64,000 bases of DNA, taken from Claveliimonas bilis. GTDB taxonomy: Bacteria; Bacillota; Clostridia; Lachnospirales; Lachnospiraceae. Where the stretch lies: positions 2,728,001-2,792,000 of the forward strand of contig NZ_AP024845.1 in assembly GCF_020892095.1 (NCBI RefSeq), in the 5' to 3' direction. The stretch's first letter is position 1. Every line of letters starts with the position of its first letter. Shown here piece after piece: positions 1 to 64,000 of the stretch. Under the pieces are notes generated by a model that saw only the letters and a list, made by a program, of their open reading frames with translations, did not search any database and had not been told where the DNA came from. The position numbers and the translations under genes were made by a program.

Positions 1-1188
1 AAGAAGAAGAGCAGCTTTGATCAGTGCTTCGCCATATCCGGTGGAGCAGGAATGAACAATCTCCACATCCTCGGGAAGCTGAGAATAAATGTCTTTGATT
101 GCTGAGATTGTGGTACCGAGAGGATCTCCTTCATTATTATGGTAAAAAGAATACAGAAGGGTTCCGTCTTCTCCTACAAGAGCCGCTTTAGTTGTAGTGG
201 AACCGGCGTCGATACCAAGAAATGCTTTGCCTTTATAAGAGGCAAGATCCTTAACCGGAACCTGATGTTTTGCGTGGCGCTCTGTAAATTCCTTATATTC
301 TGCTTCGGTTGCAAAAAGAGGTTCCATTCTCTCTACTTCAAACTCCATCTGTATCCGTTTTGCCAGGCGTTCCTGGAGCTCACGGATAGGCACGATGGGT
401 TCCTTGGTAGAGTTTAAGGCAGAACCAATGGCTGCAAAAAGGTGAGAATGATTTGGAGCAATAGTGTGCTCCTCATCCAACTTCAGTGTGCGGACAAACG
501 CTTCTCTAAGCTCTGAAAGGAAATGAAGAGGTCCTCCCAGAAATGCTACGTGTCCGCGAATCGGTTTACCGCAGGCAAGTCCGCTGATGGTCTGGTTTAC
601 AACTGCCTGGAAAATAGAGGCGGCCAGATCTTCTTTGGAAGCCCCCTCATTGATCAGCGGCTGAATATCTGATTTCGCAAATACGCCGCATCTGGCAGCG
701 ATAGAATACAGAGCTTTATAATTTTTTGCGTATTCATTCAATCCGGAGGCGTCGGTCTGCAGAAGAGAAGCCATCTGGTCGATGAAAGAGCCGGTTCCGC
801 CGGCGCAGACACCATTCATTCTCTGCTCAATATTGCCGCCTTCAAAGTAAATAATCTTTGCATCTTCCCCTCCAAGCTCAATTGCCACATCTGTCTGAGG
901 CGCATAGTCCTGAAGAGCAGTGGATACGGCTACAACTTCCTGCACAAAGGGAACCCCCAGATGTTTTGCAAGAGTCAGTCCTCCGGATCCTGTTATAACA
1001 GGAGACACCCGGATAGAACCGAGTTTATAGATAGCCCTTCCCAAAAGGTCAGAAAGGGTTTCCTGGATATTTGCAAAATGTCTTTCATAATCAGAGAAAA
1101 GCACATCATTTTGATCATCCAGAATGGCGATCTTTACTGTGGTGGATCCGATATCGATCCCCAGGGTAAATAATTCTTGTTGATTCAT
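1..1188 (-). CDS. 2-hydroxyacyl-CoA dehydratase activase-like protein, N-terminal part (cut by window start)
   Basis: This is an ASKHA-fold ATPase of the BadF/BadG/BcrA/BcrD (HgdC) family. In this family ATP hydrolysis drives electron injection into 2-hydroxyacyl-CoA dehydratases. The reverse-strand frame opens with an ATG at 1188 behind AGGAG and runs off the window. Two phosphate-binding repeats are visible, GIDIGSTTVK near residue 9 and LGIDAGSTTTK near residue 325. Cysteine motifs GVCAGGTGSF and ARCGVFAKSD match the family's iron-sulfur ligands at the dimer interface. Two tandem ATPase units are typical of the very long proteins (about 1400 residues) in which activase and dehydratase parts are fused, so the dehydratase half probably lies outside the window. 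The substrate cannot be told from this part. Confidence 0.85.
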   Translation of the reverse strand, partial: MNQQELFTLGIDIGSTTVKIAILDDQNDVLFSDYERHFANIQETLSDLLGRAIYKLGSIRVSPVITGSGGLTLAKHLGVPFVQEVVAVSTALQDYAPQTDVAIELGGEDAKIIYFEGGNIEQRMNGVCAGGTGSFIDQMASLLQTDASGLNEYAKNYKALYSIAARCGVFAKSDIQPLINEGASKEDLAASIFQAVVNQTISGLACGKPIRGHVAFLGGPLHFLSELREAFVRTLKLDEEHTIAPNHSHLFAAIGSALNSTKEPIVPIRELQERLAKRIQMEFEVERMEPLFATEAEYKEFTERHAKHQVPVKDLASYKGKAFLGIDAGSTTTKAALVGEDGTLLYSFYHNNEGDPLGTTISAIKDIYSQLPEDVEIVHSCSTGYGEALIKAALLL

Positions 1189-1382
1189 AAATATGTACTC
1201 CTTGTCTTTGTAATAGTATAGATTTCAGTATGACAAAGATAAAAATCCTGTCTGGGAATATATGTAATTCTACATATTAAACGTTGTTTTCCTAAACGGT
1301 AACATTATACGACAAAAAAATTGAAAAGACAATCAACAAATGTAATAGAAATATTAAAATACGGTAAAGTTATCCGGTGTAA

Positions 1383-1411
1383 TTGACAAAGACTTCCTAA
1401 AAAGGTAGAAT
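1383..1411 (+). promoter_or_regulatory. sigma-A-type promoter for the rhomboid-like gene
   Basis: TTGACA (1383-1388) and TAGAAT (1406-1411) are separated by exactly 17 bases, 43 bases upstream of the start at 1455. No other gene lies between. Confidence 0.6.
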
Positions 1412-1454
1412 GACTACAGTATTAGAGTAATATGGGAAAGCAGGTATTTTTTCT

Positions 1455-2315
1455 ATGAATTGGTTGGAAAAAATGGAACGGAAATTCGGCAGATATGCCA
1501 TCCACAATCTGATGTATTACATTATTATCCTTTATGTTGTGGGGCTGGTTCTGCAGCTTTTGGTTCCTTCTTTTTATTATCAGTATTTGAGTCTTGATGT
1601 CAGCGCAATTCTGCGCGGACAGATCTGGAGGATCGTAACCTTCATTATACAGCCGCCTCAGACCGGATATCTCTTTATGATTTTTGCCCTTTATCTGTAT
1701 TATATGCTGGGAAGGGAACTGGAAAATACCTGGGGTGCGTTTCGGTTTAACCTTTATTTCTTTTCAGGTATGTTATTTCATGTGATCGCGGCATTTGCCG
1801 CCTATTTCCTGGTGGGGGTATCCTTCCCGCTGGGGACATGGTATTTGAACATGTCATTGTTTCTTGCATTTGCAGCTGTTTATCCGGATATGCAGTTCTA
1901 TCTGTTTTTTGCGATCCCGGTCAAGGCAAAATGGTTGGGAATCCTGGATGGCGTTTATTTCCTCTACACCATATTGCAGGCTTTTCTGCCCTCCTATGGC
2001 GGAAATCCTCTGGTGGGAGTTGTGTACCAGGCAAACGCGATCGCGGCGGCAGTTTCCATTTTGAATTTTGTGATCTTTTTCCTGGGTTCAAGAAATATGA
2101 AGCCTTATTCTCCAAAACAGAGAAAGAGAAAAAGAGAATTTCAGCAGAAGATCCGGCCGGAAAATCATTATGCAGGCGGAGCCAGACACCGCTGTGCCGT
2201 GTGCGGACGCACAGAGCTGGACGATCCGTCCCTGGAGTTCCGGTATTGTTCCAGATGTAATGGGAATTATGAGTACTGTCAGGATCATCTCTTTTCCCAT
2301 ATACATGTAAAATAG
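1455..2315 (+). CDS. rhomboid-like membrane protein without catalytic residues, with C-terminal zinc ribbon
   Basis: A 286-residue integral membrane protein with about six hydrophobic segments between residues 20 and 210. It follows the rhomboid layout: IWRIVTF, then a GRELE-W-G-F loop near residue 85, then a PDMQ/IPVKAKW segment like the one after rhomboid TM4. The GxSG serine motif is replaced by TWYLNMS, and the histidine expected in TM6 is absent (VVYQANAIAAA), so proteolysis is not expected. After a basic linker the tail carries CAVCGR, CSRCNG and YCQDH, which look like a zinc-binding site. A role as a non-catalytic, Derlin-like membrane adaptor is only inference. It has its own promoter and stands immediately before pyk. 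Confidence 0.65.
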   Translation: MNWLEKMERKFGRYAIHNLMYYIIILYVVGLVLQLLVPSFYYQYLSLDVSAILRGQIWRIVTFIIQPPQTGYLFMIFALYLYYMLGRELENTWGAFRFNLYFFSGMLFHVIAAFAAYFLVGVSFPLGTWYLNMSLFLAFAAVYPDMQFYLFFAIPVKAKWLGILDGVYFLYTILQAFLPSYGGNPLVGVVYQANAIAAAVSILNFVIFFLGSRNMKPYSPKQRKRKREFQQKIRPENHYAGGARHRCAVCGRTELDDPSLEFRYCSRCNGNYEYCQDHLFSHIHVK

Positions 2316-2388
2316 TAACGTGGAAAGAGCAGGGCATTTGTCCTGAAACTTTGGAAATAAAAATATGAAAAAGGAATTGGTGAAAAAA

Positions 2389-3831
2389 ATGAAGAAAAAG
2401 AAAACAAAAATAATCTGTACAATGGGACCTAACACAAATGATGAAAATCTGATGAGAGCGCTTGTGAAGAATGGGATGGATATTGCAAGATTCAATTTTT
2501 CACACGGAAGTCATGAAGAACAGAAGGGCAGAATGGATATGCTGAAGCGTATCCGGGATGAAGAACATATGCCAACAGCGATCCTGCTGGATACAAAAGG
2601 TCCGGAGATCCGTACCGGTATCCTGAAAGATGGAAAAAAGGTAATGCTGGAGACAGGCAGAAAGTTTACACTGACCTCTGAGGATATTACAGGGGATGAA
2701 ACGAAAGTATCCATTTCCTATAGCGGACTTGTAGACGATGTATCTGTTGGAAGCACGATCTTGATAGATGACGGGTTGATTGGTCTTAGGGTGATCAGCA
2801 AAACAGTAACGGATATTGTCTGCGAGATTGTGAACGGAGGAGAGTTGGGAGAGCGCAAGGGCGTGAATGTGCCTAATGTGCCTGTAAGACTTCCGGCTAT
2901 CACAGACAAGGACAGAGAAGATATCCGTTTCGGCGTGGAACAGGGTATTGATTTTATTGCGGCATCCTTTGTGCGCAATGCAGAGTGTATTGTAGAGATC
3001 CGCGCTTTTCTGAAAGAATGTGATGCTCCATACATTCCAATCATCGCAAAGATTGAAAATGCAGAAGGAATTAAGAATATTGACGAGATCATTCGCTGTG
3101 CAGACGGTATTATGGTAGCCAGAGGAGATCTTGGCGTGGAGATTCCGGCAGAGGAAGTGCCTTATCTCCAGAAAATGATCATTCAGAAATGTAATTATTA
3201 TTATAAACCGGTTATTACAGCAACACAGATGCTGGATTCCATGATCCGCAATCCTCGTCCGACACGGGCAGAAGTGACGGATGTGGCGAATGCAGTTTAT
3301 GACGGAACGGATGCAGTCATGCTGTCTGGAGAAACTGCACAGGGAAAATATCCATTAGAAGCGCTTCAGATGATGGTGCATATTGTGGAGAATACAGAGG
3401 AGCATCTGGATTATGATCTTATGCTCAAAAAGGCAGAGGAACACCGTATGAAAGGAATTTCCAGTGCCATTGGCCATGCTTCTGTTACGACAGCATACAA
3501 TCTGGGAGCGAAGTGTATCATCACTCCGTCTGTATCGGGTGCTACTACCAGAGTTGTTTCTAAATTTAAGCCTAAAATGCCGATTATTGGCGTGACTCCT
3601 AATGAGCGTTCTCTTCGCAGAATGCAGATTTACTGGGGAGTAGAGCCGATCAAATCTATTCAGTTCAATACGACGGAGGATATTTGTTCCGGGGCGATCG
3701 AGCTGGTATGTGCAAAGCAAATGGCTGATCCGGGAGATGTTGTGGTGCTGACAGCAGGCATTCCCTCCCCGAATGTAAACCGTGCAAAAGAAGGCGTCAG
3801 CAATATGATGAGAATCGCTGTGATTGAATAA
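2389..3831 (+). CDS. pyk: pyruvate kinase
   Basis: Catalyses phosphoenolpyruvate + ADP to pyruvate + ATP, the last step of glycolysis. The start of the protein reads TKIICTMGPNT, followed by ARFNFSHG, LLDTKGPEIRTG, the active-site stretch KIENAEG, MVARGDLGVE and ETAQGKYPLEA. The C-terminal regulatory domain runs from about residue 350 to the end. Length (about 480) is normal for the short form without an extra PEP-utiliser domain. An in-frame ATG at 2365 would add eight lysine-rich residues. I prefer 2389 because it matches the usual family N-terminus and has AAGGAA/GGTG upstream, but both starts have weak ribosome sites. Confidence 0.95.
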   Translation: MKKKKTKIICTMGPNTNDENLMRALVKNGMDIARFNFSHGSHEEQKGRMDMLKRIRDEEHMPTAILLDTKGPEIRTGILKDGKKVMLETGRKFTLTSEDITGDETKVSISYSGLVDDVSVGSTILIDDGLIGLRVISKTVTDIVCEIVNGGELGERKGVNVPNVPVRLPAITDKDREDIRFGVEQGIDFIAASFVRNAECIVEIRAFLKECDAPYIPIIAKIENAEGIKNIDEIIRCADGIMVARGDLGVEIPAEEVPYLQKMIIQKCNYYYKPVITATQMLDSMIRNPRPTRAEVTDVANAVYDGTDAVMLSGETAQGKYPLEALQMMVHIVENTEEHLDYDLMLKKAEEHRMKGISSAIGHASVTTAYNLGAKCIITPSVSGATTRVVSKFKPKMPIIGVTPNERSLRRMQIYWGVEPIKSIQFNTTEDICSGAIELVCAKQMADPGDVVVLTAGIPSPNVNRAKEGVSNMMRIAVIE

Positions 3832-3870
3832 TAAATTAAAATCTGTACAGATATAAGGAGTAACGTACCT

Positions 3871-5142
3871 ATGAAAAAAGAGACATTTGTGACAAAAGAA
3901 CAGCTGGATGAAATTGTAAAGAAGTATCCCACTCCTTTTCATCTTTATGACGAGAAAGGGATCCGAAAGAATGCGGAAGCGCTGAAGGAAGCTTTTGCGT
4001 GGAATAAAGGATACAAAGAGTATTTTGCGGTAAAGGCAACGCCCAATCCCTTTCTGATACAGATTTTAAGAGAATATGGATGCGGATGTGATTGTTCCTC
4101 GTACACAGAGCTGCTTCTTTCAGAAGCCATTGGAGCCACAGGAGACGATATTATGTTTTCTTCCAATGATACTCCGGCAGAAGATTTTAAATTGGCCGAA
4201 AAGCTTGGGGCGATCATCAATCTGGATGATATCACACACATTGATTTCCTGGAGAAGGCGATTGGGTACATACCGGAGACAATCAGCTGCAGATACAATC
4301 CGGGAGGATTGTTTAAGATCAGTAATGATATTATGGACAATCCGGGCGATGCAAAATATGGCATGACAACAGAGCAGATTTTTGAAGCCTTTAAGATCCT
4401 GAAGGAAAAAGGTGCGAAAGAATTTGGCATTCACGCTTTCCTTGCAAGCAATACTGTAACAAATGAATACTATCCGATGCTGGCAAAGGTGCTTTTTGAA
4501 CTGGCAGTGAAACTTCAGAAGGAAACCGGAGCACACATTAAATTTATTAATCTGTCAGGCGGAATCGGTATTCCTTATAAACCGGATCAGGAGCCTAATG
4601 ATATTCGCGCCATCGGAGAAGGCGTGCGGCGGGTGTACGAAGAGGTGCTGGTTCCTGCCGGAATGGGTGATGTGGCAATTTATACGGAGCTTGGCAGATT
4701 TATGATGGGACCCTATGGCTGTCTGGTGACAAAGGCTATCCATGAAAAACATACTCACAAAGAATATATCGGAGTGGATGCGTGTGCGGTGAATCTGATG
4801 CGTCCGGCAATGTACGGCGCTTATCACCACATCACTGTGATGGGAAAAGAAAATGAGCCATGCGATCATCTGTATGATGTGACAGGATCCCTCTGCGAGA
4901 ATAACGATAAGTTTGCGATCGACCGGCACTTGCCGAAAATTGACGCCGGAGATTTGCTTGTCATTCATGATACCGGAGCACACGGTTTTGCTATGGGATA
5001 TAATTATAATGGAAAGCTGAAGTCAGCAGAAGTACTTTTAAAAGAAGATGGAAGTACAGAGCTGATCCGCCGTGCAGAGACGCCGAAAGACTATTTCGCT
5101 ACATTTGACTGTTTTGAAATAGGGAAAAAACTGCTGAAATAA
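3871..5142 (+). CDS. lysA: diaminopimelate decarboxylase-type PLP enzyme
   Basis: A fold-type III PLP decarboxylase of 423 residues, expected to turn meso-diaminopimelate into lysine in the cytoplasm. The PLP lysine is in YFAVKATPNP (Lys55). HAF, the glycine-rich phosphate loop LSGGIGIPY, ELGRFMMGP and the substrate-side cysteine segment SLCENNDK are all present. The start has AAGGAGT nine bases upstream. It lies 39 bases after pyk and may be co-transcribed with it. The sequence belongs to a clostridial branch that differs from textbook LysA (CEN rather than CES), so another diamino-acid substrate is possible, but LysA is the best call. Confidence 0.85.
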   Translation: MKKETFVTKEQLDEIVKKYPTPFHLYDEKGIRKNAEALKEAFAWNKGYKEYFAVKATPNPFLIQILREYGCGCDCSSYTELLLSEAIGATGDDIMFSSNDTPAEDFKLAEKLGAIINLDDITHIDFLEKAIGYIPETISCRYNPGGLFKISNDIMDNPGDAKYGMTTEQIFEAFKILKEKGAKEFGIHAFLASNTVTNEYYPMLAKVLFELAVKLQKETGAHIKFINLSGGIGIPYKPDQEPNDIRAIGEGVRRVYEEVLVPAGMGDVAIYTELGRFMMGPYGCLVTKAIHEKHTHKEYIGVDACAVNLMRPAMYGAYHHITVMGKENEPCDHLYDVTGSLCENNDKFAIDRHLPKIDAGDLLVIHDTGAHGFAMGYNYNGKLKSAEVLLKEDGSTELIRRAETPKDYFATFDCFEIGKKLLK

Positions 5143-5171
5143 TTGATAATATGTCCTTAATGAGGTAAAAT
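5143..5171 (+). promoter_or_regulatory. promoter for the lipoprotein gene
   Basis: TTGATA (5143-5148) and TAAAAT (5166-5171) are 17 bases apart, directly after lysA and 32 bases before the lipoprotein start. Confidence 0.45.
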
Positions 5172-5203
5172 ATAGAAAATTACTTTATTGAGGAGGAAAA
5201 AGT

Positions 5204-5854
5204 ATGAAAAGAAGGAAAAAGGCAGTTGGTCTTCTCGTGGCGGCGGCTGTTATGCTGCTGACAGCCTGCAAAATGAGTCCGGAAGAAGTTGGAACTTATG
5301 CACAATCGATTCTGGATGCCAGTTATAAGGCGGATTTTGACGAGTACACGGAACAGACAGATTCCACAAAGGAAGAGGCAGAAAACCTTTATGAGAACAA
5401 TATTGATCAGATGATGACCATTGCCGGTTATGATTCGGCAGGATTGTCAGACGAATTGCTGGACAACTACCGCCAGCTTTTTAAAGACATGTTGGCGCTG
5501 GCGGAGTATGAAGTGGGAGAGGTAACAGAAGAAGAGGATGGAAGCTTCACAGTAGCTGTTACGGCAAAGCCGCTCACAGCTTTTGAAGGTTTGGAAGCTG
5601 AAGTTACAGAGGCAGTGCAGGCAGAACTGGCGGGTATCACCGATGTTTCCCAGATCCCGGGAGAAGATGAAATTAATCAGATGGTATTCCAAAAGATGTA
5701 TGAAGGGCTTCAAAGGCGGATGGAATCGCCCACTTACGGGGAGCCGCAGCAGGTAGATCTTCATGTAGCGGCTGATTCTGACAACGTATATTCTGTCGCG
5801 GAGTCTGATCTGACGGCTTTAGATCAAATTCTGTTTCCGACGGAAGGATTTTAG
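5204..5854 (+). CDS. uncharacterised lipoprotein
   Basis: A 216-residue secreted lipoprotein. It has a basic start (KRRKK), a hydrophobic core and a lipobox LLTAC with the acylated cysteine at residue 22. The mature part is acidic, soluble and probably helical, with no recognised catalytic motif. It resembles the DUF5105-like lipoproteins common in Lachnospiraceae, but this is not a firm assignment. The ribosome site GAGGAGG is strong. Its stop overlaps the stop of the convergent DUF169 gene by a few bases. Confidence 0.7.
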   Translation: MKRRKKAVGLLVAAAVMLLTACKMSPEEVGTYAQSILDASYKADFDEYTEQTDSTKEEAENLYENNIDQMMTIAGYDSAGLSDELLDNYRQLFKDMLALAEYEVGEVTEEEDGSFTVAVTAKPLTAFEGLEAEVTEAVQAELAGITDVSQIPGEDEINQMVFQKMYEGLQRRMESPTYGEPQQVDLHVAADSDNVYSVAESDLTALDQILFPTEGF

Positions 5855-6567
5855 ATTCTTCTTGCAATGACCTTCCAGGTATCTGTGTGAAAAAAGCTGC
5901 TTTCCACACATTCCTCCATCTCCAGAAAACGATGAAAAGGAATTGTAAAGGAAAGGAGATTGCTTGGTATACATTTCCTGGCGGAAGGATCTGTCAGACC
6001 GATATAACAGGCAGTGGGATTGTTCCGTGCCGCATCAAGGCCGTAAAGGACTGACTGTGCGCATCCGGATCCAAACGAAAGCTTCACATTGTCCTGTGTT
6101 TCCTGGTCGTAATTTGCCAATGTCGCAAGACCGGAAAGCTGGTCGGCATTTACCAGAAAAATGACGATTTCCGGCGTTTCATTTTCTTTTAATTCATTGA
6201 GAGGTTTCATAATAACATATTCATCTGTTTCAATGTCCGGCATTGTTTCGATATAATTTCGTGCAATGTCCGGACTTTTTTTATAAAATTCCCCTTTTTT
6301 CGGTCCCTTTCCGCCGATGGAAAGAAAGTATTCAATGGTTCCAAGCTCAAACTTTTGAATACCCAGTCCCGCCTTTCCTCCCGCGCAGACAACGGTTTCC
6401 CTGTCAAATGCAGCTGTTTTGCCTTTAGAGACTGCATACATCATGGCGATCACACATCCCCATACTCCTTTTCGAAACTGCATGGCATTTTCCGGGATTT
6501 CTTTTGATGTAAATACGGCCACCGGCTGACTGGAGAGTTTAAGTGCTTCTGCTATTTTGCTGTTCAT
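5851..6567 (-). CDS. DUF169 family protein
   Basis: A 238-residue soluble protein of the DUF169 family. Visible conserved stretches are LSSQPVAVFTSKEIPE near the N-terminus, the cysteine-containing FRKGVWGCVIAMM, and FGSGCAQSVLYGLD. The two conserved cysteines in glycine-rich settings are typical of this family, which has no settled biochemical function. The start at 6567 is chosen because AAAGGA lies nine bases upstream. The frame stays open to 6705, but those extra codons run into the tRNA-Leu fragment and are not coding. Confidence 0.75.
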   Translation of the reverse strand: MNSKIAEALKLSSQPVAVFTSKEIPENAMQFRKGVWGCVIAMMYAVSKGKTAAFDRETVVCAGGKAGLGIQKFELGTIEYFLSIGGKGPKKGEFYKKSPDIARNYIETMPDIETDEYVIMKPLNELKENETPEIVIFLVNADQLSGLATLANYDQETQDNVKLSFGSGCAQSVLYGLDAARNNPTACYIGLTDPSARKCIPSNLLSFTIPFHRFLEMEECVESSFFHTDTWKVIARRI

Positions 6568-6680
6568 AAGAGACATTCCTTTCCTACAGATAATGATATC
6601 TTTGCAAATTTTATTTTTGTATATTAAAAATGCAGTTTTCTGATTTAGAAAACTGCACTTTTGTGTCTGAAAATAGAAGA

Positions 6681-6733
6681 TGCGGATGGTGGGACTTGAA
6701 CCCACACGAAGTCACCTCCGCAAGATTTTGAGT
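6681..6733 (-). pseudogene. 3' half of a split tRNA-Leu(CAA) gene
   Basis: Read on the reverse strand, the segment starts at the anticodon loop (ACTCAAAATC) and continues with the anticodon stem TCTTG, a variable arm, the T arm GTGGG-TTCAAGT-CCCAC, the acceptor CATCCGC and discriminator A at 6681. No CCA is encoded. The matching 5' half (acceptor GCGGATG) lies at 16610-16649. Joined at the shared 10-base core, the halves give a complete tRNA with perfect acceptor and anticodon stems and anticodon CAA. The integrated element therefore interrupts it, and no substitute 5' half is present next to this fragment. Confidence 0.85.
6724..6733. repeat. left attachment core (attL)
   Basis: GATTTTGAGT is shared exactly with 16610-16619 and marks the left boundary of the element within the anticodon loop of the split tRNA-Leu. 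Flanking bases differ on both sides. The same ten bases occur in the element-borne tRNA at 16420-16429. Confidence 0.75.
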
Positions 6734-6897
6734 TTTACAAACCATTCAGAAGTATCTGGAACATACTGGTGTTGAATGGTATTGAAAAACCGGCAAAAAC
6801 CGCATAAATTCAAGTCCTTTCAGCCATCGGCAACAAATAAACCTTACAGATAAAGGATAATTGAAAAAATGCGGTTTGGCAAGTAAATTTTCCCGTT

Positions 6898-6930
6898 GGA
6901 GGGATATTAGGAGGGATGTGGAGGGATATT
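6898..6930. repeat. left-end iterated repeats, candidate integrase arm sites
   Basis: GGAGGGATATT (6898-6908), GGAGGGATG (6910-6918) and GGAGGGATATT (6920-6930) form a tandem cluster in the otherwise gene-free left arm (6734-6988). The same motif recurs in the same orientation near the right end at 16505-16528. This is the layout expected of arm-type binding sites for a Tn916-like integrase. I see nothing else definable in this arm except the inverted-repeat copy at 6989. Confidence 0.55.
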
Positions 6931-6988
6931 CATTACTCCCCTCCCGGCAAGATACTTATAAATATATTTATAGAAGAAAAGCAGTCAG

Positions 6989-7002
6989 CACCTATCACTG
7001 AC
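6989..7002. repeat. 14-bp inverted repeat, left copy
   Basis: CACCTATCACTGAC here is the exact reverse complement of 14756-14769, just upstream of the integrase start. Each copy precedes an element gene, so it may be an operator or a recombinase/Xis site. Confidence 0.55.
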
Positions 7003-7028
7003 AATCTGATATAAGGAGCTGACGAAGA

Positions 7029-7871
7029 ATGAGAAATAAAGAATATTACGAAGAACGATTTAAGGATTATCCAGACCTTGTGAATTTGGAACAGTTCAGA
7101 GAAATGCTGGGCGGCATAGGCGAGGACGTTATGCAGTCCAGCGAAAGTCTTGGTCTGCCGCCCAATTCCCTTAATACGGAGCAGTCTATTGAGCAGGGGT
7201 GCAAGTATTTTGCTTCCCTGCTTTCTTCAGCAGAAGCGAAAGGCTGCGATATAAATACCGTCGTCCAGAGTTACAACTATGGCGGCGGTTTTATCGACTA
7301 TGTGGCTGCCCGTGGGAAGAAATACAGCTTTACACTGGCAGAGAGCTTCGCAAGGGAGAAATCCGGCGGCGTCAAGGTGGACTACAAGAATGAAATTTCC
7401 ATCAAGCAGAACGGTGGCTGGCGGTATAAATACGGGAATATGTTCTATGTGCAGCTCGTCTCACAATATCTGGCTGTACCTCATTTCAGCGACGCAACCG
7501 CACAGGCAATATTCAATGAAGCCTTAAAATATCAAGGCTGGAACTATGTCTATGGCGGCAGCAATCCTAATACTTCCTTTGATTGCAGCGGTCTGGTTCA
7601 GTGGTGCTATGGGAAAGCCGGTATCTCACTTCCGAGGACGGCACAGGCACAGTATGACGCTGTGCAGCATATCCCTCTGTCACAGGCAAAAGCCGGCGAC
7701 TTGGTATTTTTCCACAGTACCTACAGTGCCGGAACGTATGTAACCCACGTCGGGATATACGCCGGAAATAACCGTATGTACCATGCCGGTGACCCGATTG
7801 GATATGCAGACCTCAATTCCTCGTACTGGCAGCAACACTTCATCTGCGCCGGACGTGTAAAATCCAACTAA
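7029..7871 (+). CDS. NlpC/P60 hydrolase (Tn916 Orf14-like) fused to a foreign HTH-protein N-terminus
   Basis: A 280-residue protein. Residues from about 28 on match the C-terminal part of Orf14-type bifunctional lysozyme/NlpC-P60 proteins, which open the cell wall for the conjugation machinery. The NlpC/P60 domain (about 158-278) has Cys176 in SFDCSGLV, His230 in THVGIYAG and a third polar residue near YHAGD. The preceding lysozyme-like region lacks its start, including the catalytic glutamate. The first 27 residues instead resemble the Xis-like protein at 14488 (FKDYPD, a valine-rich strand, EQ..EML). No signal peptide or membrane anchor remains, so export is doubtful. The start has AAGGAG. 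An in-frame deletion fusion is the simplest reading. Confidence 0.8.
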   Translation: MRNKEYYEERFKDYPDLVNLEQFREMLGGIGEDVMQSSESLGLPPNSLNTEQSIEQGCKYFASLLSSAEAKGCDINTVVQSYNYGGGFIDYVAARGKKYSFTLAESFAREKSGGVKVDYKNEISIKQNGGWRYKYGNMFYVQLVSQYLAVPHFSDATAQAIFNEALKYQGWNYVYGGSNPNTSFDCSGLVQWCYGKAGISLPRTAQAQYDAVQHIPLSQAKAGDLVFFHSTYSAGTYVTHVGIYAGNNRMYHAGDPIGYADLNSSYWQQHFICAGRVKSN

Positions 7872-7892
7872 GACAGAAAGGACAACATTTTT

Positions 7893-8801
7893 ATGAAATG
7901 GAAGAAAAAAGAAAAAGAGACTAAACCTAATAAGGTGAAAAAGGTGCGTACTATGAAAGTCGGCACGCACAAGAAATCCGTGATTGCCCTGTGGCTGGTG
8001 CTGATTGCAAGTGTCAGCTTCGGGGTATATAAGAATTTCACGGCGATAGATATGCACACTGTCCATGAAAAGGAAATCATAGAACAGCGTATTGTGGACA
8101 CCAATAAAATAGAAAATTTCGTCAAGGACTTTGCAAAAGCCTATTATACATGGAGCAATACCAAAGAAGCGATTGACGCACGGACAACCGCCATCAGCGG
8201 CTACCTCACAGAGAGCTTGCAGGATTTGAACGTGGACACTGTCAGAAGCGATATTCCTACCAGCTCTGCGGTGGGCGAAGTCAAGATATGGAATATCGGG
8301 CAGACCGGCGAGGACGAGTACACCGTCCTCTACTCGGTAGATCAGACGGTGACGGAGGGCGAACAGGTGACAGAAAACACTGCCGCTTATACGGTAATCG
8401 TCCATGCGGACAGCAACGGGGATATGGTTATCATCAAGAACCCGACTATCAGCAGCCTGCCGGAGAAATCCAACTATACACCAAAAGCGAAGGAAGCGGA
8501 CGGCTCGGTAGACGCTGCCACCACAGCGGAAGTGACAGAGTTTTTGGAAACATTCTTCAAGCTGTATCCTACCGCCACAGATAAGGAGCTTGCCTACTAT
8601 GTGTCTGGCAATGCCCTTGAACCCGTGGGCGGCAATTATCTGTTCTCGGAGCTTATCAACCCGGTATTTTGTATGGATGGGGATAATGTCAAAGTGTCCG
8701 TATCCGTGGCATATTTAGACCAGACTACAAAGGCAACACAGGTATCACAGTTTGATTTGACACTGGCAAAGATGGACGGAAACTGGAAAATCATTCAATA
8801 G
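7893..8801 (+). CDS. TcpC/Orf13-type conjugal transfer protein
   Basis: A 302-residue bitopic membrane protein of the TcpC (Tn916 Orf13) family, a VirB8-like mating-pore component. It has a lysine-rich cytoplasmic start, one membrane helix (about residues 33-50, SVIALWLVLIASVSFGVY) and an outer part with two NTF2-like halves (about 70-190 and 205-302). It lies 21 bases after the NlpC/P60 gene, in the same order as orf14-orf13 of Tn916. The gene looks intact, but its partner proteins are missing from this element. Confidence 0.8.
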   Translation: MKWKKKEKETKPNKVKKVRTMKVGTHKKSVIALWLVLIASVSFGVYKNFTAIDMHTVHEKEIIEQRIVDTNKIENFVKDFAKAYYTWSNTKEAIDARTTAISGYLTESLQDLNVDTVRSDIPTSSAVGEVKIWNIGQTGEDEYTVLYSVDQTVTEGEQVTENTAAYTVIVHADSNGDMVIIKNPTISSLPEKSNYTPKAKEADGSVDAATTAEVTEFLETFFKLYPTATDKELAYYVSGNALEPVGGNYLFSELINPVFCMDGDNVKVSVSVAYLDQTTKATQVSQFDLTLAKMDGNWKIIQ

Positions 8802-8810
8802 CGTAGATAA

Positions 8811-8844
8811 GGCTTGCAGCATACTTTGGTGTGATCTGCAAGCC
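8811..8844 (+). terminator. hairpin after the tcpC-like gene
   Basis: GGCTTGCAG (8811-8819) pairs exactly with CTGCAAGCC (8836-8844). There is no T-run, so it may be a processing or transcript-end hairpin. It marks the junction between the conjugation remnant and the AT-rich cargo. Confidence 0.4.
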
Positions 8845-8956
8845 AGTCTGCCTAATAAAAATCATCGAAATAATTAGTATAGACATTTAAGGAACACTAT
8901 CTTGCGGTTATCCTATATATGCAGTATCATATGGGGCAGAAAGGAAGTTGAATATC

Positions 8957-9619
8957 TTGAAAAAAATATTGATTATTGATGATGATTTACATATCGGAAA
9001 TGTACTTGAAGAAACACTTACTAATGAAGGATATGGTGTTACTCGTGCTTATTCTGGTACGGAAGCCGTGCTTGTACTTTCAAAAACAAAACCCGACCTT
9101 GTACTTCTTGATTTAATGCTGCCGGGACTAAGTGGTGAAGAAGTGCTACCGCACATTAAAGGTATTCCTGTAATTGTTATGAGTGCAAAAGTCGATATTG
9201 ACAATAAGGTTGAATTATTGCTTGGTGGTGCAGTTGATTATATGACAAAGCCGTTTCACACAAAAGAATTGTTAGCTCGTATTGCAGTACATCTTCGCAC
9301 TTTTAATACTTTTGACAAGCCAAAGGTTTTGACTTTCGGAGAAATCGAACTTGCCAGTGATACACATATAGTACAGATAAAAGACCAAAAAATTAAATTG
9401 ACAAGAACAGAGTATGCCATTTTGAAACTTTTAATGCAAAATCCTACGCAAGTGATTTCAAAGGCTCACCTCCTTGACCGTATTAGTGAAGATACACCAG
9501 ATTGTACAGAAAGTTCATTAAAAACACATATCAGCCACTTAAGAGCAAAACTATGCGGAGTTAATGGAAAAGATTATATCGAAACTATCTGGGGAATTGG
9601 TTTTAGAATGAAAGGATAA
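8957..9619 (+). CDS. OmpR/PhoB-family response regulator
   Basis: A receiver domain (residues 3-112; acidic pocket IIDDD, phospho-acceptor Asp52 in LVLLDLMLPG, MSAKVD and the conserved lysine in DYMTKPF) is followed by a winged-helix DNA-binding domain (about 125-220; TRTEYAILKLL, ESSLKTHISHLRAKL). It probably controls the ABC genes downstream in response to the kinase encoded at 11420. The TTG at 8957 is chosen as start because AAAGGAAG is nine bases upstream. A TTG at 8948 is in frame but touches that ribosome site. Confidence 0.85.
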   Translation: MKKILIIDDDLHIGNVLEETLTNEGYGVTRAYSGTEAVLVLSKTKPDLVLLDLMLPGLSGEEVLPHIKGIPVIVMSAKVDIDNKVELLLGGAVDYMTKPFHTKELLARIAVHLRTFNTFDKPKVLTFGEIELASDTHIVQIKDQKIKLTRTEYAILKLLMQNPTQVISKAHLLDRISEDTPDCTESSLKTHISHLRAKLCGVNGKDYIETIWGIGFRMKG

Positions 9620-9710
9620 ATCCTTAACAAAATCTCAACATTTTTCCTTACCATTTTCTCAACTGTTTTATTGTAAAGTACCCTTATCAATCCAAAGGAG
9701 GAGGAAAACC

Positions 9711-10625
9711 ATGGAATACATTCTTAAAACTAACGATTTAGTAAAACGCTATGGTCGTTATGAAGCGCTGAATGGACTGACTATGAATGTTCCTAAAGGC
9801 TCTATCTATGGTCTTGTCGGAAAAAATGGTGCTGGAAAAACAACGCTAATTCGTCTTATTTGTGGACTTCAAAATCCAACGAGTGGAGAATATTCTATTT
9901 ATGGAGTGAGTAATAAACAAAAAGAAATTATACAATCTCGTCATCGAATGGGGGCTGTTGTAGAAACACCTGCTATTTATCTTGATATGACTGCTGAAGA
10001 TAATTTGAAAGTTCAACATTGTGTTCTTGGATTGCCGTCTTTTGATGAAATACCCCATATTTTGAAGATGGTTGGTCTTGAAAATACCGGCAAAAAAAAG
10101 GCTAGAAACTTTTCACTTGGTATGCGTCAACGCTTAGGAATAGCTGTTGCAATAGTAGGTTCCCCGGATTTTCTTGTATTAGACGAGCCAACTAATGGAC
10201 TAGACCCACAAGGCATTGTTGAAATGCGTGAAATTATATTAAAATTAAACCGTCAACATGGAATTACTATTTTAATTTCAAGCCACATTCTTGATGAAAT
10301 GGCACGATTGGCAACTCATTTTGGCTTTATTGATAACGGTCAAATGATAGAGGAAATTAGTGCTTCTGAATTAAATGCTGCTTGCCGTAAATGTATTCAT
10401 GTGTCCGTATCTAATATTAAAGCATTAAGCAAGGTGCTGGATGATATAGGATTGGAATATACTATTTTCCCCAATAATGAAGCTGACATTTTTGGAGAAC
10501 TCAACGTAACAGAGCTTGTCTTAAAACTTTCAGCAGAAAATTGTGATGTTAAATCACTCTATGAACGTGATGAAAGCCTTGAAAATTATTATATCAATTT
10601 GCTGGGAGGTATAAGTAATGATTAA
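9711..10625 (+). CDS. ABC transporter ATP-binding subunit, bacteriocin/antibiotic-export type
   Basis: A 304-residue ATPase with Walker A (GKNGAGKTT), a signature-like motif FSLGMRQRLG, Walker B FLVLDEPTNGLDPQG and the switch histidine in ISSHILDE. It belongs to the BcrA/lantibiotic self-protection branch, with a C-terminal extension after residue 220. The ribosome site GGAGGAGG is excellent. It overlaps the permease gene by eight bases, so the two are translated together. In this branch substrates are usually lantibiotics, bacitracin or similar peptides. The specific substrate is unknown. Confidence 0.85.
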   Translation: MEYILKTNDLVKRYGRYEALNGLTMNVPKGSIYGLVGKNGAGKTTLIRLICGLQNPTSGEYSIYGVSNKQKEIIQSRHRMGAVVETPAIYLDMTAEDNLKVQHCVLGLPSFDEIPHILKMVGLENTGKKKARNFSLGMRQRLGIAVAIVGSPDFLVLDEPTNGLDPQGIVEMREIILKLNRQHGITILISSHILDEMARLATHFGFIDNGQMIEEISASELNAACRKCIHVSVSNIKALSKVLDDIGLEYTIFPNNEADIFGELNVTELVLKLSAENCDVKSLYERDESLENYYINLLGGISND

Positions 10626-11406
10626 ACTATTGTTAGCTAATAAAATGCGTCTCAAAAAAAATAAATTATTCTGGAGTGGCTTATTTATAACAGTGGGATA
10701 TTGTTTACTGCTACTATTGCTTAACTATATTGAAATGATTTCGCATACGGGCAATTCTATTATAATGGTAGATTGGTACTTATTAGCTCCTTTTTCTGCT
10801 TTGAGTTTTTTCTGTCCTATTTTTTGCTCTATGTTTATTGGAACAGAATATAGTGATGGTACTATCAGAAATCGTTTAATTGTAGGTCATACAAGAAAAA
10901 GCATTTATTTATCAAATTTTTTTACAGTTAGTTTTGCCTGCGTTATTATTGCCATTATTGCAAGTCTAGTGGTAACAATATTTTATGTCATATTCTTCGG
11001 ATGGAATATATCAAATCCTATGACATTTATTCTATATTACTTTTGTGGATTACTTATGCTTATTGCAATGTCTGGTCTTTTTTCGCTAATAGCAATGTTG
11101 ATCAGTAATAAATCAAGCTCTCTTTTAGTTTGTATAATGATATGTTTATCAAGTTTTGTTTTGGAGAATATTGTAAAAACGTGGATTTTCAACGGCTTTG
11201 ATGAAGGTATATTTCCCAAAGCAAAAATTTTTCATTCTCAATTCATATCAGAACTTTTATACGATGTTATACCTATGGGGCAATGCCTTCAGATTACAGG
11301 AGAAATGGTGTTTCATCCTTTTAGATTGCCGTTATATTCCTTACTGTTTATCATAATAACACTTGTGTGTGGTATATGGTTTTTTGAGAAAAAGGATTTG
11401 AAATAA
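10618..11406 (+). CDS. ABC-2-type permease
   Basis: A 262-residue membrane protein with six predicted helices (about residues 17-37, 55-75, 95-120, 135-160, 165-185 and 235-255). It has the cytoplasmic motif GTEYSDGTIRNRLIVGHTR, typical of lantibiotic-immunity permeases that pair with a BcrA-like ATPase. It overlaps that ATPase gene and is followed 13 bases later by the sensor kinase. Base composition is visibly AT-rich, like the rest of the cargo. Confidence 0.8.
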   Translation: MIKLLLANKMRLKKNKLFWSGLFITVGYCLLLLLLNYIEMISHTGNSIIMVDWYLLAPFSALSFFCPIFCSMFIGTEYSDGTIRNRLIVGHTRKSIYLSNFFTVSFACVIIAIIASLVVTIFYVIFFGWNISNPMTFILYYFCGLLMLIAMSGLFSLIAMLISNKSSSLLVCIMICLSSFVLENIVKTWIFNGFDEGIFPKAKIFHSQFISELLYDVIPMGQCLQITGEMVFHPFRLPLYSLLFIIITLVCGIWFFEKKDLK

Positions 11407-11419
11407 GGAGGTCAGTATC

Positions 11420-12319
11420 GTGATTTGGCTTTTGCTGCTATGTATTGTTTTAGCAATAACTGTTTTCATTCTTGGCATTAAATTATTTTTAATTCGGAAA
11501 GCTGCTATAGAAATATGCGATGAGTTCAGCGAAAAATTAAAGAGCGATACCAATACCTTAATCTCGATTTCTACCGATGATAAGATTATGTGCTATCTTA
11601 CTAAAAATATAAATATTCAACTTAAGGAGCTACGATTACAACGATTGCGTTATATGCAGGGGGATTTAGAATTGAAAAATGCAGTTACAAATATTTCACA
11701 CGATTTGCGTACCCCACTAACGGCAATTAGTAGTTACTTAGATTTGCTCGATAAAGAAGAAAAAAACGAAACTATAGAACGATATATAGGCATAATAAAA
11801 AATCGTACAGAAACTTTAATCCAGCTCACAGAGGAATTGTTTCGTTATTCTATTATTACATCGCCAAATAATAATATAAAATTAGAACCAGTATCTGTAA
11901 ATAGAATTTTGGAAGATAGTATTTTACAATTTTATGCTACTTTACAAGAACGAGGGATAACTCCTTCTATTAACATAACCGAAAAAAAGGTGGTTAGAAA
12001 TCTAAGCTCTGTTGAACTGTCCCGCATTTTTTCAAATATTTTGAGTAATGCAGTTAAGTACAGTGACGGAGATTTGAATGTTACACTTACAGATAATGGA
12101 ATAATTCAATTTTCCAATACAGCTTTTAATTTGAATGATGTACAGGTTGAAAGATTATTTGACCGCTTTTATACGCTTGAAAATGCGAGAAAGTCAACGG
12201 GACTTGGATTATCAATATCAAAGATATTGGTTGAACAAATGAATGGCACAATATCTGCGAAATATGAGAAGGAAAAGTTAAATATTAGTATTGAATTTCC
12301 AAATCCTACTGACGATTAA
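11420..12319 (+). CDS. sensor histidine kinase with a minimal membrane sensor
   Basis: A 299-residue kinase with a single N-terminal membrane helix (about 3-25) and almost no outside loop. This suggests that the ABC transporter or the membrane itself provides the signal, as in intramembrane-sensing kinases. The H-box ISHDLRTPLTA places the phosphorylated residue at His94. The ATPase has N-box ILSNAVKYSDG and G-box STGLGLSI. It starts with GTG behind AAGGAGG. The regulator-ATPase-permease-kinase order is a common layout for peptide-antibiotic defence modules. Confidence 0.85.
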   Translation: MIWLLLLCIVLAITVFILGIKLFLIRKAAIEICDEFSEKLKSDTNTLISISTDDKIMCYLTKNINIQLKELRLQRLRYMQGDLELKNAVTNISHDLRTPLTAISSYLDLLDKEEKNETIERYIGIIKNRTETLIQLTEELFRYSIITSPNNNIKLEPVSVNRILEDSILQFYATLQERGITPSINITEKKVVRNLSSVELSRIFSNILSNAVKYSDGDLNVTLTDNGIIQFSNTAFNLNDVQVERLFDRFYTLENARKSTGLGLSISKILVEQMNGTISAKYEKEKLNISIEFPNPTDD

Positions 12320-12336
12320 AAGGGGGGGGTGTATGT

Positions 12337-12525
12337 TTGAAAGAAATGCAATGGCTACGTTGTCCTATTTGTGGTAATAAGACAAGGAACAAGATTAGAG
12401 AAGATACTATTTTAATAAATTACCCTCTTTTTTGTCCAAAGTGCAAACAAGAAAGTTTAATCGAAGTTAGAAATATGCAAATAACAGTTATCGAAGAGCC
12501 AGACACAAAGATGCAGAGCCGATAA
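12337..12525 (+). CDS. cysteine-rich KTR-domain protein of conjugative elements
   Basis: A 62-residue protein with two CxxC pairs (CPICGNKTR and CPKC), presumably binding zinc, and a tail close to the family's usual ending (EEPDTKMQSR). These small proteins recur in Tn916/Tn1549-like elements and their role is unknown. The TTG at 12337 lies seven bases after an unusually long G-run (AGGGGGGGG). The ATG at 12346 is an alternative. Confidence 0.7.
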   Translation: MKEMQWLRCPICGNKTRNKIREDTILINYPLFCPKCKQESLIEVRNMQITVIEEPDTKMQSR

Positions 12526-12577
12526 TTTAAAGGTCAGCCCTTTTAAATTACCGGCTCATTTTTTATGGAGTGGATAC

Positions 12578-12937
12578 CTACTTCCCCTCTGCTTCTTTAG
12601 ACTTGACGATACCATCAATGACGCTCTCTACAATGATAAGCTCTTGATCGGTAAGCTCGTCAAGTCCGGCTTCCACAGCTCTACGCCGGGTACTTTTAAT
12701 CCGGCGTTCACCGGCTGACAGAAAATGTTCGTCGAGAGATACGTCGAGCAAGGAGACAAGGTCATATAGCACCTGTAGGCTAGGGTGCGCCCCTTTGTTT
12801 TCAATGTTTGTTAAATAACGTGGGTCAATCTCTATTGCTGCGCCCACCTGTTCACGGGTCAATCCCTGTCTTTTGCGTGCTTCCTTGATTGACTGTCCTA
12901 CTGCTCTGAAATCGTATCTATCTTCTTTTTTACGCAT
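12578..12937 (-). CDS. Cro/CI-type helix-turn-helix regulator
   Basis: A 119-residue regulator with an HTH_XRE domain at about residues 12-70 ([17 protein letters not shown], then [18 protein letters not shown]). A short helical tail follows. It is transcribed against the rest of the element, next to a long regulatory gap, like the orf9-type regulator of Tn916 relatives that restrains element genes. That role here is inference. Confidence 0.8.
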
Positions 12938-13069
12938 ATGTAATCACCTCACCACATTTTACTGTTCCTGTTGAATTAGCAACAGGTATAAAAAAACGTG
13001 TTATAGGACTTTTCAATTCCTATTAGGTGTATTTTCAACTATATATGCTGCATGGCGGCAAATAAAAAA

Positions 13070-13142
13070 AAACCGCCGTTGGCAGCAAGGCTTTTTATGC
13101 GCCTTTTTAAACGACGGTTTCACAGCCGCCGTTTTCTTTTTT
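13070..13142 (+). promoter_or_regulatory. possible attenuator: mutually exclusive hairpins ending in a T-run
   Basis: Segment 13070-13080 (AAACCGCCGTT) can pair with 13110-13120 (AACGACGGTTT, one mismatch). The latter can also pair with 13126-13133 (CCGCCGTT), directly before an 11-base T-rich run, which makes a terminator. GGCGG at 13054-13058 offers a fourth partner for 13073-13077. This is the arrangement of a terminator/antiterminator in the 546-base gap 12938-13483, upstream of the sigma-like gene. No transcript evidence is available. Confidence 0.4.
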
Positions 13143-13188
13143 CCAGACGGTCAAGGTTTTTGTTTTAGCGGCTTTAGGAGGTAGCCGC

Positions 13189-13272
13189 ATGGAAATTCGT
13201 ATCAGACCGCCGGTGGTCTTTGGTAGACCATCAAAAAAATCTCACTTCTTCCTGCGGCTCAAAGCACCCTAG
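13189..13272 (+). CDS. possible 27-residue small protein or leader peptide
   Basis: ATG at 13189 follows a strong AGGAGG eight bases upstream and opens a short basic frame (starts MEIRIRPPVV, ends LRLKAP). It lies between the attenuator-like hairpins and a clear terminator. It could be a leader peptide whose translation affects the downstream terminator, or a real small protein. It is unrecognised, and the evidence is the ribosome site and position only. Confidence 0.35.
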   Translation: MEIRIRPPVVFGRPSKKSHFFLRLKAP

Positions 13273-13310
13273 AATGTGGTTTTTCACATCACACAGCAGG
13301 AATAATCTGC

Positions 13311-13355
13311 AAAGCACAAGATCAGTACGTTTGTATTGTCCTTGTGCTTTTTTGC
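13311..13355 (+). terminator. intrinsic terminator in the element's regulatory gap
   Basis: AAAGCACAAG (13311-13320) pairs perfectly with CTTGTGCTTT (13341-13350) and is followed by further Ts. A second A/T-only palindrome (AAAAACTTTTT / AAAAAGTTTTT) follows at 13360-13382. The first would end transcripts that include the small frame at 13189. Confidence 0.65.
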
Positions 13356-13483
13356 TGCCAAAAACTTTTTGAAAAAGTTTTTGAAGTCGGGTATCAAATC
13401 CCACCTTCTCTGGCGAGTGTTAGTGCGGAAAGGGGTAAAAGCCTTTTTGCTTTAGCAACTTCCGACAGAAAGGAGGTGAGATT

Positions 13484-13900
13484 ATGAAACCATCTTCTTT
13501 CGAGAGTGCTATCAGACTTCAATTTGACTGTCTAGCTCGTAAAGTTGTAGGCACTACAGTAAAGGACTATAACAGAGAGCTTGGCAGACGTGCAAAACGT
13601 GAAACTCCGTTCTGCGAGCTGTCCGAGATGGAAATAAACCATATCGGCGCTGTAGACGAATACTCGGTTGAATTTACAGCCTTTGACGTATTCGGCAATG
13701 AAGTCCGTATCTATGATGAACGCTTATGTGAAGCAATCAAAAAATTAGCAGAAAGGCGGCGTAACATTCTGCTTATGTCGTACTTTCTGGAGATGACCGA
13801 CGCTGAAATAGCAGCGGTCATGGAAATGGAGCGTTACTCCGTTTGCCGCAACAGACTACGCACATTGAAGCTCATTAAGGATATGTACGAGGAGGGTTAA
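13484..13900 (+). CDS. sigma-70 region-4-like regulator (Tn916 Orf7-like)
   Basis: A 138-residue protein. The C-terminal part (about 85-135) resembles sigma region 4: a helical stretch followed by LEMTDAEIAAVMEMERYSV, a helix-turn-helix reading of the -35 type. The N-terminus starts SSFESAIRLQFDCLARKVV. Orf7-type proteins sit upstream of orf8/xis/int in Tn916-like elements and activate element functions. A strong AAAGGAGGTG precedes the start. Orf8 follows six bases downstream. Confidence 0.75.
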   Translation: MKPSSFESAIRLQFDCLARKVVGTTVKDYNRELGRRAKRETPFCELSEMEINHIGAVDEYSVEFTAFDVFGNEVRIYDERLCEAIKKLAERRRNILLMSYFLEMTDAEIAAVMEMERYSVCRNRLRTLKLIKDMYEEG

Positions 13901-13905
13901 AACAT

Positions 13906-14142
13906 ATGAAGTCTGTAAAGAAGTGTCCGCTGTTCTCAACCATCTGCTCTGCGGCAGACGGCGAGGAAACGGCGATTGAAAAGATTTTGAACCACTACGA
14001 CGCTTACATATCAAAAGCAAGCCTACGCCCGTTCTATGACGAACACGGCAATATGTATATTGTGGTCGATATGGAACTGAAAGGCAGAATAAGAGCTGCG
14101 CTGATTGAAGCAATTCTTGGTTTTGAAGTCAAAGTGAAATGA
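13906..14142 (+). CDS. Tn916 Orf8-like small helix-turn-helix protein
   Basis: A 78-residue protein with the family pattern: a GEETAIEKILNHYDAYISK helix, an RPFYDEHGN..Y turn and an RIRAALIEAIL helix. It is probably a small regulator translated with the preceding sigma-like gene (six-base gap). Its precise role in mobile-element control is not established. Confidence 0.75.
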   Translation: MKSVKKCPLFSTICSAADGEETAIEKILNHYDAYISKASLRPFYDEHGNMYIVVDMELKGRIRAALIEAILGFEVKVK

Positions 14143-14204
14143 AGCCTACAGGAGCATGTACCACCTCATTCCAGCTCCTAATCTTGCTCTTTGAAAATTG
14201 AATA

Positions 14205-14459
14205 AGGTAATCAGATACTTTAGATATATGACGAGCCTGTAGGCAGATACGCCATGACCTCATACACATGAGCGAGCGGTTCATATCTGTGATCTGCAAG
14301 CGACTTGTGGAATGGTCGTGTGCCATGACTCATATATCCTACAATGATACTCCCGTATAGCCTTAGTTTGAGCGTTAGAAGCGTCGCACGCAAAGGGTAT
14401 GGCTGCACCGTGTATGCAGGGGTGAGACTCCCGTGAGCCGCTAGGCTGTCTGATTACCT
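14205..14459 (+). ncRNA. candidate structured RNA upstream of xis
   Basis: The only gene-free stretch between orf8 and xis (14143-14487) is closed by a perfect 11-base pair: AGGTAATCAGA (14205-14215) with TCTGATTACCT (14449-14459). Several local hairpins lie inside, such as CTCAT-acac-ATGAG, CAAG-CGA-CTTG and CTGCA-ccgtgta-TGCAG. The segment is more GC-rich than the cargo and has no convincing reading frame. A 255-nt closed multibranch layout suggests an RNA acting on excision or on xis-int expression. The family is not recognised and this rests on pairing seen by eye. Confidence 0.45.
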
Positions 14460-14487
14460 GTCTGTATCTTGCCCCGGAGGTGTTGTA

Positions 14488-14700
14488 ATGGATAAAGAAT
14501 ATATGATAAACGATACCTACCGTGTAATGTTCAAGGATTATCCAGACGTAGTAACCGTGGAGCAAATGAGTGAAATGCTCGGTATCAGTATGAAAACAGC
14601 CTACATTTTATTGAGGGAAAATAAAATCCTGCATTTTAGGGTCGGAAGAACCTATAAGATACCAAAGCTCAATATCTTGCGGTACATGGAAATGCTGTAG
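14488..14700 (+). CDS. xis: excisionase-like MerR/AlpA-type DNA-binding protein
   Basis: A 70-residue protein with a winged-helix DNA-binding unit (EQMSEMLGISMKTAYILLR, then HFRVGRTYKIPKLNILRYM), typical of Xis proteins of Tn916-like elements. It would bend element ends and favour excision by the integrase. The start lies behind CGGAGGTG. It is directly upstream of int, as expected. Its first 30 residues resemble the start of the fusion protein at 7029. Confidence 0.8.
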   Translation: MDKEYMINDTYRVMFKDYPDVVTVEQMSEMLGISMKTAYILLRENKILHFRVGRTYKIPKLNILRYMEML

Positions 14701-14755
14701 AGGTTTACTGCGTCGCTTGTTGTCAGCAGCCTTAGAACCTGTTATACTTGACATA

Positions 14756-14769
14756 GTCAGTGATAGGTG
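14756..14769. repeat. 14-bp inverted repeat, right copy
   Basis: GTCAGTGATAGGTG is the exact reverse complement of 6989-7002 and lies 28 bases before the integrase start, overlapping a plausible promoter region (TATACTTGACAT). Confidence 0.55.
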
Positions 14770-14797
14770 AATGGCTGCTGCTATTAGGAGGACAAAC

Positions 14798-16321
14798 ATG
14801 GTAGCAGGACATTTACGAAAACAAAACGGATATTTCCAGATGATTTTAAGCTATAAAGACAGCACTGGCAAAAGGCGTACAAAATCAATCAGTACAGGAC
14901 TTCCCGTAAAGGGAAATCAGAAGCGTGCGGAAGCTATGCTTTTGGAAACGAGAAAGAATTTCACGCCAGAGGAAGCTATGACGGATAAAGAACTCCCATT
15001 TGACAAGTTCCTCGACAAATGGCTGAAAGACCATCTCAACCTTAAGACCTTAGAAGCAGAAACATATGCTCTGTACTCTTACAATGCGAGAATGTATCTC
15101 ACACCGTATTTTCAAAAAAAGACAATTCGTATCTGTGATTTGAAGACTACGGACATTGAGAGCTATTACAATTACGAGAGAACGGAACACCACGCTTCAA
15201 AGGTGGTAATCTTACAGCTACATGAGATTATCAAAATTTCTCTTGATTATGCGGTCACGCTTGGCTGGATCGAGGACAATCCGGCAGACAGTATCAATCC
15301 GGCGACAAACGAGGTATCTATCTTATTTACGGATTTTATGCTGGAATGGCTGGAAATGATGAAACAGTGTGTAGAAGAAACAACAATGGCTTCTTACACA
15401 TGCTCTGTGAAAAAGCGTATTGTTCCCTACTTTTTAGAGAAACGATATACTTTGACAGAGATTGAGGAAAACCCTAAATACATTCAAGACTACTATCAGT
15501 CAGAATTGGATAAGGGGCTGTCTGCTAACACTGTTATTCACCGCCATGCCAATATCAGAAAGGCTCTGCAATATGCTTTTCAGATTGGACTCATCAAATC
15601 AAACCCGGCAGACCGTGTGGAAAGACCAAAGAAGAACAAATTTGTAGCTTCCTACTATAATAAAGAAGAACTTGACACTTTGTTCAAAGTTTCTAAAGGC
15701 GACCCTATGGAACTGGCGATTATCCTCGCTGCTTTCTATGGTCTGCGCCGTAGTGAAGTAATAGGTCTGAAATGGAGTGCGATTGATTTTGAGCGTAAAA
15801 CTATCACAATCAAATACACTGTAACAGAAGTCAATCTGAATGACGGGCGTGGCAATGTGCTTATTGAGAAAGAACGGACAAAGTCAAAGACCAGCCGCCG
15901 CACGCTGCCGCTTGTTAAACCGTTTGAAGATTTACTTATCAAGATGTATCGGGAACAGAAACAGAACCGGCGATTGTGTGGTGACTGTTATTGCACGGAT
16001 TATCTGGACTTTATCTATGTTAATGAAATCGGGGAAAGAATAAAACCCGGTTATCTGACACAACATTTTCCCTTGTTGCTGAAAAAACATAATCTGCGGA
16101 AAATCCGCTTTCACGATTTGAGACATAGCTGTGCCAGCCTTTTATATGCAAATGGCGTGAGCTTGAAGCAGATACAGGAATGGCTCGGTCACAGTGACAT
16201 TTCTACAACATCTAATATCTATACGCATTTAGACTACAGCAGCAAGGTTTCATCTGCCAATGCGATATTATCCGTGTTCCCGTCACAGACGGCAGCGGAG
16301 ATTGAAAAGGCAGTAGGTTAG
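14798..16321 (+). CDS. int: tyrosine site-specific integrase with duplicated core-binding domain
   Basis: A 507-residue recombinase that should catalyse insertion into and excision from the tRNA-Leu core. An N-terminal AP2-like arm-binding domain (about 3-50) is followed by two similar SAM-like core-binding segments, residues 68-158 and 167-267, which both end in an aromatic/hydrophobic-G-I/L-..-NPAD motif. The catalytic domain carries arginine in YGLRRSEVIGLKW, HDLRH, the GHSD histidine and the nucleophile tyrosine in SNIYTHL. Tn916-type enzymes of about 400 residues have only one core-binding domain. The start at 14798 has AGGAGG six bases upstream. The upstream in-frame ATG at 14771 lacks one. 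Confidence 0.9.
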   Translation: MVAGHLRKQNGYFQMILSYKDSTGKRRTKSISTGLPVKGNQKRAEAMLLETRKNFTPEEAMTDKELPFDKFLDKWLKDHLNLKTLEAETYALYSYNARMYLTPYFQKKTIRICDLKTTDIESYYNYERTEHHASKVVILQLHEIIKISLDYAVTLGWIEDNPADSINPATNEVSILFTDFMLEWLEMMKQCVEETTMASYTCSVKKRIVPYFLEKRYTLTEIEENPKYIQDYYQSELDKGLSANTVIHRHANIRKALQYAFQIGLIKSNPADRVERPKKNKFVASYYNKEELDTLFKVSKGDPMELAIILAAFYGLRRSEVIGLKWSAIDFERKTITIKYTVTEVNLNDGRGNVLIEKERTKSKTSRRTLPLVKPFEDLLIKMYREQKQNRRLCGDCYCTDYLDFIYVNEIGERIKPGYLTQHFPLLLKKHNLRKIRFHDLRHSCASLLYANGVSLKQIQEWLGHSDISTTSNIYTHLDYSSKVSSANAILSVFPSQTAAEIEKAVG

Positions 16322-16334
16322 AACTTTTGACAAT

Positions 16335-16366
16335 AAAAAAGCTCTCTAGCTGGAAGCTAAAGAGCT
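16335..16366 (-). terminator. terminator of the element tRNA-Leu
   Basis: On the reverse strand, AGCTCTTTAGCT (16366-16355) pairs with AGCTAGAGAGCT (16351-16340, one mismatch), followed by a run of Ts (16339-16335). It lies nine bases past the tRNA 3' end, and the T-run lies on the tRNA's strand, so it serves the tRNA rather than int. Confidence 0.7.
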
Positions 16367-16374
16367 GAATTTGC

Positions 16375-16460
16375 TGGTGCCGCTGGCCGGACTCGAACCG
16401 GCACGGATATTCTCCGTCTGATTTTGAGTCAGGTGTGTCTGCCAATTCCACCACAGCGGC
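16375..16460 (-). tRNA. tRNA-Leu(CAA), complete, carried by the element
   Basis: A full cloverleaf on the reverse strand: acceptor GCCGCTG/CAGCGGC, anticodon stem CCTGA/TCAGA-type with loop CTCAAAA (anticodon CAA), long variable arm GACGGAGAATATCCGT, T arm GCCGG-TTCGAGT-CCGGC, discriminator A and encoded CCA (16377-16375). It decodes UUG. It lies between int and the right attachment core, so inside the element. Its sequence differs from the interrupted host tRNA-Leu, which lacks an encoded CCA, but has the same anticodon loop, including the 10-base core at 16420-16429. Confidence 0.95.
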
Positions 16461-16504
16461 TTATATTTCAAATCCCTTATTTCTTGTATATCCTTTCCGA
16501 TTTT

Positions 16505-16528
16505 GGAGGGATATGCAGGAGGGATATT
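16505..16528. repeat. right-end iterated repeats, candidate integrase arm sites
   Basis: GGAGGGATAT (16505-16514) and GGAGGGATATT (16518-16528) repeat the left-end motif at 6898-6930 in the same orientation. They lie about 80 bases inside the right core, in the gap between the element tRNA and attR. Confidence 0.55.
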
Positions 16529-16609
16529 GAAAACGAAGCAAGTCATTAAGTTGTCAAAAGCCTTGAAAAATCAAGGGATTTAAAAGTTATCTATCAGCCG
16601 AGCGCATTG

Positions 16610-16619
16610 GATTTTGAGT
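16610..16619. repeat. right attachment core (attR)
   Basis: GATTTTGAGT, identical to 6724-6733. Bases to its right continue as the 5' half of the interrupted tRNA-Leu, and bases to its left belong to the element. Confidence 0.75.
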
Positions 16620-16649
16620 CTTGTGCGTCTGCCATTCCGCCACATCCGC
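16610..16649 (-). pseudogene. 5' half of the split tRNA-Leu(CAA) gene
   Basis: On the reverse strand from 16649: acceptor strand GCGGATG, D-arm region GGCGGAATGGCAGACGC, anticodon stem CAAGA and loop ACTCAAAATC, then a switch to element sequence. It lacks variable arm, T arm and 3' acceptor, which lie 9.9 kb away at 6681-6733. If the host tRNA promoter is still active, it would make a truncated, element-fused transcript. The remaining 140 bases before polA hold no clear gene or strong promoter. Confidence 0.85.
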
Positions 16650-16789
16650 AGGTGGTCTTTTGTAAGAACCGAATGTAAGTATAGCATATTGATATTTGAA
16701 TTACAAGATTTTTCAACAAATTTTTTCTTTTAAAATGGGAAAGATTGTTGTATAGTAGATTCAGTAGCTTTATAAGATGGAGAAAAAAT

Positions 16790-19402
16790 ATGGCGGAAAA
16801 AATTGTATTGATTGACGGACACAGTATTTTGAACAGAGCCTTTTTTGGTCTTCCGGATCTTACAAATTCGGAGGGACTTCATACGAATGCCATTTACGGT
16901 TTCCTTAACATTATGTTAAAACTGCTGGATGAGGAGAAGCCGGAGTATCTTACGGTAGCTTTTGATGTACATGCGCCAACCTTCCGGCATGAAATGTATG
17001 AAGAATATAAAGGGACAAGAAAACCTATGGCGGACGAGCTGCGACAGCAGGTCCCTGTAATGAAGGAAGTCCTCCGGTCCATGGGAATCAGGATCATAGA
17101 ACAGGAAGGCCTGGAAGCGGATGATCTTCTGGGGACGCTCTCAAAACGATGTGAGAGCGAAGGCATGGATGTGACCATCATCAGTGGAGATCGGGATCTT
17201 CTGCAGCTTGCCACGGACAAGGTAAAGATCCGTATCCCTAAGACGAAGCAGGGAAGAACAGAGGTGGAGGACTATTATGCGGCTGATGTAAAAGAGCGTT
17301 ATCAGGTGACTCCTCTGGAATTTATTGATATGAAAGCGCTTATGGGAGATACCTCGGATAATATTCCCGGAGTTCCCGGAATTGGGGAGAAAACTGCGGC
17401 GAAGATCATTACAGAATACCACAGCATAGAAAACGCGTACCAGCATGCCGGGGAGCTGAAGCCGCCCCGTGCATCCAAAGCTATTGTAGAATACTGGGAT
17501 ATGGCAGTGATGAGCAAGAAGCTGGCAGCAATCTGTGTAGATGCATCGCTGGATTATGATATTGAAAGCGCAAGACTTGGAAATATTTTCACGGAAGAGG
17601 CATATACCCTTTTTCAGAAACTGCAGTTCAAAAATCTTTTGAGCCGTTTTGAGGTGAAAGGCCCTTCCCATGCGGTGGAAGATTCCTTCCGGACTGCCGG
17701 AAGCCGCGAGGAGGCGGAACGCATTCTCGAAGAAGCGGCGGAAGCAGAAACTCTGGGTATGGCTGTCTTTCGGAGAACAGCAGAGGCACTTCCGCTTTTT
17801 GCAGGAGAGGCACGGATTGGAGGAGTTGCTCTTTGCTTCGGAGAAAAGGAAATTTACTGTATTCCGGAAGAGAAGATGGAGATAGCGGAACTTCTGGAGA
17901 AACTGGAGAAATTATCTGCCGGCCCGAAGACGTTGTCTGTCTTTCATCTGAAAGAAACAATGAAATATTTTACGCCATCTGTCAAAGACAATTGTTTCGA
18001 TGGGATTATTGCAGCATATCTTTTGAATCCTCTTAAAAATGATTATGAATTTGAGGATGTGGCAAGAGAACAGCTGGATCTTCTTTTGGAAGAGAAGATG
18101 GAAGATGAAAAGAAAGCATGCTATGAAGCTTATACCGCCTATGCGTCAGCTGCTCCTTTACAGGATAAGCTGGAAGAGGCGGGAATGTGGAAGCTTTTCA
18201 AAGAAATAGAAATGCCGCTTGTATTTACGCTTTTTGATATGGAACAAAATGGAGTCCGGGTAGAGGCGGATGAACTGAAAGATTACGGAAACAGACTTGC
18301 AGTTCAGATCAGCAGGCTGGAACAGGAAATCTGGCAGGAGGCGGGAGAAGAGTTCAACATTAATTCTCCGAAACAGCTTGGAGTCATCCTTTTTGAGAAG
18401 ATGGGACTTAAAGGCGGAAAGAAGACAAAAACCGGATACTCTACTGCAGCAGATGTGCTGGAAAAGCTGGCGCCGGATTATCCTGTTGTAGCTAAAATCC
18501 TGGAATACAGACAGCTGGCAAAGCTGAAATCCACCTACGCCGACGGCCTTGCAGCCTTTATCTCGGAAGATGGAAGGATTCACGGGAAATTTAATCAGAC
18601 GATTACCGCGACCGGCCGGATCAGCAGTACGGAGCCGAATCTACAGAACATTCCGGTTCGGATGGAGCTGGGAAGGCTGATAAGGAAAGTATTTGTTCCG
18701 GAAGAGGGATTTGTCTTTGTGGATGCAGACTATTCCCAGATTGAACTTCGAGTGCTGGCCCATTGTTCGGGGGATAAGCAGCTTATTGAGGCTTACAGAG
18801 AGGAAAAGGATATCCACAGAATTACCGCTTCCCAGGTATTCCATACCCCTTTTGACCAGGTGACGGATCTCCAGAGAAGAAATGCCAAGGCAGTCAATTT
18901 TGGGATTGTATATGGAATCAGCTCTTTTGGGTTAAGCCAGGATCTGAGCATTACGCGGAAAGAAGCGGCACAGTATATAGAACAATATTTTCACACTTAT
19001 CCGGGAATCAAAATTTTCCTGGATGATGCTGTGAAACAGGCAAAAGACAAAGGATATGCCGTCACTCTTTTTGGAAGGAGAAGGCCTGTGCCGGAACTTT
19101 CTTCCAGCAATTTCATGCAGCGTTCCTTTGGAGAGAGGGTGGCAATGAACTCACCTATCCAGGGAACGGCGGCGGATATTATGAAAATTGCCATGATCGG
19201 TGTAAATGACCGGCTGAAATCCGGGAATATGAAATCCCGGCTTGTTTTGCAGGTGCATGATGAACTTTTGGTGGAAGCCTGGGAGAGTGAGGCAGAAGAA
19301 GTCAAAAAGATACTGAAGGAAGAAATGGAGCAGGCGGCATCCCTTGCGGTACCGCTGGAAATTGATATGCATACCGGAAAAAGCTGGTATGAGGCAAAAT
19401 AG
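16790..19402 (+). CDS. polA: DNA polymerase I
   Basis: An 870-residue repair and Okazaki-fragment polymerase. The 5'-nuclease domain (1-290) has IDGHSILNRAF, the acidic-site motif EGLEADDLLGT and SGDRDLLQL. The middle exonuclease-like domain (about 295-460) lacks the acidic DxE proofreading motif (it reads AETLGMAVFRR), as in Bacillus-type enzymes, so proofreading is unlikely. The polymerase domain has the A motif DADYSQIELR, the B helix RRNAKAVNFGIVYG and the C motif VHDELLVE. The start at 16790 has GGAG seven bases upstream. An upstream in-frame ATG at 16745 lacks a ribosome site. It is followed 13 bases later by coaE. Confidence 0.97.
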   Translation: MAEKIVLIDGHSILNRAFFGLPDLTNSEGLHTNAIYGFLNIMLKLLDEEKPEYLTVAFDVHAPTFRHEMYEEYKGTRKPMADELRQQVPVMKEVLRSMGIRIIEQEGLEADDLLGTLSKRCESEGMDVTIISGDRDLLQLATDKVKIRIPKTKQGRTEVEDYYAADVKERYQVTPLEFIDMKALMGDTSDNIPGVPGIGEKTAAKIITEYHSIENAYQHAGELKPPRASKAIVEYWDMAVMSKKLAAICVDASLDYDIESARLGNIFTEEAYTLFQKLQFKNLLSRFEVKGPSHAVEDSFRTAGSREEAERILEEAAEAETLGMAVFRRTAEALPLFAGEARIGGVALCFGEKEIYCIPEEKMEIAELLEKLEKLSAGPKTLSVFHLKETMKYFTPSVKDNCFDGIIAAYLLNPLKNDYEFEDVAREQLDLLLEEKMEDEKKACYEAYTAYASAAPLQDKLEEAGMWKLFKEIEMPLVFTLFDMEQNGVRVEADELKDYGNRLAVQISRLEQEIWQEAGEEFNINSPKQLGVILFEKMGLKGGKKTKTGYSTAADVLEKLAPDYPVVAKILEYRQLAKLKSTYADGLAAFISEDGRIHGKFNQTITATGRISSTEPNLQNIPVRMELGRLIRKVFVPEEGFVFVDADYSQIELRVLAHCSGDKQLIEAYREEKDIHRITASQVFHTPFDQVTDLQRRNAKAVNFGIVYGISSFGLSQDLSITRKEAAQYIEQYFHTYPGIKIFLDDAVKQAKDKGYAVTLFGRRRPVPELSSSNFMQRSFGERVAMNSPIQGTAADIMKIAMIGVNDRLKSGNMKSRLVLQVHDELLVEAWESEAEEVKKILKEEMEQAASLAVPLEIDMHTGKSWYEAK

Positions 19403-19415
19403 AGGTGCGAGTAAG

Positions 19416-20021
19416 ATGAAAATAATTGGAATTACGGGTGGAATCGGAACAGGAAAAAGTCTTGTATTGGATTATCTGAAAGAATCCTATGGGGCGGTCT
19501 GCTGTCAGGCAGACGAAGTGGCAAAGCGCCTGCAGAGAAAGGGAACGAAATGCTATAAAAGGATTGTAGAGCATTTCGGAGAAGGGATCCTGGACGAGGA
19601 AGGCAGGCTGAATCGATCTCGCCTTGCCGGGATTGTTTTTTCAAATCCTGCAGAACTCCGGATCCTTAATGAAATCGTCCATCCGGCGGTCAAAGAAAAA
19701 ATAAAAGAACAGATCCGCCGGGAAGAGAAAAAGGAAAGTCCTGTGTTTGTGCTTGAGGCGGCTCTTCTTATTGAAGACCATTATGATGCTTTTTGCGATG
19801 AACTATGGTACATTTATACGGATGATGAAACGAGGAAAAAGCGTCTGATCGCATCCAGAGGATATGATGAGAAGAAGATTCAGGGGATCTTTTCTTCCCA
19901 GCTTCCCTCATCTGTCTTTTTTGAGCATTGTGACCGGGCGATTGATAATTGCAACTCCTTTGAGGAAGCATGCCAGCAGATTGATGATATTATGACGCAA
20001 TTAGGCCTGAAAAAGGGATAG
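19416..20021 (+). CDS. coaE: dephospho-CoA kinase
   Basis: Last step of coenzyme A synthesis: phosphorylation of dephospho-CoA at the ribose 3' position. The protein is 201 residues, with P-loop GITGGIGTGKS at the start, CQADEVAK, the lid region RLNRSRLAGIVF and VLEAALLIE. The start at 19416 has GAGGTG upstream. A longer in-frame ATG at 19344 lies inside polA and is not favoured. A polA-coaE pair is common in Firmicutes and suggests co-transcription. Confidence 0.95.
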   Translation: MKIIGITGGIGTGKSLVLDYLKESYGAVCCQADEVAKRLQRKGTKCYKRIVEHFGEGILDEEGRLNRSRLAGIVFSNPAELRILNEIVHPAVKEKIKEQIRREEKKESPVFVLEAALLIEDHYDAFCDELWYIYTDDETRKKRLIASRGYDEKKIQGIFSSQLPSSVFFEHCDRAIDNCNSFEEACQQIDDIMTQLGLKKG

Positions 20022-20067
20022 CATTGGCGTATACTGATGCAAAAAACCAAAATTAGGAGAAGAGAAT

Positions 20068-20865
20068 ATGAGATTATGCAGCATAGCAAGCGGAAGCAGC
20101 GGAAACTGTATTTATGTGGGGAGCGATCATACCCACCTGCTTGTGGATACAGGAATCAGCAAAAAACGGATTGATGAAGGATTACATACACTGGGAATGA
20201 AGGGTGAAGAGCTTTCTGGCATTTTGATCACGCATGAACATTCCGATCATATACAAGGGCTGGGGGTTTTCAGCCGTAAATATGGTATTCCGGTGTATGC
20301 AACGAAAGGAACACTAAAGGGGATACGGGAATACAAAAGCCTGGGGAAGATGCCGGACGGGCTCCTTCATGAAATTGAAATTGATACAGATTTTCTTCTG
20401 GGAGATCTGACCATTCATCCGTTTGCAATTTCTCATGATGCTTATGAACCATCCGGATACCGGATCGCATGTGGCAAACGGTCTGTGGCTGTGGCTACTG
20501 ATCTGGGCGTCTATGATGATTATACAGTAGACAATCTGAAAGGACTGGACGCTGTGCTTTTGGAGGCAAATCATGATATCCATATGCTGGAGGTCGGGCC
20601 TTACCCCTATCCACTGAAACGAAGGGTTATGGGGGAAAAGGGCCATTTATCCAACGAAGTGTCCGGAAGACTTTTGTGTGATATTCTCCACGACAATCTA
20701 AAACAGGTCGTTTTGGGGCATTTAAGCAAGGAAAATAATTACGCAGAGCTGGCTTATGAAACGGTGAAGCTTGAAGTGACCGTAGGGGACAACCCATACA
20801 GGGGAGAAGACATTCCTTTAATGGTAGCCAGACGGGATGCGGTCTCTGACATTGTTACTGTTTAA
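20068..20865 (+). CDS. yycJ: MBL-fold metallohydrolase, YycJ/WalJ type
   Basis: A 265-residue metallo-beta-lactamase-fold protein. The metal site HEHSDHIQGL is at about residues 52-61, further ligands are SHDAYEP and the aspartate in VATDLG, and GHLSKENN is near the end. YycJ proteins are thought to be 5'-exonucleases linked to DNA repair, though elsewhere the gene usually sits beside walK/walR, not polA. The location after polA-coaE here fits a DNA-metabolism role. Start ATG behind AGGAGA. Confidence 0.85.
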   Translation: MRLCSIASGSSGNCIYVGSDHTHLLVDTGISKKRIDEGLHTLGMKGEELSGILITHEHSDHIQGLGVFSRKYGIPVYATKGTLKGIREYKSLGKMPDGLLHEIEIDTDFLLGDLTIHPFAISHDAYEPSGYRIACGKRSVAVATDLGVYDDYTVDNLKGLDAVLLEANHDIHMLEVGPYPYPLKRRVMGEKGHLSNEVSGRLLCDILHDNLKQVVLGHLSKENNYAELAYETVKLEVTVGDNPYRGEDIPLMVARRDAVSDIVTV

Positions 20866-20894
20866 AATTATGAAATTGAGAGGGATAAAATGAT

Positions 20895-21752
20895 ATGGGA
20901 AAAGTGGCGGTAATTACAGACAGCAACAGCGGTATTACACAAAAAGAAGCAAAAGAACTGGGGATCAGAGTACTTCCTATGCCGTTTTATATTGACGGTG
21001 AGGTCTATTATGAAGATATTACTCTGACACAGAAAGAATTTTATGAGAGGCTGACAGATGATGCAGATATTTCCACTTCACAGCCGGCGCCGGCTGATGT
21101 GATGGAATTATGGGAGGAAGCCCTGCAGGAAGCGGATGAGGTGATATATATTCCTATGTCCAGCGGTCTTTCCGGTTCTTGCCAGACGGCAATGATGCTG
21201 GCGGAAGATTTTGATGGAAAAGTTTTTGTGGTAAATAACCAGCGTATTTCTATTACACAGAGACAGTCAGTTCTGGATGCATTAGAGATGGCGGCGGACG
21301 GAATGAGCGGAAAAGAGATCTATGATGTTCTTATGCGCGAAAAGCTGGAAGCCAGCATTTATATTACAGTGGATACACTGAAATATCTGAAAAAGGGCGG
21401 AAGGATCACTCCGGCGGCAGCGGCTCTTGGCACAGTGCTCAACTTAAAGCCGGTACTTACGATCCAGGGAGAAAAACTGGATGCTTTTTCCAAAGTCAGA
21501 GGAATGAAGGCTGCAAAAAAGGTTATGATGAAAGCCATGGAAAAAGATATTACAGAAAGATTTAAAGGGCATAAAGTCTGCCTGCAGGCAGCTCACACCT
21601 GTGAAGCGGAAGTGGCAGAGCAATGGAAAAGAGAGTTGGAAGAGCATTTTCCGGGATACGACATCCACATGGATGCTCTGTCGCTGAGTGTATCCTGCCA
21701 TATCGGTCCCGGATCTTTGGCTGTTGCCTGCACCAGAGTGGTAGAACGATAA
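20895..21752 (+). CDS. DegV family fatty-acid-binding protein
   Basis: A 285-residue cytosolic lipid-binding protein. DegV/FakB proteins hold a fatty acid and present it to a kinase (FakA). Motifs: ITDSNSGI at the start, TSQPAPADV, MSSGLSGSCQTA and GRITPAAAALGTVLNLKPVL. No FakA partner is in the window. It follows the yycJ-like gene by 29 bases and is convergent with tmcAL. Confidence 0.85.
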   Translation: MGKVAVITDSNSGITQKEAKELGIRVLPMPFYIDGEVYYEDITLTQKEFYERLTDDADISTSQPAPADVMELWEEALQEADEVIYIPMSSGLSGSCQTAMMLAEDFDGKVFVVNNQRISITQRQSVLDALEMAADGMSGKEIYDVLMREKLEASIYITVDTLKYLKKGGRITPAAAALGTVLNLKPVLTIQGEKLDAFSKVRGMKAAKKVMMKAMEKDITERFKGHKVCLQAAHTCEAEVAEQWKRELEEHFPGYDIHMDALSLSVSCHIGPGSLAVACTRVVER

Positions 21753-21782
21753 CCAGGAAGAGAGTATTTTACGGGCAAATGT

Positions 21783-21818
21783 AAAAAGCAGCAGCTTATA
21801 TGAGAACAAGCTGCTGCT
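21783..21818 (-). terminator. terminator of tmcAL
   Basis: Reverse strand: AGCAGCAGCTT (21818-21808) pairs perfectly with AAGCTGCTGCT (21797-21787), then TTTTT. The hairpin overlaps the last codons of tmcAL. Confidence 0.65.
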
Positions 21819-23079
21819 GATATTCATGAATAAATGGAAGACGGAATTTTTCTGTTATGACAGATTCGTAAAGATTAGATGCGAAAATTTCATTTTCCAG
21901 CATTTTTTTTGCGGACATATCAAGATTTTCCTGCTGCGTCAGCTTTGTGATGAGGGGGATCTCGGTATGTCTTTTTAAATGTTTCAGAAGAGGAGCAGCG
22001 TCTTTGCGGAAGCCAAGAATGCGGGCATAGCCGCAGTCGTCATGGTGTCGGTACAGTTCCATATCTTCCTTTTTTATATGAAGAAGAATGTGGAACAGGG
22101 CTCTGCTGATTCTTGTATAAGTGACCTCTCTTGTTTTGAGAAGATCACAGAATTGATCGAAAGTGACAAAATCATTCAGTCTGTTTAAGATCCGGTTGGC
22201 AAGATCCGGGGTGACATCTGCATACTGTGTCAGGCTTTCTTTTGTTTCACACATCAGCTGATACTTCAAAAGAAGAGAAAAATCATTGGCGTATACCGGA
22301 TATCTTGTCCGATGTGTTTCCTCCAGCATGCGAATACAGGCGGAAGGGACCTGGCCTTCCAGGCGGGTCAGGGCATCGGAAAGAGGGGGCTCATCATACA
22401 GCCGTTCTCCTTCCAGATGGATGGCGTTGCTGGCGTGCCACAAAAGCCGGCGGATAGCGGAGGCGGAGCTGTAATTTTCAGAAAGCTCCTCATCGTGATA
22501 GCCGGATACGCGGCGTTTGATGGTATAAACCGCCATACCGCTTTTGCGGCGCATTAGCGCTTTGATGTATTCAATGCCAAGGATATTGTTGGGTTCAGAC
22601 AGGATAAGATCAATTTCTTCATCTTTTGTATAACGTTTCAGGGCATTTTGTCTGGCTTTGGGATAAGAAAGCCCATTTTTCAATTCCTCCTGAAGAAAGG
22701 CGCGGTATTCGGCAGGTTCGTCAGCGGTAATGGAAGCAATCCTCTCCAGAATGTTGAGATCACCACACTCGCTTCCGAAGCAGATGGCATCAATGCAGCC
22801 CAGTTTTTCCAAAATGGAGATAGCGCCTTCAGCAAAATATTCTGCACTGCCGCAGGCATAACATACCGGGAGTTCCAAAACAAGGGGGACGCCTGCTTCC
22901 AGAGCAACCTCGGCTCGGATATGTTTCGGCATAATGGCCGGTGCGCCTCTTTGCACATAATTTCCGCTCATAACGGCAATAACAGCGTCGGCTCCGGTAA
23001 TTTCTTTTGTCTTTTGCAGATGGTACAAATGTCCATTGTGAAAGGGGTTATATTCTGTGATTAATCCGACAATTTTCAT
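21796..23079 (-). CDS. tmcAL: tRNA(Met) cytidine acetate ligase
   Basis: A 427-residue YlbM-family enzyme. It adenylates acetate and transfers it to N4 of the wobble cytidine of elongator tRNA-Met, which sharpens AUG/AUA discrimination. The nucleotidyltransferase motif NPFHNGHLYHL lies at residues 11-21, followed by MSGNYVQRGAPA and GSECGD. The C-terminal RNA-binding region is helical. Transcribed away from mgtE from its own promoter at 23111-23139. Confidence 0.92.
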   Translation of the reverse strand: MKIVGLITEYNPFHNGHLYHLQKTKEITGADAVIAVMSGNYVQRGAPAIMPKHIRAEVALEAGVPLVLELPVCYACGSAEYFAEGAISILEKLGCIDAICFGSECGDLNILERIASITADEPAEYRAFLQEELKNGLSYPKARQNALKRYTKDEEIDLILSEPNNILGIEYIKALMRRKSGMAVYTIKRRVSGYHDEELSENYSSASAIRRLLWHASNAIHLEGERLYDEPPLSDALTRLEGQVPSACIRMLEETHRTRYPVYANDFSLLLKYQLMCETKESLTQYADVTPDLANRILNRLNDFVTFDQFCDLLKTREVTYTRISRALFHILLHIKKEDMELYRHHDDCGYARILGFRKDAAPLLKHLKRHTEIPLITKLTQQENLDMSAKKMLENEIFASNLYESVITEKFRLPFIHEYQQQLVLI

Positions 23080-23110
23080 GAAAATCTCCTTGTATATCTT
23101 TCTGGAATTG

Positions 23111-23139
23111 ATTATACTATATTAGAATATTTCCGGCAA
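23111..23139 (-). promoter_or_regulatory. promoter for tmcAL
   Basis: Reverse strand: TTGCCG (23139-23134), a 17-base spacer, then TATAAT (23116-23111), 31 bases before the ATG at 23079. The spacing to the divergent mgtE leaves no room for a magnesium riboswitch. Confidence 0.5.
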
Positions 23140-23170
23140 CGGACAAAAGAGGAAAGGAGGGTACGTTTCA

Positions 23171-24556
23171 ATGGAAGAAAAAGAAATGTATGAAAAGGAA
23201 TACGAAGAGCGGGAAGAGCTGACAGAAGAACGTATCCTCGAAATGCTGGAGGAGCGTCGGTTTAAGGAGCTTAAAGAAGAGCTGGAAAATAATATGTATC
23301 CGGTGGATCTGGCGGATCTGATGGAAGATTTCAACCAGAAACAGCTGGTGATGGTATTCCGGCTTCTGGCCAAGGAAGAGGCGGCAGAGACTTTTACCTA
23401 TATGGACAGCGACTTAAGAGAAATGCTTATCAATGGCCTGACAGATTCCGAGCTGGAAGAAGTTATGGAAGAAATGTATCTGGATGATACCGTTGACGTC
23501 CTGGAGGAGATGCCGGCCAATGTAGTAGACCGTCTTTTGATGGCAACAGATGAAGAGAAGCGTCAGCAGATCAACCAGCTTCTTCAATATCCGGAGGACA
23601 GTGCCGGAAGCGTAATGAATGTAGAGTATATTGCGCTTAGAAGAGAGATGACGGTGGCGGAGTCCATTTTGAAGATACGGCAGGTGGGATTGAATAAAGA
23701 GACGATATATACTTGCTATGTCACGGAAAAAAGAAAGCTGATCGGTGTTGTGGATGTCAAGGAACTTTTGACGACCAGTGAGTCCAAGACGATTGAAGAG
23801 ATCATGGATACTAATATGCTCTACGCCCATACTACAGACGACCAGGAAGATGTTGCCAACATCATTACGAAATACGGACTGATTGCCCTTCCAATCGTAG
23901 ATCATGAGATGTGCATGGTTGGTATTGTAACAGTAGACGACGCAATGGAAGTCCTGCAGGAGGAAACGACAGAGGACATCAGCATCATGGCCGGTGTCAG
24001 TCCCAATGATGAGTCCTATTTCGGTACAACAGTACTGGAGCATGTGAAAAGCCGTCTCCCCTGGCTTTTGTTCCTGATGCTTTCTGCAACGGTGACGCAG
24101 ATGATCATGAATCACTATGAGAGTGCCCTGGCTGTGATGCCGCAGTTGGCAGGCTTCATTCCTATGCTGATGGGAACTGGTGGAAACTGCGGATCACAGA
24201 GTTCAACTTTGATGATACGAGGACTGGCTGTAGGAGAAATTGAGTTTGGAGATCTGTTTAAAGTGATCTTTAAAGAAGTTCGTGTTGCAGTTTTGATCAG
24301 TTTGATCTTATCTACGGTAAACGGCATACGCATTCTTATTATGGGGCAGGGAGATATCCTGGTGGCGCTTACTATTGGTATGACGATGGCGTGCACGATT
24401 ATTTTAGCTAAAATTGTCGGCTGTACGTTACCGCTTGTGGCAAAAAAAGTCGGTCTGGATCCGGCGATCATGGCGACGCCTCTGATCTCCACGCTGGTGG
24501 ATATCAGCACAGTTACTGTTTATTTTGCTATTGTCAGCGCTGTGTTTAAAATATAG
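23171..24556 (+). CDS. mgtE: MgtE-type magnesium transporter
   Basis: A 461-residue Mg2+ channel. The acidic N-terminal helical domain (about 20-135) precedes a CBS pair (about 140-265; MEEIMDT and DDAMEVLQEET sections) that closes the pore when cytosolic Mg2+ is high. The membrane domain (about 290-460) has five helices and the selectivity segment MLMGTGGNCGSQSSTL. The first 16 residues are unusually rich in Glu/Lys. Strong AAAGGAGGG before the start. Confidence 0.95.
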   Translation: MEEKEMYEKEYEEREELTEERILEMLEERRFKELKEELENNMYPVDLADLMEDFNQKQLVMVFRLLAKEEAAETFTYMDSDLREMLINGLTDSELEEVMEEMYLDDTVDVLEEMPANVVDRLLMATDEEKRQQINQLLQYPEDSAGSVMNVEYIALRREMTVAESILKIRQVGLNKETIYTCYVTEKRKLIGVVDVKELLTTSESKTIEEIMDTNMLYAHTTDDQEDVANIITKYGLIALPIVDHEMCMVGIVTVDDAMEVLQEETTEDISIMAGVSPNDESYFGTTVLEHVKSRLPWLLFLMLSATVTQMIMNHYESALAVMPQLAGFIPMLMGTGGNCGSQSSTLMIRGLAVGEIEFGDLFKVIFKEVRVAVLISLILSTVNGIRILIMGQGDILVALTIGMTMACTIILAKIVGCTLPLVAKKVGLDPAIMATPLISTLVDISTVTVYFAIVSAVFKI

Positions 24557-24613
24557 CTGCCAGACAGCTGCAAAAGGCTGAAATTGTACGGAAAAAGAGA
24601 CATTTGATTCCCA

Positions 24614-24645
24614 AAAGAGACCTTGTTTGTAAGGTCTCTTTGTAT
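24614..24645 (+). terminator. terminator between mgtE and pta
   Basis: AAAGAGACCTT (24614-24624) and AAGGTCTCTTT (24631-24641) form a perfect 11-pair stem with a six-base loop, followed by a short T-containing tail. Confidence 0.75.
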
Positions 24646-24689
24646 TATAATAAAAATAGTGAGAAAAAATGGAAAGGAGTCTTTAAATC

Positions 24690-25685
24690 ATGGGATTTAT
24701 AGATGAAATCAAAGCAAAGGCAAAAGCCGACAAAAAGACAATTGTGCTTCCGGAATCCGAGGATATCCGTACTTATGAAGCTGCACAGGCTGTATTAAAA
24801 GAGGGAATTGCAGATGTTGTCATTGTCGGGAGCGAAGAGGAAGTTGCAAAGAATAAAGGAAACTTCGATATCAGCGGAGCAAAGATCGTAGATCCTGCAA
24901 AAAGTGAGAAAACAGAAAGCTATATTGCAAAACTTGTAGAACTTCGTCAGAAAAAAGGAATGACAGAGGAACAGGCAAGAGAAATCCTTCTGACAAATTA
25001 TCTGTACTACGGCGTTATGATGGTAAAAATGCAGGATGCAGACGGAATGGTTTCCGGAGCATGCCATTCTACAGCAGATACCCTGCGTCCGTGTCTGCAG
25101 ATTCTTAAAACAAAACCGGGAACAAAGCTGGTATCTGCTTTCTTTGTTATGTGCGTTCCGGACTGTGAGTTTGGAGAGGACGGAGTATTTGTATTCGGTG
25201 ACTGCGGGCTGAACCAGAATCCAACGCCGGAAGAGCTGGCTGCTATTGCAGAGTCTTCTGCAGAATCTTTCCGCATGCTGGTGGGAAAAGAGCCAAAAGT
25301 TGCACTCCTTAGTCATTCTTCCAAAGGAAGCGCAAAACATGCAGATGTTGATAAGGTGACAGAGGCAGTGCGAATCGCAAAAGAGGCAAATCCGGATCTT
25401 GAGCTTGACGGAGAACTTCAGCTGGATGCTGCAATTGTTCCGAGTGTAGGAGAATCCAAAGCTCCGGGCAGCAAAGTGGCAGGACATGCCAACGTATTGA
25501 TCTTCCCTGATCTTGATGCCGGAAATATCGGCTATAAATTAGTGCAGAGACTTGCAAAGGCAGAAGCATACGGACCAATGACACAGGGAATTGCAGCGCC
25601 GGTTAATGACCTTTCCCGCGGATGCTCTGCTGATGATATTGTGGGTGTGGTTGCGATTACAGCAGTACAGGCACAGAATCAATAA
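24690..25685 (+). CDS. pta: phosphate acetyltransferase
   Basis: Converts acetyl-CoA + phosphate to acetyl phosphate, the first step of acetate formation with ATP gain. The 331-residue short form lacks the N-terminal DRTGG extension. Motifs: IVLPESEDIRTYEAA, MVSGACHSTADTLRP, LLSHSSKGSAKH and the phosphate site near VLIFPDLDAGNIGYKL. Ribosome site AAAGGAG. It lies 45 bases before ackA, forming a two-gene operon behind a terminator. Confidence 0.97.
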   Translation: MGFIDEIKAKAKADKKTIVLPESEDIRTYEAAQAVLKEGIADVVIVGSEEEVAKNKGNFDISGAKIVDPAKSEKTESYIAKLVELRQKKGMTEEQAREILLTNYLYYGVMMVKMQDADGMVSGACHSTADTLRPCLQILKTKPGTKLVSAFFVMCVPDCEFGEDGVFVFGDCGLNQNPTPEELAAIAESSAESFRMLVGKEPKVALLSHSSKGSAKHADVDKVTEAVRIAKEANPDLELDGELQLDAAIVPSVGESKAPGSKVAGHANVLIFPDLDAGNIGYKLVQRLAKAEAYGPMTQGIAAPVNDLSRGCSADDIVGVVAITAVQAQNQ

Positions 25686-25730
25686 GACGAGGAAAACAGG
25701 ATAAAAATAATAATTCCGGAGGAAAAAGAA

Positions 25731-26936
25731 ATGAATGTATTAGTAGTAAACTGTGGAAGTTCTTCTCTGAAATTTCAGCTGATTAACTATGATAACAGAG
25801 ATGTTATGGCAAAAGGAATCTGCGAACGTATCGGAATTGACGGACGCCTTGTGTATGAGCCAAAGGGAGGAGAAAAGGAAGTAACAGAGGCAGCAATGCC
25901 GGATCATACAACAGCGATCCAGATGGTGCTGGACGCTCTTGTAAATGAAAAATCCGGCGTTGTAAAATCATTAAGTGAAATTGATGCCATCGGTCACCGT
26001 GTACTTCACGGAGGAATGAAGATCACAAATTCTGTTATTATCGACGAGGAAGTGATCAAGGTTATTGAAGAGTGCGCGGATCTTGGACCTCTTCACAATC
26101 CTGCAAACCTTATGGGAATCAATGCATGTATGAAGCTGATGCCGGGCGTTCCTAATGTGGCTGTATTTGACACCGCATTCCATCAGACAATGCCGCCGAA
26201 AGCTTATATGTATGGAATCCCGAAAGAATATTATGAGAAATATGCGATCCGTAAATACGGCTTCCATGGAACTTCTCACAAATATGTTTCCAAGAGAACA
26301 GCAGATTTTCTTGGAAAAGATATCAAGGATCTTAAGATCATCGTATGCCACATGGGCAACGGAGCATCTTTGTCCGCAGTAAAAGACGGCAAATGTGTGG
26401 ATACATCCATGGGACTGACACCTTTGGAAGGTGTGATCATGGGAACACGTTCCGGAGATATTGATCCTGCTTTTGTTGAGTACCTTTGCAACAAGGAAAA
26501 CCTTTCCGTATCCGAAGTACTGAACATTTTAAATAAGAAATCCGGTATGCTTGGAATGACAGGAATCTCCAGCGATTATCGTGACGTGGCTGCAGCTGCA
26601 GAAGAAGGAAATCAGGATGCCATCAACTGTCTGGAAGCATATGCTTACCGTATTATCAAATATATCGGCTCCTATATTGCAGCTATGGGCGGAGTAGATG
26701 TGATCACATTTACAGCAGGTCTGGGAGAAAACGCAATTCCGCTGCGTAAGACAATCTGTGAAGCTTTCGGATATATGGGACTGGTATTTGATGATGAGGC
26801 AAATAACTGCCGCGGCAAGGAAATGATCATTACCAAACCGGAATCCAAGATTATGGCTTGTGTCATTCCTACAAATGAGGAAATTGCGATCTGTGAAGAA
26901 ACAGTAGAACTCGTACAGAAAAGCCTTGACAAATAA
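25731..26936 (+). CDS. ackA: acetate kinase
   Basis: Acetyl phosphate + ADP to acetate + ATP, completing the Pta-AckA route. A 401-residue ASKHA kinase: LVVNCGSSSLKFQL, HRVLHGG, GFHGTSHKYVS, CHMGNGASLSAV, GTRSGDIDP and TFTAGLGENA. AGGAGG-like GGAGGAAA upstream. It is probably transcribed with yceD-rpmF, which starts 44 bases later. Confidence 0.98.
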   Translation: MNVLVVNCGSSSLKFQLINYDNRDVMAKGICERIGIDGRLVYEPKGGEKEVTEAAMPDHTTAIQMVLDALVNEKSGVVKSLSEIDAIGHRVLHGGMKITNSVIIDEEVIKVIEECADLGPLHNPANLMGINACMKLMPGVPNVAVFDTAFHQTMPPKAYMYGIPKEYYEKYAIRKYGFHGTSHKYVSKRTADFLGKDIKDLKIIVCHMGNGASLSAVKDGKCVDTSMGLTPLEGVIMGTRSGDIDPAFVEYLCNKENLSVSEVLNILNKKSGMLGMTGISSDYRDVAAAAEEGNQDAINCLEAYAYRIIKYIGSYIAAMGGVDVITFTAGLGENAIPLRKTICEAFGYMGLVFDDEANNCRGKEMIITKPESKIMACVIPTNEEIAICEETVELVQKSLDK

Positions 26937-26980
26937 GAACAGAAAAGATATACTTTAAAAAGTGTGGTTAGGAGAACGTC

Positions 26981-27508
26981 ATGCTGATAGAATTAACGAA
27001 ACTCCTGGAACAGGATGGGAAGACCATTCGCCGGGAAGCACATCTTGAACTGGAAGATATCCGAATATTCGGGAATCCGTATAAGCTTCAGGAATTGGAG
27101 CCGATACAATTGGAAATCACGAATCTGGGAAAGAAAGTAATCCGGATTACAGGAAGTGCAAAAGTGAGAACTATCATTCCATGTGACAGATGTCTGGAAG
27201 ATGTCCCCTATGTGTTCGAACTCAATTTTGAGCGGGAAGCGGATATGAAGCTTACGGAAGAAGAGCGGAAGGGATCAGATGAGGAATACAATTTCCTGGA
27301 AGAAATGTGCATCAATACAGACACGCTGATACAAAACGAGCTTCTGATCAACTGGCCGATTCGAGTGCTGTGCCAAGAGGACTGTAAAGGAATCTGCAGC
27401 AATTGTGGTGCTAATCTGAATCATGGTGAATGTGGCTGTGACAGACAGGTATTAGACCCGCGAATGGCAGCCTTTAGCGATATATTCAGCAAGTTTAAGG
27501 AGGTGTAA
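26981..27508 (+). CDS. yceD: YceD/DUF177 family protein
   Basis: A 175-residue protein of the DUF177 family, nearly always encoded next to rpmF and implicated in rRNA or 23S-linked processes. The conserved CDRCLEDV and LNFER segment lies at residues 67-85. A cysteine cluster near the end (CQEDCKGICSNCGANLNHG, CGC) probably binds zinc. Three bases separate its stop from the rpmF start. Confidence 0.9.
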   Translation: MLIELTKLLEQDGKTIRREAHLELEDIRIFGNPYKLQELEPIQLEITNLGKKVIRITGSAKVRTIIPCDRCLEDVPYVFELNFEREADMKLTEEERKGSDEEYNFLEEMCINTDTLIQNELLINWPIRVLCQEDCKGICSNCGANLNHGECGCDRQVLDPRMAAFSDIFSKFKEV

Positions 27509-27511
27509 AGT

Positions 27512-27691
27512 ATGTCCATCTGTCCAAAGAATAAATCATCCAAAGCTAGAAGAGATAAAAGAAGAGCAAACTGGAAAATGAGCGCACCAAATCTGGTAAA
27601 ATGCAGCAAATGCGGCGAACTGATGATGCCTCATAGAGTGTGCAAAGCATGCGGATCTTACAATAAGAAGGAGATCATTGCTCAGGATTAA
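27512..27691 (+). CDS. rpmF: 50S ribosomal protein L32
   Basis: A 59-residue protein with the basic N-terminus typical of L32 (SKARRDKRRANW) and the zinc-binding cysteines CSKC and CKAC. It lies directly after yceD with the ribosome site AAGGAGGTG overlapping the yceD stop, which indicates translational linkage. It is followed by a good terminator. Confidence 0.97.
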   Translation: MSICPKNKSSKARRDKRRANWKMSAPNLVKCSKCGELMMPHRVCKACGSYNKKEIIAQD

Positions 27692-27710
27692 TTGGAGAAA
27701 TTGGAAGTAA

Positions 27711-27741
27711 GGAGATTCTGTTGTTGCAGGATCTCCTTTTT
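27711..27741 (+). terminator. terminator after rpmF
   Basis: GGAGATTCTG (27711-27720) pairs with CAGGATCTCC (27727-27736, one G-U pair) around a six-base loop, followed by five Ts. Confidence 0.75.
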
Positions 27742-27743
27742 CA

Positions 27744-27890
27744 TTTAACAGGAAACGAAGTTTCCTGTTAAATAAAACGCTCCGCGGGATGCGCACTCGC
27801 GCAAATGGAAATTTGCCGCTAAAGCGACCGCGCTCGGCGCGGGAGTTCCGCTTGCGGAACTCTTTCTTATAACAGGGAACTTCGTTCCTT
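27744..27890. repeat. cluster of nested palindromes, possible small interspersed repeat
   Basis: Five hairpins stand in a row. TTTAACAGGAAAC-gaa-GTTTCCTGTTAAA (perfect, 13 pairs) comes first. Next are GCAAAT-ggaa-ATTTGC and a GC-rich patch (27780-27845). Then come GAGTTCCGC-tt-GCGGAACTC and a terminal GGAAC-ttc-GTTCC resembling the first unit. The patch is far more GC-rich than its surroundings and fills the gap between rpmF and a PfkB gene. A related AACTTCGTTTCCTGTT segment occurs at 47753-47768, so it may be one copy of a dispersed repeat. Confidence 0.5.
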
Positions 27891-27906
27891 AAAGGAGGTA
27901 AGAGAG

Positions 27907-28821
27907 ATGATTTATACGGTGACATTTAATCCTTCCCTGGATTATGTGGTCGGATTGGACAAATTTATCCCGGGGACGGTGAACCGGGCAGCCAGCGAGC
28001 ATATTTATCCGGGAGGAAAAGGAATCAATGTTTCGGTTATGCTTTCCCACTTGGGATACGAGAGCCGGATCCTGGGATTTTCAGCGGGATTTACCGGGAG
28101 AAGCCTGCAGGATATGCTGAAGTATCACGGCTGTCCTCCGGACTTCATAGAGGTGAAAGAGGGACAGACAAGAATCAATGTAAAGCTGAATGCCGGGGAG
28201 GAGACAGAGATTAACGGACAGGGTCCGACGATCACAGGTCAGGATATGGAAAAGCTCTACCAAAAACTGGATATTCTTCAGAGGGGAGACTGGCTGGTCC
28301 TTGCCGGCAGCATTCCAGGATCAGTGCCCCGTGATGTGTATGAGAGGATCATAGAAAGACTGTACAAAAAGGGTGTCCATTGTATTGTGGATGCAGAAAA
28401 AGAGCTTTTGATGGATGTTCTGAAATATAAGCCATTTCTTATAAAGCCAAATCATCACGAACTGGAAGAAATGTTTGGAAAAGAACTGAAAACACAGGAA
28501 GAAATTATTAGACATGCCAGATTGCTTCAGGAAATGGGGGCGGTCAATGTACTGGTTTCTATGGATGCAGAGGGGGCAGTTCTGGCGACAGGATCAGGAG
28601 AGATTTATCAGAGGAACGCCCCGAAGGGAAGAGTGGTAAACTCTGTTGGCGCCGGAGATTCCATGGTTGCCGGATTTCTGGCAGGGTATCTGCAGACAGG
28701 AGATTATGAAAAAGCGCTTGAACTGGGCGTTGCTGCCGGAAGCGCGACCGCTTTTACAAGCTGGCTGGCAAAAAAAGAAGAAATTTACGCCCTTCCTGCA
28801 AAAGAAATGGCGCCGGCCTGA
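27907..28821 (+). CDS. 1-phosphofructokinase/tagatose-6-phosphate kinase family (PfkB) sugar kinase
   Basis: A 304-residue PfkB-family kinase. Motifs: TFNPSLDYVV, the substrate-binding GGKGINVS, LAGSIPGSVP, IKPNHHELEEM and the ATP/anion-hole motif NSVGAGDSMVAGF with the catalytic aspartate. The best fit is 1-phosphofructokinase (fructose 1-phosphate to 1,6-bisphosphate), but no fructose PTS or DeoR regulator is nearby, so tagatose-6-phosphate is possible. Ribosome site AAAGGAGG. The gene interrupts the rpmF-plsX neighbourhood common in Firmicutes. Confidence 0.85.
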   Translation: MIYTVTFNPSLDYVVGLDKFIPGTVNRAASEHIYPGGKGINVSVMLSHLGYESRILGFSAGFTGRSLQDMLKYHGCPPDFIEVKEGQTRINVKLNAGEETEINGQGPTITGQDMEKLYQKLDILQRGDWLVLAGSIPGSVPRDVYERIIERLYKKGVHCIVDAEKELLMDVLKYKPFLIKPNHHELEEMFGKELKTQEEIIRHARLLQEMGAVNVLVSMDAEGAVLATGSGEIYQRNAPKGRVVNSVGAGDSMVAGFLAGYLQTGDYEKALELGVAAGSATAFTSWLAKKEEIYALPAKEMAPA

Positions 28822-28832
28822 TGGCCGGCGCC
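28809..28832. terminator. GC-rich hairpin between convergent pfkB and FKBP genes
   Basis: GGCGCCGGCC (28809-28818) and GGCCGGCGCC (28823-28832) form a perfect 10-pair stem with a four-base loop spanning the pfkB stop codon. There is no T-run on either strand, so it is a boundary hairpin rather than a standard terminator. Confidence 0.45.
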
Positions 28833-28841
28833 GAGAGAGCG

Positions 28842-29357
28842 TTATTCATAGATTCCGTTTACTGTAACAGTAAAAACGGCGTCTTTTCCATTTAGCTCCT
28901 CATTGCCGTAATCATCCGGGAAGGTTACCTGTACTTCTACCGTATCTCCGGGATGGGAGCCGATCAGCTGATCTTCAAAATCGTCAATATAGTCGCCGGA
29001 ACCGATCACCAGATCTGTTCCGTTTCCGTCTGTGCTTCCCCCTTCAAATTCAACGCCGTCCACAGTGCCGACGTAGTCAATATTGACAGTGTCCCCATCT
29101 TCAACAGTCAAAGAAGTATCCGTCTGGTAAGTTTCAGACTGCTCTTCGGTCTGCTGGTTTTCTGACTGCTGGGTATCTGAAGAAGAATCATCATTTTCTG
29201 ACCGGAGCGCATCCCATATGATGACAGCGGCCAAAATCACAATGGCCAGTATGGGGACAGCGATTTTGAGAATATTTTTTACACGTGCCCTGCGGGCTTT
29301 TCTTGCACGTTCGCGGGCTCTTCGTTCCTGAGCCATTTTCCGGTTTTCTTTTTTCAT
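28842..29357 (-). CDS. membrane-anchored FKBP-type peptidyl-prolyl isomerase-like protein
   Basis: A 171-residue protein. The start is strongly basic, one membrane helix follows at about 29-48 (ILKIAVPILAIVILAAVII), then an acidic Gln/Ser/Thr linker (52-80). An FKBP-like domain covers about 82-171 (DGDTVNIDYVGTVDGVEF, IGSGDYIDDFEDQLIG, VTFPDDYGNEELNGK, FTVTVNGI). The order resembles the FKBP unit of trigger factor. It probably works as an extracytoplasmic folding helper. Some active-site aromatics are not obvious, so enzyme activity is uncertain. Divergent from plsX. Confidence 0.75.
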   Translation of the reverse strand: MKKENRKMAQERRARERARKARRARVKNILKIAVPILAIVILAAVIIWDALRSENDDSSSDTQQSENQQTEEQSETYQTDTSLTVEDGDTVNIDYVGTVDGVEFEGGSTDGNGTDLVIGSGDYIDDFEDQLIGSHPGDTVEVQVTFPDDYGNEELNGKDAVFTVTVNGIYE

Positions 29358-29483
29358 GTCTGTAGTACTCCTTTGTTTTTTCTGCTGATATTATACAGAA
29401 AAAGTGTGGCGCAAATGTGAAATCCCGGAAAATTGTCAGAGGACAAAGGCGAGGTGCTTTGACGGAAGAGAAGAAAAACAATA

Positions 29484-29512
29484 TTGATTTTTATTACAAT
29501 GTCTAGTAGAAT
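29484..29512 (+). promoter_or_regulatory. plsX promoter
   Basis: TTGATT (29484-29489), a 17-base spacer and TAGAAT (29507-29512), 28 bases before the plsX ATG. Confidence 0.5.
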
Positions 29513-29523
29513 GATTCTAGTAG
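29502..29523 (+). promoter_or_regulatory. candidate operator over the plsX -10 region
   Basis: TCTAGTAG occurs twice as a direct repeat (29502-29509 and 29516-29523). The middle also forms a dyad TAGAAT-g-ATTCTA overlapping the -10 box. FapR-like or other lipid regulators would be expected here, but the motif is not a clear match to a known consensus. Confidence 0.35.
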
Positions 29524-29540
29524 CGTTGGAGGAGATAAAA

Positions 29541-30563
29541 ATGGCAGAATTGACAAAAATAGCACTGGATGCCATGGGAGGGGATAATGCCCCGGAAGAA
29601 ATGGTAAAAGGTGCAGTTGATGCAGTTGGAAGAGAAAAATCTATCAAAGTATTTCTGGTAGGACGGGAAGATGTCATAAAGAAAGAGCTGGAAAAATATA
29701 CTTACAGTTCTCAGCAGATAGAAATTGTCCATGCTTCAGAAGTGATAGAGACTGCGGAGCCGCCGGTGAACGCGATCCGCAAAAAGAAAGATTCCTCAAT
29801 CGTAGTGGGAATGAAGATGGTAAAAAACGGAGAGGCAGACGCCTTTGTTTCTGCAGGAAGCTCCGGTGCTGTGCTTGTAGGAGGACAGACCATTGTCGGC
29901 AGGATCAAAGGAGTGGAAAGACCTCCGCTGGCGCCGTTGATCCCTACAGAGAAAGGGGTGTCTCTTCTGATTGACTGTGGAGCCAATGTAGATGCAAGAC
30001 CCTCACATCTGGTACAGTTTGCCAAGATGGGTTCTATTTATATGGAACACGTTATGGGAGTAAGAAATCCCAAAGTGGCAATTGTGAACATTGGAGCTGA
30101 GGAAGAGAAGGGGAATGCACTTGTCAAAGAAACATTTCCGCTTCTGAAAAAGGCAGATGGGATTAACTTTACCGGAAGTATTGAGGCAAGGGAAATTCCT
30201 CATGGACAGGCAGATGTCATTGTATGTGAAGCATTTGCAGGGAATATTATTCTGAAGCTTTTTGAAGGAGTAGGCGCAGTGCTTATCAGCAAGGTAAAAG
30301 AGGGGATGATGACAAGTCTGAGAAGCAAGATCGGCGCGCTGCTTGTAAAACCGGCTCTGAAAGAGACGTTGAAAGGATTTGATACAAGCGAATATGGCGG
30401 GGCGCCACTGCTTGGGCTGAAAGGTCTTGTGGTGAAGACACATGGAAGTTCTACGGCAAAAGAGGTTTCCAATTCGATCATTCAATGCCTTACCTTCAAG
30501 GAACAGCGAATCAACGAAAAGATTCAGGAGTGTATTCAGGCGGATCAGGGGTCCGATGAATAG
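29541..30563 (+). CDS. plsX: phosphate acyltransferase PlsX
   Basis: Makes acyl-phosphate from acyl-ACP for phospholipid synthesis. The protein is 340 residues: IALDAMGGDNAPEEMVKGA at the start, AGSSGAVLVGG, MPTEKG-like LIPTEKGVSLLIDCGAN, NIGAEEEKGN and GNIILKLFEGVG. The start at 29541 has GGAGGAG eight bases upstream. An in-frame ATG at 29484 overlaps the promoter. It is followed by acpP. Confidence 0.95.
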   Translation: MAELTKIALDAMGGDNAPEEMVKGAVDAVGREKSIKVFLVGREDVIKKELEKYTYSSQQIEIVHASEVIETAEPPVNAIRKKKDSSIVVGMKMVKNGEADAFVSAGSSGAVLVGGQTIVGRIKGVERPPLAPLIPTEKGVSLLIDCGANVDARPSHLVQFAKMGSIYMEHVMGVRNPKVAIVNIGAEEEKGNALVKETFPLLKKADGINFTGSIEAREIPHGQADVIVCEAFAGNIILKLFEGVGAVLISKVKEGMMTSLRSKIGALLVKPALKETLKGFDTSEYGGAPLLGLKGLVVKTHGSSTAKEVSNSIIQCLTFKEQRINEKIQECIQADQGSDE

Positions 30564-30593
30564 ATATTAAGCAACAAAAAGGAGATGAAAGCT

Positions 30594-30824
30594 ATGGAAT
30601 TTGAAAAATTACAGGAAATCGTTTCAGATGTTCTGAACGTAAACAAAGATGAAATTACAATGGAGTCTACCTTTGTAGATGATCTGGGAGCGGATTCCCT
30701 GGATATTTTCCAGATTATTATGGGAATTGAAGAAGCATTTGATATCGAGATCGACAACGATGATGCAGAGAAGATCGTAACTGTAGGGGATGCAGTAGAG
30801 CAGATTAAAAACGCAACTAACTAG
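30594..30824 (+). CDS. acpP: acyl carrier protein
   Basis: A 76-residue acidic four-helix carrier of fatty acyl chains. The phosphopantetheine attachment serine is in LGADSLDIF. The start at 30594 has AAGGAGAT eight bases upstream, whereas the ATG at 30585 falls within that site. It is co-directional with plsX (30-base gap) and ends at a hairpin before rnc. Confidence 0.97.
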
Positions 30825-30835
30825 GCGGAAAAAGG

Positions 30836-30861
30836 AAAAGCCCAGGTTTGGGCTTTTTCCT
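30836..30861 (+). terminator. terminator between acpP and rnc
   Basis: AAAAGCCC (30836-30843) and GGGCTTTT (30850-30857) form the stem, followed by Ts. Because rnc starts only about 16 bases later, some read-through must supply rnc and smc unless another promoter exists. Confidence 0.6.
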
Positions 30862-30876
30862 TTTATGAGGAAAAAT

Positions 30877-31581
30877 ATGAATCATAAAGTAAAAGAATTG
30901 AAAGAATTGCAGGAAAAAATTAAATACCATTTTCAAGATCCGCAGATCCTTCGGCAGGCAATGATACATAGCTCCTATGCCAATGAAAATCATCTTCAGA
31001 AATATGAGTGTAACGAGAGGCTGGAATTTCTGGGTGATGCGGTCCTGGAACTTGTATCAAGTGAATTTTTGTTTCATGAGGATAAGAAGATGCCGGAAGG
31101 CGAGCTGACTAAAACAAGAGCCAGCATGGTCTGTGAACAGGCTCTGGCGTTCTGCGCACGTCAGATCGGTCTGGGAGATTATCTTTTGCTGGGCAAAGGA
31201 GAGGACGCCACCGGAGGAAGGAAGAGAGATTCGATTACATCGGATGCTCTGGAGGCTCTTATAGGCGCAATTTATATGGATGGTGGTTTTGCTAATGCAA
31301 AAGAGTTTATCCATCGGGTTGTTTTAAATGATCTGGAGCATAAAAAACTCTTTTATGATAGCAAGACTATCCTGCAGGAAATCGTGCAGGCTAATTTTCA
31401 GGATCCTGTGGAATACCGATTGCTGGGAGAAGAAGGTCCGGATCATGATAAATCATTCCGGGTCATGGTGTATATAGGAGAGCAGGCATTCGGCCAGGGA
31501 AAAGGAAGGGCCAAGAAGGCGGCGGAACAGGAGGCGGCCTACCAGACGATCCTTATGCTGCATAAGAAGAATATAAAGTAG
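30877..31581 (+). CDS. rnc: ribonuclease III
   Basis: Cuts double-stranded RNA, including rRNA precursors. It is 234 residues. The RNase III signature NERLEFLGDAVLEL lies at about 43-56, the second acidic site is SDALEALIGAIYMDGG, and the C-terminal double-stranded-RNA-binding domain (about 155-230) ends in GRAKKAAEQEAAYQTI. The start at 30877 has TGAGGA upstream. The ATG at 30865 has no ribosome site. It is seven bases upstream of smc, a conserved pair. Confidence 0.95.
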   Translation: MNHKVKELKELQEKIKYHFQDPQILRQAMIHSSYANENHLQKYECNERLEFLGDAVLELVSSEFLFHEDKKMPEGELTKTRASMVCEQALAFCARQIGLGDYLLLGKGEDATGGRKRDSITSDALEALIGAIYMDGGFANAKEFIHRVVLNDLEHKKLFYDSKTILQEIVQANFQDPVEYRLLGEEGPDHDKSFRVMVYIGEQAFGQGKGRAKKAAEQEAAYQTILMLHKKNIK

Positions 31582-31588
31582 GTGTTAC

Positions 31589-34500
31589 ATGTATTTAAAG
31601 AGCATTGAAGTGCAGGGATTTAAGTCCTTTGCCAATAAGATTGTATTCGATTTTCATAATGGGATTACAGGTATTGTAGGGCCAAACGGCAGCGGAAAGA
31701 GCAATGTGGCTGACGCAGTGCGCTGGGTGCTTGGCGAGCAGCGCGTAAAGCAGCTGCGTGGCGGAAACATGCAGGATGTGATCTTTTCCGGGACAGAGAA
31801 CCGTAAACCGCTAAGCTATGCTTCAGTTGCCATCACTTTAGATAATTCAGATCATCAGCTTGCTGTTGATTTTGAGGAAGTGACGGTTACAAGAAAACTG
31901 TATCGTTCCGGAGAAAGCGAATATCTTCTGAACGGATCGACATGCCGGCTGAAAGATATCAATGAGCTTTTTTATGATACCGGGATTGGAAAAGAAGGCT
32001 ATTCCATTATCGGACAGGGACAGATTGACAAGATCTTAAGCGGAAAACCGGAGGAGCGAAGAGAACTTTTTGACGAAGCGGCCGGGATTGTCAAATTTAA
32101 AAGGCGGAAAAATATGTCGGTCAAAAAGCTGGAGGATGAAAGGGCAAACCTTCTCCGGGTGAATGATATTCTTGCGGAATTGGAAAAGCAGATCGGACCT
32201 TTGAAGCGTCAGTCGGAAACAGCCAGGGAATATCTGAATAAAAAGGAAGAGTTGAAAACATTTGATATCAACATGTTTCTGCTGGAGACAGAACGACTGA
32301 AAGAGCAGATTCAGCAGATCCAGCAAAATTTAGACACTGCAAAAGAAGAGCTTAAGGTGGCCGGAACTTCGTACGATGATATGAAAGAGGAATACGAGGC
32401 GATTGAAAAGCAGGTAGATGAGATTGATGCGGCGATTGAAAAATCAAAAGGCCAGCTGAATGAAACAAATCTTCTGAAACAGCAGCTGGAAAACCAGATC
32501 GAGCTTCTGAAAGAACAGATCAACAGTGCAAAAATGTCAGATGAACATTACGGCCAGCGTTTTCATGCTATTCAGATTGAAATAGGGGAAAGAACCCGCC
32601 AGCTGGAAGAGTTTCAGCGGGAAAAGGACGCAATTTCCGGAGAGCTGAAGGAAAAAAGAAAATCAGAGGAAGAGGCAGGGCAAGCACTGATACATGTACA
32701 GAGCAGGATTGCCGCTCTTACCGATGAAATTGAAAAGAATAAAAACGATATTATAGAGATTCTGAATAACCGCGCTTCAACCCGGGCGAAAATACAGCGC
32801 TATGATACGATGATGGAACAGATCCAGGTGCAGAAATCCCAGATGCACAAGCGGCTCATCTCATCAGAAAGCGAAGCGGCGCTCCAGATACAGAATAAGA
32901 AGGAGCATGAAGAGAAGTTAAAAGAAATCTCCGACCATATCAGGACTCTTGAAGAAGAGAGCAGGGGACATGAGCAGCGGATTGAAATACTGCAAAAAGA
33001 GCTTGCCGGGCAGACAGAGAAACTCCGGATCGGGCAGACCGCCTATCACCGTGAGGAGTCACGCCTGGAATCTCTGAAAAATATTACCGAGCGGTATGAT
33101 GGGTATGGAAACAGCATCCGCAAGGTTATGGAGCATAAGGAACAGGAACAGGGACTTCTTGGGGTGGTAGCGGATATTATTAAAGTAGAAAAGGCATATG
33201 AAGTGGCGGTTGAGACTGCACTTGGAGGCAGTATTCAGAATATTGTCACTGACAGTGAGGAAACTGCCAAGAAAATGATTGCCTTTTTAAAGAAAAACCG
33301 GTTTGGACGGGCAACATTCCTCCCTCTGACCAGCGTCAGTTCAGGACAGAGATTTTCACGGTCTGAGGCATTGAAAGAACCGGGAGTGATCGGACTTGCC
33401 AGCAGCCTTGTACAGGTGGAAGAAAAGTACCGGGGAATTGCAGACCATCTGCTTGGAAGGACCATCGTGGTGGATACTATTGATCATGGAATCGCCATTG
33501 CAAGAAAATATCATCAGAGTCTTAGGCTTGTTACGACAGAAGGGGAACTTTTAAGTCCGGGAGGGTCCATGACAGGAGGGGCGTTCCGGAATTCCAGCAA
33601 TCTTTTGAGCAGGCGCCGGGAGATTGAAGAATTTGAAAAAACCGTGAAGCAGCTGAAAAAGGAAATGGAGGAAATGGAACAGTACTGCGAGGCACTGCGA
33701 AAAGAAAGAGCAGTCTGTTATGCAGCTGTAGATGAAATCCAGCAGAAGCTTCAGAAGGCTTATGTGATTCAAAATACAGAAAAGATGAATCTGGATCAGG
33801 CAGAAAACCGAATCCGGATACTTAGAGAGACTTCGGAGAGCGTCCGGCGGGAAACAGACGAACTGGATCAACAGATTACAGATATCAGCAATAATCAGGA
33901 GTCTATTACGGTAGAACTGGATACGTCTACCAGTCTGGAAGAGGAGCTTACAAGAAAAACGGAAGAAGCACAGGAACAGCTTGAAGCAGTAAAGGAAGAA
34001 GAGACAAGGTGCCAGAAAATTTCGGAGGAAGTACATCTGGCATATGCCTCTCTGGAACAGAAAAATACATTTATACTGGAAAATATTGAACGTATTCAGG
34101 AGGAAATTGCAAAGTTCGAAGAAGAGAAAAGCGGACTTGGCGAGAGTAAGGAAGATACGTCCAGAGAAATTCGGGAAAAGGAAGAGCAGATTGCAGATAT
34201 CCGTAAAACAATAGAAGATTCCAAAGAACTTTTTGAAGAAATTGAAGAACAGATTCGGGCGGATGTCCTCCAAAGGGATGAGCTGAACAGACAGCATAAG
34301 ACCTTTCTTGGCAAAAGGGAAGAACTTTCCAGACATATGTCAGACCTGGATAAAGAAATTTTCCGTCTGGAAAGCCGAAAGGAAGATTATGAACAGTCTT
34401 CAGAGAGACAGATCAATTATATGTGGGAAGAATATGAAATCACCTACAATCATGCACTGGAACTTAGAGATAAGAATCTGACAGATCTTGCCTTTATGAA

Positions 34501-35173
34501 AAAGAGGATACAGACGCTGAAAAATGAGATCCGTGCACTTGGTTCTGTCAATGTCAACGCGATCGAGGATTACAAAAATGTATCAGAGCGGTACGAATTC
34601 CTCAAAGGCCAGCACGATGATCTGACGACAGCAGAAGCAACCTTAGAAAAGATCATTGCAGAGCTGGATGAGGCAATGCGCAGACAGTTTACCGAACAGT
34701 TCGGCAGGATTGCCGCAGAGTTTGATAAAGTATTTAAAGAGCTGTTTGGCGGAGGGAAAGGTACGCTGGAATTGATGGAAGATGAAGATATTCTGGAGGC
34801 GGGAATTAAGATCATTGCACAACCGCCGGGCAAGAAGCTGCAAAATATGATGCAGTTATCGGGAGGAGAAAAGGCTCTGACGGCAATTTCGCTTCTGTTT
34901 GCCATACAGAATCTGAAACCGTCACCCTTCTGCCTGTTGGATGAAATTGAAGCAGCGCTGGATGATTCTAACGTGACCCGATTTGCAAAATATCTTCATA
35001 AGCTGACAAAGAATACACAGTTTATTGTGATTACCCACCGCCGTGGAACAATGACAGCAGCGGACCGTCTGTATGGAATCACCATGCAGGAAAAGGGCGT
35101 CTCTACTATGGTTTCAGTCAGTCTTCTTGAAAATGAGCTGGCAGAGATGGAGAAACAGCATAAGGCGGGATAA
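31589..35173 (+). CDS. smc: chromosome segregation/condensin protein SMC
   Basis: A 1194-residue ATPase that extrudes DNA loops. N-terminal Walker A GPNGSGKSN at residue 32, long coiled coil (about 165-505), hinge (about 510-670 with GGSIQNIVTD and GGSMTGGAFRN), second coiled coil (about 675-1010), C-terminal signature LSGGEKALTA and Walker B LLDEIEAALDD. Full family length. ScpA and ScpB partners are not in the window. Conserved rnc-smc-ftsY order. Confidence 0.98.
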   Translation: MYLKSIEVQGFKSFANKIVFDFHNGITGIVGPNGSGKSNVADAVRWVLGEQRVKQLRGGNMQDVIFSGTENRKPLSYASVAITLDNSDHQLAVDFEEVTVTRKLYRSGESEYLLNGSTCRLKDINELFYDTGIGKEGYSIIGQGQIDKILSGKPEERRELFDEAAGIVKFKRRKNMSVKKLEDERANLLRVNDILAELEKQIGPLKRQSETAREYLNKKEELKTFDINMFLLETERLKEQIQQIQQNLDTAKEELKVAGTSYDDMKEEYEAIEKQVDEIDAAIEKSKGQLNETNLLKQQLENQIELLKEQINSAKMSDEHYGQRFHAIQIEIGERTRQLEEFQREKDAISGELKEKRKSEEEAGQALIHVQSRIAALTDEIEKNKNDIIEILNNRASTRAKIQRYDTMMEQIQVQKSQMHKRLISSESEAALQIQNKKEHEEKLKEISDHIRTLEEESRGHEQRIEILQKELAGQTEKLRIGQTAYHREESRLESLKNITERYDGYGNSIRKVMEHKEQEQGLLGVVADIIKVEKAYEVAVETALGGSIQNIVTDSEETAKKMIAFLKKNRFGRATFLPLTSVSSGQRFSRSEALKEPGVIGLASSLVQVEEKYRGIADHLLGRTIVVDTIDHGIAIARKYHQSLRLVTTEGELLSPGGSMTGGAFRNSSNLLSRRREIEEFEKTVKQLKKEMEEMEQYCEALRKERAVCYAAVDEIQQKLQKAYVIQNTEKMNLDQAENRIRILRETSESVRRETDELDQQITDISNNQESITVELDTSTSLEEELTRKTEEAQEQLEAVKEEETRCQKISEEVHLAYASLEQKNTFILENIERIQEEIAKFEEEKSGLGESKEDTSREIREKEEQIADIRKTIEDSKELFEEIEEQIRADVLQRDELNRQHKTFLGKREELSRHMSDLDKEIFRLESRKEDYEQSSERQINYMWEEYEITYNHALELRDKNLTDLAFMKKRIQTLKNEIRALGSVNVNAIEDYKNVSERYEFLKGQHDDLTTAEATLEKIIAELDEAMRRQFTEQFGRIAAEFDKVFKELFGGGKGTLELMEDEDILEAGIKIIAQPPGKKLQNMMQLSGGEKALTAISLLFAIQNLKPSPFCLLDEIEAALDDSNVTRFAKYLHKLTKNTQFIVITHRRGTMTAADRLYGITMQEKGVSTMVSVSLLENELAEMEKQHKAG

Positions 35174-35193
35174 AAGGGAAAAGGAGGAAAGAA

Positions 35194-36132
35194 ATGGCAG
35201 AGGAAAAGGGATTTTTTAAACGGCTGGTATCCGGGCTTGCCAAGACAAGAGAAAATATCGTATCCGGGATGGACAGTATATTTCATGGCTTTTCCCATAT
35301 TGATGAGGATTTCTATGAAGAATTAGAGGAAGTTCTGATTATGGGTGATCTGGGCGTACAGGCCACAGAAGAAATTCTGGATGACCTGCGAGCCAAGGTT
35401 AAAGAGCGCCACATTAAAGAACCGCAGGAATGCCGTCAGATTTTAATTGACAGTATTAAGGAACAGATGGATGTAGGAGAGACTGCCTATGAGTTTGAGG
35501 AAAAGACTTCCGTAGTTATGGTGGTAGGAGTTAATGGAGTGGGAAAGACCACTACCATAGGAAAACTGGCAGGAAAGCTCCGGGCACAGAATAAGAAAGT
35601 TGTGCTGGCTGCCGCCGATACTTTTCGTGCAGCGGCTGGAGAACAGCTGAAAGAATGGGCAAACCGTGCCCAGGCAGAGCTGATCGGAGGCCAGGAAGGA
35701 TCCGATCCGGCGGCAGTTGTCTATGACGCTGTTCAGGCAGCGAAGGCAAGACATGCGGATGTGCTTCTTTGCGATACGGCAGGACGGCTTCATAACAAGA
35801 AAAATCTGATGGAAGAGCTGCGCAAGATGAACCGCATTGTAGATCGGGAATATCCGGAAGCATTTCGTGAGACTTTGGTGGTTCTGGACGCCACGACCGG
35901 ACAGAACGCACTTCAGCAGGCCAGAGAGTTCAAAGAAGTAGCTGATATTACCGGAATTATTCTCACAAAAATGGACGGCACTGCCAAAGGCGGCATTGCA
36001 GTGGCTATTCAGGCGGAGCTTGGTATCCCTGTAAAATATATCGGAGTGGGAGAAACGATTGAGGATCTTCAGAAATTTGACGCTGATACTTTTGTAGACG
36101 CGCTTTTTGCATCACCAAATGACAATGAATAA
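35194..36132 (+). CDS. ftsY: signal recognition particle receptor FtsY
   Basis: A GTPase that docks SRP-ribosome complexes at the membrane. It is 312 residues with only a very short A domain before the N (four-helix) domain. The G domain has GVNGVGKTTTIGKLA (G1), DTFRAAAGEQL, DTAGRLHNK, TKMDGTAKGG and the closing YIGVGETIEDL. 20 bases after smc, with ribosome site AAAGGAGG. Its last codons overlap the untranslated region of the next gene. Confidence 0.97.
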   Translation: MAEEKGFFKRLVSGLAKTRENIVSGMDSIFHGFSHIDEDFYEELEEVLIMGDLGVQATEEILDDLRAKVKERHIKEPQECRQILIDSIKEQMDVGETAYEFEEKTSVVMVVGVNGVGKTTTIGKLAGKLRAQNKKVVLAAADTFRAAAGEQLKEWANRAQAELIGGQEGSDPAAVVYDAVQAAKARHADVLLCDTAGRLHNKKNLMEELRKMNRIVDREYPEAFRETLVVLDATTGQNALQQAREFKEVADITGIILTKMDGTAKGGIAVAIQAELGIPVKYIGVGETIEDLQKFDADTFVDALFASPNDNE

Positions 36133-36151
36133 AGAAAGGCAGGAGAGAAAA

Positions 36152-37372
36152 ATGGAAAAACTGACACTGGAAAATTTTGAGCAGGCAAGCGAACTGGTAA
36201 AAAAGGTAACTCTTCCTACAGAGCTGGTGTACAGCGAGTATTTAAGCCGGCAGACAGGCGGCAGGATTTACCTGAAGCCGGAAAATATGCAGTATACCGG
36301 GGCTTATAAAGTGAGAGGTGCTTATTATAAGATCAGTACAATGTCGGAAGAGGAAAGAGAGAGGGGCCTGATTACAGCTTCTGCCGGAAATCACGCACAG
36401 GGTGTTGCTTTTGCAGCACAGAAATTCGGCTGCAGGGCAACCATTGTAATGCCGACAGTAACGCCGCTTATCAAGGTAAACCGGACCAAGAGTTATGGCG
36501 CAGAGGTGGTACTCCATGGGGATGTCTATGATGATGCCTGCGCATATGCACTGAAGTTGGCAGAGGAAGAAGGACTGACATTCGTTCATCCGTTCGATGA
36601 TCTCGAAGTAGCAACAGGACAGGGGACGATTGCTATGGAGATCATCCAGGAACTTCCTACAGTAGATTATATTCTGGTACCTGTAGGCGGGGGCGGACTC
36701 ATCACTGGTGTATCTACTCTTGCAAAAATGCTGAATCCCAAGATCAAAGTGATCGGCGTTGAGCCTGCAGCTGCAGCAAGCCTGAAGGCGGCGCTGGAAG
36801 CAGGTGAGCCGGTAACGCTGCCAAGCGCTAATACTATTGCAGATGGCACGGCTGTTAAGCGTGTGGGAGAAAAAGTATTTCCATATATACAGGAAAATGT
36901 AGATGACATCATTACAGTAGAGGACGATGAGCTGATCGGCGCATTTCTCGATATGGTGGAAAATCATAAGATGATCGTGGAAAATTCCGGCCTGCTCACA
37001 GTTGCAGCCTTAAAGAAAATGGATCTTAAGAACAAAAAGGCGGTGTCTGTTTTGAGCGGCGGTAACATGGATGTGATTACTATGTCCTCTATCGTCCAGC
37101 ATGGACTTATCCAGAGAGACAGAATTTTCTCGATCTCTGTTCTGCTTCCGGATAAGCCGGGAGAACTGGTGAATGTGGCGACAGCCGTTGCAAATGCCCA
37201 GGGAAATGTTATTAAATTGGAGCATAATCAGTTTGTCAGCACAAACCGTAATGCCGCAGTAGAACTTCGTATCACATTAGAGGCTTTTGGTACAGAACAT
37301 AAGCGTGAGATTATCAAAGCTCTGGAAGATGTAGGATACAGTCCGAAGGAGATTGGAGCAAAATTATATTAA
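36152..37372 (+). CDS. ilvA: threonine ammonia-lyase (dehydratase)
   Basis: Turns threonine into 2-oxobutyrate + ammonia. The 406-residue PLP enzyme has the lysine in YTGAYKVRGA, SAGNHAQGVA, VGGGGLITGVS and a C-terminal ACT-like domain (about 330-400, ISVLLPDKPGELVNVA). This form is common in clostridia and can be catabolic or feed isoleucine synthesis, and the sequence does not decide. The start at 36152 has AGGAG. An ATG at 36107 lies within ftsY and is not favoured. Confidence 0.9.
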   Translation: MEKLTLENFEQASELVKKVTLPTELVYSEYLSRQTGGRIYLKPENMQYTGAYKVRGAYYKISTMSEEERERGLITASAGNHAQGVAFAAQKFGCRATIVMPTVTPLIKVNRTKSYGAEVVLHGDVYDDACAYALKLAEEEGLTFVHPFDDLEVATGQGTIAMEIIQELPTVDYILVPVGGGGLITGVSTLAKMLNPKIKVIGVEPAAAASLKAALEAGEPVTLPSANTIADGTAVKRVGEKVFPYIQENVDDIITVEDDELIGAFLDMVENHKMIVENSGLLTVAALKKMDLKNKKAVSVLSGGNMDVITMSSIVQHGLIQRDRIFSISVLLPDKPGELVNVATAVANAQGNVIKLEHNQFVSTNRNAAVELRITLEAFGTEHKREIIKALEDVGYSPKEIGAKLY

Positions 37373-37425
37373 GCGGCAAAAGCCTGGGTGCAGGAGCCTG
37401 CATCCAGGCCGCAGCATATAAGAGA

Positions 37426-37478
37426 ACACTCTGAAGTGACAAGAAATCAGGAAGATTTTGTTACTTCAGAGTGTTTTT
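37426..37478 (+). terminator. terminator after ilvA
   Basis: ACACTCTGAAGTGACAA (37426-37442) pairs with TTGTTACTTCAGAGTGT (37458-37474) with one G-U, followed by Ts. A second hairpin without T-run (GCCTGG-TGCAGG / CCTGCA-CCAGGC, 37382-37409) precedes it. Confidence 0.75.
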
Positions 37479-37480
37479 GC

Positions 37481-37509
37481 TTGACTTTAAATGTATGATT
37501 GTATACAAT
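37481..37509 (+). promoter_or_regulatory. promoter of the citrate synthase operon
   Basis: TTGACT (37481-37486), 17-base spacer, TACAAT (37504-37509), 33 bases before the gene start and just past the ilvA terminator. Confidence 0.6.
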
Positions 37510-37516
37510 TATACAA
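37499..37516 (+). promoter_or_regulatory. palindromic operator, likely for the GntR regulator
   Basis: TTGTATA-caat-TATACAA is a perfect seven-base dyad covering the -10 box. A further palindrome ATTGTATACAAT overlaps it. FadR/GntR-type regulators commonly bind such GTATAC-centred dyads, and a FadR-type regulator is encoded in the same operon, so autorepression is likely. Confidence 0.5.
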
Positions 37517-37541
37517 GAATATTCTGGAGGAGAGATGAAAA

Positions 37542-38945
37542 ATGGAAGACAGGAAGGTTTATTTGGACAGACATACGAATTTGCTACAGCTGGAAGAGCA
37601 CATGTATCCCCTTGTAGATGTGGAGAAACCCAATGTGTTCAGAAATCTGTTCCATTATGATGAGATACCGAAAATTGCATTTAATGACAGGATTGTGCCC
37701 CACAGTATGCCGGAAGAGATCTGGATCACAGATACAACCTTCCGGGACGGACAGCAGTCCCGGGCGCCTTACAGTACAAAACAGATTGTAGATATTTACG
37801 ATTATTTTCACAGACTGGGAGGTCCAAACGGAAAGATCCGGCAGTGTGAGTTCTTTTTGTACAGTAAGAAGGACAGAGATGCCGTGTATCAGTGTATGGA
37901 AAAAGGATACAAATTTCCGGAGATCACAAGCTGGATCCGGGCCAGTAAGAAAGATTTTGAGCTGGTAAAGGAAATCGGCATGAAAGAAACGGGAATCCTT
38001 GTAAGCTGTTCGGATTATCACATTTTTTACAAGCTGAAAATGACAAGAAAGCAGGCGATGGAGCACTATCTTTCTGTCATAAGAGAATGTCTGGAGACAG
38101 GAGTCAGTCCCAGGTGCCATTTAGAGGACATTACCAGATCAGACATTTATGGATTTGTGATCCCGTTTTGTCTGGAACTTATGAATCTGATGGAAGAGTA
38201 TCAGATTCCGGTCAAGATCAGAGTCTGTGATACCATGGGATATGGAGTGAATTACCCGGGGGCTGTGATTCCAAGATCGATCCCGGGCATTATCTACGGA
38301 CTTAGAGTTCATGCAGGGGTACCCAGTGAACTGATTGAATTTCACGGGCACAATGACTTTTATAAGGCAGTCAGCAATTCTTCTACAGCGTGGCTGTACG
38401 GAGCAAGTGCAGTCAACTGTTCTCTCTTTGGAATCGGGGAGAGAACCGGCAATACGCCTCTGGAGGCAATGGTATTTGAATATGCCCAGCTTAGAGGAAC
38501 ACTGGATGGTATGGACACGACAGTGATCACTGAGCTTGCTGAATATTATGAGAAGGAAATCGGTTACCACATTCCTTCCCGAACACCTTTTGTAGGGAAA
38601 AATTTTAATGTAACCCGAGCCGGGATCCATGCAGACGGACTTCTGAAAAATGAAGAGATCTATAATGTGTTTGATACAGATAAATTCCTGAACCGTCCGC
38701 CTCTTGTGGCAGTATCCAATACATCCGGACTGGCAGGAATCGCCCACTGGATCAATACATATTTCCACTTGCCGGAGGCAAAGCAGGTAGATAAAAATTC
38801 AGAAGTTGTGGCTATGGTAAAAACATGGGTGGATCAGGAATATGAAAGCGGCCGTGTTACTGTATTGACAGACGAAGAACTTTTGAAGGTAATTGATGAT
38901 GCATGCCGGAAGACAGGAACTACTCTGACTGCACAGGAGGAATAA
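37542..38945 (+). CDS. Re-type citrate synthase (DRE-TIM metallolyase family)
   Basis: A 467-residue member of the isopropylmalate/homocitrate synthase family. It carries DTTFRDGQQSRAPYS (aspartate metal ligand and catalytic arginine), CHLEDITRSD, the metal-binding EFHGHND and GERTGNTPLEAM. The particular motif variants and the long N-terminal region (about 60 residues before the barrel) match the oxygen-sensitive (Re)-citrate synthases described in Clostridium kluyveri, rather than LeuA. Co-transcription with a regulator and NADP-isocitrate dehydrogenase supports citrate formation from acetyl-CoA + oxaloacetate. A homocitrate synthase role cannot be fully excluded. Confidence 0.8.
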   Translation: MEDRKVYLDRHTNLLQLEEHMYPLVDVEKPNVFRNLFHYDEIPKIAFNDRIVPHSMPEEIWITDTTFRDGQQSRAPYSTKQIVDIYDYFHRLGGPNGKIRQCEFFLYSKKDRDAVYQCMEKGYKFPEITSWIRASKKDFELVKEIGMKETGILVSCSDYHIFYKLKMTRKQAMEHYLSVIRECLETGVSPRCHLEDITRSDIYGFVIPFCLELMNLMEEYQIPVKIRVCDTMGYGVNYPGAVIPRSIPGIIYGLRVHAGVPSELIEFHGHNDFYKAVSNSSTAWLYGASAVNCSLFGIGERTGNTPLEAMVFEYAQLRGTLDGMDTTVITELAEYYEKEIGYHIPSRTPFVGKNFNVTRAGIHADGLLKNEEIYNVFDTDKFLNRPPLVAVSNTSGLAGIAHWINTYFHLPEAKQVDKNSEVVAMVKTWVDQEYESGRVTVLTDEELLKVIDDACRKTGTTLTAQEE

Positions 38946-38947
38946 AG

Positions 38948-39601
38948 ATGGAGGAATATCAGGATCAGTCTCTTAGGGGGAGAGTGTTCCGAAGGCTTAG
39001 AAATGACATTTTATCAGGAGTTTACAAGGAACACGATGAGCTGCGCGAGACTACCATAGGCGAAGAGCTGGGGGTCAGCAGAACTCCGGTCCGGGAGGCG
39101 CTCCGCCAGCTGGAACTGGAAGGACTTGTAACGATTGTTCCAAATAAAGGTGCTTATGTGACAGGGATTTCCAAAAAAGATGTGCATGATATTTATAAGA
39201 TCCGTTCCATGCTGGAAGGGATGTGTGCCAGGTGGGCGACAAGATATATTACGCCGGAACAGATTGGAGAGCTGGAAGAAGTTATCCTTTTGTCAGAATT
39301 TCATTTGAAACGGAAAAATGAAGAGAAGGCAGTGCAGGTATCTGAACTGGACGGAAAATTTCACAAAGTCTTGTATGAGGCTTCCAATAGTCGTATACTG
39401 GAACATGTATTATCTGATTTTCACAAATATGTACAAATGGCCCGTACACATTCCGTGGAATCCAGGGAACGTGCAGAAAAATCTATCGAGGAGCACAGGG
39501 CCATTCTGGAAGCCATCAAAGGGAAAGACGAAGATCAGGCAGAAAGACTTGCCAATGCTCATGTAATGAAAGCGATGGAAAATCTTCATATTGAAGAATA
39601 G
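38948..39601 (+). CDS. GntR family regulator, FadR/FCD type
   Basis: A 217-residue repressor or activator. A winged helix (about residues 6-75; LRNDILSGVY, GEELGVSRTPVREALRQLELEGLV) precedes an all-helical FCD ligand domain (about 80-215) with metal-ligand-like His/Asp positions (ELDGKFH, EHRAI). The start at 38948 lies two bases after the citrate synthase stop, with AGGAGG inside that gene. It probably senses a central-metabolism acid and controls this operon through the dyad at 37499-37516. Confidence 0.85.
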   Translation: MEEYQDQSLRGRVFRRLRNDILSGVYKEHDELRETTIGEELGVSRTPVREALRQLELEGLVTIVPNKGAYVTGISKKDVHDIYKIRSMLEGMCARWATRYITPEQIGELEEVILLSEFHLKRKNEEKAVQVSELDGKFHKVLYEASNSRILEHVLSDFHKYVQMARTHSVESRERAEKSIEEHRAILEAIKGKDEDQAERLANAHVMKAMENLHIEE

Positions 39602-39669
39602 CTGACAGAAGAGCAGTGGAGATGGGAAAGCAAATGTAAACCAGAAAGAAGAAAAGGAGAATACAAAAA

Positions 39670-40869
39670 ATGGAAAAAATCAAAATGACCACCCCTATTG
39701 TAGAGATGGATGGAGATGAGATGACAAGGATTCTCTGGAAAATGATCAAGGAGAATCTTTTGGAACCATTTATTGAACTGAACACCGAGTATTATGATCT
39801 GGGTCTTGAGCACCGCAATGAAACAAATGATCAGGTGACTGTGGATTCTGCCAACGCGACAAAAAAATATAAAGTTGCTGTAAAGTGTGCGACAATCACA
39901 CCTAATGCAGCGCGTATGAAGGAATATGATCTGAAGGAAATGTGGAAAAGTCCTAACGGAACCATTCGTGCAATCCTGGACGGCACTGTATTCAGAGCAC
40001 CTATTGTTGTAAAGGGGATTGAACCCTGTGTGAAAAATTGGAAGAAACCGATCACCATCGCAAGACATGCTTATGGTGACGTCTATAAAGGGGCAGAGAT
40101 GAAGATTCCGGGAGCCGGAAAAGTAGAGCTTGTGTATACAGCAGAAGATGGAAGCGAGACAAGAGAGCTTGTACATAACTTTACCGGTGCAGGTATTGTA
40201 CAGGGAATGCACAATATCGATGATTCTATCGCAAGTTTTGCAAGGAGCTGTTTTAGTTATGCGCTGGACACTCATCAGGATCTCTGGTTTGCGACAAAAG
40301 ATACAATTTCCAAAAAATATGACCATACATTTAAAGATATTTTTCAGGAAATTTATGAGAAAGAATTTGAATCAAAATTCAAGGAAGAAGGCATTGAATA
40401 TTTCTACACTCTGATCGATGATGCTGTGGCACGTGTAATGAAATCAGAAGGCGGCTATATCTGGGCCTGCAAAAACTATGACGGTGATGTCATGAGCGAT
40501 ATGGTATCTTCTGCATTTGGTTCCCTTGCTATGATGACCTCTGTTCTCGTATCCCCGGAAGGCTATTATGAGTACGAGGCAGCACATGGAACAGTACAGC
40601 GTCATTACTATAAGCACCTGAAAGGCGAGGAAACTTCTACAAATTCTGTGGCAACTATCTTTGCATGGACAGGAGCGCTTCGCAAGAGAGGTGAACTGGA
40701 CGGAAATAAAGAACTTCAGGATTTTGCAGATAAATTGGAAAAAGCCACTATCGATACGATCGAGGAAGGCAAAATGACAAAAGACCTGGCACTCATTACA
40801 ACAATAGAAAATCCGACTGTACTCAACAGCGAAAACTTCATTAAAGCAATTGCCGAGAAGCTGGCATAA
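39670..40869 (+). CDS. icd: NADP-dependent isocitrate dehydrogenase (type II)
   Basis: Oxidative decarboxylation of isocitrate to 2-oxoglutarate. It is a 399-residue homodimeric, eukaryote-like type II enzyme: [34 protein letters not shown] and the cofactor region [26 protein letters not shown]-like [11 protein letters not shown]. Last gene of the operon. With Re-citrate synthase and an aconitase located elsewhere, it would supply carbon for glutamate. Followed by a very strong terminator. Confidence 0.95.
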
Positions 40870-40923
40870 AAGCAATCTGGGACGTAACAAAGTTAAACTT
40901 TGTTACGTCCCAGATTGCTTTTA
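40868..40923 (+). terminator. long perfect terminator hairpin after icd
   Basis: A perfect stem of about 24 pairs. The left arm is AAAGCAATCTGGGACG... (from 40869) and its exact complement ends at 40921. The loop is about five bases (around 40893-40897), followed by Ts. It is unusually long for a clostridial terminator. Confidence 0.8.
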
Positions 40924-40957
40924 GTGGTGGGTAAAACTGCGCAAAACCCCGGGTATT

Positions 40958-41012
40958 TTTACATAAATTTAACAAAAAGATGAAAACTATTTTTACATAA
41001 CTCCTTTATAAT
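40958..41012 (+). promoter_or_regulatory. Pho-box-like sites and -10 element
   Basis: TTTACA (40958-40963) and TTAACA (40969-40974) are start-to-start 11 bases apart, with a third TTTACA at 40992-40997 (23 bases further). This spacing matches the direct repeats bound by PhoP in Gram-positives. A consensus TATAAT is at 41007-41012 without a good -35 box, as expected for an activated promoter. It would drive the PstS-like, ppk and corA genes. Confidence 0.5.
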
Positions 41013-41047
41013 AAAATGGAATATAAGTAAAGAAGGACAGGGAAATC

Positions 41048-41938
41048 ATGAAACGAAAGAATGTAGTATACTTTTTGGCGACTGCCTGCATTGCCGGAGT
41101 GATAGGAGGATGTGGAAGTACGTCTGGATCCGGTTCATCTGATTCGTCAAAATGGCAGGAAATGGGCGAAGTGATTCCGATAACGAGGGAGAATGGATCA
41201 GGTACCAGAAGCAGCTTTGCAGAGGCACTTGGTCTGAATATAGAAGGGGTAGATGACCAGGATGAGATCACAGAATCTGCGCAGACAGAGACATCCGGAG
41301 AAGATATGCTCCGTGCTGTTGCAGGAGAAAAGAATGGCATCGGCTATGTCACTTACAGTACGGATCTTCAGGAAGGGGATGGAGCAAAAGAAATTACGAT
41401 AGATGGACAAAAAGCAGAGGATGAAACTATTGAAGAAGACAGCTATCCGCTTACACGAACGCTCTATCTTGCCCACACAAGTGAAGACAAGGATCTGGAA
41501 ACAGATTTTATAAACTATGTGACGGGGAAGGGACAGGAAACCGTATCAGAGTTTTTTGTGCCCATAGGAGGTAAAGAGGTTTTTTTATCTAATCAGGCAT
41601 CCGGTACTTTAAAAATACACGGCTCCACAACTCTGGCACCGGTTATAGAGCAGTTGGCAGATGACTATGAGAAAGAAAATTCCAATGCACAGATTGAGGT
41701 GGAAGTATCAGATTCTTCAAAAGGAATTACAGATGTACTGACAGGAAAATGTGATATTGCTATGGTATCCCGGCAGCTGTATCAATATGAGACAGAAGTA
41801 TTAGAAGCAGAAGCAGTTGCAAAAGACGGGATCCGTGTAATCGTAAATGAAAAAAATCCGACAGAAGATATTTCAATGGATACACTGGAGAAAATTTACA
41901 CTGGAAAAATCAGTAAATGGGAAAATACACAAGAATAG
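41048..41938 (+). CDS. PstS-like phosphate-binding lipoprotein with halves in swapped order
   Basis: A 296-residue lipoprotein (lipobox IGGC, Cys about 22, then a Gly/Ser spacer). The order is unusual. Residues about 40-178 match the second half of PstS (ITRENGSGTRSSF, GIGYVTYS, PLTRTLYL, FINYVTGKGQ). Residues about 185-296 match the first half (KIHGSTTLAPVIEQLADDYE, DSSKGITDVLTGKCDIAM, VIVNEKNP, LEKIYTGKISKW). Both lobes are therefore present but circularly permuted, or the gene is the middle of a former tandem pair. It is followed 13 bases later by ppk. No pstCAB is nearby. Confidence 0.75.
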   Translation: MKRKNVVYFLATACIAGVIGGCGSTSGSGSSDSSKWQEMGEVIPITRENGSGTRSSFAEALGLNIEGVDDQDEITESAQTETSGEDMLRAVAGEKNGIGYVTYSTDLQEGDGAKEITIDGQKAEDETIEEDSYPLTRTLYLAHTSEDKDLETDFINYVTGKGQETVSEFFVPIGGKEVFLSNQASGTLKIHGSTTLAPVIEQLADDYEKENSNAQIEVEVSDSSKGITDVLTGKCDIAMVSRQLYQYETEVLEAEAVAKDGIRVIVNEKNPTEDISMDTLEKIYTGKISKWENTQE

Positions 41939-41951
41939 AGGATGAAGAGAA

Positions 41952-44009
41952 ATGGATAATGTATATATGAATCGAGAGTTATCTTGGCTGAAATTTAATG
42001 AAAGAGTGCTGGAGGAAGCGGAGAATAAAGAGGTCCCTTTGTGTGAAAGGCTCTCTTTTGCGTCTATCTATCAGACTAATCTGGATGAATTTTTTATGGT
42101 CCGGGTTGGTTCTTTGCAGGACCAAAGCCTTCTTGGCAAAAAAATCAAAGATAATAAGACCAATATGACTGCAAAGGAGCAGATTGAGGAAATTTTGAGA
42201 AGAGTTCATATATTAAATGAACGCCGTGACAAAGTTTATGAAGAACTGATGTCACGTCTGAAAGAGTGGGGATTTTCCCTTACGGATTTCAGAAGTATGG
42301 AAAAAAGCGAAAGTGAGTATATGGAAAGATATTTTGCCATGGAGATTGAGCCTTTAATATCACCTACCGTAGTAGGAAAGCGTCAGCCATTTCCGTTTCT
42401 TAGAAATAAAGAAATTTACGCGGTAGCTGTTTTGGAAACAAAGAGTAAGAAGCAGAGGATCGGTATCATTCCCTGTACAAATAGCATGGTAGAAAGGCTG
42501 ATTGCAGTTCCGGACAGGTCAGGAACATATATGCTGGCTGAAGAACTGATTCTGCATTACATGCCGAGAGTTTTTAAAGGCTATCAGATCAGGGCCAAAT
42601 CCTTGATCCGCGTAACGAGAAATGCAGATATAGATGCTGACGCCTTATATGATGAAGATTTGGATTATAGGGAATTTATGGCAGATTTAATTAAAAAAAG
42701 AAAAAAACTTTCTCCGGTCCGGCTGGAACTGTCCAGGGAGATGGACGGAGATATCGTAGGTATTCTCTGTAAATACCTTGATTTAGAGGAAGCCAGAGTA
42801 TTTCGTCAAAGCACACCCCTTGATCTGTCTTTTTCTTCTAAAATCCAGGATATGCTAAGAAAGAACCCGGAATTGTTTTTTGAAAAGCGCACGCCACAGA
42901 AATCTTCCTCTTTTGAAGATGGAAGAGGAATTATAGAGCAGATAAGAGAGTCGGATAAAATGCTTTCCTATCCCTATGAATCCATTCGTCCGTTCCTCCG
43001 GATGCTAAATGAGGCGGCAGAGGATGAAAACGTGATTTCCATTAAAATGACACTCTATCGTCTGGCAAAACAAAGTAAGGTTGTTGAGGCATTGGTGGAA
43101 GCAGCGGAAAACGGAAAAGAAGTTGTTGTTTTGGTAGAGCTGCGTGCCAGATTTGATGAGGAAAATAACATCGAATGGTCAAGACGTCTGGAAGAGGCAG
43201 GCTGTCAGGTGATCTATGGTCTGGAAGGCTATAAGGTGCACTCCAAACTCTGTCTCATCACGAGAAAAAATGAAGGAAAGATTGAATATATCACTCAGAT
43301 CGGAACAGGAAATTACAATGAAAAGACCTCCAGACTGTATACAGACCTTTCTCTTATGACGGCAGATCCGGATATTGGCATGGAAGCATCAGCTGTATTC
43401 CAGGCGTTGTCAAAAGGTGAGACTGTGGAAAGTTCCAGTCACCTCTTAGTAGCGCCAAAATGCCTTCAGTCCCGGGTCCTGGAAATGATGGACGAAGAGA
43501 TAAGGCAGGCAAAAGAAGGACAGCCGGCTTATATCGGATTAAAGTTAAATTCTTTGACAGATAAAAAAATTATTGATAAACTGATAGAAGCGTCGGAAGC
43601 AGGAGTGAAGATCGATATGGTGATTCGCGGTATCTGCTGTCTGGTTCCACAGGTAGAGGGAAAAACAGAAAATATCCGTGTCATCAGTATTGTCGGAAGA
43701 TTTCTGGAACACTCCAGAATCTATATTTTCGGATGCGGCGAGCGGGCCAGATATTACATTGCCTCTGCAGATTTTATGACTCGGAATACTGTGCGCCGGG
43801 TAGAAGTGGCGGCGCCTGTGCAGCAGCAGAATCTGAAAGAACGACTTCAGGCTATGTTTGATCTTATGTTGAGGGACAATCAGAAGGCACGGCACGAAAC
43901 GGCTGACGGCAGTTACCTTTTTGTTCGCATCGAGGATCCTGACACAGTTAAAGTAAACTCACAGGAATACTTTTATGAGGAGGCTTACGAAAAGGCAGGA
44001 CAAATGTAA
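41952..44009 (+). CDS. ppk1: polyphosphate kinase 1
   Basis: A 685-residue PPK1 that polymerises the gamma-phosphate of ATP into polyphosphate. The N-terminal helical domain starts NRELSWLKFNERVLEEA, and the PLD-like catalytic half carries the autophosphorylated His430 in YKVHSKLCL and His587 in FLEHSRIYIF. IKMTLYRLA, IGTGNYNEKTSRLYTD and RFDEENNIEW are conserved. Together with the Pho-box-like promoter and the PstS-like protein it indicates a phosphate-storage unit. Ribosome site GAGGATG-like, 13 bases from the upstream gene. Confidence 0.96.
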   Translation: MDNVYMNRELSWLKFNERVLEEAENKEVPLCERLSFASIYQTNLDEFFMVRVGSLQDQSLLGKKIKDNKTNMTAKEQIEEILRRVHILNERRDKVYEELMSRLKEWGFSLTDFRSMEKSESEYMERYFAMEIEPLISPTVVGKRQPFPFLRNKEIYAVAVLETKSKKQRIGIIPCTNSMVERLIAVPDRSGTYMLAEELILHYMPRVFKGYQIRAKSLIRVTRNADIDADALYDEDLDYREFMADLIKKRKKLSPVRLELSREMDGDIVGILCKYLDLEEARVFRQSTPLDLSFSSKIQDMLRKNPELFFEKRTPQKSSSFEDGRGIIEQIRESDKMLSYPYESIRPFLRMLNEAAEDENVISIKMTLYRLAKQSKVVEALVEAAENGKEVVVLVELRARFDEENNIEWSRRLEEAGCQVIYGLEGYKVHSKLCLITRKNEGKIEYITQIGTGNYNEKTSRLYTDLSLMTADPDIGMEASAVFQALSKGETVESSSHLLVAPKCLQSRVLEMMDEEIRQAKEGQPAYIGLKLNSLTDKKIIDKLIEASEAGVKIDMVIRGICCLVPQVEGKTENIRVISIVGRFLEHSRIYIFGCGERARYYIASADFMTRNTVRRVEVAAPVQQQNLKERLQAMFDLMLRDNQKARHETADGSYLFVRIEDPDTVKVNSQEYFYEEAYEKAGQM

Positions 44010-44027
44010 GATAAGAGTGGTGGTAGA

Positions 44028-44939
44028 ATGATATGGAAACTCGGAGAGAGGCTGGAGCAGATTGAGACAGAAACATGGAAGGAGACAAGGCCTCCGGCTG
44101 TATTTCTCACTGATTCCAAAAATGCCCGCCGGGATTTGGAATTGGCAGGTATACAGTATGAAAATGAAATACAGACCAACAAGATAGGATTTTGTAAACT
44201 GGAAACACAGCAGGAATGCCTGGCGGGTACACTTTGTATCCCCAGGCTTTTGGACGTGCTTGGAAGCAGATACCGCATTTACTTTTTTGTGAATCAAGAT
44301 CATGTTGTACTTGTAGATGATGAAGATTTTTCTATGAGGCTGATCCGAAGGATCAAAAGAAAAAAGACCCATCAAGGAGAAACAAAGGAACGGTTCATAT
44401 ATAATTTTATTGCTGAATTTATGAGCAGAGATCAGGAAATTTTGATGCAGTATGAGAAAATCCTTATGCGCATGGAAGAAGACGTCATGCAGGGGAAAAT
44501 TGAAAATTTCCAGAGGGAACTGATGCCGATACGAAGAAAACTTCTGACACTTCGCGGCTATTATGATGAAATGATGGATATGGGAACAGAGCTTGAGGAA
44601 AATGAAAATGGATTTTTCGCCAAGAAACAGCTCAAATATTTCGGGACACTTTCCAATCGGGCAGACCGGCTGATGGGGAGGACTGCCCATTTGCTGGAAT
44701 ACGCACAGCAGGTGCGGGATCTGTATCAGGCACAGGTGGATGCAAAACAGAATAGTAATATGCAGTTTCTGACTGTGTTGTCCACCATTTTCTTCCCCCT
44801 CACCTTAATCACCGGATGGTACGGTATGAATTTTGAAAATATGCCGGAGCTGAAAAACGGATATCCCGGCGTTATTGCACTAAGTTTGATCGTTATTGTT
44901 GTCTGTATTTTAATCTTTAAAAAGAAAAAAATTCTCTGA
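44028..44939 (+). CDS. corA: CorA-family divalent-cation transporter
   Basis: A 303-residue Mg2+ (or Co2+) channel. Long cytosolic alpha/beta and helical part (1-240), then two membrane helices (about 240-262, FLTVLSTIFFPLTLITG, and 280-298, VIALSLIVIVVCILIF), with the family signature YGMNFENMP between them. 18 bases after ppk, so it is probably in the same transcript. Charge balance for polyphosphate, which binds Mg2+, is a plausible link but inference. It ends two bases from the convergent ABC-F gene. Confidence 0.9.
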   Translation: MIWKLGERLEQIETETWKETRPPAVFLTDSKNARRDLELAGIQYENEIQTNKIGFCKLETQQECLAGTLCIPRLLDVLGSRYRIYFFVNQDHVVLVDDEDFSMRLIRRIKRKKTHQGETKERFIYNFIAEFMSRDQEILMQYEKILMRMEEDVMQGKIENFQRELMPIRRKLLTLRGYYDEMMDMGTELEENENGFFAKKQLKYFGTLSNRADRLMGRTAHLLEYAQQVRDLYQAQVDAKQNSNMQFLTVLSTIFFPLTLITGWYGMNFENMPELKNGYPGVIALSLIVIVVCILIFKKKKIL

Positions 44940-44941
44940 TT

Positions 44942-46864
44942 TTATTCCTGGGAGGCGAGAGCCTCCCATTTTTCATATAATCCTTCCAATTCAGCTGCAA
45001 TGTCAGCTTTTTCTCTGGCAAGTTCCTGACAGCGTATAGAATTGGTATATACTTCCTCCAGCGTCATCAGCTCATCAATCTGTCCGTCTCGTTCCTCCAG
45101 AGAAGTTATGCGTTCCTCTGTCTTCTTCAGATCATTCTGTCGTTTCCGTTCCCGTGCCTTTTCTTCTTTTTGCTCCTGCCAGCTTAACTTGGCTTCGGAG
45201 GCTGCTTCGGCAGCCGGGGCATTATCACAGGATGGAACTGACGCGTATGCGGCAGTCAATTCCTCCCGCTTTTCCAGATAATAGTCATAATTGCCGATAT
45301 AGTTGACAAATGTTTTGTTTACAAGTTCCAGGATCCTGGTGGCCGTTTGGTTAATGAAATATCGGTCATGGGACACATAGAGGACGGTGCCTTTGTAATT
45401 ATTCAGAGCGTTTTCCAGAATTTCTTTGGAGGCGATATCCAGATGGTTGGTAGGCTCATCAAGAATGAGGAAATTTGCTTCCGAAAGCATAAGCTTTGCC
45501 AGGGAAACACGTCCCCTCTCTCCGCCGCTTAAATCTCCGATAAGCTTAAAAACATCATCCCCCGTGAAGAGGAAAGCAGCCAGCATATTGCGGATTTCCG
45601 TGTTTGTAAGAGAAGGATATGCATCTGAAATTTCTTCAAATATAGTTTTTTCCATATGAAGAACATGATGTTCCTGGTCATAGTATCCGATATGCACGTT
45701 TGTCCCAAGTGTAAAGCTTCCGCTGTCAGCAGGCAAAACCCGGTTCAGGATTTTAAGGAGGGTTGTCTTGCCGGTTCCGTTATCTCCGATTACCGCTACA
45801 TGTTCGCCTCTTTTGATTTCAAAGCTGACATTTTCAAAAAGGGGCTGGGACGGAAAAGATTTGCTTAAGTGATCTACGGAAAGAACATCATTTCCGCTGA
45901 CACAGGAAGGTTCCAGCACCAGATGGATATCTGTTCTTTGCTCCGCAGGCTTTTCTATGCGTTCCATTTTTTCCAGCATTTTTTCCCGGCTTTCTGCACG
46001 CTTGATTGACTTTTCCCTGTTAAAAGAGCGGAGCTTTTCGATCACGGCTTCCTGATGGCGGATCTCCTGCTGCTGATTGAGATACTCTTTCATCCTTGCT
46101 TCACGGATTTGCTGCTTTTTACGGGAGTAATCTGTGTAATTGCCAAGGTAGGTCATAATGGAACCCTGTTCAATTTCAATGACCTTTGTTACTACTCTAT
46201 TGAGAAAATAGCGGTCATGGGAGACGATAAGCACGGCACCGGAATAATTCAGAAGATAAGTTTCCAGCCAGGAGATCGAATTAAGATCCAGATGGTTGGT
46301 AGGCTCATCTAAAAGAAGGACATCCGGTTTTGTAAGAAGAAGTTTGCCTAATGCTACACGTGTTTTTTGACCGCCGGAAAGAGCGTCTACCGGTTTGGAG
46401 AATTCTTCTTCGTCAAAACCAAGCCCCTTGAGTACTCCCACAATTTCACTTTCGTAGGCATAGCCATTTTCACGTTCAAACCGGTCAGACAGACGGTGAT
46501 AAGTATTCAGACGCTCAGTAAGTTGTTCGCCCGCAAGGTTGGGAATTTCCTGTTCAATTCGGCGGATCTCTTTTTCCAGTGATATGATCTCCGCTTTGGC
46601 AGTGCGTACTTCTTCGTAAATAGTGTTTCCTCCGGAGAGATCCTGGTGCTGGGAAAGATAGCCAAGAGATTTTCCTTTCGATAAAGTAATGCTGCCGCCG
46701 TCAAGTGGCAGTTCTCCCACGATCATTTTCAGTATTGTTGATTTTCCAGCCCCGTTGATCCCAACAAGTGCTGCTTTTTCATATTCTTCTATGTGAAAGG
46801 AGCCGTTTTTTACAATGACATCCTCACCAAATGCTTTTTCAATTGAATGACATGCTAGTATCAT
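44942..46864 (-). CDS. ABC-F family ribosome-associated ATPase
   Basis: 640 residues with two ABC domains and no membrane segment. Walker A GINGAGKST and GDNGTGKTT, signatures LSGGQKTRVALG and LSGGERGRVSLA, Walker B LLLDEPTNHLDL and LILDEPTNHLDI. A charged inter-domain linker (P-site tRNA interaction motif region, about 230-310) and a C-terminal coiled coil (about 555-635) match the YdiF-like housekeeping subgroup more than antibiotic-resistance types. It would bind the ribosomal E site. Divergent from rex. Confidence 0.9.
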   Translation of the reverse strand: MILACHSIEKAFGEDVIVKNGSFHIEEYEKAALVGINGAGKSTILKMIVGELPLDGGSITLSKGKSLGYLSQHQDLSGGNTIYEEVRTAKAEIISLEKEIRRIEQEIPNLAGEQLTERLNTYHRLSDRFERENGYAYESEIVGVLKGLGFDEEEFSKPVDALSGGQKTRVALGKLLLTKPDVLLLDEPTNHLDLNSISWLETYLLNYSGAVLIVSHDRYFLNRVVTKVIEIEQGSIMTYLGNYTDYSRKKQQIREARMKEYLNQQQEIRHQEAVIEKLRSFNREKSIKRAESREKMLEKMERIEKPAEQRTDIHLVLEPSCVSGNDVLSVDHLSKSFPSQPLFENVSFEIKRGEHVAVIGDNGTGKTTLLKILNRVLPADSGSFTLGTNVHIGYYDQEHHVLHMEKTIFEEISDAYPSLTNTEIRNMLAAFLFTGDDVFKLIGDLSGGERGRVSLAKLMLSEANFLILDEPTNHLDIASKEILENALNNYKGTVLYVSHDRYFINQTATRILELVNKTFVNYIGNYDYYLEKREELTAAYASVPSCDNAPAAEAASEAKLSWQEQKEEKARERKRQNDLKKTEERITSLEERDGQIDELMTLEEVYTNSIRCQELAREKADIAAELEGLYEKWEALASQE

Positions 46865-46968
46865 AAATATATACCTCCGGGACTATTATATCGGTGATTT
46901 GTGAAGGTGTCAATTTTCTGCAATTCTTTATATAAAATCTAATATTCCAAAGTTTTCCGAACAAAAAT

Positions 46969-46997
46969 TTGACTTTGAACAAACAATTCTATATAAT
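46969..46997 (+). promoter_or_regulatory. rex promoter
   Basis: TTGACT (46969-46974), 17-base spacer, TATAAT (46992-46997), 32 bases before the GTG start of rex. No clear Rex dyad (TTGTTAA..TTAACAA) is seen, so autoregulation is not supported. Confidence 0.6.
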
Positions 46998-47029
46998 GTA
47001 GACAGAAAAAGATTGGGAAGGTGAAAAGA

Positions 47030-47680
47030 GTGGAAAGCAGAGAAATTTCGCAGGCAGTCATACGGAGGCTCCCAAGATATTACAGGTATTTAGGAGAACT
47101 GCTTGAAAATGGGGTGGAACGTATCTCTTCAAATGATCTGAGTAAGAGAATGCAGGTAACTGCATCCCAGATTCGGCAGGATTTAAATAATTTCGGCGGA
47201 TTTGGCCAGCAGGGATATGGATATAATGTGAAATATCTTTATACAGAGATAGGAAAGATCCTCGGTTTGGAGGAAGAACATGGAATGATCATCATCGGGG
47301 CAGGAAATCTGGGTCATGCTCTGGCGAATCATGCAGGATTTGAAAAGCGGGGATTTGTATTAAAAGGCATTTTTGATGTTAATCCTACTTTAAAGGGAAT
47401 GACAATTCGTGGAGTGCCTATTTATATGATGGATGAGCTGGAAGATTTTATGAAGAACAGTGATATTGAGATCGGAATCCTCACCATACCTAAAGCAAAG
47501 GCAATTGAAGTGGCAAATCAGCTGGTGGACTATGGGATAAAGGCGATTTGGAACTTTGCCCATACAGATCTGAATTTGCCGGATAACGTGATCGTGGAAA
47601 ATGTACACTTATCGGAAAGTCTGATGAGATTATCCTATAATATCAGCCGTTACAACGAGGAACATAGGGCTGAAAAATAG
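47030..47680 (+). CDS. rex: redox-sensing transcriptional repressor Rex
   Basis: Senses the NADH/NAD+ ratio and represses fermentation genes when NADH is low. It is 216 residues: winged helix about 1-80 (AVIRRLPRYYRYLGELLE, TASQIRQDLNNFGGFGQQGYGY), Rossmann domain with IIGAGNLGHALANH (about 90) and a domain-swapped C-terminal helix. GTG at 47030 is chosen because AAGG lies eight bases upstream. The GTG at 47021 has poor spacing. Confidence 0.95.
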   Translation: MESREISQAVIRRLPRYYRYLGELLENGVERISSNDLSKRMQVTASQIRQDLNNFGGFGQQGYGYNVKYLYTEIGKILGLEEEHGMIIIGAGNLGHALANHAGFEKRGFVLKGIFDVNPTLKGMTIRGVPIYMMDELEDFMKNSDIEIGILTIPKAKAIEVANQLVDYGIKAIWNFAHTDLNLPDNVIVENVHLSESLMRLSYNISRYNEEHRAEK

Positions 47681-47692
47681 CGGGGATATGAC

Positions 47693-47745
47693 AGCGTGTG
47701 AAGTAAGCGTGTGCGGAAGGACAGGCTTTCTTTACACGCTTTTTC
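47693..47745 (+). terminator. terminator after rex
   Basis: AGCGTGTGAAG (47693-47703) pairs with CTTTACACGCT (47730-47740, one G-U), followed by TTTT. Confidence 0.55.
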
Positions 47746-47819
47746 AATAGAAAACTTCGTTTCCTGTTGCGGATTCTTTGTTCTATATAAATAAAATAAA
47801 TAAAAAGGGGGTTGACAGT

Positions 47820-49316
47820 ATGAGATATTTGCCGGATGGAAGACAAATGAAGGCAGCGGATGGGTATACGATACGGGAGAAAAAAATGCCGTCTCTTATC
47901 CTGATGGAAAGGGCGGCAAGAACTTTTGTAGAAACGGTATGTGAAACAGATGCAGATCTGTCAGATGTATGTGTTGTATGCGGATCCGGAAATAATGGCG
48001 GAGATGGATTTGCTATCGCCAGACTTCTTCTGGAAAGAGGAGCGGGAGTATCAGCCTGTATGGTGGGAAACCCTGATCATTGTACCGAAGAGACAAAGAG
48101 GCAGATTCAGCTTTTCCGGGAGGCAGGAGGAACCATAGAGGAAGGTTTTACGGAGAGAAAATGCAGCCTGCTTATCGATGCCATATTCGGGGCAGGGCTT
48201 AGCAGGCGTGTGGAAGGGCATTACCTGGAATGTATTCAGGCGATGAACCGGTCTGAGGGGAAAAAAGTGGCAGTAGATGTACCCTCCGGAGTTTCCACAT
48301 CTACCGGAGAGGTTGTAACCGACGCTTTCCGGGCAGAGCTGACAGTCAGTTTTCAGTGTGAAAAACTTGGCTGTGTACTTTATCCGGGGAAGGAGTTTGC
48401 CGGAGAAGTAAAGGTAACGGATATAGGAGTCGATGTCTCAGAGATGCCGGGGGACAGAGATGTAGCCTATGCACTGGAGCAGGAGGATGCGGCGAAAATG
48501 CTGCCGAAGCGCAGAGAGGATTCTCATAAAGGGACTTATGGAAAGGTTCTTATTATCGCCGGAAGCAAAGGAATGGCCGGAGCAGCTTATCTGGGCGCAC
48601 TGGCGGCCTATAAGACGGGGGCAGGTCTGGTACAGATCTATACGTCAGAGGATAACCGGGCTGTACTGCAGACGCTTCTTCCGGAGGCAATCGTTCGCTG
48701 TTATGATTTCTTTGACGAACGGGAACTTTTGCAGCTGCTGAAATGGGCGGATGTGGTGAGTATTGGTTCCGGGCTTGGAACCAGCGACAAATCACGGAGG
48801 ATTTTACAGGCAACACTGGAAAATGTAGAGGTTCCCTGTGTTGTGGATGCGGACGGATTGAATCTTTTATCTGCGCACAGCCGCTATATGAAAAATCTTG
48901 TCCGTGGTCAGTTTATTTTTACTCCCCATATGAAAGAAATGTCCAGGATAACAAGGAAATCAGTGGAAGAACTTCGAAACAGCCGAATGGAAATATTAAA
49001 GCAGTTTGCCGGAGAATATGATGTTACATGTGTACTGAAAGATGCGCGCACGTGTATTTTCAGTCCCGGGGAGCATCCTTTTGTGAATTTGTCAGGAAAT
49101 GCGGCTATGGCAAAGGCAGGAAGCGGAGATGTTCTTGCAGGTGTGATCACAGGTCTTCTTGCACAGAAAATGTCCTGTTTTGATGCAGCGGTCCTAGGTG
49201 TTTACCTTCACGGACTGGCAGGAGATGAGGCAAAAAGGGAGAAGGGAAGCTACAGCGTGCTTGCAAGAGACCTGGCGGAAAATATCGGGACTGTTCTGAA
49301 AAGACTGGAGGAATGA
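47820..49316 (+). CDS. nnr: bifunctional NAD(P)H-hydrate epimerase/dehydratase
   Basis: A metabolite-repair enzyme that restores damaged NAD(P)HX. The N-terminal epimerase (about 1-210) has SGNNGGDGFAIARLL and DAIFGAGL. The C-terminal ribokinase-like ADP-dependent dehydratase (about 225-498) has GTYGKVLIIAGSKGMAGAA, VVDADGLNLL, TPHMKEMSRI and NAAMAKAGSGDVLAGVI. 498 residues. The start at 47820 has AAGGGGG upstream; the ATG at 47778 is not preceded by one. The acpS gene that often precedes it is absent. Linked to alr by a four-base gap. Confidence 0.95.
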   Translation: MRYLPDGRQMKAADGYTIREKKMPSLILMERAARTFVETVCETDADLSDVCVVCGSGNNGGDGFAIARLLLERGAGVSACMVGNPDHCTEETKRQIQLFREAGGTIEEGFTERKCSLLIDAIFGAGLSRRVEGHYLECIQAMNRSEGKKVAVDVPSGVSTSTGEVVTDAFRAELTVSFQCEKLGCVLYPGKEFAGEVKVTDIGVDVSEMPGDRDVAYALEQEDAAKMLPKRREDSHKGTYGKVLIIAGSKGMAGAAYLGALAAYKTGAGLVQIYTSEDNRAVLQTLLPEAIVRCYDFFDERELLQLLKWADVVSIGSGLGTSDKSRRILQATLENVEVPCVVDADGLNLLSAHSRYMKNLVRGQFIFTPHMKEMSRITRKSVEELRNSRMEILKQFAGEYDVTCVLKDARTCIFSPGEHPFVNLSGNAAMAKAGSGDVLAGVITGLLAQKMSCFDAAVLGVYLHGLAGDEAKREKGSYSVLARDLAENIGTVLKRLEE

Positions 49317-49320
49317 TCGT

Positions 49321-50490
49321 ATGAAAAAATACAGCAGAGTCTGCGCCAGAATAGATTTGGACGCAGTGGAATATAATCTGGATATGATGAAGCAAAACAT
49401 CAAAGAAGAAACGAAGATGATCGGCGTGATCAAGACGGACGGATATGGCCATGGCGCCGTGCAGATTGCCAGATATGTAATGGAAGAAAAAGATTATATA
49501 TGGGGATATGCAGTTGCCACTCTGGATGAGGCTGTTCTATTGAAGAAAAATCAGGTGAAGAAGCCGGTTTTGGTTCTGGGCTGTATTTTCCCGGATCAGC
49601 GGGATATTATGATAGAGCAGGAAGTACGTATGACCTGCTATACATTGGAAATGGCAGAAGATATTTCCAAGAGGGCACAAAAATTGAATCAAAAGGCATA
49701 TATCCACATTAAACTGGATACAGGAATGTCCAGGCTGGGCTTTCAGATTACAGAGGAGAGTGTGGAAGAGATCTGCCGGATTGCTTCTTTGCCGAATCTG
49801 GTATTGGAGGGCATGTACTCTCATTTTGCCACAGCAGATGAAACAGATAAGACATTTACAAAAAAGCAGTTAGAGCGCTATCTGTGGATGAAAGAGAAGC
49901 TGGAGGAACGGAAGGTCACATTTCCTTATTATCACTGCTCAAACAGTGCGGGTATTATTGATGTAAAGGAAGCCAATATGGATCTTGTCCGTGCGGGAAT
50001 TTCCACTTATGGTCTTTATCCTTCCAATGAAGTGGAAAAGAAGAATGTTCCCCTGAAGCCGGCGCTTCAGCTGATCAGTCATGTGGCTCATGTGAAATGG
50101 GTGGAGAGCGGAACGCCTGTAAGCTATGGATGCACATACGTGACAAAAAGGAGAACACGCATCGCGACCATACCTGTAGGTTACGGAGACGGTTATCCAA
50201 GGAGTCTGTCCAATAAAGGCTATGTCCTGATCCGCGGAAAGAAAGCGCCCATTCTGGGACGGGTATGTATGGATCAGTTTATGGTTGATGTCACAGACAT
50301 AGATGCGGTAACCTTCCAAGACAGGGTAACTCTGGTAGGGACGGACGGAGGAGAGGATCTCCCCGTGGAAGTGTTAAGTGATCTTTCCGGCAGATTCAAT
50401 TATGAGTTTGTATGTGATCTTGGAAAACGAATACCAAGAGAATTTATCCGGAACGGTAAAGTTGTGGAACAGATGGATTATTTTGCATAG
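49321..50490 (+). CDS. alr: alanine racemase
   Basis: Makes D-alanine for peptidoglycan. It is a 389-residue PLP enzyme: catalytic Lys38 in GVIKTDGYGHGA, HIKLDTGMSRLGF, the SNSAG region, the second catalytic tyrosine in SYGCTY and PVGYGDGYPR. Its ribosome site GGAGGA lies inside the end of nnr, which implies translational linkage. Upstream of mazF as in many Firmicutes. Confidence 0.96.
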   Translation: MKKYSRVCARIDLDAVEYNLDMMKQNIKEETKMIGVIKTDGYGHGAVQIARYVMEEKDYIWGYAVATLDEAVLLKKNQVKKPVLVLGCIFPDQRDIMIEQEVRMTCYTLEMAEDISKRAQKLNQKAYIHIKLDTGMSRLGFQITEESVEEICRIASLPNLVLEGMYSHFATADETDKTFTKKQLERYLWMKEKLEERKVTFPYYHCSNSAGIIDVKEANMDLVRAGISTYGLYPSNEVEKKNVPLKPALQLISHVAHVKWVESGTPVSYGCTYVTKRRTRIATIPVGYGDGYPRSLSNKGYVLIRGKKAPILGRVCMDQFMVDVTDIDAVTFQDRVTLVGTDGGEDLPVEVLSDLSGRFNYEFVCDLGKRIPREFIRNGKVVEQMDYFA

Positions 50491-50575
50491 GATTCAGGTG
50501 ATGCATACTTTGGAATACATCCGAAAAAGCTGGCAATACTAGAAATATCTTAAGCAAATCGGAGTGTGAACAAAG

Positions 50576-50923
50576 GTGCAGGTAAAGCGAGGAGACATTT
50601 ATTATGCAGATCTAAGTCCGGTGGTGGGATCAGAGCAGGGAGGAGTCCGGCCGGTACTGATCATCCAGAATAATATTGGAAACAGACACAGCCCTACTGT
50701 GATATGTGCGGCCATTACTTCCCGCATGAATAAGGCAAAACTGCCTACGCATGTGGAAATTGATGCAGGTAAATATCAGATTGTCAAAAATTCAGTGATC
50801 TTACTGGAACAAATCAGGACGATTGATAAAAGAAGGCTGAAAGATATGGTATGCCATCTGGACAAAGAACTAATGAATAAAGTTGATGAAGCGCTGAAGA
50901 TCAGTTTTGAGCTTCATACATAA
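50576..50923 (+). CDS. mazF: MazF/PemK-family endoribonuclease
   Basis: A 115-residue mRNA interferase (NdoA type): [38 protein letters not shown] and [13 protein letters not shown] with the catalytic arginine and threonine. In Bacillus it cuts UACAU and is held by the MazE antitoxin encoded just upstream. Here the 85 bases between alr and this GTG start contain no antitoxin frame. Control would need an unlinked antitoxin or low expression. Confidence 0.9.
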
Positions 50924-50950
50924 TAACAAAGGAGCAGGAGAAGAAAAGCT

Positions 50951-51745
50951 ATGGAAGAAGGCAGTTTGTTTCAGAGAATGAAACAGATTTTTCAAGGAGA
51001 TGATGAAGAAAAAGAAGCTTTGGGCCAGGAGGCGGCAGAGCTGATACGGAACATTTTCCGGTATATGGATAAGGATGCAAGAGATATTATGACCCACAGG
51101 CGTGACATTGTTGCGATAGACGGAGAAGAAACGCTGGAAGAGGCACTGAAATTTATGCTGGAAGAGAGCCATTCCAGGTTTCCCATCTATCAGGAAGATA
51201 TTGACGGGATCATAGGTACCATGCATCTTAGAGAAGCGATGAGATGCTACTTTAATGAAGAACAGCGGCAAAAGTCAGTGAAAGAACTGAAGGATTACAT
51301 ACGCCCGGTTACATTTATCCCGGAGACAAAGAGTATTGACACACTGTTTAAAGAAATGCAGGCCGGAAAACAGCATGTGGTAATTGTACTGGATGAATAC
51401 GGACAGACAGCAGGACTTGTTGCCATGGAAGATATTCTGGAAGAGATCGTGGGAAATATTTTAGATGAATATGATGAGGAAGAGGAAATGCTGACCTTAA
51501 GTCCCGATGGTTCTATGCTGGCAAAGGGATTTATGGACCTGGAAGATCTGGAAGAAAGTTTAAAAATCAGCTTTGATAAAGAGGAGTATGAGACTTTGAA
51601 TGGTTTTCTCATCGATCAGCTGGATCGTATACCGGCAGAAGATGAGCACTGTGTGATAGAGTATGAAGGATATTGTTTCACAGTTCTTTCTGTAGACAAC
51701 AATGCAATTCAGACAGTTAAGATTGAAAAAATATCCAAGGAGTGA
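50951..51745 (+). CDS. soluble CBS-pair/CorC_HlyC domain protein
   Basis: 264 residues. The CBS pair (about 45-175; ARDIMTHRRDIVAI, SRFPIYQEDIDGIIG, HVVIVLDEYGQTAGLVAMEDILEEIVG) and a C-terminal CorC_HlyC FAD-like domain (about 185-262) match the cytosolic part of TlyC/CNNM-type metal exporters. The DUF21 membrane domain normally in front is missing, as in E. coli CorC. A Mg2+/Co2+ efflux-related role is possible. It lies 27 bases after mazF. Confidence 0.85.
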   Translation: MEEGSLFQRMKQIFQGDDEEKEALGQEAAELIRNIFRYMDKDARDIMTHRRDIVAIDGEETLEEALKFMLEESHSRFPIYQEDIDGIIGTMHLREAMRCYFNEEQRQKSVKELKDYIRPVTFIPETKSIDTLFKEMQAGKQHVVIVLDEYGQTAGLVAMEDILEEIVGNILDEYDEEEEMLTLSPDGSMLAKGFMDLEDLEESLKISFDKEEYETLNGFLIDQLDRIPAEDEHCVIEYEGYCFTVLSVDNNAIQTVKIEKISKE

Positions 51746-51797
51746 TAAAATAGAAAAAGTGTGAATAAAAAGGATAAATGCAAGGAGAGAGAAAAAC

Positions 51798-52529
51798 ATG
51801 TCAGGACATTCAAAGTTTGCCAATATTAAACATAAAAAAGAAAAAAACGATGCGGCAAAAGGAAAGATTTTTACAAAAATCGGTAAGGAGCTGGCGGTAG
51901 CCGTTAAAGAGGGCGGAAGCGCCGATCCGGCTAATAACAGCAGACTTCGGGATGTCATTGCAAAGGCGAAAGCGAATAATATGCCTAATGACACGATCGA
52001 AAGAAATATTAAGAAAGCAGATGGAGATGCAAACTCTGCCAATTATGAACATATTACATATGAAGGATATGGACCGGGGGGAACGGCGATTATTGTAGAA
52101 GCGCTGACAGACAATAAGAATCGTACAGCGTCCAACGTAAAGAGCGCCTTTACAAAGGGAAGCGGAAACGTAGGTACTCCGGGATGTGTTTCCTTTATGT
52201 TTGACAAAAAGGGACAGATCATTGTAGCAAAGGAAGATTACGATGGAGATGCAGATGATCTGATGATGCAGGCGCTGGATGCCGGAGCAGAAGATTTTGC
52301 AGAAGAGGAAGACAGTTATGAAATCCTGACAGCACCGGATGATTTCAGTGCAGTGCGTCTTACTCTGGAGGAAGCAGGGATTGTCATGGCCCAGGCGGAA
52401 GTGACAATGATACCGCAGACATGGGTGGAATTGACAGAGGAAAAGGATATCCAGAATATTCAGAAAACCCTGGACCTTCTGGATGACGATGACGATGTAC
52501 AGGACGTTTACCATAACTGGGACGCATAG
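51798..52529 (+). CDS. yebC: YebC/PmpR family protein (TACO1-like)
   Basis: A 243-residue member of the widespread YebC family: [19 protein letters not shown] at the start, [24 protein letters not shown] and a C-terminal acidic tail. These proteins act as translation factors that relieve ribosome stalling at proline stretches, and some as transcription regulators. Ribosome site AAGGAGAG. The downstream gene begins within ten bases of the stop. Confidence 0.95.
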
Positions 52530-52538
52530 GTGGCTTTT

Positions 52539-53312
52539 ATGGAACTGGAATATATCGGAGAATTAAAAAAAGAATTGGTCGACTTTTTCATAGAGATGCA
52601 GGAATACCGCCAGTATTTTAAAAGAAAACTTTATGAAGAAGCATTTCAGAAATGTTACGAAAATCATAGAGAGATGCTTGCCAAGATCATTGAGGTCTGT
52701 GAGAAAGCCGAGGACAAGGACGCTGTCTTAGAAGAATTGTCCGGCGCAATTCCAGAGTATGCTCATAGTCAGATCAATGTCCAGAAAAATAGAGGTAAAA
52801 AGGAAGGCCTCATGGTAGATTACAATATGTCCATGGTGACATTTGTGATACCGATTCTTGGCTACAGCAGGAACGAATCCTGCGACAGGCTGATCGATCT
52901 CATGATCAAAAAGTGGAATGTCAAGCCTATGACAATGAGAATCCAGAAGTCAGAATATGAGAAGATGAAAAACGGTTTCAAATCTCGCCTGTGTTATATC
53001 ACAACTGCTGTGTGCGCAAGCAGAAATCAGAGGGATGACTGTTATGAACTGAATCTTTTGAGAGATTATCGGGACAGATATCTTGCGGCAGACAGAAAAG
53101 GAGAGGCGTTGATCGAGGAGTATTACAATGTGGCACCCACTATCGTAAACCGTATTAACAAAGAGGAAAATGCCGGTGAAATTTACGAGAACATTTATCA
53201 GGAATATCTTCAGAAGTGCGTCCATCTGATCGAAACAGGGAGGATGGAAAAATGCGGAGAGATTTATGCTGAAATGGTAGAAGAGCTGGAGAAAAAATAC
53301 TTATTTTCATAG
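52539..53312 (+). CDS. CFI-box domain protein of unknown function
   Basis: 257 residues, soluble and helix-rich. Around residues 147-205 it carries LCYITTAVC, then DDCYELNLLRDYRD and ALIEEYYNVAP. This is the CFI-box (CxITTA.C) module found at the ends of many clostridial proteins, where its function is unknown. Here it is followed by another 40 residues. The rest is unrecognised. Start ATG at 52539 with AGGTGG five bases upstream; a GTG at 52530 abuts the yebC stop. Translated with yebC, but a shared role is not evident. Confidence 0.65.
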   Translation: MELEYIGELKKELVDFFIEMQEYRQYFKRKLYEEAFQKCYENHREMLAKIIEVCEKAEDKDAVLEELSGAIPEYAHSQINVQKNRGKKEGLMVDYNMSMVTFVIPILGYSRNESCDRLIDLMIKKWNVKPMTMRIQKSEYEKMKNGFKSRLCYITTAVCASRNQRDDCYELNLLRDYRDRYLAADRKGEALIEEYYNVAPTIVNRINKEENAGEIYENIYQEYLQKCVHLIETGRMEKCGEIYAEMVEELEKKYLFS

Positions 53313-53326
53313 AAGGAGGAGTCAAA

Positions 53327-54607
53327 TTGAGCAATTACAAAATAGAGACAAAATGTATCCAGTCCGGGTACACACCGAAAACAGGCGAACCAAGAGTGGT
53401 TCCCATCTATCAGAGCACTACGTTTAAATACGATACAAGCGAGCAGATGGGACGTCTTTTTGATCTGGAAGATTCCGGATATTTCTATACACGTCTGCAA
53501 AATCCGACGAACGACGCGGTTGCAGCGAAAATCTGCGATCTGGAAGGCGGAGTTGCAGCAATGCTGACTTCATCCGGACAGGCAGCAAGCTTTTACGCCA
53601 TTATGAATATTGTAGAAGCGGGGGATCACATCGTATGCGCTTCTGCGGTTTACGGAGGAACTTATAACCTTTATGCGCATACCATTCGGAAAATGGGTGT
53701 GGAAGCTACTTTTGTAGATCCGGACTGCAGTGAGGAAGAACTCAATGCTGCATTTAAGGAAAATACAAAGGCAGTATTCGGTGAGACGATCGCCAACCCG
53801 GCGCTGGTGGTGCTGGATATCGAAAAATTTGCAAAAGCGGCTCATGATCACGGCGTACCGTTGATCGTTGACAATACATTTGCAACTCCCATCAATTGCC
53901 GTCCTTTTGAATGGGGGGCTGATATTGTGACTCATTCTACAACAAAGTATATGGACGGACATGCATCTGCAGTGGGCGGGGCAATTGTTGACAGCGGAAA
54001 TTTTGACTGGGAAGCTCATAAAGAAAAATTCCCGGGCCTTACCACACCGGATGAGACATATCACGGAATTGTCTATACCCAGAAGTTTGGAAAAGGCGCT
54101 TACATCACCAAGGCAACTGCACAGCTTATGAGAGATCTTGGTTCCATTCAGTCTCCGCAGAATGCATTCCTTTTGAATATCGGGCTGGAGACACTCCATC
54201 TTAGAGTGCCGAGACATTGTGAAAATGCCGTAAAAGTTGCTTCTTACCTGAAGGGTCATGAAAAGGTTGCATGGGTACACTGCCCGTCTCTGGAAGGAGA
54301 TCCTTACTATGACCTTGCAAAGAAATATATGCCAAACGGAACATGCGGCGTTATCACATTCGGTCTGAAAGGCGGAAGAGAAGCTTCTGTAAAAATGATG
54401 GACAGCTTGAAGCTGGCAGCAATCGTAACTCATGTGGCAGACGCCAGAACATGCGTCCTTCATCCGGCGAGCCATACCCACCGCCAGATGAACGATCAGG
54501 AGCTTCTGGAAGCTGGCGTTCAGCCGGATCTGATCCGTTTTAGCGTCGGTATCGAGAACGCAGACGATATCATCGCTGACCTGGAGCAGGCGCTGGCGCA
54601 GGTATAA
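53327..54607 (+). CDS. metY: O-acetylhomoserine sulfhydrylase
   Basis: A 426-residue Cys/Met-metabolism PLP enzyme, expected to join sulfide and O-acetylhomoserine into homocysteine. PLP lysine in THSTTKYMDGHA, with TLAFEGG-like ICDLEGGVAA, YGGTYNLY and VADARTCVLHPASHTHRQ. The last motif and the insert of about 40 residues typify the sulfhydrylase branch over methionine gamma-lyase. TTG start behind AAGGAGGA. 14 bases from the preceding gene. Confidence 0.88.
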   Translation: MSNYKIETKCIQSGYTPKTGEPRVVPIYQSTTFKYDTSEQMGRLFDLEDSGYFYTRLQNPTNDAVAAKICDLEGGVAAMLTSSGQAASFYAIMNIVEAGDHIVCASAVYGGTYNLYAHTIRKMGVEATFVDPDCSEEELNAAFKENTKAVFGETIANPALVVLDIEKFAKAAHDHGVPLIVDNTFATPINCRPFEWGADIVTHSTTKYMDGHASAVGGAIVDSGNFDWEAHKEKFPGLTTPDETYHGIVYTQKFGKGAYITKATAQLMRDLGSIQSPQNAFLLNIGLETLHLRVPRHCENAVKVASYLKGHEKVAWVHCPSLEGDPYYDLAKKYMPNGTCGVITFGLKGGREASVKMMDSLKLAAIVTHVADARTCVLHPASHTHRQMNDQELLEAGVQPDLIRFSVGIENADDIIADLEQALAQV

Positions 54608-54672
54608 GCAGATATAACTGCCTGCTGTTTTCTGGAAAAATCGGATAAAACTTCAAGTATAAAAAGAAAAGC

Positions 54673-54751
54673 CACCTCCATACTAATAACATCGGTGTAC
54701 ATGGGAAAATGCTTCTGTACATTGATGGGAAAGCAGTATGGAGGTGTTTTT
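54673..54751 (+). promoter_or_regulatory. terminator-like hairpin that contains the ribosome site of the next gene
   Basis: CACCTCCATACT (54673-54684) is the exact complement of AGTATGGAGGTG (54735-54746), followed by six Ts. An inner hairpin pairs TGTACA (54696-54701) with TGTACA (54716-54721). The outer stem both resembles a metY terminator and hides the GGAGGTG that would start translation of the ClpP-like gene. Confidence 0.45.
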
Positions 54752-54755
54752 TGTC

Positions 54756-55499
54756 GTGGAAAATGTGAACGAAAGTAACGGTAAGCAAAATAACATAAGC
54801 GATCGTATAGAAAACAGCACAGGAAATGAGACAGAACAAAAGAATGAACAGATCAAGGAAATGGGAAGCCTGGATCTTCAGGAAGATTCTTCCTGCCACA
54901 GGATTAAGCTGATTACGATTATTGGAGAGATTGAGGGGCATGAGTCTGTGTCCGGCAGTACAAAGGCGACGAAATACGAGCATCTTCTCCCTATGCTTGC
55001 GGAAATCGAGGACAATCAGGAGATAGACGGACTTTTGATCCTTTTAAATACCCTTGGAGGAGATGTGGAAGCAGGTCTTTCTATAGCAGAACTGATTGCA
55101 TCCTTAAGTAAACCGACGGTGTCTCTTGTGCTGGGAGGAAGTCATTCCATCGGCGGCCCTCTGGCAGTATCTGCAGACTATTCCTTCATTGTGCCAAGTG
55201 GTACGATGATCATCCATCCGGTACGCTCCAATGGTATGTTTATTGGCGTAATGCAGAGTTTCCGAAATATAGAGAAAACTCAGGACCGTATTACCGGTTT
55301 TCTGGCAAGACATTCCCATATGAAACAGGAGCGGATTGAAAAGCTGATGCTGAACTCAACACAGCTTGTCAAAGATGTGGGAACTTTGCTGGAAGGGGAA
55401 GACGCCGTCCGGGAAGGGCTGATCGATGAAGTGGGCGGTTTAAGCGACGCATTGAAGAAGCTTCATCAGATGATCGATGAGAGGAAAAGGTTATATTAG
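54756..55499 (+). CDS. tepA: ClpP-like serine protease (TepA family)
   Basis: 247 residues. After an Asn/Glu-rich disordered start (1-45) comes a ClpP/crotonase fold: LLILLNTLGGDVEAGLSIAE, catalytic serine in GGSHSIGGPLA, histidine in TMIIHPVRSNG and LIDEVGG. TepA-like peptidases are cytosolic; a role in secretion or sporulation has been proposed in Bacillus. GTG at 54756 is chosen because GGAGGTG is nine bases upstream. An ATG at 54738 lies in front of that site. Confidence 0.85.
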   Translation: MENVNESNGKQNNISDRIENSTGNETEQKNEQIKEMGSLDLQEDSSCHRIKLITIIGEIEGHESVSGSTKATKYEHLLPMLAEIEDNQEIDGLLILLNTLGGDVEAGLSIAELIASLSKPTVSLVLGGSHSIGGPLAVSADYSFIVPSGTMIIHPVRSNGMFIGVMQSFRNIEKTQDRITGFLARHSHMKQERIEKLMLNSTQLVKDVGTLLEGEDAVREGLIDEVGGLSDALKKLHQMIDERKRLY

Positions 55500-55524
55500 G
55501 CAAACCGGAAAAATGAAGAAACAT

Positions 55525-55573
55525 CAGTCCTGGAATTGAGCATAAAGTCATGCTGTTTCCAGGGCTGTTTTTT
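55525..55573 (+). terminator. terminator after the ClpP-like gene
   Basis: CAGTCCTGGAA (55525-55535) pairs with TTCCAGGGCTG (55557-55567, one G-U), with an inner AGCAT/ATGCT stem, followed by six Ts. Confidence 0.7.
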
Positions 55574-55685
55574 GATTGTAGAAAAGGGATGGTATATGGT
55601 ATTATAATCAAAAGATTATTATGTAGATGGAAATGCAGCCTAAAAAGAACAATTAGCAAATTAAGAATTAAAGCGAGTGAAGAAT

Positions 55686-55994
55686 ATGAATAATTTTGAA
55701 ACAGTGAGAGTTTTCAAAGCATTTTGTGATGAGCGACGTTTAGAGATTATCAATCAGCTGCAGAATGGGGAACAGTGTGCGTCGGAACTCATTGATCAAC
55801 TGAAGATCGGACAGTCTACATTATCGCATCATATGCGTATCCTATGTGATTCGGGTGTGGTTCATATGCGGAAAAAGGGGAAATATGTTTATTATTCTAT
55901 CAGTGAGGAAGGCAGTAACCAGATAAAAGAGATTATTGATGCACTTACGAAAATCAATGGGTATAAACCAGGAGGAAATAAGAGGAAATGCTAA
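55686..55994 (+). CDS. ArsR-family winged-helix regulator
   Basis: A 102-residue repressor: FKAFCDERRLEIINQL, ASELIDQLKIGQSTLSHHMRIL (recognition helix), then the beta wing RKKGKYVYYSIS. A cysteine lies in the first helix (FCDERR) and in EQCASEL, and a third in LCDSG. These could bind metal(loid) or form a persulfide, but the classic CVC motif is absent. It heads the rhodanese/TVP38 operon. GTG at 55677 is an alternative start. Confidence 0.85.
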   Translation: MNNFETVRVFKAFCDERRLEIINQLQNGEQCASELIDQLKIGQSTLSHHMRILCDSGVVHMRKKGKYVYYSISEEGSNQIKEIIDALTKINGYKPGGNKRKC

Positions 55995-56428
55995 AGGAAG
56001 AAGTGTTGGAAGAATTTGATAAGGGGTATGACTGTTGCCAGGTCGTTTTTCATTACTGGGCCAAAAAACTGGGTTTAGATGAGAAAACTGCATATAAAGT
56101 TTCAACCGGATTTGGCGCCGGAATGCTTCAAGGGGAGACCTGTGGAGCAATTATCGGAGCTTATATGGCGTTAGGATTGAAATACGGATACTATAAAACG
56201 GGGAAAGAGGGGGAAGAGCAAAAAGTAGCATCCATTATTAAAAATATTCAATTTCGTCAAATGTTTCTTGAAACATATCCATCGACTATGTGTAAAGAAC
56301 TTTTGAACGCAGATTTTGCGACTCCAGAGGGAGCAAAGAAAATTCGTGAAGAGCAAAAAATGGTTACATTTTGTCCACAATTAGTTGCAGACATTATCAA
56401 TATCCTGGAAAGAATTATTGAAATTTAA
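55988..56428 (+). CDS. C_GCAxxG_C_C family redox protein
   Basis: 146 residues with conserved cysteines: adjacent pair YDCCQVVF (about residues 15-16), the family core GETCGAIIGAYMALG (about 47-56), SMCKELL-like TMCKELL (about 98) and TFCPQLV (about 131). Helical throughout. The family is presumed to handle redox or thiol chemistry but is uncharacterised. The start codon overlaps the ArsR gene's end (ATGCTAA), a translationally coupled arrangement. Confidence 0.8.
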   Translation: MLKEEVLEEFDKGYDCCQVVFHYWAKKLGLDEKTAYKVSTGFGAGMLQGETCGAIIGAYMALGLKYGYYKTGKEGEEQKVASIIKNIQFRQMFLETYPSTMCKELLNADFATPEGAKKIREEQKMVTFCPQLVADIINILERIIEI

Positions 56429-56554
56429 ATATATAGATATCATCTATAAGCATATACATATATAGGTAATAGCAATTGGACAATGCATCTTGTCTCTGGT
56501 AATATCAACATATCTAAATATATAAATATATTGATGTTACAAGGGAGGAAAACA

Positions 56555-57487
56555 ATGAAAAAGACAGCATTATTTTTGGCATTGATGCTTACGGTGGGGC
56601 TTGTTGGCTGCGGTACGCCGAAGGAAAGTGCCGGAACAGAGGAAACAAATGGAACAGAGGAAACAAAAAGCGAGGCTTTTAGTGGAGAGTATGTCGTAGA
56701 TGCAGACTATGTGAAAGACAATCAGGACAACATTATCCTTGTTGACGCAAGAGGCGATGAAGCAGCGGCAGAAGAGACGATTAAGGGTGCAGTTCCGATT
56801 ATGTGGCAGTATCTGGCTACTTGTGAAGACGGTGTTTCTGGTGATGAAAACTGGGGATGTATTTTGGATCCAGAACGTTTAAGTGAAAGATTGAGCGAAA
56901 AAGGTTTGGCAAAAGATAAGGAGATCGTTCTTTTCGCGGCTGCTCAAGAAGGTTGGGGAGATGATGGAAGAATTGCCTGGGAATTAATTGCAGCAGGTTA
57001 TGAAAATGTCAAAATGGTAGATGGCGGGTTTGCTGCCCTTAAGGAAGCAGGGCTTGAAACTGCAAAAGGAGGAACGGAACCTGAGCCGGTTGATGTTGTA
57101 GTAGATTCCATTGATGAAACACATTTAATTAATACAGATGAGTTAAAGGCTGATTATGACGATTATAAGGTCGTCGATGTGCGTGCTGATGAGGAATATG
57201 AAGGACAGACCCTGTATGGAGAGGTTAAGGGCGGACATCTGCCGGGAGCGATTCATATCCGTTATACAGATTTATTCCAGGAAGACGGAACATTAAAGAG
57301 TAATGCAGAAATTACGGAGATGTTCGAAGATGCAGGACTTTCAAAAGACGACCAGATTGTTACATATTGTACTGCAGGAATCCGGTCAGGATATATGCAG
57401 CTTATATTAGAAATGTGCGGATTTGAAAATTCAAAAAATTATGATGAGTCATACTATAGGTGGTGTGCAGTAGAAGAAGTAGAATAG
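56555..57487 (+). CDS. lipoprotein with two rhodanese domains
   Basis: 310 residues. Lipobox VGLVGC (Cys19) anchors it outside the membrane. The first rhodanese-like domain (about 45-175) lacks the active-site cysteine (LFAAAQEGWGDDGR). The second (about 185-305) has the persulfide-carrying cysteine in TYCTAGIRSG. This layout of inactive plus active domain matches thiosulfate sulfurtransferases. It would move sulfane sulfur on the outer face. Start at 56555 with AGGGAGG. The 126-base gap upstream is AT-rich and may hold an ArsR operator. Confidence 0.85.
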   Translation: MKKTALFLALMLTVGLVGCGTPKESAGTEETNGTEETKSEAFSGEYVVDADYVKDNQDNIILVDARGDEAAAEETIKGAVPIMWQYLATCEDGVSGDENWGCILDPERLSERLSEKGLAKDKEIVLFAAAQEGWGDDGRIAWELIAAGYENVKMVDGGFAALKEAGLETAKGGTEPEPVDVVVDSIDETHLINTDELKADYDDYKVVDVRADEEYEGQTLYGEVKGGHLPGAIHIRYTDLFQEDGTLKSNAEITEMFEDAGLSKDDQIVTYCTAGIRSGYMQLILEMCGFENSKNYDESYYRWCAVEEVE

Positions 57488-57501
57488 CAGAGGACATTGT
57501 A

Positions 57502-58197
57502 ATGAAAAAGAAGAAAAATATAGCCAGGATAATACTATTACTTATTGTTCTAGCAATTTTTGCAGCATACTGGTGGATTCCAACTGTAAATTCTAAAATT
57601 AATTATTTATTTATGCTGTTCAGTTCAATGAGTGTAGAGAGTATTATTGGATATATTCGTTCATTTGGAGTATATGCTGCTGTGATTTCTTTTCTTCTTA
57701 TGGTATTTCAATCTGTTGCGGCTCCCCTTCCGGCGTTTTTGATTACATTTGCAAACGCAGCAATTTTTGGATGGTGGAAAGGGGCAATCCTTTCTTGGAG
57801 CAGCGCCATGGCAGGAGCGCTTCTGTGCTTTATGATCGCCAGAATTGCCGGCCGTGATGTAGTAGAAAAACTGACTTCTAAGCTTGCTATAGACAGTATA
57901 GATGTATATTTCGAGAAATACGGGAAGCATACGATTCTTATTTGCCGCCTTCTTCCGTTTGTATCTTTTGATTTTGTAAGTTATGCAGCTGGATTGACGG
58001 CCATGGGAATATTACCATTTTTAGTTGCTACCGGAATAGGACAGCTTCCGGCGACACTAATCTATTCTTATGTGGGAGGAATGCTGACTGGAAGTGTGAA
58101 AACAGTAGTAACAGGACTTCTGCTGATTTTTGCAATTTCAGCGTTTGTAGTTCTTGTAAAAAAGATTTATACAGAAAAACAGAAGAAAGAATTATAG
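57502..58197 (+). CDS. TVP38/TMEM64-family membrane protein
   Basis: 231 residues with about six hydrophobic segments. The conserved SNARE-associated/DedA-like region includes VFQSVAAPLPAFLITFANAAIFG, GRDVVEKL and RLLPFVSFDFVSYAAGLT. Members are linked to lipid or selenite/polysulfide handling in bacteria; none is firmly assigned. It follows the rhodanese lipoprotein by 14 bases and ends at a strong terminator. Start at 57502 behind AGAGG. Confidence 0.85.
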   Translation: MKKKKNIARIILLLIVLAIFAAYWWIPTVNSKINYLFMLFSSMSVESIIGYIRSFGVYAAVISFLLMVFQSVAAPLPAFLITFANAAIFGWWKGAILSWSSAMAGALLCFMIARIAGRDVVEKLTSKLAIDSIDVYFEKYGKHTILICRLLPFVSFDFVSYAAGLTAMGILPFLVATGIGQLPATLIYSYVGGMLTGSVKTVVTGLLLIFAISAFVVLVKKIYTEKQKKEL

Positions 58198-58205
58198 TAT
58201 ATAAT

Positions 58206-58255
58206 CAGCCATGGAAAAGAGCATGAATAAACGCTTTTCCATGGCTGTTATTTTG
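58206..58255 (+). terminator. terminator of the ArsR-rhodanese operon
   Basis: CAGCCATGGAAAAG (58206-58219) and CTTTTCCATGGCTG (58234-58247) form a perfect 14-pair stem, followed by TTATTTT. Confidence 0.75.
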
Positions 58256-58414
58256 TCAGGTCAAGGGCCTGTTTTCTGACACGGATTATGTTTTGATATA
58301 TTTAAGTTGATGACATTGCCCTCTTAGCTAGTGGTCTTGACTCCATTTTATGATAGAATTATGTAAAGTGAAGATGTGATAAAAGAGAAATAGAAAAGTG
58401 AAGGAGGGATGAAT

Positions 58415-58486
58415 ATGCGTACCACATTAGAAAAATTATGTCAAATATATAGACAAACCGCCCTACATATGTTAACATATATCTAA
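58415..58486 (+). CDS. possible 23-residue small protein
   Basis: ATG at 58415 has a strong AGGAGG upstream. The frame ends at 58486 (starts MRTTLEKLCQ). A promoter-like pair TTGACT (58337-58342)/TATGTA (58360-58365), 17 bases apart, lies in front. It lies in the 529-base gap before the Rpn-type gene, which otherwise holds only a hairpin (CAGGAAA 58521-58527 / TTTCCTG 58548-58554) and no other clear gene. It may be a leader peptide or a remnant. Confidence 0.3.
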   Translation: MRTTLEKLCQIYRQTALHMLTYI

Positions 58487-58726
58487 AGCATTATATCTTC
58501 ACAATCTTCTGTGTCTTCTGCAGGAAATTGTAAGCATCTTAGACTTGTTTCCTGTATCTTATTTTCTAAATACACATCAGGAAAGATATCTCAATGCTTT
58601 TACGACTGATTTATATACAGTAAAGAGGTTCTTTCCTGGATGGTATGGAAAATAGAATAAGGCAGGACAAACAGAACCAGGGGGGAGGAAGAGCCTCTTC
58701 ATATGATCAAGAAAAGGAGGCTGCCT

Positions 58727-59596
58727 ATGGAAAAAGCGACACAAGACGTCAGAAGAATTAATGCATCGACGGAAGAGCATGAGCTTGAGAACCGATATAA
58801 AAAGTACAAGCGAATCCTTGAAGGACTTACGATCATGAGTGATATTTTCATGCGGAATGTCTTGAAAAAGCGGGAATGCACAGAGTATATTTTGCGGATC
58901 ATTATGGACAGAGAAGATTTGGAAGTGAAGGAGCAGATTCTGCAGAAGGATTATAAGAATCTGCAGGGAAGATCAGCCATTCTTGACAGCGTTGTTTGTG
59001 ATATGGAAGAGAAACGGTATAATGTAGAGATTCAGCAGGAAAACGAAGGGGCTTCCGTAAAAAGAGCGAGATATCACAGTAGCCTGCTAGATGTAAACGA
59101 GTTGAAGGAAGGACAGACTTTTGAGGAACTGCCAGAGAGTTATGTGATTTTTATTGCGAGAAACGATGTGCTTGGCTATGGACTTCCCATTTATCATATT
59201 ACTAAAAAGGTTGAAGAAGTGCGGGAGGATTTCCAAGACGATGCTCACATTATCTATGTGAATGCAAAAATCAAGGATAAAGAGACAGCATTGGGGCGCT
59301 TGATGTATGATCTGCAATGCAGAACTGCAGACGAAATGTTTAGCGAGATTCTGGCAGAGCGTGTCAGAGAGTTAAAGGAAACGCCGGAAGGAGTGGACAG
59401 TATGTGTCGTGAGATGGACGAGATTTACAATGAAGGAATTGAGAGAGGACTGGAGAAAGGAAAAATGGAAATGAAACAGGAAACTGTTTTATCTATGGCT
59501 AATTTGGGCATGCCGGTGGAGCAGATCGCAGCGGTAGTAAAAGAGAGCATTGGTATGGTTCAGAAGTGGATTTCCGAAGGCAAGACAGCTGTATAA
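58727..59596 (+). CDS. Rpn-type PD-(D/E)XK nuclease family protein
   Basis: 289 residues. Pattern: an N-terminal helix bundle, FMRNVLKKRECTEYILRIIM, the nuclease core with ILDSVVCDMEEKRYNVEIQQ (Asp, then Glu-Ile-Gln as the catalytic E-x-Q), VIFIARNDVLGYGLPIYHI, a coiled EGIERGLEKGKMEMKQ stretch and a small C-terminal helical region. This family is often called transposase but the proteins act as DNA endonucleases with uncertain cellular role and are multi-copy in Lachnospiraceae. Start at 58727 with AAGGAGG. Confidence 0.85.
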   Translation: MEKATQDVRRINASTEEHELENRYKKYKRILEGLTIMSDIFMRNVLKKRECTEYILRIIMDREDLEVKEQILQKDYKNLQGRSAILDSVVCDMEEKRYNVEIQQENEGASVKRARYHSSLLDVNELKEGQTFEELPESYVIFIARNDVLGYGLPIYHITKKVEEVREDFQDDAHIIYVNAKIKDKETALGRLMYDLQCRTADEMFSEILAERVRELKETPEGVDSMCREMDEIYNEGIERGLEKGKMEMKQETVLSMANLGMPVEQIAAVVKESIGMVQKWISEGKTAV

Positions 59597-59608
59597 CAGG
59601 TGAGGCAA

Positions 59609-59646
59609 AAACAACTCCAGCTCTTTGTGAGCCGGAGTTGTTTACT
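59609..59646. terminator. bidirectional terminator between the Rpn-type gene and gltD
   Basis: AAACAACTCCAGCTC (59609-59623) pairs with GAGCCGGAGTTGTTT (59629-59643, one mismatch). T-rich ends occur on both strands. Confidence 0.65.
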
Positions 59647-59651
59647 ATAAT

Positions 59652-61106
59652 CTACATATTCGTATATCCCATCAGATACTGATCCACCTCACGGGCGCAC
59701 TGCCGGCCTTCGGCGATGGCCCAGACAACGAGTGACTGGCCGCGGCGCACATCCCCGGCTGTGAATACTTTTTCTTTGCCGGCTGCAAAAGAGGAGGGGG
59801 CAGTGGAAATCGTGCCCCGGGCTGTGCGCTCCAATTGAAATGCGTCAGTGATATAATCCTCACATCCGGTAAAGCCGGCTGCAATGAGCAGAAGATCAGC
59901 TTCTATGATCTGTTCACTGTCTTTTACTTCTGTCATCTTACCGTTTTCAAACCGGACGTTGACTGTGCGAATGCCTGTCAGATGGCCTTTTTCGTCGGAT
60001 AAAAATTCTTTGACTGTTGTCTCATATATACGGGGATCATGTCCGAAGAGAGCACAGGCTTCTTCCTGACCGTAATCTGTCTTACAGATCCTGGGCCATT
60101 CAGGCCATGGATTGGATGCCAGGCGTTCATCCGGAAGTTTCGGCATCATTTCAATCTGGGTGACAGAGGTGCAGCCCTGGCGGATGCAGGTGCCGACACA
60201 GTCGTTCCCGGTATCACCGCCTCCTACAATGACTACCTTTTTCCCTTTGGCAGAGATGGGAGATGTCTGATCCATCAGATGTTTGGTGGCGGCAGTCAGG
60301 AAGTCCACGGCGAAATAAATCCCTTTTACCTGGCGGTTTTCACCGACCAGATCCCGCGGCTTTTTGGAGCCGCAGCAAAGAACCACGGCATCATAATCTT
60401 TCAGGATTTTTTTTGCGTCTATATTTTTCCCTACATCTGCATTTGTAACAAAGCGGATCCCTTCTGTCTCCATAAGAGAGAGACGACGGAGCACGATGGA
60501 TTTATCCAGCTTCATATTTGGAATGCCGTACATAAGAAGTCCGCCGGGACGGTCTTCCCGTTCGAATACAGTAACCTGATGTCCACGTTGATTCAGCTGA
60601 TCAGCAACGGCAAGCCCTGCAGGACCGCTGCCGATGACGGCTACGGTTTTTCCGGTGCGTACGGGCGGAATGACAGGCTGCATATTTCCTGATGCAAAGC
60701 CGGTTTCGATGATGAAAAGTTCATTGTCTTTAATGGTAACCGGATCATCATTCAGACCGCATATGCAGGCTTTTTCGCAGAGCGCAGGACATACGCGCCC
60801 GGTAAATTCCGGGAAATTGTTTGTTTTTCTAAGGCGCCAAAGAGCCTGTGAAAAATTTCCGTGATAGACTTCATCGTTCCACTCCGGGATCAGGTTGTGA
60901 AGAGGACAGCCTGTAACCATTCCCTTAAGGACAAGGGCGGACTGGCAGAAGGGAACGCCGCAGTTCATACAGCGCGCCCCCTGTTTTTGCCGTTCCTCTG
61001 CGGAAAGGGGCGGATGAAATTCATGATAATCCTGAATCCGCTCTTTTGGAGCAGAGGATGGATTTTCTGTTCGTTGATATTCTAAAAAACCAGTTGGTTT
61101 TCCCAT
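59652..61106 (-). CDS. gltD: glutamate synthase small subunit
   Basis: 484 residues, NADPH-dependent electron-supplying subunit of glutamate synthase. N-terminal iron-sulfur region CMNCGVPFCQ, GCPLHNLIPEWN, CPALCEKACICG; FAD site VIGSGPAGLAVADQLNQRGH; NADPH site VIVGGGDTGNDCVGT; AGDVRRGQSLVVWAI near the end. It lies 21 bases after gltB on the same strand. Electrons pass through its clusters to GltB. Confidence 0.96.
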   Translation of the reverse strand: MGKPTGFLEYQRTENPSSAPKERIQDYHEFHPPLSAEERQKQGARCMNCGVPFCQSALVLKGMVTGCPLHNLIPEWNDEVYHGNFSQALWRLRKTNNFPEFTGRVCPALCEKACICGLNDDPVTIKDNELFIIETGFASGNMQPVIPPVRTGKTVAVIGSGPAGLAVADQLNQRGHQVTVFEREDRPGGLLMYGIPNMKLDKSIVLRRLSLMETEGIRFVTNADVGKNIDAKKILKDYDAVVLCCGSKKPRDLVGENRQVKGIYFAVDFLTAATKHLMDQTSPISAKGKKVVIVGGGDTGNDCVGTCIRQGCTSVTQIEMMPKLPDERLASNPWPEWPRICKTDYGQEEACALFGHDPRIYETTVKEFLSDEKGHLTGIRTVNVRFENGKMTEVKDSEQIIEADLLLIAAGFTGCEDYITDAFQLERTARGTISTAPSSFAAGKEKVFTAGDVRRGQSLVVWAIAEGRQCAREVDQYLMGYTNM

Positions 61107-61127
61107 AAGATCAGTTCCTCCTTCGGC

Positions 61128-64000
61128 TTATTTCTGGATTTCATAGAATGCTTCCAGCGCGGCATCCTCGTGTGAGAGCCCTTTTTCTTCATATTTGCTG
61201 ATCGCATGAAGCATCTTTTGATAATCATTGGGAAGGATTTTCTTAAATCCCGGAAGATAAGCGTCAAAGTGTTCCAGGATATCTCTGGCAAGAAGAGAGG
61301 AAGTCTCTTTTTCATAATCCTTCAAAATATTTTTTAATTCTGCAATATCATGCTTTTCTGTCATTTCGGACATGGTAACCATTTCTTTGTTCAGTTTCTT
61401 ATAAAGCTGATGTTCAAGATCCAGGACATAGGCAATGCCCCCGCTCATTCCGGCGGCAAAGTTTTTCCCGGTTGGTCCCAGGATCACTGCACATCCGCCG
61501 GTCATATATTCCAGACCGTGGTCGCCGCAGCCTTCGGATACTGCTGTAGCCCCTGAGTTGCGGACACAGAAACGTTCTCCGGCTACGCCGCATACATAAG
61601 CTTTCCCGGAAGTGGCCCCGTAGAGAGCAACATTTCCGATAATAATATTTTCAGAAGCAGAAAAGGTGCTGCCCTTGGGCGGATAGACAACCAGTTTTCC
61701 GCCGGAGAGTCCCTTGCCGAAATAATCATTGGCGTCACCCTCCAAAGTAAGGGTCAGGCCTTTTGGGATAAAAGCGCCAAAGGACTGTCCGCCTCCGCCC
61801 TGACAGTGTACAGTGAAGGTGTCTTCTTTCAGCGTATCCTGGAAGTTTTCTGTAATGACAGAACCGAGAATCGTGCCGACAGTACGGTTTACACTGTTCA
61901 CCTGGATGGATTCACTGTGCTTTTTGCCTGTTTTCAGTGCCTTTGCAAAGCGGGGCAGTAAGATGGATTCATCAATGGTTTTTTCCAGTTCAAAGTTATA
62001 AACATCTTCCGGATGAAAATGGATCGCACTTTCTTCTGGGAAGGAAGAGAGAATGCGGGACAGATCAATGCCGCGTCGGGAGGAACCGTCCGGTTCATGA
62101 CGCATAGTCAGGCATTCTGTATGACCTGTCATTTCAGCGAGAGTTGCAAAGCCAAGTTTTGCCATGATCTCTCGTAATTCCTCTGCAATAAACAACATAA
62201 AATTCATGACATATTCCGGTTTCCCGCGGAAGCGCTTCCGCAGACATTCGTTCTGTGTAGCCACACCGACAGGACAGGTGTCCAGATTGCAGACGCGCAT
62301 CATCATGCAGCCCAGTGTAACAAGGGGTGCGGTGGCAAATCCAAATTCCTCTGCACCAAGAAGAGATGCGATGGCAACATCACGGCCGCTCATGAGTTTG
62401 CCGTCCGTTTCAAGGATGACACGGCTTCTTAAATGGTTTCGGATCAGCGTCTGATGAGTTTCAGACAGTCCCAGTTCCCAGGGCAGTCCTGCATGGTGGA
62501 TGGAGCTTTGGGGAGCGGCGCCCGTTCCTCCGTCGTGACCGGAGATAAGAACAACCTGTGCGCCTGCCTTTGCAACACCGGATGCAATGGTGCCGACGCC
62601 TGCCTCGGAGACAAGTTTCACGGCGATACGTGCTTTCCGGTTTGCATTTTTCAGATCATAAATAAGCTGCGCCAGATCTTCAATGGAATAAATATCGTGA
62701 TGAGGCGGAGGCGAGATCAGGGATACGCCGGGGGTAGAGTGCCTGGTCTTGGCAATCCACGGATACACCTTTTTACCGGGCAGATGTCCGCCTTCGCCGG
62801 GCTTTGCGCCCTGTGCCATTTTGATCTGAATTTCTTTGGCGCTGACCAGATATTCACTGGTGACTCCAAATCGTCCTGAAGCGACCTGCTTGATGGCGCT
62901 GTTTTTTTCTGTACCCAGCCGTTCCGGTTTTTCGCCGCCTTCACCGGAGTTAGATTTTCCGCCCAGGCGGTTCATGGCGATTGCCAGACATTCGTGGGCT
63001 TCTTCGGAGATAGAGCCGTAGGACATTGCTCCGGTTTTAAAATGTTTTACAATTTCGGATGCAGGCTCCACCTCTTCAATGGGAATCCCGCCGTTTTCCG
63101 GATACTGAAATTTAAGAAGTCCTCGGAGTGTATGCGGTTTATTTTCATCATCTACCATGGCAGTATATTCCTTGAAGCGTTTGTAATCTCCAGTTTGGAC
63201 TGCCTGCTGCAGAGCGACGATAACAGCCGGATTATAGAGGTGATCTTCTTTGTCATCGCCGGTTCTTAAACGGTGGAAGCCGGTACTGTCCAAAGTGGTA
63301 TCCACACCCAGACCCAGGGGGTCAAAGGCATGGTTGTGCCGTGCAATGACATCCTCATTGATTTCCTTCAGGCCGATTCCGCCCACACGGCTTACAGTGT
63401 TGGTGAAATAGCGGTCAATGACCTCCCGGCTGATTCCCACGGCTTCAAAAATCTGGGCAGACTGATAAGACTGAAGGGTGGAAATTCCCATTTTCGCCGC
63501 GATTTTGACAATGCCGTGAAGGATAGCTTCATTGTAATCGTGGATGGCTGTGTGGTAGTCTTTGTCCAGCACACCTTTGTCGATCATTTCTGAAATACAT
63601 TCGTGAGCCAGATAGGGGTGTACTGCTCTTGCGCCGTAGCCCAGGATTGCTGCAAACTGATGCACATCTCTTGGTTCAGCGCTTTCCAGAATGATGGAAA
63701 CAGCTGTCCTTTTCTTTGTGCGCACAAGATGCTGCTCCATGGCAGAGACAGCCAGTAAAGAAGGAATGGCTACATGATTTTCATCCACGCCACGGTCAGA
63801 GAGAATGAGAATATTTGCCCCCTTTGTATAGGCCCGGTCACAGCTGACAAAAAGCTGATCCAAAGCCCGATCCAGCGATGTGTTTTTAAAGTATAAAAGA
63901 GAAATGACAGCGCTTTTAAAGCCGGGGCGATCCAGAGATTTGATCTTCATCAGGTCAACGCCGGTCAGGATAGGATTTTGTACCTCCAGAACTGTACAGT
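61128..64000 (-). CDS. gltB: glutamate synthase large subunit, C-terminal two-thirds (cut by window end)
   Basis: The reverse-strand frame stays open to base 64000, so the start and the glutaminase-type amidotransferase domain lie beyond. Present are the central domain and the FMN synthase domain (GGKSNSGEGGEKPER, MAQGAKPGEGGHLPG, SGHDGGTGAAP), the 3Fe-4S cysteines in CMMMRVCNLDTCPVG, and the C-terminal beta-helix GXGXG domain (VHCQGGGGQSFGAF, GEANDY-like EGDANDYFGKGLSGG, GVAGERFCVRNSGATA). Converts glutamine + 2-oxoglutarate to two glutamates. In operon with gltD downstream. Confidence 0.96.
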   Translation of the reverse strand, partial: CTVLEVQNPILTGVDLMKIKSLDRPGFKSAVISLLYFKNTSLDRALDQLFVSCDRAYTKGANILILSDRGVDENHVAIPSLLAVSAMEQHLVRTKKRTAVSIILESAEPRDVHQFAAILGYGARAVHPYLAHECISEMIDKGVLDKDYHTAIHDYNEAILHGIVKIAAKMGISTLQSYQSAQIFEAVGISREVIDRYFTNTVSRVGGIGLKEINEDVIARHNHAFDPLGLGVDTTLDSTGFHRLRTGDDKEDHLYNPAVIVALQQAVQTGDYKRFKEYTAMVDDENKPHTLRGLLKFQYPENGGIPIEEVEPASEIVKHFKTGAMSYGSISEEAHECLAIAMNRLGGKSNSGEGGEKPERLGTEKNSAIKQVASGRFGVTSEYLVSAKEIQIKMAQGAKPGEGGHLPGKKVYPWIAKTRHSTPGVSLISPPPHHDIYSIEDLAQLIYDLKNANRKARIAVKLVSEAGVGTIASGVAKAGAQVVLISGHDGGTGAAPQSSIHHAGLPWELGLSETHQTLIRNHLRSRVILETDGKLMSGRDVAIASLLGAEEFGFATAPLVTLGCMMMRVCNLDTCPVGVATQNECLRKRFRGKPEYVMNFMLFIAEELREIMAKLGFATLAEMTGHTECLTMRHEPDGSSRRGIDLSRILSSFPEESAIHFHPEDVYNFELEKTIDESILLPRFAKALKTGKKHSESIQVNSVNRTVGTILGSVITENFQDTLKEDTFTVHCQGGGGQSFGAFIPKGLTLTLEGDANDYFGKGLSGGKLVVYPPKGSTFSASENIIIGNVALYGATSGKAYVCGVAGERFCVRNSGATAVSEGCGDHGLEYMTGGCAVILGPTGKNFAAGMSGGIAYVLDLEHQLYKKLNKEMVTMSEMTEKHDIAELKNILKDYEKETSSLLARDILEHFDAYLPGFKKILPNDYQKMLHAISKYEEKGLSHEDAALEAFYEIQK

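Follow-up and report, generated by a model that had tools for sequence, protein, structure and literature searches.

An integrated element that splits tRNA-Leu(CAA) and carries an intact tRNA of the same isoacceptor

Introduction

In the tRNA-dependent lysogeny of actinobacteriophages, as set out in the excerpts of PMC10865867 used here, a tyrosine integrase acts with a core of 8-17 bp that phage and host tRNA gene have in common; no functional tRNA is rebuilt, and a tRNA of the same isotype is encoded by the phage. According to the same excerpts, phage Gaia has a tRNA-Leu-CAA site with an 8-bp core and its own tRNA downstream of Int, and for the tRNA of phage Fionnbharth, which overlaps another gene, a promoter of its own was measured. 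Also cited there is the Lactobacillus johnsonii prophage Lj965, for which no tRNA is rebuilt and a cognate tRNA is encoded. In the Pasteurellaceae, the excerpted texts of PMC6028734 and PMC6861422 place the integrative and conjugative elements (ICEs) ICEPmu1 and ICEMh1 in the anticodon loop of a tRNA-Leu; PMC6861422, in the part used here, instead describes one functional and one partial copy. For phage-related sequences of Sinorhizobium meliloti, an excerpt of PMC11476347 describes a tRNA gene inactivated by integration and replaced by an element-borne isoacceptor. A literature search of titles and abstract starts, with most subscription journals outside its scope, returned no paper that we recognised as describing the Clostridia family reported below, and we do not claim its absence from print.

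Results

A 9.9-kb element interrupts tRNA-Leu(CAA) in its anticodon core

The window analysed here is a stretch of 64 kb. It had been proposed from its letters alone that two halves of one tRNA-Leu(CAA), 9.9 kb apart, rejoin at a 10-base core and that neither junction restores the missing half, and both statements were borne out. An element of 9.9 kb, at about 6734-16609, interrupts the gene at the 10-bp anticodon core, and the 3' half (6681-6733) and the 5' half (16610-16649) are each left incomplete at their own junction. ARAGORN called a single tRNA in the window, the tRNA-Leu(CAA) with encoded CCA at 16375-16460 on the minus strand, and read neither junction of the element as a tRNA; the hybrid complete tRNA that marks an ordinary tRNA-site element restoring one gene end was found at neither. 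Three copies of the core, GATTTTGAGT, are present in the 64 kb (at 6724, at 16420 within the carried tRNA, and at 16610) versus 0.29 expected, and a direct repeat of the arm-site type, GGAGGGATRT, has five copies in the window versus 0.28 expected, all of them confined to the two ends of the element. The features of the locus are:

16678..16706, minus: promoter-like site of the host tRNA, TTGTAA-17-TATACT with TG before the -10, upstream of the split gene
16610..16649, minus: 5' half of the host tRNA-Leu(CAA), terminating in the core
16610..16619: copy of the attachment core on the int side
16505..16527, plus: two arm-type direct repeats GGAGGGATRT, in the spacer
16375..16460, minus: carried intact tRNA-Leu(CAA) with encoded CCA (54.9 bits versus a cut-off of 29)
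16340..16366, minus: terminator-like hairpin directly 3' of the carried tRNA, ahead of the convergent int
14771..16321, plus: tyrosine integrase of 516 aa with an extra (second) SAM-like core-binding domain (PF00589, E 8.4e-28)
14488..14700, plus: Xis-like HTH_17 protein of 70 aa
13906..14142, plus: HTH_16 protein
13484..13900, plus: sigma-70 region 4-like protein
12578..12937, minus: XRE-type regulator
12337..12525, plus: Cys_rich_KTR protein
8948..12319, plus: cargo of response regulator, ABC ATPase, ABC permease and histidine kinase
7893..8801, plus: TcpC-like conjugation protein
7029..7871, plus: lysozyme-like/NlpC-P60 protein, its lysozyme domain lacking the N terminus
6898..6929, plus: three arm-type direct repeats GGAGGGATRT, close to the far end of the element
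6724..6733: copy of the attachment core on the far side
6681..6733, minus: 3' half of the host tRNA-Leu(CAA)

The site at 16678..16706 is the sole minus-strand promoter-like site within 16300-16800. We take the HTH_16 and sigma-70 region 4-like proteins to be Tn916-type regulatory genes. A Pfam scan of 13 proteins of the element gave no match to a relaxase or coupling protein, and as a Tn916-type ICE the element is at best a remnant. The same 13 proteins gave no match to phage structural families, conjugation-type genes being present instead, and the element does not qualify as a temperate phage.

The site is uninterrupted in an element-free genome of the same species

In G061, an element-free genome of the same species, the rejoined tRNA is uninterrupted (100% over 84 nt, 84/84) and is flanked by polA and DUF169 genes. 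This genome gave one Leu(CAA)-type pattern match only, at the split site, and has no counterpart of the 16375 gene at the corresponding place. The window genome, a single contig, gave 54 tRNA matches, of which all ten of class-II length were typed, and a pattern search found no CAA match beyond the 3' half and the carried tRNA; the carried tRNA is the only intact Leu(CAA) found in it. The original prediction had named two observations that would count against it, a second intact chromosomal Leu(CAA) and a 16375 gene at the same place in an element-free relative. Neither was encountered, and there is support for its claim that the element carries the intact tRNA-Leu and that this tRNA matches the split gene in isoacceptor. 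The window genome also has tRNA-Leu(UAA), which is able to wobble-read UUG, so a strict requirement for Leu(CAA) is unlikely; the spare should be needed more where the split gene of a relative is Leu(UAA), Ser(UGA) or Gln(UUG).

The arrangement recurs beside related integrases

Related integrase loci were drawn from the best 8 of 30 loci, the best 80 of at least 560 genome-scan relatives and 14 loci from viral contigs; L205-L207 were dropped for having no integrase match, L215 is the window itself, and 134 loci remain. They are partly non-independent, with L179 and L230 identical over the compared 2.2 kb and L135 and L214 having a 3' half and flank in common. A tRNA convergent with int stands beside it at 90 of the 134 listed loci, some of them near-duplicates, and at 67 of these 90 an orphan 5' half lies farther out, 120-185 nt from the carried tRNA in 61 cases. 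Clustered at about 88% identity, the 67 split loci among those listed fall into 55 groups; they cover ten isoacceptors. When searched for within 300 nt, in the orientation of the tRNA only, an orphan half was not found at 23 of the 90 (three with less than 60 nt of flank), and at 44 of the 134 the 450 nt next to int contain no tRNA. Of 68 rows, one of them a duplicate, 66 had a best-matching library half of the carried isoacceptor; both of the exceptions contained the carried anticodon. At L139 and L176 the matched half ends short of the anticodon.

The far 3' half was located for G005 (an element of about 137 kb), for G271, in Clostridium viride (about 66 kb) and, for a stacked pair of elements, in Caproiciproducens galactitolivorans. 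Between Clostridium viride and Caproiciproducens galactitolivorans, spacer, tRNA and int are identical over 1,628 nt, and outside the differing host halves the sequences are unrelated. Since the same module occurs in two genera beside different halves, the tRNA travels with the element. A replacement is not always needed, because two genomes have another copy of the split isoacceptor: in G003 a further Ser(CGA) pattern match, with the same sequence as the intact G000 gene, and in Paenibacillus L127 a complete tRNA-Leu(CAG). This L127 gene had been a candidate for the far 3' half and was rejected as such, as it reads as complete; the split gene of L127 is therefore not the sole copy.

The integrase of L218 is almost identical to that of the split-type L217 (end branches 0.003), and L218 is without an orphan half; we considered collapse of the spacer through recombination between two cores. 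G005 encodes a T4SS coupling protein and one protein matching phage tail/endolysin families, and conjugation-type genes occur in at least three elements of this set. In plasmid and phage collections the relatives of the integrase reached at most about 50% identity, with four phage-collection records covering 80% or more. Later elements have inserted into earlier spares, stacked halves remaining from these tandem insertions; these halves were scored with a fixed threshold and without a shuffled control, and the second half at L120 is barely above that threshold. As the spare contains the same core, it would be a fresh target for the next element.

Origin and expression of the carried tRNA

Could the 16375 tRNA be an ordinary host gene that adjoins the element by chance, for example in a tRNA tandem? 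Tandem tRNA genes exist in these genomes and the spare is close to the split gene, but the sole Leu(CAA)-type match of the element-free genome lies at the split site, two genera share an identical spare and spacer next to host halves that differ, and the geometry is common to 67 listed loci. We consider this reading highly improbable, and rejected it on the absence of the gene from that place in G061. Hardly any credence is due either to ordinary tRNA-site integration that restored the gene at one junction and was misread through a short core or a wrong assembly. Several inspected loci among the 23 listed ones with a tRNA and without an orphan half do resemble ordinary restoration; in the single-contig window genome, however, neither half is completed at its junction, and other genomes provide concordant loci.

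The alternative with the most weight, which we nevertheless regard as unlikely, is that a promoter in the spacer drives the spare wherever the element inserts, in the manner of phage Fionnbharth, whose tRNA has a measured promoter of its own in the excerpts of PMC10865867. Promoters were scored with a simple hand-made sigma70 matrix against mononucleotide shuffles. Scores of 12 or more were reached by 17 of 55 host sides versus 0 of 55 spacers (0.8% of shuffled spacers), and mean scores were 8.9 for host sides and 5.9 for spacers (paired Wilcoxon p = 5e-4). Since 7 of 55 spacers score 10 or more versus 5% of shuffles, some of the spares may be transcribed from a promoter of their own; at 9 or more the figures are 10/55 and 10%, and 14% of the 64 spacers in a narrower test had p <= 0.05. 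Against this, the window has no minus-strand promoter-like site between the two tRNA parts, and the spare sits directly behind the host 5' half, a position needless for a self-sufficient gene. The carried tRNAs mostly look promoterless, and integration would place the spare under the host tRNA promoter, a capture with which the promoter-like and terminator-like sites predicted in the window are consistent. An inverted repeat, AAACCC...GGGTTT, is common to many spacers; it was considered as a terminator and not assigned as one, the T-run lying within the stem in those inspected.

Discussion

The locus is very probably best explained as a whole by a reduced Tn916-type element that split a host gene and brought a spare of the same isoacceptor behind the host promoter. 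The sequences show the split gene, the precise empty site, the element-borne tRNA, the recurring module, its presence in two genera and the tandem insertions; what we infer is that the integrase uses the core, that the host promoter is captured, that the carried tRNA functions and that the element excises. The target of the tyrosine integrase would be the anticodon loop of the one tRNA-Leu(CAA) of the host, the 10-bp core presumably being too short for the gene to be rebuilt at either junction. With the element integrated, the complete tRNA beside int, oriented as the host gene, would follow the orphaned 5' half at a distance of about 150 bp and therefore lie behind the host tRNA promoter; the putative terminator would separate it from the convergent int. 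For as long as the element stays in the chromosome, the spare would stand in for the broken gene; if the element excised precisely, the host gene would be intact again. The proposal that the element may compensate for the damage with its own tRNA, which would make its loss costly if reintegration or repair were faulty, holds as far as a same-isoacceptor spare is carried. A costly loss is unsupported for precise excision, which would put the host gene back exactly as it was; a cost would arise only from an imprecise deletion.

For the wider family, we lean towards an integrase lineage widespread in Clostridia, present also in Paenibacillus and partly on elements of ICE type, with a fixed cassette in which the core is followed by about 148 bp containing arm sites, then by a promoterless tRNA and int. 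The spare would be silent until the host promoter is captured, so that correct insertion would trigger its own repair, and serial stacking would leave only the youngest element's tRNA intact. Such elements would extend tRNA-dependent integration from actinophages to Clostridia and Paenibacillus, and suggest a different control logic in which a repair gene is activated by the target's own promoter. They would account for the isolated tRNA halves in these genomes and for single-copy tRNAs of foreign origin. Mobile DNA could supply part of the host's decoding capacity, and the annotation of tRNAs and the calling of essential genes may here rest on element genes.

In gene content (Pfam), the window element resembles Tn916-type elements through its TcpC, NlpC/lysozyme, XRE, sigma-like, HTH_16, Xis-like and Int proteins, which presumably correspond to named Tn916 orfs and their order. 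Unlike them, it measures 9.9 kb, shows no relaxase or coupling gene and has a tRNA-type attachment end. The core of ICEPmu1/ICEMh1, GATTTTGAAT, as given in the excerpted texts, is almost the same as the window core; these ICEs belong to another phylum. The Sinorhizobium meliloti case, with other hosts and elements, is similar by its excerpted description, and Lj965, a prophage, is known here through its citation in PMC10865867. With tRNA-dependent lysogeny, as excerpted, the window element has in common a tyrosine integrase, a core (here 10 bp) in a host tRNA, two junctions that both leave the tRNA unrestored, and a carried tRNA of the same isotype. In contrast to the actinophages, at least three elements here have conjugation-type genes, the hosts are Clostridia and Paenibacillus rather than Actinobacteria, and a single set of related integrases combines a near-constant tRNA-core distance and a mostly promoterless look with ten isoacceptors. 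The principle is already published for actinophages and Pasteurellaceae ICEs; the variant in Clostridia and Paenibacillus is new.

A split tRNA-Leu(CAA) and its putative replacement

ARAGORN identified one tRNA in the window (G000:C1:2728001-2792000, from a single-contig genome of 3.04 Mb), a minus-strand tRNA-Leu(CAA) at 16375-16460. A second Leu(CAA), separate from this copy, is present as halves at 6681-6733 and 16610-16649. Both halves contain a 10-bp core, GATTTTGAGT, which also lies inside the carried tRNA and occurs three times in 64 kb versus 0.29 expected. Using the rejoined 84 nt as a query, we found the gene uninterrupted and 100% identical in the same-species genome G061, between polA and a DUF169 gene, the place where the original prediction had suggested looking for it in strains that lack the element. 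G061 gave no integrase match at E <= 1e-60 and one Leu(CAA)-type match by anticodon-arm pattern. Since the site is intact and neither an integrase match nor a further Leu(CAA)-type match was found in G061, the window element inserted cleanly and brought the spare tRNA with it. The predicted split at a shared 10-base core and the element-borne Leu(CAA) were thus both confirmed.

The window genome, G000, has 54 tRNA matches, and ARAGORN gave the type of all ten that reach class-II length (at least 80 nt). Among these, the Leu anticodons TAA, TAG, CAG and AAG occur once each and CAA in the element only; for CAA, the anticodon-arm pattern had two hits in G000, the carried tRNA and the orphan 3' half. 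Neither approach found a second intact Leu(CAA), in keeping with the original prediction. As tRNA-Leu(UAA) can in principle decode UUG, we do not claim that Leu(CAA) is strictly essential.

Two features bracket the orphan 5' half and the carried tRNA:
16706-16678, minus strand, promoter-like site upstream of the orphan 5' half, the sole minus-strand one in 16300-16800
16366-16340, terminator-like hairpin directly after the carried tRNA

The element encodes lysozyme/NlpC, TcpC, a response regulator, an ABC ATPase and permease, a histidine kinase, Cys_rich_KTR, an XRE regulator, sigma-like and HTH_16 proteins, an Xis-like HTH_17 protein and a 516-aa tyrosine integrase. This content resembles one end of a Tn916-type element, judging by the orf names of such elements. 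As no relaxase or coupling protein was found among the 13 element proteins scanned, the element is probably a remnant. The direct repeat GGAGGGATRT resembles an arm-type integrase site and has five copies in the window, three of them close to one end of the element and two close to the other. The start of the lysozyme/NlpC ORF (7029-7871) resembles that of the Xis-like ORF (14488-14700; 53 nt, 75% identical) and its lysozyme domain starts at profile position 36, suggesting a deletion fusion at this end. The cargo at 8948-12319 is a cluster of response regulator, ABC transporter and histidine kinase genes, of the general type known from peptide-antibiotic response systems. In the integrase (14771-16321), about residues 73-182 make up a second SAM-like core-binding domain, which shares 28.7% identity with the adjacent one (E 7e-12). 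This domain was also assigned to ten loci (L114, L115, L116, L208, L217, L218, L221, L222, L223 and L229) by alignment position and length (498-552 aa), a test that does not separate the two domains elsewhere.

A family of tRNA-carrying integrase loci

The arrangement was first met in two genus relatives, G005, with a split and a carried tRNA-Leu(UAA), and G003, with a split and a carried tRNA-Ser(CGA). We examined 134 integrase-related loci, from sources including the best 8 of 30 loci and the best 80 of at least 560 genome-scan relatives, and leaving out L205-L207 (no integrase match) and L215 (the window itself). In 90 of 134 a tRNA lies convergent with the integrase gene, <=450 nt from its stop codon. 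An orphan 5' half follows farther out in 67 of the 90, by a threshold calibrated on shuffled sequence; the other 44 have no tRNA near the integrase. Counted without the duplicate L215, the split isoacceptors are Ser(CGA) (25), Leu(CAA) (16), Leu(UAA) (10), Ser(UGA) (9), Phe(GAA) (2), and Leu(CAG), Gln(CUG), Gln(UUG), Lys(CUU) and Ser(GGA) (1 each). The best-matching half, from a library of 32 isoacceptors, has the same isoacceptor identity as the carried tRNA in 66 of 68 rows, an agreement partly built in because the anticodon lies in the shared core; in the two exceptions, L153 and L166, the half contains the carried anticodon, and in L139 and L176 the matched stretch ends before it. The orphan half lies a median of 148 nt from the carried tRNA (120-185 nt in 61/67). 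Unusually short spacings occur in L165 (15 nt), L172 (92), L183 (32) and L212 (31), and an inverted repeat around AAACCCTTGATTTTA...GGGTTT recurs between core and carried tRNA at many loci (e.g. L033, L133, L179).

Counting against the split reading, 23 of the 90 tRNA-bearing loci have no orphan half, in addition to the 44 without a tRNA near the integrase. Of the 23, three have <60 nt of flank, one (L152) has the core alone, at 150 nt, and several resemble ordinary restoration, the tRNA being immediately preceded by a promoter-like site. The integrases of L217 and L218 are almost identical; an orphan half is present in L217 only, and the L218 tRNA sits directly behind a promoter-like site.

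Matching 3' halves were found in G005 (C34:140581, giving an element of about 137 kb), in G271 (on another contig) and in Clostridium viride (G808; about 66 kb). In these three and in the window host, acceptor-stem pairing between the two halves, as read from the search results, is complete (7/7). By the patterns used, the carried Leu(UAA) of G005 and Ser(CGA) of C. viride are the sole intact copies of their kind; the carried Ser(CGA) of G003 is not. The G005 element encodes a T4SS coupling protein and that of C. viride T4SS-type ATPases and an NlpC/M23 protein. As one G005 protein matches phage tail/endolysin families and a contig from a viral collection contains split locus L194, the family may include phages or phage-like members.

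Mobility, proposed promoter capture and stacking

In L158 (Caproiciproducens galactitolivorans) and L192 (C. viride), spacer, carried tRNA and integrase gene form a stretch of 1,628 nt without a difference; the host halves are not the same, and the flanks beyond them do not align. L114 and L208 are 94.0% identical over 1,911 nt, aligning only from the half inward, and L032 and L117 94.8% over 1,986 nt, some host flank included. Hence the carried tRNA belongs to the mobile module. The L114 contig is labelled Candidatus Odoribacter (a Bacteroidota MAG), with an element 94% identical to L208 from the window's own family; it is possibly mis-binned.

Upstream regions of 85 nt were scored for sigma70-like sites at 55 loci whose spacers are distinct and 120-185 nt long. 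The best score averaged 8.9 for the host half and 5.9 for the carried tRNA (paired Wilcoxon p = 5e-4). Scores of 12 or more occurred in 17/55 host sides, 0/55 spacers and 0.8% of shuffled spacers; of 11 or more in 20/55 and 1/55; and of 10 or more in 24/55, 7/55 and 5% of shuffles. A narrower earlier test (p <= 0.05) was passed by 35% of 66 host sides, by 14% of 64 spacers and by 30% of a control set of 20 tRNAs that lack an orphan half. From these sequence scores we infer that most spares would be transcribed through the orphan half from the host tRNA promoter, a rule that may not be universal.

Two or three orphan halves stand in series in 9/67 split loci (L179 and L230 may be one genome). 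Among 39 loci without a whole tRNA beside the integrase and with at least 150 nt of flank, 15 keep a tRNA 3' part alone there, mostly cut at the core (with L200 a weak case, and L135 and L214 apparently one and the same). On a Caproiciproducens contig, a 3' half directly follows an older family integrase, with the younger carried tRNA some 63 kb away. The serial halves and this remnant indicate that the carried tRNA acts as a target for a later element. On a quick maximum-likelihood tree built from 61 split and 21 single integrases (82 in all), with SH-aLRT support only and several long branches, 20 isoacceptor changes are required. The Leu(CAA) core is one base off both the Leu(UAA) and Ser(CGA) cores, differences that could ease switching.

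Comparison with known systems

PMC10865867 describes experimentally demonstrated tRNA-dependent lysogeny in actinophages, including Gaia, whose site is tRNA-Leu-CAA with an 8-bp core. There, the phage Fionnbharth tRNA has its own measured promoter, from which host-promoter use by the spares would differ. In a Pasteurellaceae ICE, a disrupted tRNA-Leu is replaced by an intact one according to PMC6028734, whereas PMC6861422 gives one functional and one partial copy; Sinorhizobium phage-related sequences are said to replace a tRNA likewise (PMC11476347). Our literature search, with most subscription journals outside it, met neither the Clostridia/Paenibacillus family nor its conserved cassette, the apparently promoterless spare or stacking. 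We conclude that the window arrangement is real and that, while the principle of the mechanism was already established, its Clostridia/Paenibacillus form appears, within that search, to be new.
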